Shown: positions 1-45,193 of the stretch, piece by piece | Layout: each line of letters begins with the position of its first letter | How positions within the stretch are numbered: position 1 is the first letter of the stretch | DNA from: Actinomycetota bacterium | GTDB lineage: Bacteria > Actinomycetota > Rubrobacteria > Rubrobacterales > Rubrobacteraceae | DNA: 45,193 nt | Direction of reading: 5' to 3' | NCBI GenBank assembly: GCA_902810695.1 | Contig: CADDYV010000027.1 | Coordinates: forward strand, 1-45,193 | Notes under the pieces: model-generated | The model's input: the letters and a program-made list of their open reading frames with translations, nothing else | Told to the model about the DNA's origin: nothing | Databases searched by the model: none | Position numbers and translations under genes: made by a program

Positions 1-1430
1 GCCGGTACCCGGACCTCCCTCGAAGACCACGGTGTAGCCCTGATCCTGCGGCAACAGCTCGAAAGTGTAGGATACGTGGGGAGGCTGCTTGATCCCGAGT
101 ACGCCTCTTTGCTGGCCGCCTATCTTCGTGTCGAGAACCTTTCTCCCTGAGCGGTCTTCGAGCACGATGCTCAGAGACCCGCTCTTCGAGCTGGTGGCGT
201 ACACGATCCGCAGCGGGTATGCCTGATCGTTCGGATTCCTTATCTTCCCGAAAGCGGGAACGGTTCTGGACACCTTGAGCGGTGGTTTCAGGGATGAGCA
301 GGGGTTTCCGACATCGAGGGCGCTTCCTCCGCACTGCTCCGCGGCGATCCGGTAGCTCTGGTTCTGGGTTTTGATCTCCAGAAAGTATGCTCCCGGCCCG
401 GAGCTGACCTTCAAGGTCCCGTCTTCTCCACCTTCGAACGTTTTGGCGGCAACTTTCTCGCCTACACTATCGTCAGAGTACCGTTGCTTGAAGACCGAGA
501 CCGTTGTGCTCCCGCTTCCGTCTTTTTCGGGGCCCGTCTTCACCAGCACGCTGAAAGATGGAGCCGAGACAAAAAATGGCTCGGTCCTGGTGCTTTTGTT
601 ATCCGCGATCTTCAGGAGTTGCAGAGGGTTTTTGCAACCGGGCAAGGCTATGGGGCCGTTGTCTTCGCCCGGACACGAGATGCCCGTCGAGTCCGTTACG
701 GTCACGGGGCCGTGTATCTGATCGTCGCTCCCGCCACTTATGTCCGCGAACTCTATGGGTCCTTTCCCGCCGGGGCCCGTAATGACGATCTGCTCGGCGT
801 TCGCCGTTATTTCGGAGCCGTTGCCGTCCTCGATCAGACCCTGCGTTCCATCTTCGTCCGCGACGGTAATGGTCGCGCCCTGCTGCACGGTGCAGCCGCT
901 GGCATCTATCGTCGCCCTGGTAACGAAACCTTTGTTATTCCTCTCCTGAGGAATAACGGGCTTGCCGACGATCGAGCCTTCTTCCTGTGGCTGCACGCTC
1001 TGCTGGGGCTGCTCCATCTGCCGCATCCGAGCGCCGAAGCTCCAATACAAACTCCCCGCCGCACCCTGGCTTCGAGATGAAGATTTGTTGGAGATGTCCT
1101 CTCCCACCGTGCTCTGCTGCTTACCTTCTCTTGCCGGCTTGCAGTGCTTTCCTGCAGGGCCGCCGGACTGGCGCTTGATACCGAGGTCGTATCCGTCCGG
1201 CCAGCGGAGTTTTGAAGCTCGCCTGCATCCTCGCTGTTCGCGGAACTCGTCGCTTCCTGTGTCGGGCTCGCGGTTTGGGCGCTGGTCGTCGCGCCATTCT
1301 GGCCCTCGCCCCCGTCAGCGGGCGCCCCATCCTGGGCCCACACCGGTACCGCGACCAGCACCGCCGCGACGAACGCAGCCAGCATCGCAAGCCCCGCAGC
1401 TATCCATTTTTCACAAAGACGCATACTCAT
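1..1430 (-). pseudogene. Secreted protein with a frame break, 3' end outside the window
   Basis: The 5' part starts at 1430 and encodes a signal peptide (hydrophobic residues about 11-30, then VWAQD) followed by a Ser/Thr/Gln/Glu-rich linker. That frame turns arginine-rich and implausible after about 1110-1140. A second frame, offset by one base, is open from 1314 to the left edge without a stop. It continues the low-complexity linker and then encodes a beta-rich secreted domain with paired cysteines (for example SGCTVQQGATITVADEDG and GISCPGED). A single missing base in the linker would join the two frames. I did not recognise the family. The C terminus lies outside the window. It may be a true pseudogene, a sequencing indel in a repetitive stretch, or phase variation. 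Confidence 0.6.
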
Positions 1431-1770
1431 CCCCCGAAACTACATTACGCATGATCATGCCGCCTCTCTTATTTATCGGCAAAGACGCGCAAAACTTTAG
1501 CGACCACGCAAGCTGGGATAGCAACTCGCATCGTAATATCGTTCCGTTTATATCAAGTATAACGGAAATACCTCTCCCCGGGCCACCCGAAGAGATATGA
1601 AAATTCCGGAGAGATAAGCTCGATTTTCCCGTGGCGGTTGAAAAATTCACGCCACACCTTCATAGGATGTATTAAGAATATAAGTGCATTTTGCAGTTAA
1701 TTTAGTATAGAGAAGATTTTGGAGAGTCTGGATCCGGGTACTTAGTAGTTTTGGATACGAAAGGAGCTGG
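1431..1770. other. AT-rich divergent intergenic region
   Basis: No convincing gene is present. The region separates the leftward secreted-protein gene from the rightward acetyltransferase gene and should hold both promoters. It contains the interrupted palindrome at 1542-1567 and a second imperfect hairpin at 1631-1655 (GTGGCG arm pairing with CGCCAC, inner TGAA/TTCA). Confidence 0.5.
1542..1567. promoter_or_regulatory. Interrupted palindrome, possible operator
   Basis: Arms TTCCGTT (1542-1548) and AACGGAA (1561-1567) are exact reverse complements separated by 12 bases. The inner bases TATA/TATA extend the symmetry if one base is bulged. It lies between two divergent genes, where a dimeric regulator could act. 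No regulator in the window can be tied to it. Confidence 0.35.
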
Positions 1771-4527
1771 ATGATGGGCACGGTCAGAAGTGGAGATCCT
1801 GCGCACGACGTGTTGAGGTACGAGCGGCAACCTCTGGATAAGATCTTCCGACCCGAGACGGTGGCTGTCATCGGGGCGACGGAGCGGGTGGGGAGTGTTG
1901 GGCGGACGCTGATGTGGAATTTGATCAGCAACCCCTTCGGGGGCACCGTCTTTCCGGTCAATCCCAACCGGAAGAATGTTCTGGGCATCCAGACCTATCC
2001 GAGCATCTCCGAAGTTCCCGCGAAGGTCGATCTGGCGGTGATCGTAGCTCCCGCTCCCGGCGTACCGGCCCTCATCCGGGAGTGCGTCGAGGCCGGGGTT
2101 GGCGGGGCCATAATTATCTCCGCCGGGTTCAAGGAGACGGGAGCCGCGGGCGCTGAGTTGGAGCAGCAGGTACTCGAAGAAGCCCGGCGCGGGCGTATGC
2201 GGATAGTAGGCCCCAACTGCCTCGGGGTAATGAACCCTAACACCGGGCTCAACGCCACCTTCGCCAAGGGTATGGCCCGACCAGGGAACGTCGGTCTCCT
2301 CAGCCAGAGCGGGGCGTTGATGACCGCTATTCTGGACCGCAGCTTCCGGGAGAACGTCGGGTTCTCTGCGTTCGTCTCCGTGGGCTCGATGATGGATGTG
2401 AGCTGGGGGGACCTCATCTACTACCTCGGCAACGATCCCCACACGCAGAGCATCGTCATCTACATGGAGAGCGTGGGCGACGCCCGCTCGTTCCTCTCGG
2501 CGGCCCGCGAGGTGGCGCTGACCAAGCCGATCATCGTCATCAAACCCGGCAGGACCGAGGCCGCTGGGAAAGCCGCCGCCTCTCACACCGGCTCTCTTAC
2601 CGGCTCCGACGAGGTGCTCGACGCCGCCTTCAATCGCAGCGGCGTCCTGCGCGTAAACGACATCTCCGAGCTGTTCTCCATGGCCGAAGTTCTCTCCAAG
2701 CAGCCGCGCCCCAAAGGCCCGAGGATGACGGTTGTAACCAACGCCGGGGGGCCGGGTGTGATCGCCACCGACGCGATTATCATGGGTGGCGGGGAGCTGA
2801 CCGGGCTCTCACCGGAGACGATGGACTCGCTGAACAAGATCCTGCCCTCCGCTTGGAGCCACGGCAACCCGATAGACATCCTCGGCGACGCCGACCCCGA
2901 CCGCTACGCCAAGGCGCTGGAGACGGCGGCGAGAGATCCCAACAGCGACGGCCTGCTCGTCATCCTCACGCCGCAAGACATGACCGACCCCACCGGCACC
3001 GCTCAGCGGCTCGTGCCGTACGCCAGGAGCACTGGCAAGCCCGTCCTGGCGAGCTGGATGGGTGGTTCCGACGTGGCAGCGGGGACTTCCATCCTAAACG
3101 GCGCGGGCATCCCGACCTTCGACTACCCGGACTCCGCCGCCGGCGCCTTCGACAACATGTGGCGCTACACCTACAACCTGCGCGGAATCTACGAGACGCC
3201 AGAGCTGGCGGTGGACACCGCGGGCGAGGACATAGACCGTAAGCGGGCAGATGATATCGTCCAGCACGTCCGCGAGCGGGAGCGCACGCTCCTCACCGAG
3301 TACGAGGCCAAGGAGCTGCTCGCCGCCTACGGCATCCCCATCGTCGAGACCCGCGTCGCCCGGAGCGCCGACGAAGCCGTGGAGTTTGCCGAGGATATCG
3401 GCTACCCCGTCGTCCTCAAGCTCAACTCCGAACTCATCACCCACAAAACAGATGTGGGCGGGGTGCACCTCAACCTCCAGGACGCCGAAGACGTGCGCAG
3501 GGCGTACACGAGCATGGAGAAGCACATCACGGAGAGCTTCAGCGAAGAGGCTTTCGGAGGCGCTTCGGTGCAGCAGATGATCCAGACCGGCGGCTACGAG
3601 ACCATCCTCGGGAGCAGCCTCGACCCCCAGTTCGGACCGGTTTTGCTGTTCGGTTCGGGCGGGGCGCTCGTTGAGGTGTACAAGGATCGGGCACTCGCCC
3701 TGCCGCCGCTCACCACGACGCTCGCGCGGCGTATGATCGAGCAGACCAGGATCTACGAGGCGTTCAAGGGCGTTCGCGGGCGGGCTCCGGTAGATGTGGC
3801 CGCTCTGGAGAGGCTTCTGGTGCGTTTCAGTCAGCTCGTGGTGGAGCAGCCCTGGATCAAGGAGCTGGATATAAACCCGCTGCTCGTCTCCCCCGAGCAG
3901 CAGATAGCACTCGACGCCCGCGTGGTCCTGCACGACCCCGACACCGCCGAGGAGGATCTCCCCGAGCCCGCCATCCGGCCCTACCCAACCCAGTACGTCT
4001 ACCACGAGGAGATGCGGGACGGCACCCCGATAACCATACGGCCCATCCGTCCCGAAGACGAGCCGCTGATGATCAAATTCCACGAATCCCTCTCCGAGGA
4101 GAGCGTCTACATGCGCTACTTCCACGCTATGAGGCTCAGCCAGCGCACCGCCCACGCGCGCCTGACGCGCATCTGCTTCATAGACTATGATCGCGAAATG
4201 GCCCTGGTCGCCGAGCGCAAGAACCCGGAGACGGGCGAGCGCGAGATCCTGGGCGTAGGCCGCCTGAGCAGACGCAGAACCGTACTCGATGAGGCTGAAT
4301 TCTCTGTTCTCATAAGCGACAGATTCCAGCGCCAGGGGCTCGGCACACTCCTGCTGGAGAAACTGCTTGAGGTCGGGCGTGAGGAAGGACTGCGGCGCAT
4401 CACAGCCGACATCCTCTTCGACAACCGGGCGATGCAGAAGATCAGCAAGAGACTCGGTTTCAGACTCCACCGCGACACCGAGGAGATGGTCATGAAAGCT
4501 GACCTCGATCTCTACCAGCCGGCATAG
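1771..4527 (+). CDS. Acyl-CoA synthetase-like / GNAT protein acetyltransferase (Pat type)
   Basis: A 918-residue fusion. Residues about 25-290 are the CoA-binding and succinyl-CoA-ligase-like domains of ADP-forming acyl-CoA synthetases, about 505-720 an ATP-grasp domain, and about 750-915 a GNAT acetyltransferase with acetyl-CoA loop RQGLGT near 853. Proteins of this build (Pat/YfiQ) acetylate lysines of metabolic enzymes such as acetyl-CoA synthetase, usually using the synthetase part as a regulatory domain. The motif SHTGSLTG at 271-278 keeps the histidine (H272) that is phosphorylated in active synthetases, so residual ligase activity cannot be excluded. The start is an ATG with GAAAGGAG eight bases upstream. 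A second ATG follows directly. The gene stands alone and converges on the next one. Confidence 0.85.
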
Positions 4528-4542
4528 AATCATCAAAAAGCA

Positions 4543-4565
4543 CCTCGCTGCCAGTAGCAGCGAGG
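4543..4565 (-). terminator. Hairpin terminator between convergent genes
   Basis: CCTCGCTGC and GCAGCGAGG form a perfect 9-bp stem with loop CAGTA. On the minus strand the stem is followed shortly by CTTTTTG, so it best serves the leftward small secreted protein. It could also slow transcription from the acetyltransferase gene. Confidence 0.7.
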
Positions 4566-4603
4566 CGCCTGGCTTTCAACCGAGAAGAGTTAACTCAAAA
4601 GAC

Positions 4604-4894
4604 CTACCAGGGCCACCACCAGATCCAAACCCCACCAAGACCCCCGTTGACCTGCACCTGATCCACACTGGCACTCTGGTCAACATAAGCAGAGTTGTCC
4701 ACCGCAGAGGCAGCACCGTTGGCGTTACCGGTCCCACCGACCGCGACCGCACTCTGGGTAACCATCGAAGCTTGAGTTTGGGAGGCATCCACCGCCTGGA
4801 TGCTGATGTTTCCGGCACTAGCCTGAGCAAATGCAGGAGAGGCAGCCACCAGAACCATCGCCAGCATCGCCGCCACAACCAACAACTTCTTCAT
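4604..4894 (-). CDS. Small exported protein with tryptophan-rich C terminus
   Basis: 96 residues. A clear signal peptide (MKKLLVVAAML, cleavage probably after AFA at about residue 23) leaves a mature protein of roughly 70 residues rich in Ala, Ser, Gln, Val and Asn. It ends in the aromatic motif VWIWWWPW. No cysteines and no known domain are visible. The start has the ribosome site GAAAGGAA. The composition suggests a surface or fibre-forming peptide, but that is inference. A hairpin terminator follows its stop. Confidence 0.65.
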   Translation of the reverse strand: MKKLLVVAAMLAMVLVAASPAFAQASAGNISIQAVDASQTQASMVTQSAVAVGGTGNANGAASAVDNSAYVDQSASVDQVQVNGGLGGVWIWWWPW

Positions 4895-5173
4895 TCACGT
4901 TCCTTTCGTCTTGGGGTCTTTCCACTTCACATTAAAGTAAGCTTCTTTACATATTTAGCCTCCTTTTTTACCTTTAATGAACTAATTATGTCTGCCCCGG
5001 CTATGGGTTACATCCTCCAAATGGACCATTTTTGCTTCTCAAAAGCAGGCTTGTCGCTACGTACTACGCTCCGGGAGGGAGGTTGGATCACCGGGCAGCA
5101 CATGAATAACATATGTCAAAATCGGATATATGATACGGTCGTCGAGAATCTCCGAAACCAACTGGAGGAGAGA

Positions 5174-5434
5174 GTGGGCATTATATCCTGGATCGTTTTT
5201 GGCCTGATCGCCGGTGTGATAGCCAAGTTGCTCATGCCTGGCCGGGATCCCGGAGGATGTATCGTTACAACACTACTCGGTATCATAGGCGCGTTCGTCG
5301 GCGGCTTCCTTTACCAGATCTTCACCGGTAAGACCTACATAGCCCAGTTCAACATCCCAAGCCTGATAGTCGCCGTCATCGGAGCAATAATCCTGCTCCT
5401 GATCTACCGCCTCCTGACCGGCCGCCGTATCTGA
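5174..5434 (+). CDS. GlsB/YeaQ/YmgE family stress-response membrane protein
   Basis: 86 residues, almost all hydrophobic, with three predicted membrane helices and the glycine-rich pattern of the transglycosylase-associated (GlsB/YeaQ) family: GLIAGVIAKLLMPG near the N terminus, then TTLLGIIGAFVGGFL. Such proteins are induced by envelope or general stress, and their biochemical role is unknown. The start is a GTG at 5174 preceded by GGAGGAG. Longer readings upstream lack family character. It is monocistronic. Confidence 0.85.
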   Translation: MGIISWIVFGLIAGVIAKLLMPGRDPGGCIVTTLLGIIGAFVGGFLYQIFTGKTYIAQFNIPSLIVAVIGAIILLLIYRLLTGRRI

Positions 5435-5515
5435 AAACTTCTCCCAAAAACCTACCCCGAAGCCCCACCTCTCCCCAACTACCTCCTAGCTGCAAACGAT
5501 TCTCATAAACAATAA

Positions 5516-5555
5516 CAAGAATTGTTCTTGATTTTTGTCCGAATACATGTAGAAT
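5516..5555 (+). promoter_or_regulatory. Promoter with overlapping palindrome upstream of the VIT-like gene
   Basis: TTGATT (5528-5533) and TAGAAT (5550-5555) are spaced by 16 bases and resemble a sigma-70-type promoter. The palindrome CAAGAA-TTG-TTCTTG (5516-5530) overlaps the -35 element, the position of a repressor site. With a metal transporter downstream, a metal-responsive regulator is a reasonable guess. The sequence is not a textbook Fur or IdeR box. Confidence 0.45.
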
Positions 5556-5594
5556 TCGGGTTGAGATGATTACTGTGGAGGATGAGATAGCCAG

Positions 5595-6119
5595 ATGTCG
5601 TCGCTGATGGAGCGGCTGGGGCTCGGGGGCCGGGAGATGACGGTCTCTGGGCACAGTAAAGATTTTGTTTTGAAAGTAGTGCAGCCGAGTCTGGTCGGGT
5701 TGATGGACGGCTCGGTTTCGACGCTGGCCCCTATCTTTGCGGCGGCGTTTGCGACGCACAGCGCGCACTCGACGTTCCTGATCGGGCTCGCGGCAGCGGT
5801 TGGAGCGGGGATCAGCATGGCCTTCTCGGAAGGGCTCTCGGATGACGGGTCGCTGACCGGGCGTGGAAATCCGATCATGCGGGGCGTCATCACGGGGATG
5901 GCGACGTTCTTCGGGGGAATCTTCCACACCCTGCCGTTTTTGATCCCGCACGTAACTCTCGCGCTGTACGTGGCGTTCGGGGTGGTCGGCGTGGAGCTCT
6001 TTACGATATCCCTGATCCGCTACCGCTACTTCAGGATGAGCTTCTGGATGAGCGCGCTACAGGTCGTGTTCGGCGGGGCGCTCGTCTTCGTATCGGGAAT
6101 CCTGATCGGGAGCGCCTGA
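5595..6119 (+). CDS. VIT1/CCC1-like metal transporter family protein
   Basis: 174 residues with about five membrane helices. The order of features resembles the VIT1/CCC1 iron/manganese transporter family: LMDGSVSTLAP in the first helix, a glycine-rich second helix with GISMAFSEGLSDDG, and GGIFHTLPFLIP in the third. Family members move ferrous iron or manganese across membranes. Here the protein would sit in the cytoplasmic membrane. The start is ATG 5595 with GGAGG about 12 bases upstream. The operator-like palindrome in the promoter fits metal-dependent control. It is somewhat shorter than typical members, and the substrate is not proven. Confidence 0.65.
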   Translation: MSSLMERLGLGGREMTVSGHSKDFVLKVVQPSLVGLMDGSVSTLAPIFAAAFATHSAHSTFLIGLAAAVGAGISMAFSEGLSDDGSLTGRGNPIMRGVITGMATFFGGIFHTLPFLIPHVTLALYVAFGVVGVELFTISLIRYRYFRMSFWMSALQVVFGGALVFVSGILIGSA

Positions 6120-6134
6120 GAAGCGCCCCCGATC
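6104..6134. terminator. Hairpin at the 3' end of the VIT-like gene
   Basis: GATCGGG-A-GCGC pairs with GCGC-C-CCCGATC (one mismatch, loop of seven) and overlaps the stop codon. No long U tract follows. It sits between convergent genes. Confidence 0.5.
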
Positions 6135-6144
6135 TACAGAAACG

Positions 6145-7395
6145 CTACTTCGTGGCAGCCGCCGCATTTATCCGCCCGGCTCCGTAGCGGGGGTCTCGTC
6201 CGGCAGGGCCGAGGTCTTTTGCGGTATGGAGGATGCGAGATCGGATCTGCGTCTCTGTAAGACCTTCCCCGGCGAGCAACCCGGCGAGGCCGGCGACCTC
6301 CGGGCTAGCCATGCTGGTGCCGGTCAATTTCCTGTAGCCACCGGGATACGTCGAGAGGATGTCCACCCCAGGGGCTGCAACGTCCACCCACCTGCCGTAG
6401 CTGGAGAAGGAAGCGCGCCTGTCGGCGGAGTTGGTCGCGGCAACGGCCAGCGCCTCCGGATAGGCCGCCGGGTAGTTGCGTCTGTTCGTGCCATCGTTGC
6501 CCGCGGCGGCCACCACCAGCGCCCCTTTCCTGGACGCATACCGTACCGCCCGGTGAAGAGTTGTAGAAGAGCGTGGTCCCCCGAGCGAGAGGTTTATGAC
6601 CTTCGCTCCGTGGTTCGCGCTCCACACGATTCCCTGGGAGATGTCAGAGTCGTACCCGCCGAAGCGCCCCACCGACTTGGCGACCAGCAGCTTGCAGTCA
6701 GGGCAGCCCCCGGCAACTCCCCTGGCGTTATCGGTCGCAGCGGCGGCGATGCCCGCGACGTGGGTGCCGTGGCCGATCTGGTCCGTGGTATCAGAAGGGC
6801 CGCCGAAGAAGGTGAAGTTTTTCCGGGCGGCTATCTTGCTTCTGAGATCAGGATGGGAGGCATCAATACCGCTATCCACCACGCCGATCCTGACCCCGTG
6901 CCCCAGAGCGTGGTTCCACGCCCTGGGGAAACCGGGTTTCTTGAGTCCGTACTGCTGCCCGAATCTGGGATCGTTGGGAATAAAGCTCGGCTTCCGAAGG
7001 TAATTGTAATCCACCGACTCCACCAGAGGGTTGCGCTGCAGATCCTGCTTCAGGCGCGCCAGGGCTCTCTCCCGAGCTTCTGAGCCTATCCTGCCCCCCA
7101 TCTTAGGCGCGGATATCACCACAGCGTTCAACTCCGGGAGATCTTTTTCCACGCGCACCCCGTAGGAGCTTTCCAGCGTCCCGGCCCGCCGGGTGGAGAC
7201 CGCCGGTTTGAAGTTGACGATCAACTCCCCCGCGGCGTGAGGAGCGCCAGCAGCCGCGTCTGCGGTTCGCTCCGTTCGTCGGGAACCCTTCTTGTGAGGT
7301 TGCCCCCAGGAAACCCCTGACGCAAGCATCAAAACAATCATCGCTCCCAGCAGGGCCGCGAGATAGATGCCGGTGCGTCGCGTGAAAGCCGCCAT
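6145..7395 (-). CDS. Secreted subtilisin-like serine protease (S8)
   Basis: 416 residues. N-terminal signal peptide or anchor (residues 9-28), a propeptide of the inhibitor I9 kind (about 50-135), then a thermitase/subtilisin catalytic domain. The triad is visible: Asp174 in VVDSGID, His209 in GHGTHVAG and Ser361 in GTSMASPEVAG, with Asn300 of AAAGND as oxyanion residue. Cys231 and Cys234 (GGCPDC) could form a disulfide. It should degrade extracellular protein after removal of its propeptide. The ATG is preceded by GGAGGGGG. It lies downstream of the lipoate operon but behind a terminator, so it is probably transcribed separately. Confidence 0.93.
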   Translation of the reverse strand: MAAFTRRTGIYLAALLGAMIVLMLASGVSWGQPHKKGSRRTERTADAAAGAPHAAGELIVNFKPAVSTRRAGTLESSYGVRVEKDLPELNAVVISAPKMGGRIGSEARERALARLKQDLQRNPLVESVDYNYLRKPSFIPNDPRFGQQYGLKKPGFPRAWNHALGHGVRIGVVDSGIDASHPDLRSKIAARKNFTFFGGPSDTTDQIGHGTHVAGIAAAATDNARGVAGGCPDCKLLVAKSVGRFGGYDSDISQGIVWSANHGAKVINLSLGGPRSSTTLHRAVRYASRKGALVVAAAGNDGTNRRNYPAAYPEALAVAATNSADRRASFSSYGRWVDVAAPGVDILSTYPGGYRKLTGTSMASPEVAGLAGLLAGEGLTETQIRSRILHTAKDLGPAGRDPRYGAGRINAAAATK

Positions 7396-7439
7396 ATCCC
7401 CCTCCAGAAAAGAAGCTTGCTTTTTTAATATGTTAGCGG

Positions 7440-7458
7440 AAAAAGAAGCGGGCTTCTT
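7440..7458 (-). terminator. Rho-independent terminator of the lipA-lipB-VOC operon
   Basis: On the minus strand AAGAAG, loop CCCG and CTTCTT form a stem that runs directly into TTTTT. It lies about 28 bases beyond the VOC gene stop and 45 bases before the protease start. Confidence 0.65.
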
Positions 7459-7485
7459 CAGTCAGGAAATTCTCTGGCTCTGTTT

Positions 7486-7836
7486 CTAGCTCCTCGGCGG
7501 CTCGTAGAGCTGGATCTCGTTGCCCTCGGTGTCCCGGAAGGTGGTAACCCGGCCCCAGTCGTGCTCGGAGATCCCCGCGGTAAACTCGACACCCCGTCTG
7601 GTGAGATCGGAAACCGTCTCTTCGAGAGCAGCCGTCTCGAACGTCAGAACCGGACCGCCGCTTCCGGCTCCCTTGGGCTCCCTGCCGTTGAGGGCCCCCC
7701 TGACGCCGTTCGCGTCGAATTCGACCCAGCCCACATCTTCCTTTACCACCGTAAGACCCAGAACGTCCCGGTAAAAACCGGCGGCCCGCTCCACGTCCCG
7801 CACCGGCATCCAGATGTTCGCAACTCCCTCGATCAC
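7486..7836 (-). CDS. VOC (glyoxalase/bleomycin resistance) family protein
   Basis: 116 residues with the paired beta-alpha-beta-beta-beta repeats of the vicinal-oxygen-chelate fold: GVANIWMPVRDVERAAGFYRD at the start and TTFRDTEGNEIQLYEPP at the end. These proteins bind a divalent metal and act as isomerases, dioxygenases or resistance proteins. The substrate cannot be told here. It starts at a GTG that overlaps the lipB stop (GTGA), so it is translationally coupled to lipoate synthesis. It ends the operon before a hairpin terminator. Confidence 0.85.
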   Translation of the reverse strand: MIEGVANIWMPVRDVERAAGFYRDVLGLTVVKEDVGWVEFDANGVRGALNGREPKGAGSGGPVLTFETAALEETVSDLTRRGVEFTAGISEHDWGRVTTFRDTEGNEIQLYEPPRS

Positions 7837-8504
7837 GGTCCCTCCTCTTGTGTCTTACCGAAGATTCCACGAAATCTCTCGACGATCCTGGCCTCGACCC
7901 CGGCGAGCGGGATTTCTCTTCCCAGCTCCCGCTGCAGGCTCGTAACTCCGTACTCGCGGATGCCGCAGGGTGTGATCATCTCGAACCATGAGAGGTCGGT
8001 GTTCACGTTGAGCGCGAAGCCGTGGGAGGTTATGCGTCCCGAGGAGAACTTCACCCCGATGGCGCAGATCTTCTGCTCTTTCACCCACACGCCGGTGTAG
8101 GTCGGATGTCGCCCGGCTTCTATCCCGTAGTCAGCCAGCACGCGGATGACGACCTCTTCCAAATCCCTCAGATATTTCCGGGTATCGGGCTTTTTGAGGC
8201 GCAGGATCGGGTAGGCTACGATCTGGCCCGGACCGTGGAAAGTGGCATCCCCTCCACGATCGGACCAGAAGACCTCCGCCCCGCGCGAGCGCAGGTACTC
8301 CTCTCCAAGCCCGAGGTTGGAGCCGTCCCTTGCTGCACGTCCCACCGTGTAGACCGGCGGATGCTCCAGCACCAAAAGGGTATCCGGGATCTCATCTTTC
8401 TTGCGTCGCCGCACAAGCTCCCTCTGGAGATCCCAGGCTTCGGCGTAGGGCGTCAACCCCGGCAGCCGCCGGACATCCAGAGAAGTGGTCTTTTCGAGCT
8501 CCAT
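7833..8504 (-). CDS. lipB: Lipoyl(octanoyl) transferase LipB
   Basis: 223 residues, normal for the family. LipB moves the octanoyl group from acyl carrier protein to lipoate-dependent enzymes such as 2-oxoacid dehydrogenase E2 subunits. The signature RGGDATFHGPGQ spans 83-94, the catalytic Lys is K152 in AIGVKF, and the acyl-thioester Cys is C180 in ITPCGI. It lies 12 bases downstream of lipA, and its stop overlaps the start of the VOC gene. The transferred octanoyl chain is then converted to lipoyl by LipA. Confidence 0.97.
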   Translation of the reverse strand: MELEKTTSLDVRRLPGLTPYAEAWDLQRELVRRRKKDEIPDTLLVLEHPPVYTVGRAARDGSNLGLGEEYLRSRGAEVFWSDRGGDATFHGPGQIVAYPILRLKKPDTRKYLRDLEEVVIRVLADYGIEAGRHPTYTGVWVKEQKICAIGVKFSSGRITSHGFALNVNTDLSWFEMITPCGIREYGVTSLQRELGREIPLAGVEARIVERFRGIFGKTQEEGP

Positions 8505-8516
8505 GCCGGAGCCCGC

Positions 8517-9545
8517 CTACGCCCTTGCTCCCAGCGCCCCCCGGCGGGCACCCTCGGTTTGCTCGTGGGCGTGGTAGGAGCTGCGCACCAGCGGTCCGCT
8601 CTCGACGTGCTTGAACCCGACCTCATCGAGCCCGTAACGTCTCAGCATCGCGAACTCCCTGGGCTCGTAGTAGCGGACCATTGGCAGGTGGTTCTCCGTG
8701 GGACGCAGGTACTGGCCGATGGTCAGGATGTCCACGTCGTGCTCGCGCAGGTCGCGCATCGTCTGGTGAAGCTCCTCCTCGACCTCGCCTAGCCCCACCA
8801 TGAACCCGCTCTTGGTCAGCACGTCCGGGTCGAGTTCCTTGGCGTAACGCAGCACTTCAAGAGAACGCTCGTACTTCGCCTGCGGACGTACTGCCGGGTA
8901 GAGGCGGGGAACCGTCTCGATGTTGTGGTTGAAGGTGTCGGGCTTTGCGTCTATGACAGTCTTAATGGCGTCTCTGTCCCCCTTGAAGTCCGGCGTGAGG
9001 ACCTCCACGGCGCAACCGGGGATGGCCTTGCGGATCTCCCGGATCGTCTGCGCGAAGATGGACGCTCCGCCATCTTCCAATTCGTCGCGGTTGACGCTGG
9101 TGATGACGGCGTGCTTGAGACCCATCTTCCTGGCGGCGTCGGCGACGCGCCCCGGCTCGCCGAGGTCCAGTTCGGGGGGCCTTCCGGTCAGCACGGCGCA
9201 GAAGCCGCACGAGCGGGTGCAGACATTGCCCAGGATCATAAATGTGGCGGTGCGGTTGTTCCAGCACTCCCCGATGTTCGGGCAGCGGGCCTCCTCGCAG
9301 ACGGTGTGCAGGGAGAGCCCCCGCATGGTTTCCTTTATGTCGCGGAAGCCCGGCCCGCCCGGCACTCTAGCCTTGAGCCAGGGTGGACGCCCGTGCGCCC
9401 CCCGCTCTTGCTTGAACGGCAGGTATTCCGTCGGCCTTCCATCCGGCGGCGGGGCTACGGGACGGTCCTCCCAGCGGTGGTGAACCGTGTAGGTGCGCGT
9501 CCCGTCTTCGAGTACGTTTAGCTCGACTTTTCTCCTGCGAACCAC
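8517..9545 (-). CDS. lipA: Lipoyl synthase LipA
   Basis: 342 residues. This radical-SAM enzyme inserts two sulfurs into protein-bound octanoyl groups. Both iron-sulfur clusters are visible: the auxiliary cluster cysteines C83, C88 and C94 ([12 protein letters not shown]) and the radical-SAM set C109, C113 and C116 (CTRSCGFC). The C-terminal conserved serine lies in [10 protein letters not shown]. The start is a GTG preceded by GAGGAGAG. The N-terminal extension before the first cluster is about 80 residues. It is the first gene of the lipA-lipB-VOC operon. lpdA, for the lipoamide-using E3 subunit, lies just upstream in the window. Confidence 0.97.
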
Positions 9546-9707
9546 AACTCTCCTCTTTTCCGCTCTTCGTGGGCACCTTTATACTATCTTAACCGGCTGA
9601 TGCCACAGTAATGACCCCACAGAGACGCCCCGAGCTACCGCCAGGATCGCGAGAGAGTGAGAGAAGTATCCAGGCTGGCTAACCTCGGGTGGAAGTCGAA
9701 GATCCCG

Positions 9708-9990
9708 GTCCGAGCCGCCTGGTGAGCCGGCTACTGGTCTTTGATCCCGTAGCGTCCATCGTGCTGGCAGGGTTCATCATCAGTCAGAAGCTCCTGAGGG
9801 TCCGCTCTTCGGCGCGGTGGTGAGTCTGATGGGTTCGGTTATCAACGACTCTGGCTCCGTGCAGTGCAAGATCACGACCTTCCCGCTCATCGTTTCGGCA
9901 ACCCTCTCCTCATGGCGCTCGGCGCGCTGCTCACTCCCATCACCTGGCTCAGCGACGCGGGCCTTGTAGCGATCATTTTCTTCGTCTTCT
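9708..9990 (+). pseudogene. Degraded membrane-protein remnant
   Basis: The stretch from lipA's start to the next gene stop (9546-9988) holds no intact gene. On the plus strand three short overlapping frames look like pieces of membrane protein: 9708-9822 with VFDPVASIVLAGFII, 9806-9870 with GAVVSLMGSVINDSG, and 9864-9990 with ALGALLTPITWLSDAGLVAI. Frame changes and stops between them point to decay of one or two genes. The first piece recalls cation-diffusion-facilitator helices, but this is weak. Positions 9546-9707 show nothing I can name beyond the lipA promoter side. Confidence 0.3.
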
Positions 9991-10624
9991 ACCTGCGCCG
10001 GTTCAGACCGCGTGGCGGAGACAGGATGGTCGAGAGGGGGACGAGCACGATCCCCCAGCCCTCGCGGCTGTCGAAAACGCCATACCTGAACCGATCGAAA
10101 TGTCCTCCGTCCTCGCGCCAGAAGACTACCCGTCTCCCCCGATCCTTCGGGTACTCGGGGTCGTAGACGTACACGTGCACCTTCTCTCCGGTCTCTTCCA
10201 TCCGGTAGGGCGCGACCGCGTGCGCCAGCCCCAGACGCTTGAAGAACATCGGGTTGGCTCCGGGGCCGAAGCAGATCACGTGCGGGTCTGCATTCTCTGA
10301 TGCGACCCTCAGCCGCTGCCGCACCCGGTCGGGCTTACCGCCGGACGAGCGCAGCCAGTCCCAGGCAACCCACAATGCTACCCGTGGCCGGAACTGCAGC
10401 GCGTGGTACGCCCGGATTTCGGCAAGAACCTCGGGCGTGGGCGGGAGCGCGGCGAGCGGCGAAGGCCAGATGCCACCGGCACCCGCGAAATTCGCGAGCG
10501 CAGCAGCGGCCATGCCGAAGCACAGGCCCCGCCCGTACAGGAGCGCGTCGAGGCGGTTCGTCCGAGGACCGGACGGGTTCTTGAAGCCGAACCCGTCCCG
10601 CCGTGGGTCGAAAGGGGCTCTCAG
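9989..10624 (-). CDS. Papain-like hypothetical protein coupled to lpdA
   Basis: The frame reads through RAPFDPRRDGFGFKN and then RGLCFGMAAAALANF, a Cys-bearing helix start typical of papain-like or C39-like folds. Later come LAHAVAPYRM and VYVYDPEYPKDRG, which would supply His and Asp/Asn. The function is unknown, and a peptidase or transglutaminase-like role is inference. No ATG, GTG or TTG precedes this conserved N terminus. The only candidate is a CTG at 10624 that overlaps the lpdA stop (CTGA), like the GTGA and ATGA couplings elsewhere in the window. The first ATG (10513) would delete the Cys motif. With the CTG start it has 211 residues. Confidence 0.6.
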   Translation of the reverse strand: MRAPFDPRRDGFGFKNPSGPRTNRLDALLYGRGLCFGMAAAALANFAGAGGIWPSPLAALPPTPEVLAEIRAYHALQFRPRVALWVAWDWLRSSGGKPDRVRQRLRVASENADPHVICFGPGANPMFFKRLGLAHAVAPYRMEETGEKVHVYVYDPEYPKDRGRRVVFWREDGGHFDRFRYGVFDSREGWGIVLVPLSTILSPPRGLNRRR

Positions 10625-12036
10625 AAGTGGATCGCGTGCCCGTCCACAGCCATCGCGGACTCCCCGATAACCTCGGCCAGCGTGGGGTGGGCGTGGACGC
10701 TCATCCCGATCTCCTGCGGCGTTCCCTCGACCAGCTTGGCGAAGACACCCTCGGCGATCAACTCCGTCACGTGCGGCCCGATGGCATGCATCCCCAGGAT
10801 GAGATCGGTCTCCGCATCGGCCACCACCTTCACGAACCCGTTGGGCTCGCCCTCGATGAGCGCCTTACCTATCGCCCGGAAGGGGAACTTGCTCTCCTTG
10901 ACCTCGTATCCCTGCTCCTCGGCCTGCTCACGGCTGAGTCCGAAGGAGGCTACCTCGGGGCGGCAGAAGGTTACGCGCGGGATGAGGTTCTGGTCAATGG
11001 GCAGCGGGTCCTCGCCCGCCATGTGCTCGACGGCGACGATGCCCTCGTGCCCGGCGGCGTGCGCGAGCCAGTAGCCCCCGATCACATCCCCCGCAGCGTA
11101 GACACTGTCCTCCCCCGTGCGGTAGAACTCGTCCACCTGGATCACGCCCCGGTCGTTGGTCTCGACCTTCGTGGCATCCAGGTTGAGATCCTCGATCACG
11201 GTCTTGCGTCCTATGGCGACCAGCAGCTTCTCGGCCTCAAGCGTCTCCTCGCCGTCTTCACTCTCGACCTTGATCTTCACCCCATCACCGCTCTTGTCCA
11301 GGCTCTCGGGGTCTGCCTTGGTGCTCGTCATGACCCGGATGCCGCGATTCTCGAACTGCTTCTCCAGTTCGGCGGATATCTCCGGGTCTTCCAGCGGCAC
11401 GATGCGGTCCAGGATCTCGACCACCGTGACCTCGGCGCCGAAGTCGCGGTACATGCTCGCGAACTCGACGCCCACGGCTCCGGAGCCGAGGACGATGACG
11501 GACTCGGGGACGTGCTCGTTTTCGTTCACCACGTCGTCGCTGGAGATGACCTTCTCGTGGTCTATCTCCAGCCCCGGCAGAGTGTTCACGGCGCTTCCCG
11601 TGGAGATCAGGACGTGCTCCGCTTCAAGCTCTTCCTCTCCCCCGTCGTTGAGGGCGACTTTGATCTTCTTCGGCTCGACGAAAGATCCCACACCGTTGTA
11701 GACCTGGACCTTGTTCTTCTTCATCAGGCCCGCCACGCCGCGCCGGAGCTGGTTTACCACCTGGTCGCGCCTCTTGGCGGTGGTCGGGTAGTCGAACTCG
11801 ACCCCGTCCGTCTTTATCCCGAACTCTTCGCCGTTTTTGAACTCGTGCAACATCGAGGCGGTCTGCAGGAGAGCCTTGGTTGGGATGCAGCCCACGTTCA
11901 GGCACGTGCCACCGAGGTATCCGCCCTCCCGCTTCTCGATGAGGGCGACGCTCATCCCTAGCTGACTGGCGCGTATCGCCGGAATGTAGCCCGCGTTTCC
12001 GCCGCCGATGATTACGAGGTCAAACTTCTCCGCCAC
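10621..12036 (-). CDS. lpdA: Dihydrolipoamide dehydrogenase (E3)
   Basis: 471 residues. This flavoenzyme reoxidises dihydrolipoamide of 2-oxoacid dehydrogenase and glycine cleavage complexes with NAD. The sequence shows the FAD-binding GGGNAGY at the N terminus, redox-active disulfide GGTCLNVGCIPTK, a second nucleotide-binding fold (VLGSGAVGVEFA), and the C-terminal active-site HAHPTLAE supplied to the partner subunit. The start is a GTG with GGGAG upstream. No E1 or E2 gene lies nearby, but lipA and lipB do, which groups lipoate synthesis with lipoate use. A small papain-like gene overlaps its stop. Confidence 0.97.
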   Translation of the reverse strand: MAEKFDLVIIGGGNAGYIPAIRASQLGMSVALIEKREGGYLGGTCLNVGCIPTKALLQTASMLHEFKNGEEFGIKTDGVEFDYPTTAKRRDQVVNQLRRGVAGLMKKNKVQVYNGVGSFVEPKKIKVALNDGGEEELEAEHVLISTGSAVNTLPGLEIDHEKVISSDDVVNENEHVPESVIVLGSGAVGVEFASMYRDFGAEVTVVEILDRIVPLEDPEISAELEKQFENRGIRVMTSTKADPESLDKSGDGVKIKVESEDGEETLEAEKLLVAIGRKTVIEDLNLDATKVETNDRGVIQVDEFYRTGEDSVYAAGDVIGGYWLAHAAGHEGIVAVEHMAGEDPLPIDQNLIPRVTFCRPEVASFGLSREQAEEQGYEVKESKFPFRAIGKALIEGEPNGFVKVVADAETDLILGMHAIGPHVTELIAEGVFAKLVEGTPQEIGMSVHAHPTLAEVIGESAMAVDGHAIHF

Positions 12037-12062
12037 TGTACGTATCTCCCTTTCTAGCCTCT

Positions 12063-12920
12063 CTAACCCAATGGTAACCTTTGTTCCCCATCGCTACCAT
12101 TCTCACTCTGACACGCCGGGCAAAAATACGTCCCCCTCCCGGCGACCTTCTCCCTGACGACCTTCCCGCCGCATCCCAGACACTCCTCGCCTTCCCTCTC
12201 GAACACCCGCAGGAAGTTCTGGTGACCTCCGGGACGGTTCAGCACGTCCCTGTACAGGCGCACCGTCGTACCCCGGTGCTCGACGCCCGCCGCGAGATTC
12301 TTGCGGATCGCCGCGTGCAGCCGCTCCCATTCCTCTTCCGAAAGGGTGTTGGCCTTGCGCCGCGGGTGCAGCCGGGCGTCGAAGAGGATCTCATCCACGT
12401 ATATGTTCCCGATGCCCGAGACAACCTTCTGATCTAGCAGGAGAGCTTTGATCTGGGCCCTCCGCGAGCCGATCTTCTCCTTCAGATATTCGGCCGTAAA
12501 TTCCTCCGAAAACGGCTCCGGTCCCAGGTCCGCAAGCCGCTGCTCCAGTTCTTCCTGGTCCAGCAGACGGGCGCGGGAGAACTCAGTCTGGTCTCGCAGA
12601 AAGAGCCGCCTCCCGCCGTCGAGGTGCAGCACGAGCATGACGTTCTTTGTGGGTTCCTCGACCGGCGGGACGAGCAGGAGCTGCCCCCCGATCTTGAGTT
12701 GGAAGACCAGCGCGTCCCCGGAATCCAGCTCCACGATGAGGTGCTTCGCCCTCCTGCGCGCCCCGGTTATGCGGACGCCCTCGAGCCGCCGGATAAACTC
12801 TTCTTGCGACGGCGCCTCGACGAGCCTGCCGTCCAGCACTTCCGCACGCTCGATCTCCGCGCCCACGACCAACTCGCGCAGGTCGTTCTTTATCGTCTCC
12901 ACTTCGGGAAGCTCAGGCAT
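12063..12920 (-). CDS. mutM: Formamidopyrimidine-DNA glycosylase MutM/Fpg
   Basis: 285 residues. The enzyme removes oxidised purines such as 8-oxoguanine and nicks the abasic site. Catalytic Pro2 and Glu3 (MPELPEVET), Lys59, the helix-two-turn-helix segment (DQKVVSGIGNIYVDEILF) and the zinc finger cysteines C247, C250, C267 and C270 are all present. The damage-probing triad looks altered: Ile77 where Met is usual, Thr112 where Arg is usual, Phe114 kept, and Gln74 in place of the usual His. The catalytic core argues for activity but the lesion range may differ. It lies 8 bases downstream of the diiron-oxidase-like gene, in one operon. Confidence 0.93.
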   Translation of the reverse strand: MPELPEVETIKNDLRELVVGAEIERAEVLDGRLVEAPSQEEFIRRLEGVRITGARRRAKHLIVELDSGDALVFQLKIGGQLLLVPPVEEPTKNVMLVLHLDGGRRLFLRDQTEFSRARLLDQEELEQRLADLGPEPFSEEFTAEYLKEKIGSRRAQIKALLLDQKVVSGIGNIYVDEILFDARLHPRRKANTLSEEEWERLHAAIRKNLAAGVEHRGTTVRLYRDVLNRPGGHQNFLRVFEREGEECLGCGGKVVREKVAGRGTYFCPACQSENGSDGEQRLPLG

Positions 12921-12928
12921 GGGTATGG

Positions 12929-13660
12929 TTACACCTTTTTATGCACTGTCTCGGTCTCCGGCAGCGGAACGGGCTCTCCGTATACCGCTTTGTAAAGGCC
13001 GTCGAGCATCACGGAGCGGGCATTCAGCGAGCGCATGGCGCTCTCGCGCACTTTCTTCTGTCCCTCCTCGTCTTCGGCGTAAGGTGCGACGGCTTCCATC
13101 ATGATCCGGGCGTGCTCCACGTCCATCGTCACGTGGCTGGTGAAGATTTCGAGCGCCTCATCAGGCAGCCCCACCGCTTTCTTCAATCCTTCGGAGAGGC
13201 GCACGTAGATGGGCGGCACGGGCCACTCGCTCGCCGGTCCTAAAGCGCCCAGTCCGAACCGGATGTCCGGGTTGCGCACCATCTCGTAGTGGGCGCTGAT
13301 GTAGAGGTCTATCTCCGGCAAGGTAGGCGGCGCCTCCCACTCTTCCTCCGAGATGCCCAAAGCCCGCAAAAAACGCCTGTAGAGCGCGGGGTGGGTCTCC
13401 TCGGGGTTCAACCCGCCGTACTCGTCGAAGAGGATACCGGCCAGGGCGAGCTGCAAGGGTTCGTCATTCCGGCAGTTCGAGATCAGAGCGGCGAGGTAGA
13501 GCCTGCTCACCCGGACGTGGCGGTAGTACTGGATGGCGAACGTTCTCACCCCCTCTGCGCTCGCATCCCCCTCCCCAAACCGCTCCAGGAACGGATGCAT
13601 CAGCGCCGGGTGCCCGATGACCTCCCGCTTGAGCCTTTCCAGAAACTCTCCTGAATCCAA
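12929..13660 (-). CDS. Heme-oxygenase-like diiron oxidase (iron-containing redox enzyme family)
   Basis: All-helical protein of 243 residues with the metal-ligand pattern of the HDO superfamily (relatives: CADD, UndA, SznF). Counting from an upstream ATG at 13741, the likely ligands are Glu107 and His117 (FDEYGG...ETHPALY), Glu172 and the triplet His203, Asp207, His210 (SHVTMDVEH), which keeps the +4/+3 spacing. Such enzymes use a diiron centre and oxygen for oxidative chemistry on small molecules. The substrate is unknown. I prefer the TTG at 13660 because AGGAGG lies six bases before it. A start at 13741 is possible but lacks a ribosome site. It is cotranscribed with mutM. Confidence 0.8.
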   Translation of the reverse strand: MDSGEFLERLKREVIGHPALMHPFLERFGEGDASAEGVRTFAIQYYRHVRVSRLYLAALISNCRNDEPLQLALAGILFDEYGGLNPEETHPALYRRFLRALGISEEEWEAPPTLPEIDLYISAHYEMVRNPDIRFGLGALGPASEWPVPPIYVRLSEGLKKAVGLPDEALEIFTSHVTMDVEHARIMMEAVAPYAEDEEGQKKVRESAMRSLNARSVMLDGLYKAVYGEPVPLPETETVHKKV

Positions 13661-13781
13661 CCTCAACCTCCTCACCGCCTTGCGGTTTATAAGTTTACTC
13701 CACTCTCTCGCGAGGGTTTCACACTCCCTACAATTCCGCAATTTGCAGGAAATTCACCGGAGTTATACGGCCTGCGGGTGG

Positions 13782-13787
13782 TATAAT
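13782..13787 (+). promoter_or_regulatory. TATAAT box giving a leaderless start
   Basis: A perfect TATAAT ends six bases before the ATG at 13794, which places the expected transcription start at or next to the A of the ATG. No ribosome binding site precedes that ATG. The -35 region is weak. Leaderless messages are common in actinobacteria. Confidence 0.6.
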
Positions 13788-13793
13788 TTTGTC

Positions 13794-14333
13794 ATGAGAG
13801 ATACGAGAGAAACCACACGTCAGGGCTGGCTCAGCGTTCCGCGCCCGCGCGAGGAGGAGCGGCTCGACCCGCACGTCTACGAGCGGGGAGTCAACGGGCT
13901 CACGGTGGCGGAAGCTACCGAGCGGGCGTTTCCCAGGGTGATGGCTATCCTGGCTCGCAGCGGGGAGCACTACTCTGAGTTCGAGGAGAAGCTCGTCAAG
14001 CAGACGATAAGGGCGGCTTTGATCTCCCAGGTCTCGCGGGCGAACCTCTACCGGATCGCGGGCATCCTCGTCGCCGACCGCCGGGACGAGGGGGCGCATC
14101 TCGGCACCTCGCTCGCGCTCGCCTACGTCGCGGCCCTGCGCAGAGCCTTCCTGAAGAAGCTCTCCGTCGGTGAGTGGGTACAGACACCGGCTGGAGCAGG
14201 TGAGGTGCGCTACGTCTCCGAGGATGGGTCCAACGCCGCCGTCATGCTCAACAGCGGCAAGGAAGTCTGGCTTCCCGCGGCCTGGATCTCGCGTTCCGGT
14301 CCCTCTGAGGCTCCCGACGCCGAAGCTTCCTAG
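13794..14333 (+). CDS. Hypothetical protein, probably leaderless
   Basis: 179 residues, no recognised family. The central part (about 50-125) is helical and contains QVSRANLYRIAGILVADRRDE and an alanine-rich helix. The C terminus (about 128-170) reads like a small beta barrel of the SH3/KOW type: VGEWVQTPAGAGEVRYVS, then AAVMLNSGKEVWLPAAWI. The ATG sits directly behind a TATAAT box without a ribosome site. It is followed 27 bases later by moaD and moaE, so it may be part of their transcript. No membrane segments or signal peptide are visible. Confidence 0.75.
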   Translation: MRDTRETTRQGWLSVPRPREEERLDPHVYERGVNGLTVAEATERAFPRVMAILARSGEHYSEFEEKLVKQTIRAALISQVSRANLYRIAGILVADRRDEGAHLGTSLALAYVAALRRAFLKKLSVGEWVQTPAGAGEVRYVSEDGSNAAVMLNSGKEVWLPAAWISRSGPSEAPDAEAS

Positions 14334-14360
14334 AGAACACTTCGTGCTAGCATCTATCCC

Positions 14361-14609
14361 ATGAACGGGATAAAAATATTGCTCTTCGGGGCGGCAGCCG
14401 ACCGGGCGGGGACCAGGGAAACCGTGCTGCCCGTAGAAGAGGAAGTTGCCCTGGGAGATCTCTGGCCCGTACTCGCCGGGCGCTACCCGAAGCTCGCCGA
14501 GATGCAGCATAACCTCGCCTTCGCCGTAAACGGCGAGTACGCCCGGATGGAAGATAGAGTGTCCTCCGGCGACGAGGTCGCGGTGCTGCCCCCGGTCTCG
14601 GGTGGGTAG
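14361..14609 (+). CDS. moaD: Molybdopterin synthase sulfur-carrier subunit MoaD
   Basis: 82 residues with the ubiquitin-like MoaD fold, ending in the obligatory Gly-Gly (PPVSGG). The C-terminal glycine is thiocarboxylated and donates sulfur to precursor Z (cPMP) inside molybdopterin synthase. Internal pattern FAVNGEY...GDEVAVLPPVSGG is typical. Its stop overlaps the GTG start of moaE, so the two subunits are made together. No other molybdenum cofactor gene is seen in the window. Confidence 0.93.
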   Translation: MNGIKILLFGAAADRAGTRETVLPVEEEVALGDLWPVLAGRYPKLAEMQHNLAFAVNGEYARMEDRVSSGDEVAVLPPVSGG

Positions 14610-15051
14610 CGTGTTCGCCATCGTCGAGGAGCCAATAGACGTGGGAAGCCTCATCGTTGCCGCCCAGAGGCCGGACTGCGGTGCGATATCCACCTTCATC
14701 GGAACCACGCGGATTGACGAGTCTGACGGTGCGCGGGTGGAGCACCTGGAGTACGAGGCGTACCGCCCGATGGCCGACCGCAAGCTGGAGGAGATCGGGG
14801 CGGAGATAACAGAACGCTGGGACGTGCGGGAGATTTCCATCGTACACCGGCTCGGGCGCGTAAATCCTGGGGAGCCGAGCGTGGCGATAGTCGTCGCGGC
14901 CCCTCGCCGGGGACCCGCCTTCGAGGCGAGCCGGTACGCCATAGAGCGGATCAAACAGATCGTACCCATCTGGAAGCGCGAGGTCTGGTCCGACGGCTAC
15001 ATGTGGGTCGGCAGCCAGACCGGCACGCGTTCTACCCCGGCAGCAAAATAG
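14602..15051 (+). CDS. moaE: Molybdopterin synthase catalytic subunit MoaE
   Basis: 149 residues. MoaE holds the active site that converts cPMP to molybdopterin with sulfur from MoaD. Conserved blocks are CGAISTFIGTTR, LEYEAY, the HRLGRVNPGEPSV segment, AFEASRYAIERIK and the catalytic PIWKRE lysine. It starts at GTG 14602, overlapping the end of moaD. A second GTG at 14611 is possible. A strong bidirectional terminator follows. Confidence 0.95.
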   Translation: MGSVFAIVEEPIDVGSLIVAAQRPDCGAISTFIGTTRIDESDGARVEHLEYEAYRPMADRKLEEIGAEITERWDVREISIVHRLGRVNPGEPSVAIVVAAPRRGPAFEASRYAIERIKQIVPIWKREVWSDGYMWVGSQTGTRSTPAAK

Positions 15052-15053
15052 AA

Positions 15054-15086
15054 CAAAGCCCTCTCCCCGAGATAGAGAGGGCTTTG
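15054..15086. terminator. Bidirectional terminator between moaE and trxB
   Basis: A perfect 12-bp stem (CAAAGCCCTCTC / GAGAGGGCTTTG) with a 9-base loop lies between the convergent stops. The arms end in AAA and TTT, so each strand has a short U-rich end. Confidence 0.8.
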
Positions 15087-15100
15087 CTGGTTGGAACTTT

Positions 15101-16099
15101 TTACAGGTTCGCCGGGTTCTTGTCCTTCTCCGAAACCCACACGCTAGGGTCCTCGGCCTCTTCGGCCTCTCCCTGCTCGGCGAGCCACCGCTCGGCGTCT
15201 ATGGCCGCCCGGCAGCCGTCCCCCGCAGCGGTTACCGCCTGCCGGTAGCGCCTGTCGGAGACGTCCCCGGCCGCAAACACTCCCGCCACGCTCGTCATCG
15301 TGTGCTCTTTCTGGAGGATGTAGCCTCCCTCGTCCATCTCTATCTGGCCTTCAAAGAGCTTGGTCGCGGGATCGTGGCCGATGGCGACGAAGAATCCATC
15401 CACAGCTAGCTCGCTCTCCTCGCCGCTCTTCACGTTCTTGAGTTTGAGACCCTCAACAGAGTCCTCACCCAGTACCTCGGTTACCACCGTGTCGGTTATG
15501 AAGGATATCTTCTCGTTCTTCTTTGCCCTCTCGAGCATGATCTTGGATGCCCGGAACTCGTCTCTGCGGTGGATGATCACGACTTCCGAAGCGTGGTTGG
15601 TGAGGAAAAGCGCCTCTTCCATCGCCGTGTCTCCGCCGCCTACCACGGCCACCTTCCTGTCCTTGAAGAAGAACCCGTCGCAGGTGGCGCAGCCGCTGAC
15701 GCCGTGGCCCATCAGCTTCTGCTCGCTCTCCAGCCCGAGCCAGCGCGCCCGGGCTCCAGTGGCGATGATCACCGCCCTCGCCAGGGCTGGTTCCTCCTCG
15801 TCCTCGGGCCACAGCTTGAAGGGCCTCTCGGAGAAGTCAACTCGCTCTATCTCGTCCGGTCGCATCTCGGCTCCGAAACGCGCCGCCTGCGCCTCGAAGT
15901 CCTCCATCATGTCCGGGCCCATCACGCCGTCTCTGTATCCGGGGTAGTTCTCCACGTCGGTTGTCTGCATGAGCTGGCCCCCGGACTCGAACCCCTGGAA
16001 AACTACCGTGCTCATGTTCGCCCTCGAAGCGTAGAGAGCGGCGGTGTAACCCGCAGGACCAGACCCTATTATCGCAACGTCATAAACTCTCTGAGACAC
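15101..16099 (-). CDS. trxB: Thioredoxin reductase
   Basis: 332 residues. The flavoenzyme transfers electrons from NADPH to thioredoxin. It shows the FAD-binding IGSGPAGYTAALYASR at the N terminus, redox cysteines C137 and C140 in CATCDG, the NADPH fold VVGGGDTAMEEALFL, and the C-terminal FAD contact GVFAAGDVSDRRYRQAVTAAGDGC. The tail after residue 310 is acidic and longer than the minimal form. It is monocistronic, with an AT-rich promoter region (16100-16300) upstream. No thioredoxin gene is adjacent. Confidence 0.96.
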   Translation of the reverse strand: MSQRVYDVAIIGSGPAGYTAALYASRANMSTVVFQGFESGGQLMQTTDVENYPGYRDGVMGPDMMEDFEAQAARFGAEMRPDEIERVDFSERPFKLWPEDEEEPALARAVIIATGARARWLGLESEQKLMGHGVSGCATCDGFFFKDRKVAVVGGGDTAMEEALFLTNHASEVVIIHRRDEFRASKIMLERAKKNEKISFITDTVVTEVLGEDSVEGLKLKNVKSGEESELAVDGFFVAIGHDPATKLFEGQIEMDEGGYILQKEHTMTSVAGVFAAGDVSDRRYRQAVTAAGDGCRAAIDAERWLAEQGEAEEAEDPSVWVSEKDKNPANL

Positions 16100-16307
16100 T
16101 TGATACCCCTCAGTCTAAAAACTGCTAACCTGTATATTTTAATCCCTGGGAGAAATTCGATAGCTTACAGGTTCACACCACAGAATTCTCCCGAAATCCA
16201 CTACCGGAAAATCACTCATTTGGGTGATGTACCGCTTTTATGAGAGATATATCATGCCTGGACACACAGGATATCCCCGTTGGAGAAAGCGGGAGAGAGG
16301 AGAAGGC

Positions 16308-16634
16308 ATGCCCCTGTACATGACGCAGTTCGCGTACACGCCCGAGGCGTGGGCGGCGCTCGTTCGCAACCCGGAGGACCGGAGTGCGGCTTTCAGCAGG
16401 CTCGTCGAGAGCATGGGCGGGAGGATGGTCTCGTTCTACAATAGCTTCGGCGATTACGATGGAGTGGTCATCTACGAAGTACCGGACGACGTTACCAGCG
16501 CAGCCGGCATCCTGGCCGCCGTTTCGCCGGGACATCTCAAGGCGACCAGGACGACCACGCTGCTCACCGCCGAGCAGGGCCTGGAAGCCATGCGCAAGGC
16601 GGGCGAAGCGACGTACCGGGCTCCGCAACAGTAA
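16308..16634 (+). CDS. GYD-domain protein
   Basis: 108 residues with the GYD family signature FGDYDGVVIYEVPDD around residues 46-60 and a ferredoxin-like alpha/beta pattern similar to small dimeric alpha-beta barrel proteins. No enzyme activity is established for this family. The ATG at 16308 is preceded by a good GAGAGGAGAAGG site. A longer upstream reading lacks support. The next gene follows after 36 bases and may share the transcript. Confidence 0.85.
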   Translation: MPLYMTQFAYTPEAWAALVRNPEDRSAAFSRLVESMGGRMVSFYNSFGDYDGVVIYEVPDDVTSAAGILAAVSPGHLKATRTTTLLTAEQGLEAMRKAGEATYRAPQQ

Positions 16635-16670
16635 CTCTTCCACCCCGCCACGCAGAAAGCGGAGCGCGGT

Positions 16671-17210
16671 TTGCGGCGTGCGGTAGCAGTTATCCTGCTC
16701 GCCGCTGCGGTGATCGCCGCCGCTTTCTTTTTCATCTCGCGGTCCGGCGGTGGGCCGGTGCGCGCAGTCAAAACCCCCCAGGCGGGTCCGGCTCCCCGCA
16801 TCCTGGCGGTTTCCGATAGTTCAGGAGCTTCTCCGAAGGCACAGCCCCGCTCTCGAAAGCTATCCGAGAAAGAGAAGAGGATCCGGATAGGGAGCTTCGA
16901 GCGTCCGAAAAACGTGCCGAAGTACAGGATTTTGCAGAAAACGACGGACAGGCGTCATGGTGTTCGCGCCGTTCACATGCTGGTAGATACCAGGGCCGGG
17001 AGCCAGCACGCCTACGTGCTCATCACCCGCGATATAAAGGCGCGCTACGCAAACTACGACGCCGTCGGCATCGAGTTCACCAACTCCGCCGGGTCCTTCG
17101 GCTACGAGGGGGGAGCCCTGATCTTCAACACCCCCGCCGGCTCGCGATATATAGGCTACGTCTATGCTCCGCCCAACGACCTCGGCTATGTGGTGGCGAA
17201 GGCGGACTGA
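16671..17210 (+). CDS. Hypothetical membrane-anchored extracytoplasmic protein
   Basis: 179 residues. A single hydrophobic helix (about 4-23) is followed by a basic, proline-rich linker to about 75 and a compact C-terminal domain with several beta strands (HAYVLITRDIKARY, AVGIEFTNSAGSFGYEGG, YIGYVYAPPN). I do not recognise the domain. The start is taken as TTG 16671. The ribosome site (GCGGAGCG) is weak. It probably sits on the outer face of the cytoplasmic membrane. It converges with the next gene with only a few bases between the stops. Confidence 0.6.
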   Translation: MRRAVAVILLAAAVIAAAFFFISRSGGGPVRAVKTPQAGPAPRILAVSDSSGASPKAQPRSRKLSEKEKRIRIGSFERPKNVPKYRILQKTTDRRHGVRAVHMLVDTRAGSQHAYVLITRDIKARYANYDAVGIEFTNSAGSFGYEGGALIFNTPAGSRYIGYVYAPPNDLGYVVAKAD

Positions 17211-17216
17211 GCCGCT

Positions 17217-18482
17217 TCACTCCCGCCAGCTCGCCAGGAACTCCTTCTGCTCCGAACTCAGGGAATCCACGCCCATCCCCACGGCTTCGAGCTTCGTGCG
17301 GGCCACCTCATCGTCTATCTCCTTCGGGAGCAGATGCACCCGTGGCTTCATGCTTGTGTGGTTGTTAGCGAGATGATGGGCGCACAGGGCCTGAATGGCG
17401 AAGGTGAGGTCCATGATCTCCACCGGGTGCCCATCTCCGGCGGTAAGGTTCACCACCATCCCCCGCCCCACGAGGTGCAACTTCCTGCCGTCGGGCATCA
17501 CAAACTCCTCGACGTTGCGGCGCACCTCCCGGACCTCCGGGGCCAGCTCTCTCAAGCCTTCCACCTCTATCTCCACGTCCACTCCGCCGGCGTTCGCCAG
17601 GATCGCACCGTCCCTCATCCGCTCGAAATGCTCGTTCGTTAGCACGTCCCGGTTGCCGGTGGCCGTTATGAAGATCTCCCCGATCCCGGCGGCATCCAGA
17701 GCAGGGAGCACGTCGAAGCCGTCGGCGTAGGCTTCGAGGCCGCGCACCGGGTCCACCTCACAAACCGTAACCCGCGCCCCAAGACCCGCGGCGTAGCGGG
17801 CGATGCCCTTGCCGCACCAGCCGTAGCCCAGGACCACGACGCGCTTGCCCCCGAGCATCAGGTTGGTGTTGTGCATTATCGCTTCGAGCGAGGACTGCCC
17901 GGTGCCATAGCGGTTGTCGAAGAGGTGCTTGCAGCGGGCGTCGTTGGCGGCGAGGCAGGGAAACTCCAGCCTCCCCTCCCTCGCCATCGCCCTGAGCTTC
18001 GCCACCCCGCTCGTCGTCTCCTCCGAGGCTCCGCGGATGCGCGGCAAGAGCCCGCGGCGCGTGGTGTGCGCGAGCCGCACGAGCGCAGCCCGGTCATCAA
18101 TCAGGACCGCTTCGCGCCCGTCCAGTGCCGCATCGAGCACCCGCTCCAGCTCCCGGTCAGCCTCCTCTGGTGGGTTCTCCGAAGAGGCGTAGACTGTTAC
18201 ACCTCGCTCCACGAGCGCAGCCGCCACGTCATCCTGTACCACGAACGGCAGCGGAGCGGCCACCGCGACCTCTGCCCCGGCTTCGGCGAGGACCACCGCG
18301 AGGTAAGCCGTTTTCGCCTCTATCGGGAGCGATACTCCGACGCCCAGGCCCTCGAAAGTTCCGTCCTTGAGGTACTTATCGCGAACGGCGTTCAGCACCG
18401 GGGAGTGGCGGGCGGCCCAGTCTATCTTCCTGTGCCCCTCCGGGGCGAGGGCGAGGTTTTTTACGGCAGAACCGTCGCGCAC
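17217..18482 (-). CDS. Divergent S-adenosylhomocysteine hydrolase-like enzyme
   Basis: 421 residues, short form without the C-terminal KPxxYRY tail, as in thermophile and archaeal relatives. Kept features: Asp130, SEETTSG (Glu155), NDARCKHLFDNRYG (Lys185, Asp189, Asn190), NAD-binding GYGWCGKG (219-226) and GDGHPVEIMD (His352). Changed relative to the canonical active site: Pro53 where LHxT/IHLE has His55 (human numbering), Val81-Val82 for Ser-Thr, Arg-Ala-Ala for Gly-Gly-Asp after Asp130, and Gly300 for His301 of NxGHF. NAD binding looks intact, but normal SAH hydrolysis is doubtful. It starts at GTG four bases after an ECF S-component gene, so it probably acts on what that transporter imports. 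Confidence 0.8.
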   Translation of the reverse strand: MRDGSAVKNLALAPEGHRKIDWAARHSPVLNAVRDKYLKDGTFEGLGVGVSLPIEAKTAYLAVVLAEAGAEVAVAAPLPFVVQDDVAAALVERGVTVYASSENPPEEADRELERVLDAALDGREAVLIDDRAALVRLAHTTRRGLLPRIRGASEETTSGVAKLRAMAREGRLEFPCLAANDARCKHLFDNRYGTGQSSLEAIMHNTNLMLGGKRVVVLGYGWCGKGIARYAAGLGARVTVCEVDPVRGLEAYADGFDVLPALDAAGIGEIFITATGNRDVLTNEHFERMRDGAILANAGGVDVEIEVEGLRELAPEVREVRRNVEEFVMPDGRKLHLVGRGMVVNLTAGDGHPVEIMDLTFAIQALCAHHLANNHTSMKPRVHLLPKEIDDEVARTKLEAVGMGVDSLSSEQKEFLASWRE

Positions 18483-18486
18483 TCCC

Positions 18487-19320
18487 TCACCTGGCCCTGC
18501 TGACTCGGGGCGCTCCGGGCTCCTCTTCCTCCGCTTCGACGGCCTCGACCTGCTCGCGTCCGCCGAGCATCAGGCTGGCAATGACAACTACGATCAAGAA
18601 CAGCGCGACGCCGATCACAACCCCTGGAGTGCCGGGATTCTTTGAAGAGAGGCCAAAGAACACACCGACCACCACTGCGCCTATCGTTCCGATCCAAACC
18701 AGGAGGTTCCCGATTCTCTGCAGCCTGGAGGCGGAGACTTCTTCGGGCTCCAGGATCTCCGTCCAGAGCAGCCCCCACCGCTTCACGCGAGGGTAGAAGG
18801 CATACAGCAGGATCGGACCTATAACGCCGCCTATTATGGCGTTGTTGAAGAATATGAGGGCGAAAAACACCTGGAACGGGTACAGCCCCAGCACGGCTAT
18901 CCACCAGGAAATTATGGCGGCACAGACCGCAGAGGCCAGGACGGTGACCGCGACGTAAGCGAGAAGCCTCTTGCCGGTATCCACGTTGGTCTCCATGTTC
19001 CGACCCCGGAAGAACGCTCCCCAGACCTTATACGGCAGCAGTCCCAGGAAAAAGTTGCCCACGAACCCGCCGATGCTCCCCAGCGTCAGGGTACCGAAGA
19101 AGTCTCCGATCAGGTTCCCTATCGCCGAGCCCCAGGCTCCCGCCGGCCCGAAGAGCAACCCGAAGACCACCGGGAACGCGTTGGCCGGCCGGATCTCGAT
19201 AAACCCCGGGACGATGGCGAAACCTTTAAACGGGATCAAAACCGCCGCGTAGATGGCCGCACTCAAAGCCACGAGCACCACCATCTGGGTGTGCCGCCAC
19301 ATCGTAAAGATCTCTTTCAC
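18487..19320 (-). CDS. ECF transporter substrate-binding S component
   Basis: 277 residues. N-terminal six-helix S-component core with a characteristic segment IRPANAFPVVFGLLFGP then GAWGSAIGNLIGDFFG, which resembles ECF S proteins (QueT-like or unclassified). Two further hydrophobic helices (about 205-255) and an acidic tail extend it beyond the usual 170-200 residues. S components capture a vitamin-like or nucleoside-like substrate, and this one cannot be assigned. The start is GTG 19320 with GGAAGGAGAGAGG upstream. It lies between ecfT and the SAH-hydrolase-like gene in one operon. Confidence 0.82.
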   Translation of the reverse strand: MKEIFTMWRHTQMVVLVALSAAIYAAVLIPFKGFAIVPGFIEIRPANAFPVVFGLLFGPAGAWGSAIGNLIGDFFGTLTLGSIGGFVGNFFLGLLPYKVWGAFFRGRNMETNVDTGKRLLAYVAVTVLASAVCAAIISWWIAVLGLYPFQVFFALIFFNNAIIGGVIGPILLYAFYPRVKRWGLLWTEILEPEEVSASRLQRIGNLLVWIGTIGAVVVGVFFGLSSKNPGTPGVVIGVALFLIVVVIASLMLGGREQVEAVEAEEEEPGAPRVSRAR

Positions 19321-19373
19321 AACCTCTCTCCTTCCTATAGCCAGCGACTTACACTAACGAACCGGGAAACTCT

Positions 19374-20111
19374 CTATCCTCCGAATCCTATTGCCCGCAG
19401 CACGAAAGCTGCTACCAGAAGCGCTACCAACACCGCCAGGACCACGCCGTCCCGCCAGCTTATGGTGGGCTGGAGGTAGAACGTGCGTTTGGGGCTGGCT
19501 CCGAAACCTTTGGACTCCAGGGCCATAGAGAAAACGTTGGTCGAGCGTATGGTCGAGACGAAGACCGGCACCAGTAGCGGGACGTACTTGCGGATGCGCT
19601 CGATGAGGTTGCCGGAGTCAAGGTCGAGCCCCCGCGAGCGCTGAGCCTGGCCGATGGTAAGCCCCGTAGAGGCTATGGTGGGGACCAACCTCAGGGCCGT
19701 GGAGACCGCGAAGCCGAAGCGATAAGGGATGCCCAGCCGGACCAGACCGATCGCCACCTCCTCGTTGCGCGTGGTGGAGAGGAAGATCATACCCGCGATA
19801 ATGGTAATGTCTATCCGTATGGCGATGCTGATCCCGTATATGACTCCTCCTAAATTCCCGCCGCCGAATATGAACCATATGATGATGGTAAAGATGGCGA
19901 TCACTATAAGGATAAATCGGATGCGCCGGAGGTTGGAGAGCACTTTTGCCAGGTAACCGAAGAAGACCACCAGCGCGAGTATGACCAGCTCGTAGACCGG
20001 GTTCAAAAACACGAACGCCAGAACGAAAGTAGCGATCAGCAGGAGCATCTTGGTGCGCGGGTCGAGCCGGTGAACCCAGGTATTGCGATCCAGATATAGC
20101 GACGGGTCCAT
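19374..20111 (-). CDS. ecfT: ECF transporter transmembrane coupling protein EcfT
   Basis: 245 residues with about five to six helices. The two cytoplasmic coupling motifs that grip the ATPases are visible: AQRSRGLDL near residue 155-163 and ALESKGFGA near 207-215 (the usual Ala-Arg-Gly is Ser-Lys-Gly in the second). EcfT links the S component to the ATPase pair. Its ATG overlaps the stop of the fused ATPase gene by one base (TGATG), which shows translational coupling. Confidence 0.92.
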   Translation of the reverse strand: MDPSLYLDRNTWVHRLDPRTKMLLLIATFVLAFVFLNPVYELVILALVVFFGYLAKVLSNLRRIRFILIVIAIFTIIIWFIFGGGNLGGVIYGISIAIRIDITIIAGMIFLSTTRNEEVAIGLVRLGIPYRFGFAVSTALRLVPTIASTGLTIGQAQRSRGLDLDSGNLIERIRKYVPLLVPVFVSTIRSTNVFSMALESKGFGASPKRTFYLQPTISWRDGVVLAVLVALLVAAFVLRAIGFGG

Positions 20112-21811
20112 CAGCCCTCCCCGGTTATCTGCAACATCTCCTCCACCGAAACCACCGGATACCCAAGAGCGTTCCCGAACGAGACTATGTGCGGCGGCCT
20201 GAGGGCGAGATCTCTGAGCTCCTCTTCATGAGAGAAGACCTCGCGCACGGTCCCGGAGAGGGCCACCCGCCCGTCTTTTATCACCACGGCGCGGTGGGCG
20301 TACTCGGCGACGACCCACATGGCGTGGGTTACGATGATGATCGTGGATCCCGACTCGTTGAGGCGGCGGACCAGCTCCATCATTCTTTGCTGCTCGGCGT
20401 AGTCGAGTCCCGTCGTCGGCTCGTCCAGGATCAGGACCTCGGGACGGACCGCCAGCACGCTCGCCACCGCAACCCGCTGACGCTCGCCCTTGGTCATGCC
20501 GAACGGGTCCTCCTCCTCGCGCCCTTCGAGCCCCACCGCCGCAAGCGCCTCCTTCACCCTCTCTTCGATCTCTGTCTCTCCCAGGCCCCGTATCCTCGGC
20601 CCGAACGATACCTCATCGGCGACGGTGTCGGAGAAGATCTGATGGTCCGGATTCTGGAAGACGTACCCGACCCGCTCTCCGAGTCGGCGTATTCCCTGCT
20701 TGACGGTCTCTACCCCGCCCACCCGGACGGAGCCCTCCGTCGGCTCCAGAAGCCCGTTGAAGTGCTTGACGAGCGTGGTCTTCCCTGAGCCGTTCTGTCC
20801 CACGATGGCGAGAAATTCTCCCTGGTGGACGGTCAGGTCCACGTCTTCGAGCGCCACCACGCCATTCGGGTAGCGGTGCGTCAGGTTCTCGACCTCGATC
20901 AGGGGCTCCCCATAATCCTTCTCGCGCGCCTCATCCGCCGCCACCAGTTTCTGGTGGCGCTCTGCATCCACGCGCCACCCGCGCCGCTTGAACTCCTCCA
21001 GACCTTCCTGCGGGGTCAGGGGTCGCTCCTCTATCGCTATCCCGCGCTCTTTAAAGAACCGGGCCACCGGAAGCGGCATGACGCGGGACTCCTCCAGAAG
21101 CTCCACGTCCCGCAAGACCTCCCGCGCCGGGCGGTCGGCGGCTATCTTTCCATCCCGCAGGACGACGATGCGGTCGGCGTCGAGTGTCTCCTCGGTCTCG
21201 TGCTCGACGATAACGAGAGTAACATCCTCCCGCTCTTCGAGCTCCTCGGCGATCTCGAACACTCCCATCTTGCCTATCGGGTCGAGGTCGGTTGTCGGCT
21301 CGTCCAGGCACAGTATGCGCGGCTCTATCGCAAGCACCGAGGCGATGGCGAGCCGCTGCTTCTGGCCCCCCGAAAGAGTAGCCGGCTGTCTGTTCTCGAA
21401 CCCTTCCAGCCGTACCTGACCCAGCACCTCCTTGACGCGCCGGACCATCTCATCGTGCTCCACGGCGAAATTCTCCGGTCCGAAGGCAACCTCGAGAGCC
21501 ACGTTGGTCGAGAAGAGCTGGGCCTCGAAGTCCTGGAACACCAGCCCGACCTCGCGCGCGAACTCCCCTACCCTGCCCTCGCGGGTCGAGCGGCCCCGAA
21601 TCCTCACCTCGCCACCCATCCGCCCCCGGAAGAAGTGCGGGATGAGCCCGTTCAGCGAGACGCACAAAGTGCTCTTGCCCGCCCCGGAGTGGCCCATGAC
21701 GACCACGAACTCCCCTTCGGCCACCTCCAGGCTGACCCCATCCAACGCGGGCTCTCTCTGCCCCCGGTAACGGTAGGTCAGGTCCTCGATCCTGATTACG
21801 GGTTCTGCCAT
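20111..21811 (-). CDS. Fused double ECF ATPase (EcfA-EcfA')
   Basis: 566 residues containing two ABC domains in one chain. First half: Walker A GHSGAGKST, signature LSGGQKQR, Walker B ILCLDEPTTDLD, switch His in EHETEE. Second half: Walker A GQNGSGKTT, degenerate signature MTKGERQR, Walker B VLILDEPTTGLD, switch His in THAMW. It powers the adjacent EcfT/S pair. The start is ATG 21811. The frame stays open for 75 codons upstream but those residues have no ABC character, so I leave them out. It is the first gene of the four-gene minus-strand operon. The region 21812-21981 separates it from the divergent HNH gene and shows no riboswitch I recognise. Confidence 0.93.
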   Translation of the reverse strand: MAEPVIRIEDLTYRYRGQREPALDGVSLEVAEGEFVVVMGHSGAGKSTLCVSLNGLIPHFFRGRMGGEVRIRGRSTREGRVGEFAREVGLVFQDFEAQLFSTNVALEVAFGPENFAVEHDEMVRRVKEVLGQVRLEGFENRQPATLSGGQKQRLAIASVLAIEPRILCLDEPTTDLDPIGKMGVFEIAEELEEREDVTLVIVEHETEETLDADRIVVLRDGKIAADRPAREVLRDVELLEESRVMPLPVARFFKERGIAIEERPLTPQEGLEEFKRRGWRVDAERHQKLVAADEAREKDYGEPLIEVENLTHRYPNGVVALEDVDLTVHQGEFLAIVGQNGSGKTTLVKHFNGLLEPTEGSVRVGGVETVKQGIRRLGERVGYVFQNPDHQIFSDTVADEVSFGPRIRGLGETEIEERVKEALAAVGLEGREEEDPFGMTKGERQRVAVASVLAVRPEVLILDEPTTGLDYAEQQRMMELVRRLNESGSTIIIVTHAMWVVAEYAHRAVVIKDGRVALSGTVREVFSHEEELRDLALRPPHIVSFGNALGYPVVSVEEMLQITGEG

Positions 21812-21981
21812 CTTACAAACCTTCACACCCCACGAAGGGTATTCTAGCAGGGGCACAGCGTTGTCTTCGCGATCTAAAGTTGTGCGGCAAAACTTACGAT
21901 TATTCTGGTGATACTCAGGATGCAGAGTCTCATGCATAGCAGTCAAGTAGTCCACCAGGACTCGAAAGGAGAGATGCCAGG

Positions 21982-22530
21982 ATGCCGCCGAAAAATGTAC
22001 GCACGGTACGACAACTGATCTACTGGGAATACGCAAAGCTGATCGCGGGAAGAGCCGTCGGAGACAGCAAAAATTGGCGCTTCGTTATGTACACCTTCAA
22101 GAAGCTGGATGGCGGACAGATGAAGCCTTCGGAGATCCTGCGCGAGAACAAACTTCTCTATAAAGAGCGCGAAGGTTGCGTTTACTGCCAGGACCAACGA
22201 GCAGATCTGCAGTGGGATCATCTGATCCCCAAAAGCCGTGGCGGCTCGGAGACGATGGATAACATGGTGCCCGCGTGCCGAACCTGTAACGCCTCCAAAG
22301 GAGCACTCGATCTTTTCGAGTGGTACGGAGAGAGGAGAGATGATATCCCGAGGCTCGTGCTTGGCAAGTACCTGAAGCTAATCTTCGACTACCACAAGCA
22401 AATGGGCACGCTCGACGACGCGGATATCAACGCAGACGGCAAACTGGACATACTGGATCTCGGTGCTGTCTTTCCACCCGCACGGCGTAAGAACGCAGAA
22501 CCACCCCCGGTACAATCCCTGAGCGCATAA
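21982..22530 (+). CDS. HNH endonuclease with EF-hand-like C terminus
   Basis: 182 residues. The central HNH module has zinc ligands C66 and C69 (CVYC) and C99 and C102 (CRTC), and the catalytic DHLIPKSRGG with His80. Such modules cut DNA, and relatives serve in restriction, mobile elements and repair. The tail carries DINADGKLDILD at about residues 148-159, which fits the calcium loop DxNxDGxxxxxD seen in EF-hands and dockerins. The ATG follows GAAAGGAGAG. It is divergent from the ECF operon and ends before a large hairpin. No methylase or recombinase partner is nearby. Confidence 0.85.
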   Translation: MPPKNVRTVRQLIYWEYAKLIAGRAVGDSKNWRFVMYTFKKLDGGQMKPSEILRENKLLYKEREGCVYCQDQRADLQWDHLIPKSRGGSETMDNMVPACRTCNASKGALDLFEWYGERRDDIPRLVLGKYLKLIFDYHKQMGTLDDADINADGKLDILDLGAVFPPARRKNAEPPPVQSLSA

Positions 22531-22570
22531 GAGTATTAAATGGAGTTCAGCCGGGACCGCTCAGGTATGG

Positions 22571-22609
22571 CAACCGCCACCAGGCAACCGCTTTGCCTGG
22601 TGGCGGTTG
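22571..22609. terminator. Perfect 17-bp hairpin between convergent genes
   Basis: CAACCGCCACCAGGCAA and its exact reverse complement flank the five-base loop CCGCT. It lies between the HNH gene stop and the lipoprotein stop. Neither side carries a U tract, so it may act as a bidirectional or Rho-assisted terminator, or protect 3' ends. Confidence 0.6.
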
Positions 22610-22618
22610 AGCGCAACG

Positions 22619-23596
22619 TTAGCGCCCGGCGCAATTCTGGCTAATCTTGGCGCTGTAGATCCTCCACCCGAATTTGCCGAAAGGCGGTACGTCGGATTTG
22701 CGGAGGATGTAGCTCCCGCAGAAAGTCTGCTTGGTCTGGTTATTGTTCGTCGCGACAATGACGACCGGAACGTTGGCATAGAAGGATCCCGCAGCACCCT
22801 GCACCCGGGGCTTGCCTACCTTGACAGCGTCATGCTCGGTCGTCGCGAAGCCCTGCTCGAACCGCGCAAAAGTCTGCTTGCTCGCCTTCCCGAGATCCTC
22901 CCAGAACGTATAGGCCCGCGCGAAATGGCGGCGGTTGATCTCCAGGTAGTACGATTGCACGAGCCGGCGCGGGGCAGAAAGTTCGGTGGGAGGCAGCTTG
23001 CCATTACTTCTGGCGATGCTGGCGTTTGAGAGCCGCCACCCCTGTGCAGTATGGCGCACGGTGTAGCTCCCACGATATTGCTGCACCCCCTGGGAAGCGC
23101 CATTACTCCGATTCACTACGGAGATAAGCCTTACCGGCACCTTGACCGGGGCTGTGTTCTGCGCGCTTGATGGCCCGATCAGGACGCTCACCTGAACGGT
23201 GTTCGCGTAGCCCTGCTTGAACTGCTTGAAAGTCTGACCGCTGGCCGCCCCATTCCCCGCCCATGTGTCGTAGGCTTTTTTGTATTCCCTCTGGTTGATG
23301 TCGCCGTAGTAGTTCAAAACCGTCTGTACGGCGGCCTCCCAATTCGTCTCACTCTGTGACGGCTGTATCGCAGCAGCAGAGGATGTCTGCCGCGTTGTAC
23401 CACCCTGCTGCATCATGGCAGCCAGAGTTCTAGCCGAGCGCACGCTTGTGGAAGGCGCCGTGCCCGCCGGACTCGTCGCCTGCGTAGCAGATCCCGTGTG
23501 AGAGGTGGTCTGCGCGTGAGCTGTTGACGCCCGAGAGCCGCTGCAGCCGAACAGAGCCACAGCCAGAATTACCAGGAGGACCGCTAACTTTTTCAT
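22619..23596 (-). CDS. Lipoprotein with two NTF2-like repeats
   Basis: 325 residues. A lipobox (ALFGC, Cys at 18) follows the signal peptide, so the mature protein is membrane-anchored outside the cell. A Ser/Thr/Ala linker leads to two related domains: the first opens with TVLNYYGDINQREYKKAYDTW (about 91-111, continuing FKQFKQGYANT), the second with VQSYYLEINRRHFARAYTFW (about 213-232, continuing FARFEQGFATT). The pattern recalls NTF2-like or DUF4878-type lipoproteins of actinobacteria. The function is unknown. It is monocistronic, and 23597-23746 upstream holds its promoter. Confidence 0.8.
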   Translation of the reverse strand: MKKLAVLLVILAVALFGCSGSRASTAHAQTTSHTGSATQATSPAGTAPSTSVRSARTLAAMMQQGGTTRQTSSAAAIQPSQSETNWEAAVQTVLNYYGDINQREYKKAYDTWAGNGAASGQTFKQFKQGYANTVQVSVLIGPSSAQNTAPVKVPVRLISVVNRSNGASQGVQQYRGSYTVRHTAQGWRLSNASIARSNGKLPPTELSAPRRLVQSYYLEINRRHFARAYTFWEDLGKASKQTFARFEQGFATTEHDAVKVGKPRVQGAAGSFYANVPVVIVATNNNQTKQTFCGSYILRKSDVPPFGKFGWRIYSAKISQNCAGR

Positions 23597-23746
23597 CTAC
23601 CAACATCTCCTTGCCGTATCCCCCTCTATTTTGCTTCTACTCCCTGGATGCTACGCTACTAAAGTAACTAGGTGGTTACAGGAAGATAACGGTTTTGCAA
23701 CAATTCTCACCTGAATTTTCGAGCGAATATTTGATGCGGAAGGGGT

Positions 23747-25027
23747 CTATTCGAGTGATGGTAAATCTCTTCCATTTCCCACGAGAAGTTCGAGTACCTG
23801 CCCGGACTTTATGCGCGCTGCGAAGTGATCTCCGCCGAGGTGGTAGGCGAGGTATCGCCAGTCGGGGTCTTCGAGGATAAGGATGTCGGCCCTGTAGCCG
23901 GGGGCGAGGCGTCCCGTCTCTCCGTCCAGACCGAGCACGTGGGCGGCGTTGGCGGTCGCGGCGCACAACGCCTGGGCCGGGGAGAGCCCGAGCCGGGTGC
24001 ACCCGAGGTTCATCGCTATCGGAAGCGACGAGCAGAAGGAGCTTCCCGGATTGAAGTCCGTCGCCAGGGCGACGATGGCCCCTTCTTCGATCAGGGTGCG
24101 GGCAGGCGGGTTGGGCAGCCCCAGGAAGAGCCCGCACGCCGGGAGCAGCACCGCCGCGACGTTGCTCCTCGCCAGAAGGCGCGCTCCCTGCTCGCCGGTG
24201 GCTTCGAGATGGTCCACGCTGCGGGCGCCGAGCTCTACGGCGAGCGGGATGCCGCCGCGCTCGGAGAACTGGTCCGCGTGGAGCCGCAGCGCGAGCCCGT
24301 ACTCCCGACAGGCTTCGAGGTAACGCCTGGACTCGCCCACCTCTAAGGAGCCCCTTTCCAGAAAAACATCCGCCGCCTCCGCGAGATGTGCGGCCCGCGA
24401 CAGGACGTCCCGGATCACGAACTCCACGTACTCCTCCGCACTCCCGAACTCCGGGGGAAGCGTGTGCGCCCCGAGGAAAGTGGGGTGAAGGTCCACGGGC
24501 TGGCTATCATTCGCGGCATGAATGGCCCGGAGCATCTTCAGTTCGGTCTCCAGATCCAGGCCGTACCCGGACTTCACCTCGGCAGTCATCGTGCCATGAT
24601 GCAGCATCCATCCGAGGTGTTTCACAAGAGCGGACTTCAGATCCCCCTCGCTTCCTCTGCGCGTGGCCTCGACGGTCGAGAGGATGCCACCGCCGGAGGC
24701 GTGGATCTCCTCGTAGCTGGCCCCTTGAGAGCGCAACTCGAACTCCCCGGCTCGATCGCCGAGGAAAGCTGCGTGGGTATGGCAGTCCACCAGCCCCGGA
24801 ACCGCGGCCCTGCCTCTCCCGTCCACCGTCTCGCAATCTGAGCCTGGCGGAAAGTCGCGCAGCACTTCCTCTGGTGGCCCGACCGCCGTTATGCGCCCGC
24901 CGGAGATGGCGATTGAGGCTGGAGAGTGAATCTCCAGTCGCCCGAACTCCCGGCCCCGCTGCGGTCCGTTTCCCGCAGGCGAGACGCCGGCATCCAGGTC
25001 GTGTATCAGCAACGTTATCTCGCTCAT
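23747..25027 (-). CDS. hutI: Imidazolonepropionase HutI
   Basis: 426 residues, amidohydrolase superfamily. It opens the imidazolone ring to N-formimino-L-glutamate, the third step of histidine degradation. Metal ligands His83 and His85 lie in DCHTHAAF. EVKSGYGLDLETELKML, HPTFLGAH, LHADQFSE and ATDFNPG are family blocks. The start is ATG 25027, which overlaps the hutF stop (ATGA) and has GGGGGAGAG upstream. It is the last gene of the hut operon. Confidence 0.96.
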   Translation of the reverse strand: MSEITLLIHDLDAGVSPAGNGPQRGREFGRLEIHSPASIAISGGRITAVGPPEEVLRDFPPGSDCETVDGRGRAAVPGLVDCHTHAAFLGDRAGEFELRSQGASYEEIHASGGGILSTVEATRRGSEGDLKSALVKHLGWMLHHGTMTAEVKSGYGLDLETELKMLRAIHAANDSQPVDLHPTFLGAHTLPPEFGSAEEYVEFVIRDVLSRAAHLAEAADVFLERGSLEVGESRRYLEACREYGLALRLHADQFSERGGIPLAVELGARSVDHLEATGEQGARLLARSNVAAVLLPACGLFLGLPNPPARTLIEEGAIVALATDFNPGSSFCSSLPIAMNLGCTRLGLSPAQALCAATANAAHVLGLDGETGRLAPGYRADILILEDPDWRYLAYHLGGDHFAARIKSGQVLELLVGNGRDLPSLE

Positions 25028-26283
25028 GTTCTCTCCCCCGGATAGACGCGGCGGCCCGCCACCCACGCCCCAGACACCACCGCGCTTCCGGCCCCGAAGA
25101 CCAGCGCAGCGGGCAGGTTATCGGGCTCCACGTCGGCGAGCTGCGGATGAGTAAGGTCTATCTCTACGAAGTCCGCTGGAGCACCGGCTTCGATCTTCTC
25201 CCGCTGCCAGCCGGCGAGCAGCAGCCAGGGGGTCGGTGAATCGCTTCCTTTTTGTACCAGCACGTTTCTGCCGCCGGAGAGGCGGCGGGCGCTGGTCTCT
25301 ATCTCCCGCAACTCCTCGAAGGGGTCCACCCTCACGTGCGAGTCGGAGCCGATAGAGAGCTTTATCCCATGCCGCAGTATGCTCTCCGCCGGGAGAAATC
25401 CGTCGCCGAGGTTGCCTTCGGTGGTCGGGCAGGCGCACACCGCCGAACCGTGCTCTGCGAGGAGATTCAACTCCTCCTCGCTGGCGTGGGTGGCGTGCAC
25501 GATGGTCGTGTTTGGGCCGAGAAAGCTGGCTTCGGCCAGAAGCTCTATCGGGCGCACGCCGTACTCGGCCTTGCACTCCTCGATCTCGCGCGGCTGCTCG
25601 TCGGCGTGGATGTGCAGCGGGAGGCGGCGGGAGCGCGCGTAGCGCCCGATCTCCTGCAGCCACCCTTTCGGGACGGCCCGCACGCTGTGTGCTGCGATCC
25701 CGACCTCCAGCAGCGGGTGCTCCCCGGCCCACTCCGCGAGCGCATCAACCCGCTCCAGAAAAGTGCGCACCGAGGGATCCCGGAAACGCGCGATGCCGCC
25801 TCTCGCGTAGGCAACCGGCAACAGTAAGAGCCGGATGCCAGCATTCTCCGCAGCCTGTGCAACGGCTTTCGAGAGCGTATTCGGGTCGCCGTAAGGCGTT
25901 CCGTCGGGCTGGTGGTGTACGTAGTGGAATTCGGTTACGTTCGTGTAACCGGCGGAGAGCATCTCCCGAAAGCATCCTTCGGAGATGCGCCGAATAGAGT
26001 CTGGGTCCAGGCTCCCGGCGAGGGAGTACATCCGCTCCCGCCAGGTCCAGAAGTCGTCGTGGGGATGCTCCGGGTCCAGGCGCTCCACCTGGCCGCGCAA
26101 ACCTCTCTGGAAAGCGTGGCTGTGGTCGTTGACGAACCCCGGCATCAAGGCACGTCCGGGTAGACGCTCGCCATCTGTCGCGGGACCGACTTCGACTACT
26201 CTCCCGTCCTCGACTGTGATGCCCACACCGAAGCGAGCGCCACGGGAATCGAGGATGAGATCTGGCAGGAGTGTGCGTCTCAA
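25024..26283 (-). CDS. hutF: Formimidoylglutamate deiminase HutF
   Basis: 419 residues, amidohydrolase superfamily. It deiminates N-formimino-L-glutamate to N-formyl-L-glutamate and ammonia, the route used when HutG-type formimidoylglutamase is absent. Visible ligands: His54 and His56 ([13 protein letters not shown]), His226 in LHIHADEQ with Glu229, His263/His266 (VHATH) and Asp314 (IGSDSH). The start is a TTG at 26283 that overlaps the hutU stop (TTGA). Longer readings are arginine-rich out-of-frame hutU sequence. No formylglutamate deformylase (hutG) follows in this window. Confidence 0.94.
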
Positions 26284-27941
26284 CGATCGAGCATGGGCAT
26301 CTGGATGCCGAATCGCCGGGCGGCTTCGCGAGCCTTCTCGTATCCGGCGTCGGCATGGCGTACGACCCCGATGCCCGGATCGTTGGTGAGGACGCGTTCG
26401 ATGCGAATTGCGCCTTCCTCGGTGCCGTCGGCGACGACCTGGGCCCCGGCGTGGATGGACTTGCCGATCCCCACCCCGCCGCCGTGGTGTACCGCCACCC
26501 AACTCGCCCCGCTCGCGGTGTTCAGGAGGGCGTTCAGGATCGGCCAGTCGGCTATGGCGTCGGAGCCATCCTTCATCGCCTCGGTCTCCCGGTAGGGAGA
26601 GGCGACGCTGCCCGAGTCCAGGTGATCCCGCCCGATCACGATAGGCGCGGAGATATCGCCGCTCGCCACGAGCTCGTTGAACCGCAGGCCGGTCTTGCTG
26701 CGCTCGCCGTAGCCGAGCCAGCAGATGCGCGCCGGTAGCCCCTGGAAGGCCACCTTCTCGCGGGCCTGGGAGATCCAGCGCCCCAGACGCTCGTCCTCCG
26801 GGAAGAGATCCAGGATGGCCTCATCGGTGGCGGCGATGTCTTCTGCCTCGCCCGATAGCGCAGCCCACCGGAACGGCCCCTTTCCCTCGCAGAACAGCGG
26901 TCTTATGTAGGCGGGGACGAAGCCGGGGTAGGAGAAAGCCTTCTCGAAACCGCCGAGCTTCGCCTCGCCGCGCAGGTTGTTGCCGTAATCGAAGACTTCT
27001 GCGCCGCGCTCCATAAAGCCGACCATCGCCGCGCAGTGGCGGGCCATCGAGACGCGGGCCTCGGACACGTACCGCTCCGGCTCCCCTTCCCGCAACTCCA
27101 CCGCTTCATCCAACGTATACCCGGCGGGGATGTAGCCGCCGAGGGGATCGTGGGCCGAAGTCTGGTCGGTAACGACATCGGGCTCGAAGCCCCGCTCCAG
27201 GAGTGCCGGGAGTATGTCGGCGGCGTTGCCGGGGATGCCGATAGAGACGGCCTCGCCGTTGCGCTTCGCCTCTTCCGCTCTCTCTATGGCGTCATCGAGG
27301 TCGTCTGCGCGCTCGTCGAGGTAGCGGCTTCGTAGGCGGCGTTCGATGCGCTCGGGGTCCACTTCGACGCAGAGGGCGATGCCTTCGTTCATGGTGATCG
27401 CCAGCGGCTGGGCGCCTCCCATTCCCCCGAGCCCGGCGGTAAGGCACACCCGACCCTTGAGCGTCCCGCCGAAACGCTGCTCAGCGATGGCGGCGAAGGT
27501 CTCGTAGGTCCCCTGCAGGATTCCCTGGCTGCCTATGTAGATCCAGGACCCCGCAGTCATCTGGCCGTACATGGTGAGTCCGGCCTTCTCCAGCTCCCTG
27601 AAGGTCTCCCAGTTAGCCCAATCCGGGACCAGTAGCGAGTTCGCGATGAGAACCCGGGGGCTGAAGGGGTGCGTCCTGAACACCGCGACGGGCCTGCCGG
27701 ACTGCACCAGCAGGGTCTCGTCATGGCCGAGAGACTGTAGCGCCGACACTATCGCCCAGAAGCTCTCCCAGTCCCGGGCGGCCCGGCCAGTCCCTCCGTA
27801 GACCACCAGGTCCTCGGGGCGCTCGGCCACTTCGGGGTCGAGGTTGTTCATGAGCATCCTCAGAGCAGCCTCCTGCTGCCAGCCCTTGCACGAAAGCTCC
27901 GTCCCGCGCGGCGCGCGGATGGTGGCCGCCTTGTCCGTCAT
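26280..27941 (-). CDS. hutU: Urocanate hydratase HutU
   Basis: 553 residues, full length. It converts urocanate to imidazolonepropionate using tightly bound NAD as electrophile. The NAD-binding block [12 protein letters not shown], the N-terminal [17 protein letters not shown], and the active-site segments [13 protein letters not shown] and [12 protein letters not shown] are clearly kept. It lies 54 bases downstream of hutH. Its stop is shared with the start of hutF. Confidence 0.97.
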
Positions 27942-27995
27942 CTTCCATCTCCTCTACTACTGCTTCCCGTCTCCAGTAAAACCCTTACGTCCATC

Positions 27996-29480
27996 TCAAT
28001 CCAGCTTTACGAACTCTTCTACGGCTTCGATCAGGGCTCCTGAGCGCACCAGCTCCTCGGCGGCTTTCAGGTGCGGCGCGAGGAATTCGTCCTTTTCTAT
28101 GAACGGTATCTCCCGCCGGATACGGTGGTGGGCGGCTCCGGTGGCAGAGGCCGGTTCGAGCGGGGCGCGCAGGTCCAGCGCCTGGGCCGCAAACACCGCT
28201 TCGATGCCCAGGATGCGACTCAGATTCTCCAGGACCTTGCGGAGTTTTATTCCCGCGCTCCACCCCATCGAGACGTGGTCTTCCTGCATCGCCGAAGTCG
28301 GGAGTGAGCCGGTGCTGGCGGGGTTGGCGAGCCTCCTGTTCTCCTCGGCCATGGACGCCGCCGTATACTGGGCGACCATGAAACCGGAGTTGGTTCCGGC
28401 GTGGGGGATCAGAAACGGCGGCAGCCCCTCCGAGCGGCTCGGGTCGAGCATCCGGTCCACCCTCCGCTCGGTGATCGCCCCGACCTCCGCGGCTGCAACC
28501 GCCAGGAAGTCGAGCGCGAAGGCCAGCGGCTCCCCGTGGAAGTGGCCGCAACTCTCGACGGATCCATCCTCGAGCACCAGCGGGTTGTCCGTAGTGGACC
28601 TCAGTTCCCGGCGGGCGACCTGAGTGGCGAAGCCCAGGGTATCCCGCGCCGCGCCGTAGACCTGCGGAGTGCAGCGCAGCGAGTAAGCGTCCTGCACGAG
28701 GTGTGGCGAGGTTCGGTGAGAGGCCACGATCCCGCTTCCTTCAAGTAGGCGGAAGATGTTGCGCGCGCTCTCTTGCTGGCCGGGATGCAACCTCAAGGCG
28801 TGAAGCTCCTCCCGGTAGACGCGGTCGGTGCCGAGAAGGGCCTCTATAGACATCGCCGCCGTAACATCCGCCGTCTTGAGGAGCAGATCAAAATCTTTCA
28901 GGGCCAGCGCCAGCATCCCGAGCATCCCGTCGGTGCCGTTGATGAGCGCGAGCCCCTCCTTCACCTCAAGCTCGATAGGCTCCAGGCCGGCTCTCCGCAA
29001 CGCCTCTTCTGCGGGAACGGTCTCCCCATCTTCGAGCACCCAGCCTTCTCCGGCGAGGCAGAGCCCGACGTGGGCGAGTGGCGCGAGGTCCCCGCTCGCA
29101 CCGAGCGAACCATGCTCCGGGACGGCGGGTACGATCCCGGCATTCAAAAGGTTTACGAGGGAGTCCACCAACTCCGGCCTGACGCCGGAGTAACCCATAG
29201 CGAGCGTCTTGGCGCGTATGACCATCATCGCGCGCACGACCTCATTCTCGACGAACGGCCCCATACCAGCAGCGTGGCTGCGCAGGATGGCATGCTGAAG
29301 CTCGCGGCGCTCTTCGGGCGGGATGCGCGTCGTCGCCAGAGCACCGAAGCCGGTCGTAATGCCGTAGACCGCTCGCTCGCTATCCTCTATACGTCCCACG
29401 TGCTCGCGGAAGGCGCTGACTCGCTCGCGCGCCTCCGGGCTCATGCTAACCTGCGCCCCATCGCGCGCAACGGCAACCAC
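27996..29480 (-). CDS. hutH: Histidine ammonia-lyase HutH
   Basis: 494 residues as read from GTG 29480. It deaminates histidine to urocanate with the self-formed MIO group from Ala128-Ser129-Gly130 (GSLGASGDLAPLAH). The N-terminal block YGITTGFG and the C-terminal AMQEDHVSM are typical. Family N termini usually extend about 15-20 residues further. The frame does continue upstream (VDRLGLEDV and before) but no ATG, GTG or TTG is found before a stop. The start may therefore be unusual or damaged. The gene heads the hutH-U-F-I operon. Its first 300 bases are duplicated at 44.6-44.9 kb. Confidence 0.92.
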   Translation of the reverse strand: MVAVARDGAQVSMSPEARERVSAFREHVGRIEDSERAVYGITTGFGALATTRIPPEERRELQHAILRSHAAGMGPFVENEVVRAMMVIRAKTLAMGYSGVRPELVDSLVNLLNAGIVPAVPEHGSLGASGDLAPLAHVGLCLAGEGWVLEDGETVPAEEALRRAGLEPIELEVKEGLALINGTDGMLGMLALALKDFDLLLKTADVTAAMSIEALLGTDRVYREELHALRLHPGQQESARNIFRLLEGSGIVASHRTSPHLVQDAYSLRCTPQVYGAARDTLGFATQVARRELRSTTDNPLVLEDGSVESCGHFHGEPLAFALDFLAVAAAEVGAITERRVDRMLDPSRSEGLPPFLIPHAGTNSGFMVAQYTAASMAEENRRLANPASTGSLPTSAMQEDHVSMGWSAGIKLRKVLENLSRILGIEAVFAAQALDLRAPLEPASATGAAHHRIRREIPFIEKDEFLAPHLKAAEELVRSGALIEAVEEFVKLD

Positions 29481-29578
29481 ATCCTCAAGACCCAGCCTGT
29501 CTACCCCTATTACCTTCGTCTCACGGCCTCCCGCTCAGAAGATCACGCATCCAGCTTAACATCGAACCCTATGCAGAG
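29279..29578. repeat. Copy 1 of a duplicated hutH 5' segment
   Basis: This segment, running from inside hutH through its upstream leader, matches 44612-44917 in the same orientation. Across the 75 aligned codons from VDRLGLEDV to HAILR the proteins differ at only five positions. The match continues upstream into the leader (CAGCTTAACAT, TGCAGAG) with small indels. Confidence 0.85.
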
Positions 29579-30149
29579 CGTGGCGGCAAGAACTTCTCTG
29601 TAAAATCTGGTGGATGCACCTTCCAGCTCGTGTGGAGCAGGAAGATGCCAGTAACCTGCTCTCCGAAGCGTTTTCAGGCATCGGTAAGTTGGGGTTCGGC
29701 ACTGACTCATGTTGGTTCTAGTGTTGCGCAGCATTGGTTCCTTTACACGGGTGGTTGGTGCGCGAGGATGAGCCATGGCGTGATCTACCGCGGTGGTGGA
29801 GTCGGATGGGGACGGGACCGGGCGACGCTGCCCTGAGGCGGTCGTGTTCGTCGTCGGGGCTGGCAATGCGTGCACGGATCGTGCTCGCGGTCGCCGGTGA
29901 GGGGCCCTCGGCGATCTCGGCGCGGTTGGGAGTCTCACGCCCTACCTATCTCCCTGAAGCCGGCCAAGTCGTGTGTGTACGGGCTAGAGTGTCCGACTTG
30001 CGGGCGGATCGGGTCGGGCAGGGCGAGAGGTCACAGCCGCTCACGGTCACATCCTCTGGTTCGCTGTCGTCATTTCCGGTGCCGCTTACTAAAATACTCC
30101 TGAGGAGACACACCGGGGCGATGTGACCCACGGCTGCAGAGGAGTGAGA
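29481..30149. other. Region between hutH and the araC-like gene
   Basis: No intact gene. It contains the hutH leader (to about 29580), about 250 bases with no feature I can name, a transposase remnant (29836-29950), and about 200 bases upstream of the AraC-type gene ending in its AGAGGAG ribosome site. The base composition and codon style change here towards those of Streptomyces-like genomes. Confidence 0.5.
29836..29950 (+). mobile_element. IS630-like transposase N-terminal remnant
   Basis: One frame encodes RRSCSSSGLAMRARIVLAVA and then SAISARLGVSRPTY. This matches the recalled start of IS630-family transposases, where a GLAxRARIVL helix precedes a helix-turn-helix ending LGVSRPTV. The frame loses its family character immediately after this point. 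No DDE domain or terminal inverted repeats are seen, so only a fragment survives. Confidence 0.55.
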
Positions 30150-30635
<486 letters not shown>

Positions 30636-30677
30636 AATGACTTCCATGGACATCACCATTCAGAAGGAGTGACCGCC

Positions 30678-31088
30678 ATGGACCTCACCATCCACGCGAG
30701 CTTCCTCCCGCACGACGACCCGGACGCCTCCCTGGCCTTCTACCGCGACACTTTAGGCTTCGAGGTCCGCACCGACGTCGGAAGCGGCAGGATGCGTTGG
30801 ATCACGGTCGGCCCCGCCGGCCAGCCCGGCACGTCCATCCTCCTGGCGCCGCCGGCTGCCGACCCCGGCATCACCGACGACGAGCGCCGCACTATCGCCG
30901 AGATGATGGCCAAGGGTACCTACGGTTGGATCCTGCTGGCCACTTCCGACCTCGACGGCACCTTCGCGAAACTGGAGGCCAGCGACGCCGAGATAGTCCA
31001 GGAGCCGACCGAGCAGCCCTACGGCCTTCGCGACTGCGCCGTCCGCGACCCCGCGGGCAACCTGATCCGCATCCAGGAGCTGCGCTGA
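30678..31088 (+). CDS. VOC family protein
   Basis: 136 residues with the vicinal-oxygen-chelate pattern: HASFLPHDDPDASLAFYRDT at the start and YGLRDCAVRDPAGNLIRIQE at the end. Such proteins are glyoxalase, dioxygenase or drug-binding relatives. The ATG at 30678 is eight bases behind AAGGAG. It is paired with the AraC-type gene and probably regulated by it. Codon use is biased to G/C third positions more strongly than in the flanking operons. Confidence 0.85.
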   Translation: MDLTIHASFLPHDDPDASLAFYRDTLGFEVRTDVGSGRMRWITVGPAGQPGTSILLAPPAADPGITDDERRTIAEMMAKGTYGWILLATSDLDGTFAKLEASDAEIVQEPTEQPYGLRDCAVRDPAGNLIRIQELR

Positions 31089-31105
31089 GCCGTCCGGCGA
31101 CCCAC

Positions 31106-31504
31106 GTGAGGTTGCGGAAGGACCTGGTGGAGCGTGCGGCGCCTTTCCTGCCACCGGGCAGCGAGATCCGTCAGGTGTTCATCTGCCAGACCGCGCCAAG
31201 CTTCGCCTTCTTCCTCATCACATATCTCACGGGGCTCACCATGTTCTGGATCAAGTATCGCTGCGTGGCAGTGACCCCAGACACCATCTATGTCCTGGAG
31301 AGCAGCAAACTCTCGGGCGGCGCCAGGCCGCAGTCTCTGGTGGGCACGATGCCACGCCAAACCCGGCTTGGTCCGGTCTCTGGTCGATGGGCCAAAGTGA
31401 ACCTCCTCGGCGAGCGCCACTGGGTCCACAAGCGCTTCCACGACCAGGTCGCAGCCGCCGACTATGAGGCTGGCTTTACGCAATCGAGTCAGGAGACACG
31501 ATGA
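31106..31504 (+). CDS. Hypothetical protein, PH-like
   Basis: 132 residues from GTG 31106 (TTG 31112 is an alternative). A hydrophobic stretch near residues 34-52 (FAFFLITYLTGLTMF) is followed by a strand-rich segment (CVAVTPDTIYVLES, VNLLGERHWVHKRFHD). The layout recalls small actinobacterial membrane proteins with a PH-like domain. It follows the VOC gene by 17 bases. The function is unknown. Confidence 0.6.
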   Translation: MRLRKDLVERAAPFLPPGSEIRQVFICQTAPSFAFFLITYLTGLTMFWIKYRCVAVTPDTIYVLESSKLSGGARPQSLVGTMPRQTRLGPVSGRWAKVNLLGERHWVHKRFHDQVAAADYEAGFTQSSQETR

Positions 31505-31612
31505 GGACGGACGCGCAATCGCCTGCGCCGCACGCTGCCTGCGCCGGACCATTGGTCCGCCCGACGGTTGGAGTTTCCGGCCAAGTCACCAAGTCAATAT
31601 AAGGAGTTTTCG

Positions 31613-32035
31613 ATGAGCGCAAAGAAGTCCAAGGGATTCACGGCCGAGGAACGAGCCGCGATGAAAGAGCGCGCCAAAGAGCAGAAGGCGGAAGCACAGA
31701 AAGCGGACGGGGAACGCGACGTGCTCGCGAAGATCGCCGAGATGCCGGAACCGGACCGCGCCATGGCCGAGCGGCTCCATGAGATCATCAAAGCCAGCGC
31801 GCCAGACCTCTCGCCGAGAACCTGGTACGGGATGCCCGCGTATGCCAGGGACGGCAAGGTTGTCTGCTTCTTCCAAAGCGCGCAGAAGTTCAAGTCCAGG
31901 TATGCGACGCTCGGCTTCAGCGACAAGGCGAACCTCGACGAAGGCGCCATGTGGCCGACCTCCTTCGCGCTGAAGGAGTTGACCGCCGCGGAAGAGGCAA
32001 GGATCGCCGCGCTCGTGAAGAGAGCGGTGAGCTGA
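31613..32035 (+). CDS. DUF1801 / YdhG-like protein
   Basis: 140 residues. A charged N-terminal region (about 1-40, Lys/Glu/Ala-rich, likely helical) precedes a DUF1801-type domain with [19 protein letters not shown] and the aromatic pocket characteristic of that family. YdhG relatives have been called iron chaperones, but the role is not settled. The ATG at 31613 follows AAGGAG. It belongs to the same imported-looking block as the AraC and VOC genes. Confidence 0.78.
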
Positions 32036-32103
32036 GGGCGCCAATCTCGCTAACCGATCCTGTATCGAGGCCTGCGTCCACTCCACGACCGATGAGTGCC
32101 GAC

Positions 32104-32136
32104 CCCCGCTCCCGCGCTCAGCGTCGTGGAGCGGGG
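32104..32136. terminator. Hairpin after the DUF1801-like gene
   Basis: CCCCGCTCC and GGAGCGGGG are exact reverse complements with a 15-base loop. There is no U tract. It marks the end of the imported-looking block before the aldo/keto reductase gene. Confidence 0.4.
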
Positions 32137-32219
32137 TGAGCGGCCCGAATCGTGGTAGCTGGCTGCTATGATCACAGGAAGAGTGCAGGTTGGCAAAGAT
32201 ACAGGAGGAGGGAGTTCCT

Positions 32220-33191
32220 TTGAACTACAGGAAGCTCGGCAAGACTGGTCTCGAAGTCTCCGAGGTCGGCTACGGGGCATGGGGTATCGGCCAGGACGCC
32301 TGGGTTGGCGCGACCGATGATGAGTCCTTGAGGGCGCTCAACCGTGCCATAGACCTGGGTCTGAACTTCATTGACACGGCGCTGGCCTACGGTGAGGGAC
32401 ACAGCGAGCGGCTGGTGGGTCAGGTAGTGCGGGAGAGGAGTGAGACCGTCTACGTCGCGACCAAGATACCACCCAGAAACCGCATCTGGCCCGCCCCCGC
32501 CGGGCTGCATCCCGATGAGGTCTTCCCCGGAGACTACGTCAGGGAGTGCACCGAGAGGAGCCTGGATAACCTGGGCCTCGAAACCATAGACGTGCAGCAG
32601 TTCCACGTCTGGCAGGATGAGTGGATCGGGGAAGGGGGCTGGCTGGAGGCTATCGAGGAACTTAAAAGGGAGGGTAGGATCCGGGCCTTCGGCGTCTCCA
32701 TAAACGACCACCAGCCAGAGAATGCTCTGAGGCTCATCGAAACGGGAGTAGTAGACACGGTGCAGGTGATCTACAACATCTTCGACCAGAGCCCGGAGGA
32801 TGCGCTCTTTCCCGCCTGCCAGCGTCAGGGTGTGGGGGTGATCGTGCGGGTTCCCTTTGATGAGGGCTCGCTTACCGGCAACATCACGCCGGAGACGACC
32901 TTCAAGGAGGGAGACTTCCGCAACGACTACTTCGGCGGCGAGCGCAAGAGGGAGGTCCACGAGAGGGTGGAGAGCATCATCTCCGATCTGGGGATCTCCA
33001 GAGACGAGTTGCCGGAGGTTGCCCTGCGCTACGTCCTCTCCCACCCTGCGGTCTCCACCGTGATTCCGGGTATGCGCTCGGTGAAAAACGTGGAGCGTAA
33101 CATGGCCGTTGGCGACGGCAGAGGACTGCCCGAAGAGCAGGTAGAGAAACTCAAGGCCCACCGCTGGGTGCGGGATTTCTACTCCGCCTGA
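32220..33191 (+). CDS. Aldo/keto reductase
   Basis: 323 residues, TIM-barrel NADPH-dependent oxidoreductase. The catalytic tetrad is visible: Asp52 and Tyr57 ([11 protein letters not shown]), Lys82 (VATKI) and His129 (QQFHVWQ). The C-terminal cofactor site reads [16 protein letters not shown]. The preferred start is TTG 32220, seven bases behind AGGAGGAGGGAG. A TTG at 32190 would add ten residues without support. A VOC gene follows 16 bases later and should be cotranscribed. The substrate is unknown. Confidence 0.92.
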
Positions 33192-33207
33192 GAGGAGGTC
33201 CTCATCC

Positions 33208-33627
33208 ATGATCAGAGACCTCGGCCACGCCGCCTTCGCCGCGCACGACCTGGAGCGGACGCTCGACTTTTACGAGGTGCTCGGCATCCGCGAGGCTTTC
33301 CGGCTACATCACGACGACGGCTCGGTGATGCTCGTCTACCTGCACATCTCGGGCGACAGGTTCATCGAGGTGTTCCCCGGCGGACCGCAGCCCGGACAGA
33401 ACACCCCGCAAAGCTTCATGCACATCTGCCTAATCTGCGATGACGTGCGCGGCGTCGTCGAGCACCTGCGCAAAAACGGCGTGGATATAACCCGCGAGCC
33501 AGCAGTGGGGCTGGACGGCAACCTCCAGGCGTGGGTCAAAGACCCCGACGGCAACGCCATCGAGCTGATGCAGCTTGCCGAAGATTCGCCGCAGCGTCGG
33601 GCGGCGCGCCAAGAGGAGATCGCATAG
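33208..33627 (+). CDS. Glyoxalase-like VOC protein
   Basis: 139 residues. The four expected metal ligands can be read: His7 (LGHAAF), Glu in RFIEVFPGG, His in FMHICLIC and Glu in NAIELMQL. This is closer to lactoylglutathione lyase and methylmalonyl-CoA epimerase than the other VOC proteins here. The ATG has GAGAGGAGG upstream. It pairs with an aldo/keto reductase, which suggests detoxification of reactive aldehydes, but that is inference. Confidence 0.88.
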   Translation: MIRDLGHAAFAAHDLERTLDFYEVLGIREAFRLHHDDGSVMLVYLHISGDRFIEVFPGGPQPGQNTPQSFMHICLICDDVRGVVEHLRKNGVDITREPAVGLDGNLQAWVKDPDGNAIELMQLAEDSPQRRAARQEEIA

Positions 33628-33751
33628 AGGCGCAACGAAATGCAGGATCTATTACGAGGTCGGTAAAGAGGGATGACTACAGCTCTCTCGTGCTATGTGC
33701 GGGCGAGCTTAGATAGCTTCAAAATCATCCGGCGCTAACCAGCTCCGAGAC

Positions 33752-36184
33752 CTATCCACTATGGTCCTCCTGTTCGAGCAGGTTCGTTTCGACCACGGGC
33801 CTGCCGCCGGCTTCGGGGACGCGGAACGTTTTGATCTCACACGGCGCGAAGTCAGCTTCGATCTTCCTGTCCCACTTTGTCAGGTGGATCCCGACTCGCG
33901 TGGCTCTCTTGGCGGTTTCGCGGCAGCGGAGGATGAGGTCGTCGCCATCTTCCGCGTTCTTTAGCACCTCGACCACCACGTTCTCGCTATCCACGGAGAG
34001 GAAGGAGTCTTTCTGCGGGAGATCACCGGCGTGAGAAGACTCGGCCAGAACTACGGGCTTCTGGTTTAGCTCCGCGGCGTGCTTTATGGTTCCGCTCTGC
34101 TCCCAGCCGCCTTCGTGGGCAAACAGCGCGTAGGTGAACTGCTGGATGCCCTGATCAATGAACGAGTAGAGGCGATCCGGCCGCGGCACGCACGGGTCGT
34201 GGTGGGCGTAGATAGGGCTGCGCAGGACGGTCAGGCCCACCTCGTGGCGATCCACGTCGAAGCCGTACTTGCCGTCGTTCAAGATGCTGAGACCGTAGGG
34301 CTCACCCACGCCGCGAGCTATACCGGAGATATCCACCCAGCTCTGTCCCGGCTGCTCCTCGCCGTTGGTCTCTCGCTCGATGTTGCCGAATGGGATATCG
34401 TAGGTGGCGCGGATAAAATCCAGGTTTACCGGGAACCTCAACTTCAAGATTTTGAACTGTTCCCGCCAGTCGAGCTTCACCTTCACATCTATCCGATCCA
34501 GCCCGGCGTAGACGGTGAAGTCCTGGACCATTCGCGAGGAGCCGTATACGCTCTGCACGCGCAATACCGCCTTGACGGGACCGCGCTCCACGAGCCCGAC
34601 GCTTTCGAGGGAGAACGTTCCAACCTCGTCATCGTACCGGACGACTCCGTGCGACCAGGTGTCGCTCGGATCCCCGAGAACGACTGGACGGGCAGCCGGT
34701 CCCGCGAGCACCTCGAACCGCTTCTCCCTGTCGTAGAGACTTGTGACAAATCCGGTCTCGGGATCTATCTCCACCCGGAAGCGTTCGTTCTCTGCCCAGG
34801 TGCCGTCGGCCCGGACGGGTGGCAGATCTTCTTCAGAAGGCCGGGACGCGACCCGGTAGACCCGGTAACCCATCGAGGGTACGTCTGCGACGAAGCTCAG
34901 GCGGTTCCTGCCTCGCGCAGTTGCCTGCGGTTGCACGGTTTGCATCGGGACCCGGCGATCCTCATCGTCCAGCAGGATGGCCGACTCTCCGAGACTTCCG
35001 ATTTCTAGTTCCACATTCATCCTGCTGGACCAGGAGTGCGGGTTGAAGATGACGATGGGTTTCGTGCCCTCGTCGTGCTCGATGCCGATGTTCCAGGAGA
35101 TGGACTGGACCGCGTTGTTCAGGGCGCGTCCGGCGATGGACCTCGCCTCACCGTAGAGGTCGCGGGCGTCCTCGTATGCGGCTTCGAGACTGGTCCCGGC
35201 GAGGATGTCGTGGAACTGGTTGAAGAGCACGTCCTTCCAGGCGCGGTCGAAGTCATCCGGGTAGGGCTGGCCGGTTAGCCTGCTGGCGATGGCCGAGAAT
35301 TTTTCTGCGGCAATCAGCATATTTTCGGCCCGGCGGTTCCACCGCTTGACACCGGAGTGAGCCGAGTAGCAGCCGACCGCGTGGTGCTGGAGATCGTCGT
35401 GGACCACCGGGAAGGGCAGTCCCTTTTTGATCATCTGCTCGAAGAATTTGTCCGGGGTGCTGAAAACTAGTTTGGGAAACTCCGGGTTTCCGTTTAGGCG
35501 CTGGATGCTCTCTATGTTTTCCTTCGTGGGACCGCCGCCGTGGTTCCCGACGCCGTAGAAGCACATCAGCTCATCCAAAGGTTCCTTGAGTTCGCCCGCG
35601 CATCGCTGCACGAACTTCTCCAGGTCGCCGTCCGGAGAGCAGTACTCGAACGGGATGCGGAAGGCCAGAACGCGCGAGCCATCGTCGGACTCCCACCAGA
35701 ACAGGGGGCCGGGAAGGCCCTTCTCGTGGGGCGCGGGGCGCATGAAAACGTAGAAGTCGAGGCCGCTTCCCTTGAGGATCTGGGGGAGCATCCCGTGATG
35801 CCCGAAGGAGTCCACGTTGTAGCCCACCCGTGCTGTTGTGCCGAACTTCTTCATGAAGTAGCGTTGTCCGTAGAGAGCCTGGCGGACGAAAGACTCGCCG
35901 CCGGGGATGTTGCAGTCTGGTTGGATCCACCACCCACCCACGATCTGCCAGCGTCCTTCTGCCACGCGCTGCCGTATCTCCCGGAACATTTCGGGGTCGT
36001 TGTTCTCCACCCACTCGTAGAAGGCGGCGGAGCTGCAAGTGAAAATAAAATCGTTGTACTCCTCGATCCGGTCCAGCGCCGAGCGGAAGGTGGCCTTGAC
36101 CTCCTGGAAGCCTTCCTGCCACTGCCAGAGCCAGACGGGATCCAGGTGGGCGTTCCCGATCATGTGCAGGGACTTGTCCTTCAT
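33752..36184 (-). CDS. Alpha-mannosidase, glycoside hydrolase family 38
   Basis: 810 residues. GH38 enzymes remove terminal alpha-mannose with retention and need zinc. The zinc site begins with HLDPVW (His13, Asp15), and the nucleophile Asp125 lies in GYNVDSFGHHGMLPQ. The middle helical and large C-terminal beta-sandwich domains are complete. No signal peptide is present, so it acts on oligosaccharides inside the cell. Its ATG overlaps the stop of the upstream metallo-hydrolase gene (ATGA). It is the last gene of the LacI-controlled glycan operon. Confidence 0.95.
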   Translation of the reverse strand: MKDKSLHMIGNAHLDPVWLWQWQEGFQEVKATFRSALDRIEEYNDFIFTCSSAAFYEWVENNDPEMFREIRQRVAEGRWQIVGGWWIQPDCNIPGGESFVRQALYGQRYFMKKFGTTARVGYNVDSFGHHGMLPQILKGSGLDFYVFMRPAPHEKGLPGPLFWWESDDGSRVLAFRIPFEYCSPDGDLEKFVQRCAGELKEPLDELMCFYGVGNHGGGPTKENIESIQRLNGNPEFPKLVFSTPDKFFEQMIKKGLPFPVVHDDLQHHAVGCYSAHSGVKRWNRRAENMLIAAEKFSAIASRLTGQPYPDDFDRAWKDVLFNQFHDILAGTSLEAAYEDARDLYGEARSIAGRALNNAVQSISWNIGIEHDEGTKPIVIFNPHSWSSRMNVELEIGSLGESAILLDDEDRRVPMQTVQPQATARGRNRLSFVADVPSMGYRVYRVASRPSEEDLPPVRADGTWAENERFRVEIDPETGFVTSLYDREKRFEVLAGPAARPVVLGDPSDTWSHGVVRYDDEVGTFSLESVGLVERGPVKAVLRVQSVYGSSRMVQDFTVYAGLDRIDVKVKLDWREQFKILKLRFPVNLDFIRATYDIPFGNIERETNGEEQPGQSWVDISGIARGVGEPYGLSILNDGKYGFDVDRHEVGLTVLRSPIYAHHDPCVPRPDRLYSFIDQGIQQFTYALFAHEGGWEQSGTIKHAAELNQKPVVLAESSHAGDLPQKDSFLSVDSENVVVEVLKNAEDGDDLILRCRETAKRATRVGIHLTKWDRKIEADFAPCEIKTFRVPEAGGRPVVETNLLEQEDHSG

Positions 36185-36906
36185 CCTCCTCTCCCGTTAC
36201 TCCTGTACGGGAACGGCTCGAACCAGGGATGGAAGTACACGCCAAGCTGCCGCCTCGCTTCTCTGAGCCTCGCGTTCGCATCGGGTATGAGCCGGGGCGG
36301 GCCGTGACCGATGGTCAGGAAGTCGAAGTCCATCACGAGCAGTTTGTCGAGCGTGTCGGACCACTCGTCGAGGTTCGAGCGTATCCGGGGATGATAGCCC
36401 CCCCAGAGCGCGTCGCCCGCGATCAGGATCTTCGAGCCTTCGATCTCCGCCCAAAACGATACCGAACCGGGAGTGTGCCCCGGCGTGTGGATGACGTGAA
36501 AGCGGTAACCGCCTGCCTCGAACTCGCCTTCGTCCTCAAGCCGACCATCCACCTCGACGGGAGGGAAAGGAAGTTCGTACAGAAACGATGCGGTCCGGTC
36601 CGTATCCCCGGTCTCGACCGGATCCCGGTCAGAGTCGTGCATGAACAGTTGCGCATCGCTCTCCTTGCGGAGTTGCGCCATCGCCGAGAGGTGATCCCAG
36701 TGGCCGTGGGTGGCTATCACCTGGCGGATGTCTTGGGGTCGGTAGCCCAGTTCGCTCAAGTTTTTCTTGAGCGCGGGGTAACCTTCTGTGCCGCCGCAGT
36801 CTATGAGCACAGGGTTGTCTCCCGCGATGAGGTACGCGCTCGCGTCCCACGGGTGGGAAACTTCTTCCCCCGATACCATGTAGAGCCCTCCAAGCAACCT
36901 GACCAT
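36181..36906 (-). CDS. Metallo-beta-lactamase-fold hydrolase
   Basis: 241 residues. A full dinuclear metal site is visible: THGHWDH (His67, His69, Asp71, His72), His144 in TPGHTPGS, Asp165 in AGDALWG and His201 in GHG. The fold includes glyoxalase II, lactonases and phosphodiesterases. Placed between a GH2 and a GH38 enzyme and overlapping the latter, it probably acts on a sugar derivative. A lactone made by the Gfo/Idh oxidoreductase of the same locus is one idea. It starts 44 bases after the GH2 stop. Confidence 0.88.
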   Translation of the reverse strand: MVRLLGGLYMVSGEEVSHPWDASAYLIAGDNPVLIDCGGTEGYPALKKNLSELGYRPQDIRQVIATHGHWDHLSAMAQLRKESDAQLFMHDSDRDPVETGDTDRTASFLYELPFPPVEVDGRLEDEGEFEAGGYRFHVIHTPGHTPGSVSFWAEIEGSKILIAGDALWGGYHPRIRSNLDEWSDTLDKLLVMDFDFLTIGHGPPRLIPDANARLREARRQLGVYFHPWFEPFPYRSNGRGG

Positions 36907-36950
36907 TCATCGCTCCTTCTTCCGAAACTCGTTTCCATCTCTGGATAAAA

Positions 36951-38933
36951 TCAACGCAGGAAGACCTGCTTGAGCGCCAGAGCCGCCGGCTTGAGATTTC
37001 CCTCGAAGTCAATAATCGAGTTGTTGGCCGGACACGGGAAGCAGTCGTGGCCCATCCAGGCCAGGAAACCGCCACTCCGGGGAAAGCGCCCTTTGCACGC
37101 GCGGGCCGCGATAGCGTAGGCCTCGGCCTGCTCTTCCTGAGTATGCTTCACGTATTGGCGCAACGCTATCTCCGGTTTCAGCCCTTCATAGCGGTGCCGG
37201 AGACGGTTCCACCGGGTCCACCAGGCCGAGGAGTGTCGCCAGAGTTCGGTGGTGGGCGGCCAGAGTTCTTCACCGCCCGAGTATTTCTCGATGGTTTCCA
37301 GGCTGGCGGCTCCGGGCATACCGACCTCCGAGCGGAAGAGTGCGTCATCTTTTTCCCAGTAATCCTTCCAGTCGTCAAAGTCCTCGAAGTCCGTCTCGCC
37401 GTATCCCCAGGGACCGTGAACCTCGTGGTGCAGCCCCCGGCCAAAGTCCTTTCGCGAGGCAGTGAAGCGCGGTCCGGTGGGGCTCGTCGGCACGAAGCGC
37501 CGCTCCGGGTCTTCTGCGGCCACCACGTCAGCCAGGGCACTGAGGCAGGGATGGCTCGCGGGAGCGGGTCTTCCGGCACCCGTCTTTTCGCCGTCGAGCC
37601 CGCCCTGCAGTTCGTTCCCCCCACACCAGAGAAGGAGCGAGACGTGCCGGCTTCTTCTGCGTATGCAGGAGCGGGCGATCTTGCACAGTTGCTGGATAAC
37701 CTCCGGGTCCTCGGGGGGCCAGTTCTCTATCCCGGAGGAGGACAGCGGAAACTCCTGCCAGACCATCAGACCGGCTGCGTCACACCTGCGGTAGAAGGTC
37801 TCCGTCTCCAGGAACGCCCCGCCCCACACCCGCAGCAGGTTGCAGCCGATGTCTCTGTAGTGCCCGATCAGCCGCTCATAATCGGCTTCGACAACATCCT
37901 GATAGGTCAGCGAGATCGGAGTCCAGTTGACTCCCTGCAGGAAGACCGGCTCGCCGTTGACCACGCACACCCAGGGCTCCGCGTCTTCGGGCGCTCCCTC
38001 GCACGCACGCCACTCTACCCGCTTGAACCCGACCTCCAGAGTCTTAGACCAGATCCGGCGGCCACTCTCATCAGCCGTCGCAACTTCGAGCCTGTAGAGC
38101 TTCTGAGGACCAATGTCGTTGGGCCACCAGGGTTCGACCGGGAGCCGCTCCACGCGCATCAGATTTTCGCCGGGCCGGAGTTCCTGCGTTTGCCTGCGCA
38201 AAATCTCTGCCCTATCGAGGATACAAACTTCCACGGTCAGGTTCCCTGCACCGGGCAAGAGGTTCGGGTCGAAGTCGAGAATCAGTTCCGCGGAGCCGGT
38301 GGCGTTGTCGTTTTCCAATCGTGTACGTACCGATCTCAGGCTCACGGCGTGCCGTGAGCCGGTCTCGATGGCTAGCTTGCCCCAGATCCCGACAGGCACC
38401 AGGCGCGGGCACCAGTCCCAACCGTAGTTGTAGCGGGGTTTGAAGTAGTAGGACTTTGAGGTGTAGCCGATCTGACCCTGCTCCTCCGGAGGAATGTCGA
38501 AGATGATGCTGAGCATGTTGTCCCGCTCGGTTGCGAGATGCCCGGTAAGCTCGATGGCGTGCGGCACCTGGGAACCACTGAATCTGGCGACTTCTTCGCG
38601 GTTGACGAGGATCCAACCCGAATAATCCAGCCTTTCTGCACAAAGGTAGAGTCTCTCCCCTTCCGGCAGGGAGCCGGCTGGCAGGATGGCGCTGAAATCC
38701 CAATGCCGGTGCTCGACCCACTCGCACTCTCGCGAGTTCAGGCCGACGTGCCAGTCCGGGAGGAGTCCGGCCCGCAGGAGGTTGCGTTGCACCGAACCTG
38801 GGACCGTGGCTTCGATGGGACCGACATCCGGCTGAAGCCCGACCCCAATCTCCATGCTCGTGTTCAGGCGCCAGGCGAAGGGTCTCCAGCCACGCAGGGT
38901 CCAGTCTAGAGATGTAAGGTCAACCGGGTTCAC
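36951..38933 (-). CDS. GH2 family beta-mannosidase-like glycoside hydrolase
   Basis: 660 residues from a GTG that overlaps the upstream permease stop (GTGA). An N-terminal jelly roll with PRYNYGWDWCPRLVPVGIW (167-185) resembles beta-mannosidases. Immunoglobulin-like and TIM-barrel domains follow. Likely acid/base Glu441 lies in WCGGNEL and nucleophile Glu536 in FRSEVGMP. No signal peptide. Shorter than the 800-900 residues usual for beta-mannosidase because the C-terminal domains are missing. Beta-glucosaminidase or beta-galactosidase activity is an alternative. The GH38 partner supports a mannose-containing substrate. Confidence 0.88.
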   Translation of the reverse strand: MNPVDLTSLDWTLRGWRPFAWRLNTSMEIGVGLQPDVGPIEATVPGSVQRNLLRAGLLPDWHVGLNSRECEWVEHRHWDFSAILPAGSLPEGERLYLCAERLDYSGWILVNREEVARFSGSQVPHAIELTGHLATERDNMLSIIFDIPPEEQGQIGYTSKSYYFKPRYNYGWDWCPRLVPVGIWGKLAIETGSRHAVSLRSVRTRLENDNATGSAELILDFDPNLLPGAGNLTVEVCILDRAEILRRQTQELRPGENLMRVERLPVEPWWPNDIGPQKLYRLEVATADESGRRIWSKTLEVGFKRVEWRACEGAPEDAEPWVCVVNGEPVFLQGVNWTPISLTYQDVVEADYERLIGHYRDIGCNLLRVWGGAFLETETFYRRCDAAGLMVWQEFPLSSSGIENWPPEDPEVIQQLCKIARSCIRRRSRHVSLLLWCGGNELQGGLDGEKTGAGRPAPASHPCLSALADVVAAEDPERRFVPTSPTGPRFTASRKDFGRGLHHEVHGPWGYGETDFEDFDDWKDYWEKDDALFRSEVGMPGAASLETIEKYSGGEELWPPTTELWRHSSAWWTRWNRLRHRYEGLKPEIALRQYVKHTQEEQAEAYAIAARACKGRFPRSGGFLAWMGHDCFPCPANNSIIDFEGNLKPAALALKQVFLR

Positions 38934-39790
38934 TCCTTCAGCGCCCCCACGGATATCCCCCCGATAATGCGTTTGGAGGCCGCGGCGAAGACGGCCAGGA
39001 TGGGGACAACGGAGATCAAGACCCCGACGTACTGCGCCCCGTAGTCCGTCCTGAACTGTCCCTTCGTCATCGCGACCATCACAGGGAGCGTCTGCTTCTC
39101 GTTGTCGAAGATGATGATCAGGGGTTCGAGGAAGCTGTTCCACTTGGATATGAACAGGAAGATGCCCAAAGTAGCCAGGGAGGGCACGAGCAGAGGCAAT
39201 ACTATGCGGTGGAAAATGTGCAATTCGCTAGCACCGTCAATGCGTGCAGACTCCAAAAGCTCGCGAGGAACAGCCGAGTCGCAGATCTGCTTGAGGAAGA
39301 AGATGCCGAAGGCGTTGGCGATGGAGGGCAGAATCAAGGGCCAGTAGGTGTTCAGGAGGTTGAGCATGGACATCTGCTTGAAGAAGCCGATGATCCCGAG
39401 CTGGCTGGGGATCATCATGGTCGCGATGACGAACCCGAACAAGAACCCGCGTCCCTTGAACGGGTACTTCGAGAACCCGTAGGCCGCCAGCGCGGAGAAA
39501 TACAGCGCCAGAACGGTAGAAGTAACCGTGATGTACAGGCTGTGCAGAAAGCCTTTCCAGACGTTGATCGTCCCGATCAGGCGGTGGTAGTTGTCGAGAA
39601 ACTGGTTCCCCGGCAGGAGGAGCAACTGGCTGGAGATTTCATCGCTGCCGTGTGTGGAGGCTATGAGCATGCTGTAGAAAGGCAGCAGGCAGATCGCCGC
39701 CAGCGAGACCAGCAATGCGTAGATGCCGATCCGGGTCGCATACGCGCCCTTCCGGCTCGGAATCTTGACCGTGGGCGTAGACCTTCGCAT
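38930..39790 (-). CDS. Sugar ABC transporter permease (MalG/UgpE type)
   Basis: 286 residues with six membrane helices and the EAA-like coupling loop ELLESARIDGASELHIF near residue 185. This class of inner-membrane subunit pairs with a MalF-type partner, encoded nine bases upstream. The stop is shared with the GH2 start. It imports oligosaccharide for the intracellular glycosidases downstream. Confidence 0.94.
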   Translation of the reverse strand: MRRSTPTVKIPSRKGAYATRIGIYALLVSLAAICLLPFYSMLIASTHGSDEISSQLLLLPGNQFLDNYHRLIGTINVWKGFLHSLYITVTSTVLALYFSALAAYGFSKYPFKGRGFLFGFVIATMMIPSQLGIIGFFKQMSMLNLLNTYWPLILPSIANAFGIFFLKQICDSAVPRELLESARIDGASELHIFHRIVLPLLVPSLATLGIFLFISKWNSFLEPLIIIFDNEKQTLPVMVAMTKGQFRTDYGAQYVGVLISVVPILAVFAAASKRIIGGISVGALKE

Positions 39791-39799
39791 CGGAAAACC

Positions 39800-40735
39800 T
39801 CACTCTTCCTGACGGGACCGGGCCAGTTTGAAGGCCAACAGGGAGAACACGGCGATGAGGATGAAGGTGGCGTACGCGATCGTGGCCGCATAGCTGTACT
39901 GGGACCGCTCGAACGCTGTCTGGTACAGGTACATGACCACGGTGAGCGTGGAGTTCTCGGGGCCGTTCTTGCTCAGCGTGAAGGGCACGTCGAAGATCTG
40001 CATCCCCCCGATGATCGAGGTGATGATGGTAAACAGGATGACGGGCCTGAGAAGGGGTATCGTCACCTTCAGAGCCACCTGCACGCCGTTGGCGCCGTCA
40101 ACCCGGGCGGCCTCCTGGATCTCGCTAGGGATGGATTGCAAGCCCGCGATGTAGAGGAGCATGTTGTACCCGAACCACTGCCACACCATGACGACCGCGA
40201 CCAGGACCTGCGACAGAAGCGGCCTGCCGAGCCAGTTGATCGGATGATCCACGATGTTGAGCGCCTCGAGCAGCTTGTTCACCGCCCCCGTCTGCCAGTC
40301 GAAGAGCAGGCTGAAGAGGACGCCTATGGTTACAGGGGTAACGATGTTCGGGAAGTAGAACACCGCACGGAAGAAGTGTTTGCCTCGGATGAACTTCTCG
40401 TTCAGGATCAGGGCCAGCGTCAGCGCCAGAAACAGCTGCGGCACGATGGACATGACCCAGATTACGAGCGTGTTCAGGAGAGACTTGTAAAAGAGGTGAT
40501 CCGAGAGCAGGCGCTCGTAATTGCGCAACCCCACGAAAGAGGGCGCGCTGAAGCCGTCCCAGTTCGAGAAGCTCAGGTAGAGCGAGTAGAGGATGGGATA
40601 GAGCTGGAAGGCGACGAAGATTACAAAGAACGGCAGGATGAAGTAGTAGCCGTGGATCGCCCAGTTGGATCTTGACGGGCGTGGGATCGCCTTCGACCTG
40701 AAGACCTTCTTCCGGAAACGGGCGACTACGGACAT
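39800..40735 (-). CDS. Sugar ABC transporter permease (MalF/UgpA type)
   Basis: 311 residues with six membrane helices and the coupling loop EIQEAARVDGANGVQV at about 201-216. It forms the channel with the MalG-type subunit encoded next. No ATPase gene is present in the locus, so a shared MsmK/UgpC-type ATPase encoded elsewhere is expected. It lies 34 bases downstream of the binding-protein gene. Confidence 0.94.
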   Translation of the reverse strand: MSVVARFRKKVFRSKAIPRPSRSNWAIHGYYFILPFFVIFVAFQLYPILYSLYLSFSNWDGFSAPSFVGLRNYERLLSDHLFYKSLLNTLVIWVMSIVPQLFLALTLALILNEKFIRGKHFFRAVFYFPNIVTPVTIGVLFSLLFDWQTGAVNKLLEALNIVDHPINWLGRPLLSQVLVAVVMVWQWFGYNMLLYIAGLQSIPSEIQEAARVDGANGVQVALKVTIPLLRPVILFTIITSIIGGMQIFDVPFTLSKNGPENSTLTVVMYLYQTAFERSQYSYAATIAYATFILIAVFSLLAFKLARSRQEE

Positions 40736-40769
40736 CGTAGTGCTCCGTTCGCTGCTGTGATCCCGCAGA

Positions 40770-42083
40770 TCACTTGACGGAGATCTCGGGATAGGTCGTC
40801 CGCACCTGCTCCTTCAGTGCCGCGAATGCCTTGCTGTTGGGCTGGTGGTTCGTGATCATGTCCGAGACGGCACTGATGAACATCGCCTGGATCTCTTTCT
40901 GATACTTGTCCGAGCGGCGCACCGGGATGTCCATCGCGATGGGGTAATACGTCTTCAGCACGTGCTGACCGCTGAGGAGCGGGACCTTGAACGTATCCAT
41001 GTTGCTCTTGTAGACCGACTGCAGCGCCGGCATGTTGAGCGTTTTCTTCAGGTTGTAGTTCTGCCACTCGGGGCTGGCGATGAACTTGAGGTACTGGTAG
41101 GCAAGCTCTTTGTTCTGAGACTTGCTGTAGATGGAGCTGTACCGTCCACCGTCGTAGTAGGCTTTGGGCGCCCTGGCGATGCCCCAGTTGTCGCCGGTCT
41201 TCTTGCGGTCTATGTTGAACCCCGCCCAGGAGGGCCAGGCGAACATGAGAACGCTGCCGTTGTTCCAGGCTGCACCCCACGCCGCGGAGAAGGCGTCCAG
41301 CTTGGCATCCACGTTGTTCGCGCGGATCCGGCGCATTACGTCGAGCGCCTGGTTCCACCTCGGGTCTATGTTCAGCTTCTTGTTGACGACCCAGGGCTGC
41401 ATGTGGTTCTGCTCGACCTCGAACACCGCGTTGTAGCTGTCGAGGAGGTGGACCTTACCCTTGCTGTCCTTGACGACCTTCTGGCCCAGTTCGATGATCT
41501 TGTCCCAGTCATCCACCTTGCCGTTGACTTCTTCCGGGTCGCCGGTGCCAATGAGCTTCTGTGCTATGTCGCGGCGATACCAGAACCCGCCCGGAGCGGA
41601 GTGGTCCACGATGGCGCGTATCGTGCCTTTCTGGTCCTTGGTGAAACCAGCAACGTAGGGCACGTAGTCCTTTATCAGCTTTTCTGCGCCCATCGCGGAA
41701 AGATCCTCCGCGAACGGGCTGTTGATGTACTTGCCCTGGTAGCTCAGATCCGTGTCGAAGATGTCGGGTGCGTCCTTACCGGTCTGGAGCGCCAGGCGCA
41801 TCTTCGTCTCGTACTGGTCGCCGGGGAAGACCTTCACTGCCACCTGGGTCTTCGGGTATTTCTTCATGAAGCGCCTGGCTGCGATCTTGACCTGGTCGAA
41901 GAACGTCCAGATGACCAGCTTGCCCCCCGGAACCGCCCCGCCCGCGTTGCCACCGCACGCCGTGACGAATGGCCCGGCTGCAGAAGCGATTCCCAGCGCA
42001 CCACCGAGCCTGAGGACCTGCCCGCGCGTGAGCACTCCGGGCGCAGAACGACGGTCGTCACCTCGTTTTCCGGTATCGGTCAT
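40770..42083 (-). CDS. Sugar-binding lipoprotein of the ABC transporter
   Basis: 437 residues. Twin basic N terminus (KRGDDRR), hydrophobic segment and lipobox VTACGG (Cys about 43), then a family-1 extracellular solute-binding fold (LVIWTFFDQVKIAARRFMKK, and FAWPSWAGFN and KFIASPEWQ later). It should capture the oligosaccharide for the two permeases. The start is an ATG with GGGGGAGAGGG upstream. The 116-base gap after lacI holds no palindrome like the lacI operator. Confidence 0.93.
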   Translation of the reverse strand: MTDTGKRGDDRRSAPGVLTRGQVLRLGGALGIASAAGPFVTACGGNAGGAVPGGKLVIWTFFDQVKIAARRFMKKYPKTQVAVKVFPGDQYETKMRLALQTGKDAPDIFDTDLSYQGKYINSPFAEDLSAMGAEKLIKDYVPYVAGFTKDQKGTIRAIVDHSAPGGFWYRRDIAQKLIGTGDPEEVNGKVDDWDKIIELGQKVVKDSKGKVHLLDSYNAVFEVEQNHMQPWVVNKKLNIDPRWNQALDVMRRIRANNVDAKLDAFSAAWGAAWNNGSVLMFAWPSWAGFNIDRKKTGDNWGIARAPKAYYDGGRYSSIYSKSQNKELAYQYLKFIASPEWQNYNLKKTLNMPALQSVYKSNMDTFKVPLLSGQHVLKTYYPIAMDIPVRRSDKYQKEIQAMFISAVSDMITNHQPNSKAFAALKEQVRTTYPEISVK

Positions 42084-42199
42084 TTTCCCTCTCCCCCACT
42101 ACATAGCCGACTACCAAATTTGCCTGTCTTGCGTCGAGCGCGATGGCCGACACCAGAGCCGACGCACTCGGTCTAAGCACCCTCGTTCGACCGGACCGC

Positions 42200-43222
42200 T
42201 CATACCGCCGCGCACGAGTCGCGGATCACGAGCTCCGGCTCCAGCACCTGCCTGCGAGGAGAACGCTCCTTGCCATCTATCAGGTCCAGGGTGGCACCCG
42301 CGAGCATGCTCCCGATCTGCTGCCAGGGCTGGCGCACGGTCGTGAGAGCCGGGGTGAGAAGGCTCGCGAAACTGCTGTCGTCGAAGCCCGCCACCGAGAT
42401 GTCCTCCGGCACCCGCAGCCCTGCTTCCCGGATCGCCTTTATCGCTCCCGCCGCGCTGCTGTCGTTGGATGCGAATACCGCAGTGAAGCCGCCCTTCTTC
42501 AGGACCTCTTCCATCGCCCGGTATCCGCCCTCGACCGTCCAGTCGGCCTCGAAGATCCAGCCTGACTCCATCGTCACTCCGGACTGCTGCATGGCTTCTT
42601 CGTATCCTCGCCTGCGCGGTGCGCTGGCCGCCATCGCGTCGGGACCGGAGATGTGGGCGATCTTCTCGTGCCCGATATCCCGCAGGTAGCTCACGACCCC
42701 TACCGCCCCGGAGAAGTTGTCCACGTCCACGGAACATATCTCGCTGCCTCCACCGTCATCTCCGAAGAGCACGACGGGGACGCCCGCCCGAACGATGGAG
42801 GAGACTTCATCATCGCCCCGCTTGCGGAAGCTAAGCATGATCAAACCATCAACCCGGCCCTTCTGAACGAGGCCCAGAAAGGAACTCTCCCCTTCGTAGT
42901 CGGGGATCATGTTGTAGAAGACGCAATCGTAGCCCCGGCTCACGGAGCTCTCCCCCACCCCCTGCAAGATGCCCGAGTAGAAGCTGTTGGAGATGTCATC
43001 GAGGACTACCCCGATCACCTGCGTGCGGTTCAGGGTCAGCCGCCGCGCGTTCTCGTTGGGGTGGTAGTTCAACTCACGCATGGCCCGGCGGAGCGCCTCC
43101 GCCGTCTGCTCTTTGACCCGCTGCCCATTCATATACCGCGAGGCCGTGCTCTTCGATGTCTTCGCCAGCCTCGCCACATCCCGAATGGTCGTGCTCTTCT
43201 GCTTTCGCTCCGCCGGACTCAC
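42200..43222 (-). CDS. LacI-family transcriptional regulator
   Basis: 340 residues from the GTG at 43222, which has AAGGGGAAAG about nine bases upstream. An alternative TTG at 43246 adds eight residues. The N-terminal helix-turn-helix (TIRDVARLAKTSKSTASRYMNG) and hinge (LNYHPNENARRL) precede a periplasmic-binding-protein-like effector domain. It should repress the downstream transporter and glycosidase genes until the imported sugar or a derivative binds. Its own promoter carries a perfect palindrome, so it is probably autoregulated and the operon may start here. Confidence 0.93.
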   Translation of the reverse strand: MSPAERKQKSTTIRDVARLAKTSKSTASRYMNGQRVKEQTAEALRRAMRELNYHPNENARRLTLNRTQVIGVVLDDISNSFYSGILQGVGESSVSRGYDCVFYNMIPDYEGESSFLGLVQKGRVDGLIMLSFRKRGDDEVSSIVRAGVPVVLFGDDGGGSEICSVDVDNFSGAVGVVSYLRDIGHEKIAHISGPDAMAASAPRRRGYEEAMQQSGVTMESGWIFEADWTVEGGYRAMEEVLKKGGFTAVFASNDSSAAGAIKAIREAGLRVPEDISVAGFDDSSFASLLTPALTTVRQPWQQIGSMLAGATLDLIDGKERSPRRQVLEPELVIRDSCAAV

Positions 43223-43248
43223 CGCCAGAACTTTCCCCTTCCCCAAGT

Positions 43249-43266
43249 TTTGGGACCGGTCCCAAA
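43249..43266. promoter_or_regulatory. LacI-type operator, 18-bp perfect palindrome
   Basis: TTTGGGACCGGTCCCAAA is a perfect palindrome with the central CG usual for LacI-family sites. It lies 27 bases upstream of the lacI start and overlaps the last bases of the -10 element, a position that blocks RNA polymerase. Confidence 0.8.
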
Positions 43267-43293
43267 TATATAGGTATGGCCTGTTCGAGTCAA
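43265..43293 (-). promoter_or_regulatory. Promoter of the lacI-sugar operon
   Basis: On the minus strand TTGACT (43293-43288) and TATATT (43270-43265) are separated by exactly 17 bases, close to the sigma-70-type consensus. The transcription start would fall inside the operator palindrome. Confidence 0.75.
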
Positions 43294-43374
43294 GGCCTGG
43301 TCTGGCGAAGCAGGAGTGGGAGCGAAACTTTCAAAAATAGCCGGGCTACAGGGCTGCTTTAGCGAACGGGAACG

Positions 43375-44496
43375 TCAGTTCTCGCTCGATGGATCTCCTG
43401 CCGGCGCGGGACGGTCGCAGGCACTGGCTATCTGGACGTGTCTTTCGTTCCGGGAAGAATCGTAGAAGGCTTCGATGACATCGAGCGTATGGTAGGCGAG
43501 TTCACCGCTGGCCCGGTGTTTTCTTCCGGAGCGCAGCGCGGTTGCCATATCCGCGACACCGATGCCCCGGCAGTTCGCGGTATGTCCATGAGTAAGGGGC
43601 ATCTCCGTCCACGCGCTTCTTTCAGGGCGCCAGAGGTGCACCGGGCCGCCGAAGGTATTCGGGTCGGGAAGGCTAAGGGTGCCCTCGGAGCCGTAGATCT
43701 CGATGTGCGGCAGCCGCGCGGCCCAGACATCGAAACTGGTGACGATGGTACCGACGGCTCCGCTCTCGAAATCCATCACGCCCGCTATGTGGGTTGGGGT
43801 GTTCACCTGGATCCTCTCTCCGCGTCTCGGCTCGCTGGTGATGGTCCTTTCCGGGAAAGATATGCTGGTAGAGCCCGCAACGCGGCGCACAGGGCCGATG
43901 AGGGAGATCAAGGCCGTAAGGTAGTAAGGGCCCATGTCGAGCATAGGTCCGCCTACGGGCTGGTAGAAGAAGGTGGGATCAGGATGCCAGTGCTCGTGGC
44001 CGTGGTTCATCATGAACGCCGTCGCGGCTACGGGCTGGCCGATCGCGCCGCTGTCTATGAGTTTCCGGCAGGTTTGCAATCCACCTCCCAGGAAGGTATC
44101 CGGCGCACACCCGACCCGCAAACCCAGAGACTTCGCCAGGTCCAGTATCTGGCGGGCTTCTCGACGGCTCGTTGCAAGCGGCTTCTCGCTGTAGACGGAC
44201 TTTCCGGCTCCGAGCGCCGCCAGAGCTACCGAACCATGCGCCCGGGGCACCGTCAGGTTAAGGACTAGCTCTATCTCCGGGTCGTCGAGCAGCTCCTCGA
44301 CGCTGCAGGCTTTCGGCACCAGATGCTCTCTGGCCCTCGCGCGCGCCCTATCCGCATCCAGGTCCGCGCAGGCAACGATCTCCAGCCCATCGAAAGAGGC
44401 GCAGTTTCTGAGGTATACCTCACTGATCACACCACATCCGATGACGCCTGCCCTTACCGCAGAATCGCTGGTGGCAATTCTCCCCTGATAGCTCAA
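43375..44496 (-). CDS. Gfo/Idh/MocA family oxidoreductase
   Basis: 373 residues. N-terminal NAD(P)-binding fold ([15 protein letters not shown]), the signature EKPLA at about 129-133 with the catalytic Lys, and a C-terminal alpha/beta domain ([34 protein letters not shown]). These enzymes oxidise or reduce sugars and sugar acids. The start is taken as TTG 44496 because no better codon precedes the fold. It lies just upstream of lacI on the same strand and is probably part of the same sugar pathway, though a separate transcript. Confidence 0.9.
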
Positions 44497-44525
44497 ATCT
44501 CTGGTACTCTGGTAACTCTACAACC

Positions 44526-44885
44526 CTACACCGCAGATTTCGTCTCCAACTCCGGTATGATCTCCTTTCCGTAAGCGTCGAGCGTCTCCTCCATCGCGTC
44601 GTGCATAAGGTTGCGCAGGATGGCATGCTGGAGCTCGCGGCGCTCTTCGGGCGGGATGCGCGTCATCGCCAGAGCACCGAAGCCGGTCGTAATGCCGTAG
44701 ACCGCTCGCTCGCTATCTTCTATGCGTCCAATGTGCTCGCGGAAGGCGCTGACTCGCTCGCGCGCCTCCGGGCTCAGGCCAACCTGCGCCCCATCGCGCG
44801 CGACGGCGGCTACATCCTCAAGACCCAGCCTGTCTACCCGTACTCCTCTCGTCTTGCGACCTCCATCCCGGAAGATCATACGCAT
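44526..44885 (-). pseudogene. Truncated hutH fragment
   Basis: 119 codons. The first about 95 reproduce the N terminus of histidine ammonia-lyase (VDRLGLEDV to HAILR) with only five differences from hutH of this window over 75 residues. The sequence then switches to an unrelated tail (LMHDAMEETLDAYGKEIIPE) and stops. The MIO segment and nearly the whole catalytic domain are missing, so it cannot be an active lyase. Unlike hutH it keeps ATG codons upstream of the conserved start (44885, 44879). Confidence 0.8.
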
Positions 44886-44917
44886 AGCTCAGCTTAACAT
44901 TGAATCCTGATGCAGAG
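44612..44917. repeat. Copy 2 of the duplicated hutH 5' segment
   Basis: Direct repeat of 29279-29578, including coding sequence and leader. The left boundary is the point where the fragment's protein stops matching HutH. The right boundary is the shared TGCAGAG. Confidence 0.85.
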
Positions 44918-45117
44918 TTCGATAGTAACCACTATAAGTGGGTATTTCTTTGCGAAAGTTAGTAAGACTTGCTCGCTACTGAAGTTTAGGGCTTGTGAAC
45001 ATAAGGAGAGCTCTGTAGACTGAAATGTAAGGATGCAGCTTTGTTTGGGGGAGGGAACTGCTACTTGGGTCAAGTCCCGTTTTTTCTGTATTTTCCTCCA
45101 GGAGGAAAGCTCGCTTT

Positions 45118-45193
45118 CTAGCTCATGGTCACCTCCCGCTCTCGCTGGACCTCCAGCTCGGCCATATTCAGATAACGCTTGCCGGTAACCCAC
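45118..45193 (-). CDS. C-terminal end of a gene outside the window
   Basis: A frame open from the right edge to a TAG at 45118-45120 encodes WVTGKRYLNMAELEVQRERE and ends VTMS. The composition looks coding, unlike the other two frames. Only 24 codons are visible, so no family can be named. The downstream stretch 44918-45117 holds no gene I can support. Confidence 0.4.
   Translation of the reverse strand, partial: WVTGKRYLNMAELEVQREREVTMS

Follow-up and report, generated by a model that had tools for sequence, protein, structure and literature searches.

A stand-alone HNH nuclease with a candidate calcium-type loop near its C terminus

The window, by which we mean the whole 45,193-nucleotide stretch analyzed here, carries a gene for a 182-amino-acid HNH endonuclease (21982..22530, + strand, ATG start) with a dockerin/EF-hand-type loop, DINADGKLDILD, near its C terminus. 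As an earlier note on this DNA had claimed, the product is an HNH protein with a calcium-binding-like loop: the open reading frame is matched by Pfam HNH and HNH_5 above their cut-offs, and the loop lies at residues 148 to 159 (22423..22458, + strand), where motif, alignment, and a tail profile all place it. We posit, with somewhat better than even confidence, that the product is a stand-alone intracellular enzyme of the HNH(N) type, a DNA endonuclease or nickase whose loop serves as a structural Ca2+-type site. In this model, the loop would bind Ca2+ (or Mg2+ or Mn2+) via D148, N150, D152, the carbonyl of residue 154, and D159, the bound metal would pin the C-terminal segment and thereby stabilize the fold or a dimer, and the HNH core would nick DNA like its closest solved relative.

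The gene is preceded by a ribosome-binding-site-like sequence, AAAGGAGAG, which by inspection lies 8 nt upstream of the ATG (21965..21973, + strand), and the protein opens with MPPKNV, MPPKxV being common to its homologues in the alignment. An N-terminal helical module follows (TVRQLIYWEYAKLIAGRAVG..., residues 9 to 62; 22006..22167, + strand), which is conserved across the family in the alignment and has no Pfam domain; AlphaFold2 models helices at residues 9 to 21, 29 to 43, and 49 to 56 with low-to-medium confidence. The zinc-ribbon HNH(N) catalytic domain occupies residues 64 to 108 (22171..22305, + strand), as placed by Pfam and by alignment with 4h9d, and its key residues are Cys66/69/99/102, Asp79-His80, Asn94, and Asn103. 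Both Pfam families match residues 66 to 108 above the gathering cut-off (HNH_5, E 1.8e-11; HNH, E 4.1e-11), with scores against the curated cut-offs of 43.3 versus 21.4 bits for PF01844 and 44.2 versus 27.5 bits for PF14279, and C66, C69, N94, C99, and C102 are invariant in all 22 alignment rows. Beyond the core lies a C-terminal helix with a near-invariant KYLK (residues 122 to 141; 22345..22404, + strand; helix 124 to 141 in the model), in which K132 is invariant and Y130 and L131 nearly so across the 22 rows. The segment that leaves the loop starts with LGAVFP (residues 160 to 165; 22459..22476, + strand), LGAxF being common among the loop-bearing rows. Given that a hydrophobic N-terminal signal stretch is absent by eye, the protein is probably intracellular.

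Among solved structures, the nearest in sequence is 4h9d, Gmet_0936 of Geobacter metallireducens (phmmer E 1.1e-7), which PMC3765158 describes as an enzyme that binds Zn, nicks DNA weakly in a Mn2+-dependent manner, and prefers AP-site DNA, with zinc ligands Cys38/41/73/76 and an active site of Asp53-His54, Asn68, and Asn77. These sites align with C66/C69/C99/C102, D79-H80, N94, and N103 of the window protein; that is, the HNH active-site D-H, N, and N/H residues and the Cys4 zinc site are all present. Like Gmet_0936, the window protein is small and stand-alone, with a Cys4 zinc ribbon and a D-H/N/N active site. Unlike that 112-residue chain, however, it carries an N-terminal module and a C-terminal loop that stay unmatched, the match covering only residues 63 to 115. 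The HNH core also resembles those of IscB and Cas9 (NCBIfam IscB, E 3e-13; PDB profile matches), but the score lies far below the NCBIfam cut-off (49.6 versus 175 bits), and the 182-residue protein has no RuvC match in Pfam. PADLOC matches center on the HNH core as well (best E 5.8e-7).

AlphaFold2 was given window sequences and loci from the related-locus search, 3 alignment rows and then 9, which cover a minority of the family, and on these shallow alignments the mean pLDDT was 45.4 and 58.9, respectively. Blocks of the HNH part reach 75 to 85 in the second model, which has helices at 124 to 141 and, in its part below pLDDT 50, a short one at 158 to 161; the loop and tail lie below 50 in both models (residues 141 to 182 and 144 to 182). 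Foldseek on the second model found nothing that reached E 0.001; its best match was again 4h9d (3.6e-3), which covers only the HNH core.

Is the loop more than a chance likeness? The motif D.[DN].DG.....[DE] occurs once among the stop-to-stop open reading frames of at least 60 amino acids in the window, namely in the HNH frame, and a looser form of it was met in none of 28 other HNH frames from fetched loci, which agrees with the suggestion that such a tail is unusual on HNH proteins. Relatives (compared loci carry L numbers) were drawn from related-locus, plasmid, and genome searches and kept if the match extended past the HNH core; HNH-core-only matches (about 60 bits or less with profile A1) were dropped and form part of the background set. 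The family comprises 24 rows, 22 aligned plus the later-found L119 and L122, not counting a fragment of the N-terminal part in L003 or the two additional tail copies that L002 carries; one member, L018 (62 bits, about 30% identity), is doubtful. Loop positions 1, 3, 5, and 12 are intact in 12 of the 24, down to 34% identity: the window and L006 from the window's phylum, L001 from a Deltaproteobacteria record, L002 from a Bacillota record, and L060 to L064, L066, L068, and L122 from the phylum of an Omnitrophota record. Homologues with both parts, which the earlier note had proposed to search for, thus exist, but they make up only part of the family; in the other 12 rows the loop is degenerate (L067, L069, and L119), its place is taken by a Cys-rich tail (L046, L047, and L065), or neither is present (L017, L018, and L048 to L051). 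Of the two later-found members, then, only L122 has kept the loop. Because its positions are kept in 12 of 24 members and are absent from all 28 other HNH frames, the loop is more than chance, and because the other 12 members lack an intact one, it is dispensable for the fold in general.

Within the loop, the candidate ligand positions are D1, N3, D5, D9, and D12. Across the 11 aligned loop rows, Asp never varies at positions 1, 5, and 12, position 3 accepts N or D, and position 9 accepts D, N, S, or T; positions 2, 4, 7, 10, and 11 vary, and the Gly at position 6 is missing in three rows (L061, L063, and L066). The EF-hand ligand pattern of D, N/D, D, and D at positions 1, 3, 5, and 12 is found in all 11; position 12 of an EF-hand loop is usually Glu and is Asp here. 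The loop is under purifying selection. In L002, extra copies of the 3' end of the gene lie at 3360-3648 and 5636-5827, and the three tail copies differ pairwise over 45 codons by 13 to 16 synonymous versus 5 to 6 amino-acid-changing differences, the sole change inside the 12-residue loop being V/L at position 7. Between L062 and L064, the tail has the lowest dN of three segments (dN 0.029, dS 0.94), as against dN 0.096 in the HNH part, where dS is high (1.9) and probably saturated.

With which known calcium-binding family does the loop belong? A profile of the tail only (11 rows) gave 47 matches to PDB sequences at E 10 or better, led by 5lxv_B (E 0.0017; a dockerin chain, judged by the two loops in its alignment), 2y3n_B (cellulosomal GH48; 0.0061), and 5k39_B (dockerin module; 0.015), below which come more cellulase chains and, for the most part, EF-hand proteins. 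These matches, together with the ligand pattern, agree with the claim that the loop fits the EF-hand/dockerin type; since so short a motif finds its own kind, they show the pattern rather than binding. Pfam EF-hand_5 scores the window tail below its cut-off (13.5 versus 25.9 bits), and Dockerin_1 matches 1 of 11 single tails at all, also below its cut-off (best E 0.062). Dockerins of type I consist of two tandem loop-helix repeats; the window HNH frame has one loop motif and no second. The loop is a single half, neither a true dockerin nor a scored EF-hand.

Two rival explanations bear on these comparisons. The earlier note had raised a tether to a partner, that is, a loop acting as half a dockerin that docks the nuclease onto a cohesin-like protein. 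Dockerin-type chains do indeed head the PDB matches of the tail profile, and the window loop, D-x-N-x-D-G-x-L-D-x-x-D-L, is like those of dockerin type I (5k39_B and 2y3n_B). The window protein differs from these in having one loop, in being a presumably intracellular nuclease, and in the lack of any Cohesin family match in the 11 loop-bearing genomes, none of which has a Dockerin_1 match above cut-off either. With only one of a dockerin's two halves present and no cohesin match in any of the 11 genomes, the tether is not supported, and we regard docking as highly improbable. The second rival is a conserved acidic turn, free of metal, that would cap the C-terminal helix or touch the HNH core, its likeness to calcium loops being convergent. 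We consider this possible but not probable: many members lack the loop, Gly6 is not strict, and the Pfam scores are weak, but positions 1, 3, 5, and 12 are held as positions 2, 4, 7, 10, and 11 vary, which is the pattern of a metal site, and position 9 is always one of the same four residues.

The Excalibur domain, with its pattern DxDxDGxxCE, is not matched either, there being no Cys in the window loop. Another comparison is with the Dx[DN]xDG class, whose motif has one or more acidic (or amide) ligands farther along the chain and for which stabilizing and folding roles are known (Rigden et al. 2011, PMC3123361). The window loop is like this class in that D159 comes after 5 intervening residues, a spacing found in Table 1 of that paper, and unlike it as described in that the words nuclease and HNH are absent from the paper's main text. 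Literature searches combining HNH with dockerin, EF-hand, Excalibur, or calcium found no description of an HNH nuclease family with such a loop; the protein would extend the known range of folds with a Dx[DN]xDG loop to a nuclease. Separately, a viral-contig protein at L091:1866-2240 has an EF-hand-type stretch, DINRDGKFTVEDIDAVF, with no HNH motif seen.

What occupies the loop's place in relatives is the main reason for preferring a structural site. In L065, L046, and L047, a CxxCx5C and a later CxC follow GT(L/M/I) just before LESV, where the loop would otherwise lie, and this Cys-rich tail could hold Zn or an Fe-S cluster. On a tree of the 22 rows with tail columns removed, in which stars are missing from most deep branches and the branches of four rows are long, these three form one group (100/99) beside loop-bearing L002 (91/92). 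The loop label needs 6 changes on this tree, as do the four tail states taken together, and none of 200 shuffles reached so low a number. We infer that the ancestor of the core group had the loop, which was later lost several times and replaced once. Because two metal-binding-type motifs occupy the same place, we favor a structural site rather than a switch or a tether, and we speculate that the Cys cluster of the sister clade may do the same stabilizing job. The family offers a natural case in which some proteins fill one position with a calcium-type loop and their close relatives fill it with a cysteine-rich stretch.

Could the loop nonetheless sense Ca2+ entry upon membrane damage, infection, or stress, and toggle the nuclease? 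Such a calcium switch would accord with the conserved loop positions, with the several relatives that lie beside toxin-antitoxin, TIR, DUF1016, or ORF6N genes, and with the joint loss of catalytic His and loop in L069 and L119, but it sits poorly with a single loop that has no paired EF-hand, with a sister clade in which a Cys-rich tail replaces the loop and 6 more members with neither, and with the lack of a consistent partner gene among the compared loci. We think it rather unlikely. In L069 and L119, R replaces the HNH histidine and the loop is degenerate, probably through one event, as the two sequences look alike; L067 is a counter-example that kept the histidine and lost the loop. That the loop gates an intracellular HNH nuclease, with the sister clade having swapped the gate for a Cys-rich (Zn/Fe-S) cluster so that two different metals would act at one regulatory position, is improbable, and if it were true that metal controls cutting, calcium would be linked to DNA cleavage inside bacteria. 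Free Ca2+ is low in the bacterial cytoplasm, a point that counts against the preferred structural reading as well.

The gene is sparsely distributed, occurring in 1 of 39 genomes of the window's class (E 1e-15 or better), and family members occur in 7 of 395 genomes (phylum of L001), 1 of 398 (phylum of L002), and 10 of 285 (phylum of L003; 12 of 364 with another profile in a second search). It behaves like an accessory gene that sits in variable islands and moves horizontally. Neighbors in relatives, often toxin-antitoxin or defense genes, include a CAP12-type TIR protein (L001), MazE/ParE-like genes (L002), ORF6N (L077 and L003), DUF1016-SNase (L071), PIN and MazE-like genes (L072), and, by annotation, a restriction endonuclease (L017) and ParD/ParE (L018). 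In two genomes, a DNA-damage role is possible: L073 (6802-9264) and L075 (5517-7982) share the order UPF0047-HNH-Ogg, with Ogg, of the 8-oxoguanine glycosylase type, beside the HNH gene, a carbamoyl-phosphate-synthase-like gene preceding, and an HhH-GPD glycosylase gene nearby (Pfam support covers the L073 genes and the Ogg of L075). Such repair neighbors were seen in none of the other compared loci. Given that Gmet_0936 prefers AP-site DNA, a damage-directed nickase is a fair lead for these two genomes.

The window copy is flanked by an ABC transporter gene and an open reading frame without a Pfam match, so that its own surroundings say little; judged by neighboring frames and Pfam, no repair or defense gene directly adjoins it. 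A free-standing homing endonuclease, with the loop incidental, would suit the HNH type, the patchy spread, a G+C content of 0.54 versus 0.62 for the window, and the gene fragments and additional tails found in L002 and L003. We find this improbable, as no group I or II intron was matched in Rfam at E 0.5 or better within 19000-25000 of the window, no close relative appeared in phage or viral collections, and no insertion site could be mapped: the neighboring ABC ATPase gene has 12 matches in 11 relatives (74 to 81% identity), and the DNA upstream of it in those relatives does not align with window DNA. A phage origin was likewise rejected, no phage record covering 80% of the query and viral contigs giving HNH-core or loop-only matches or none.

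Several smaller observations concern the surrounding DNA. A perfect 17-nt inverted repeat with a 5-nt loop, terminator-like, lies at 22571..22609 between the HNH gene and a convergent lipoprotein-like frame (22619-23596, - strand). The latter has no Pfam match and contains a 55-nt DNA repeat (75%), 360 nt apart, which suggests two related halves. Farther on, at 23747-27941 (- strand), imidazolonepropionase-like, second amidohydrolase, and urocanase genes stand in a row, a cluster of the histidine-degradation type. In L002, the region 1300-6000 holds three diverged HNH 3' ends among MazE/ParE-like, GH10-like, and Doc-like genes, with an 86-nt direct repeat (94%) flanking the intact HNH gene, and it looks like a hot spot of gene turnover.
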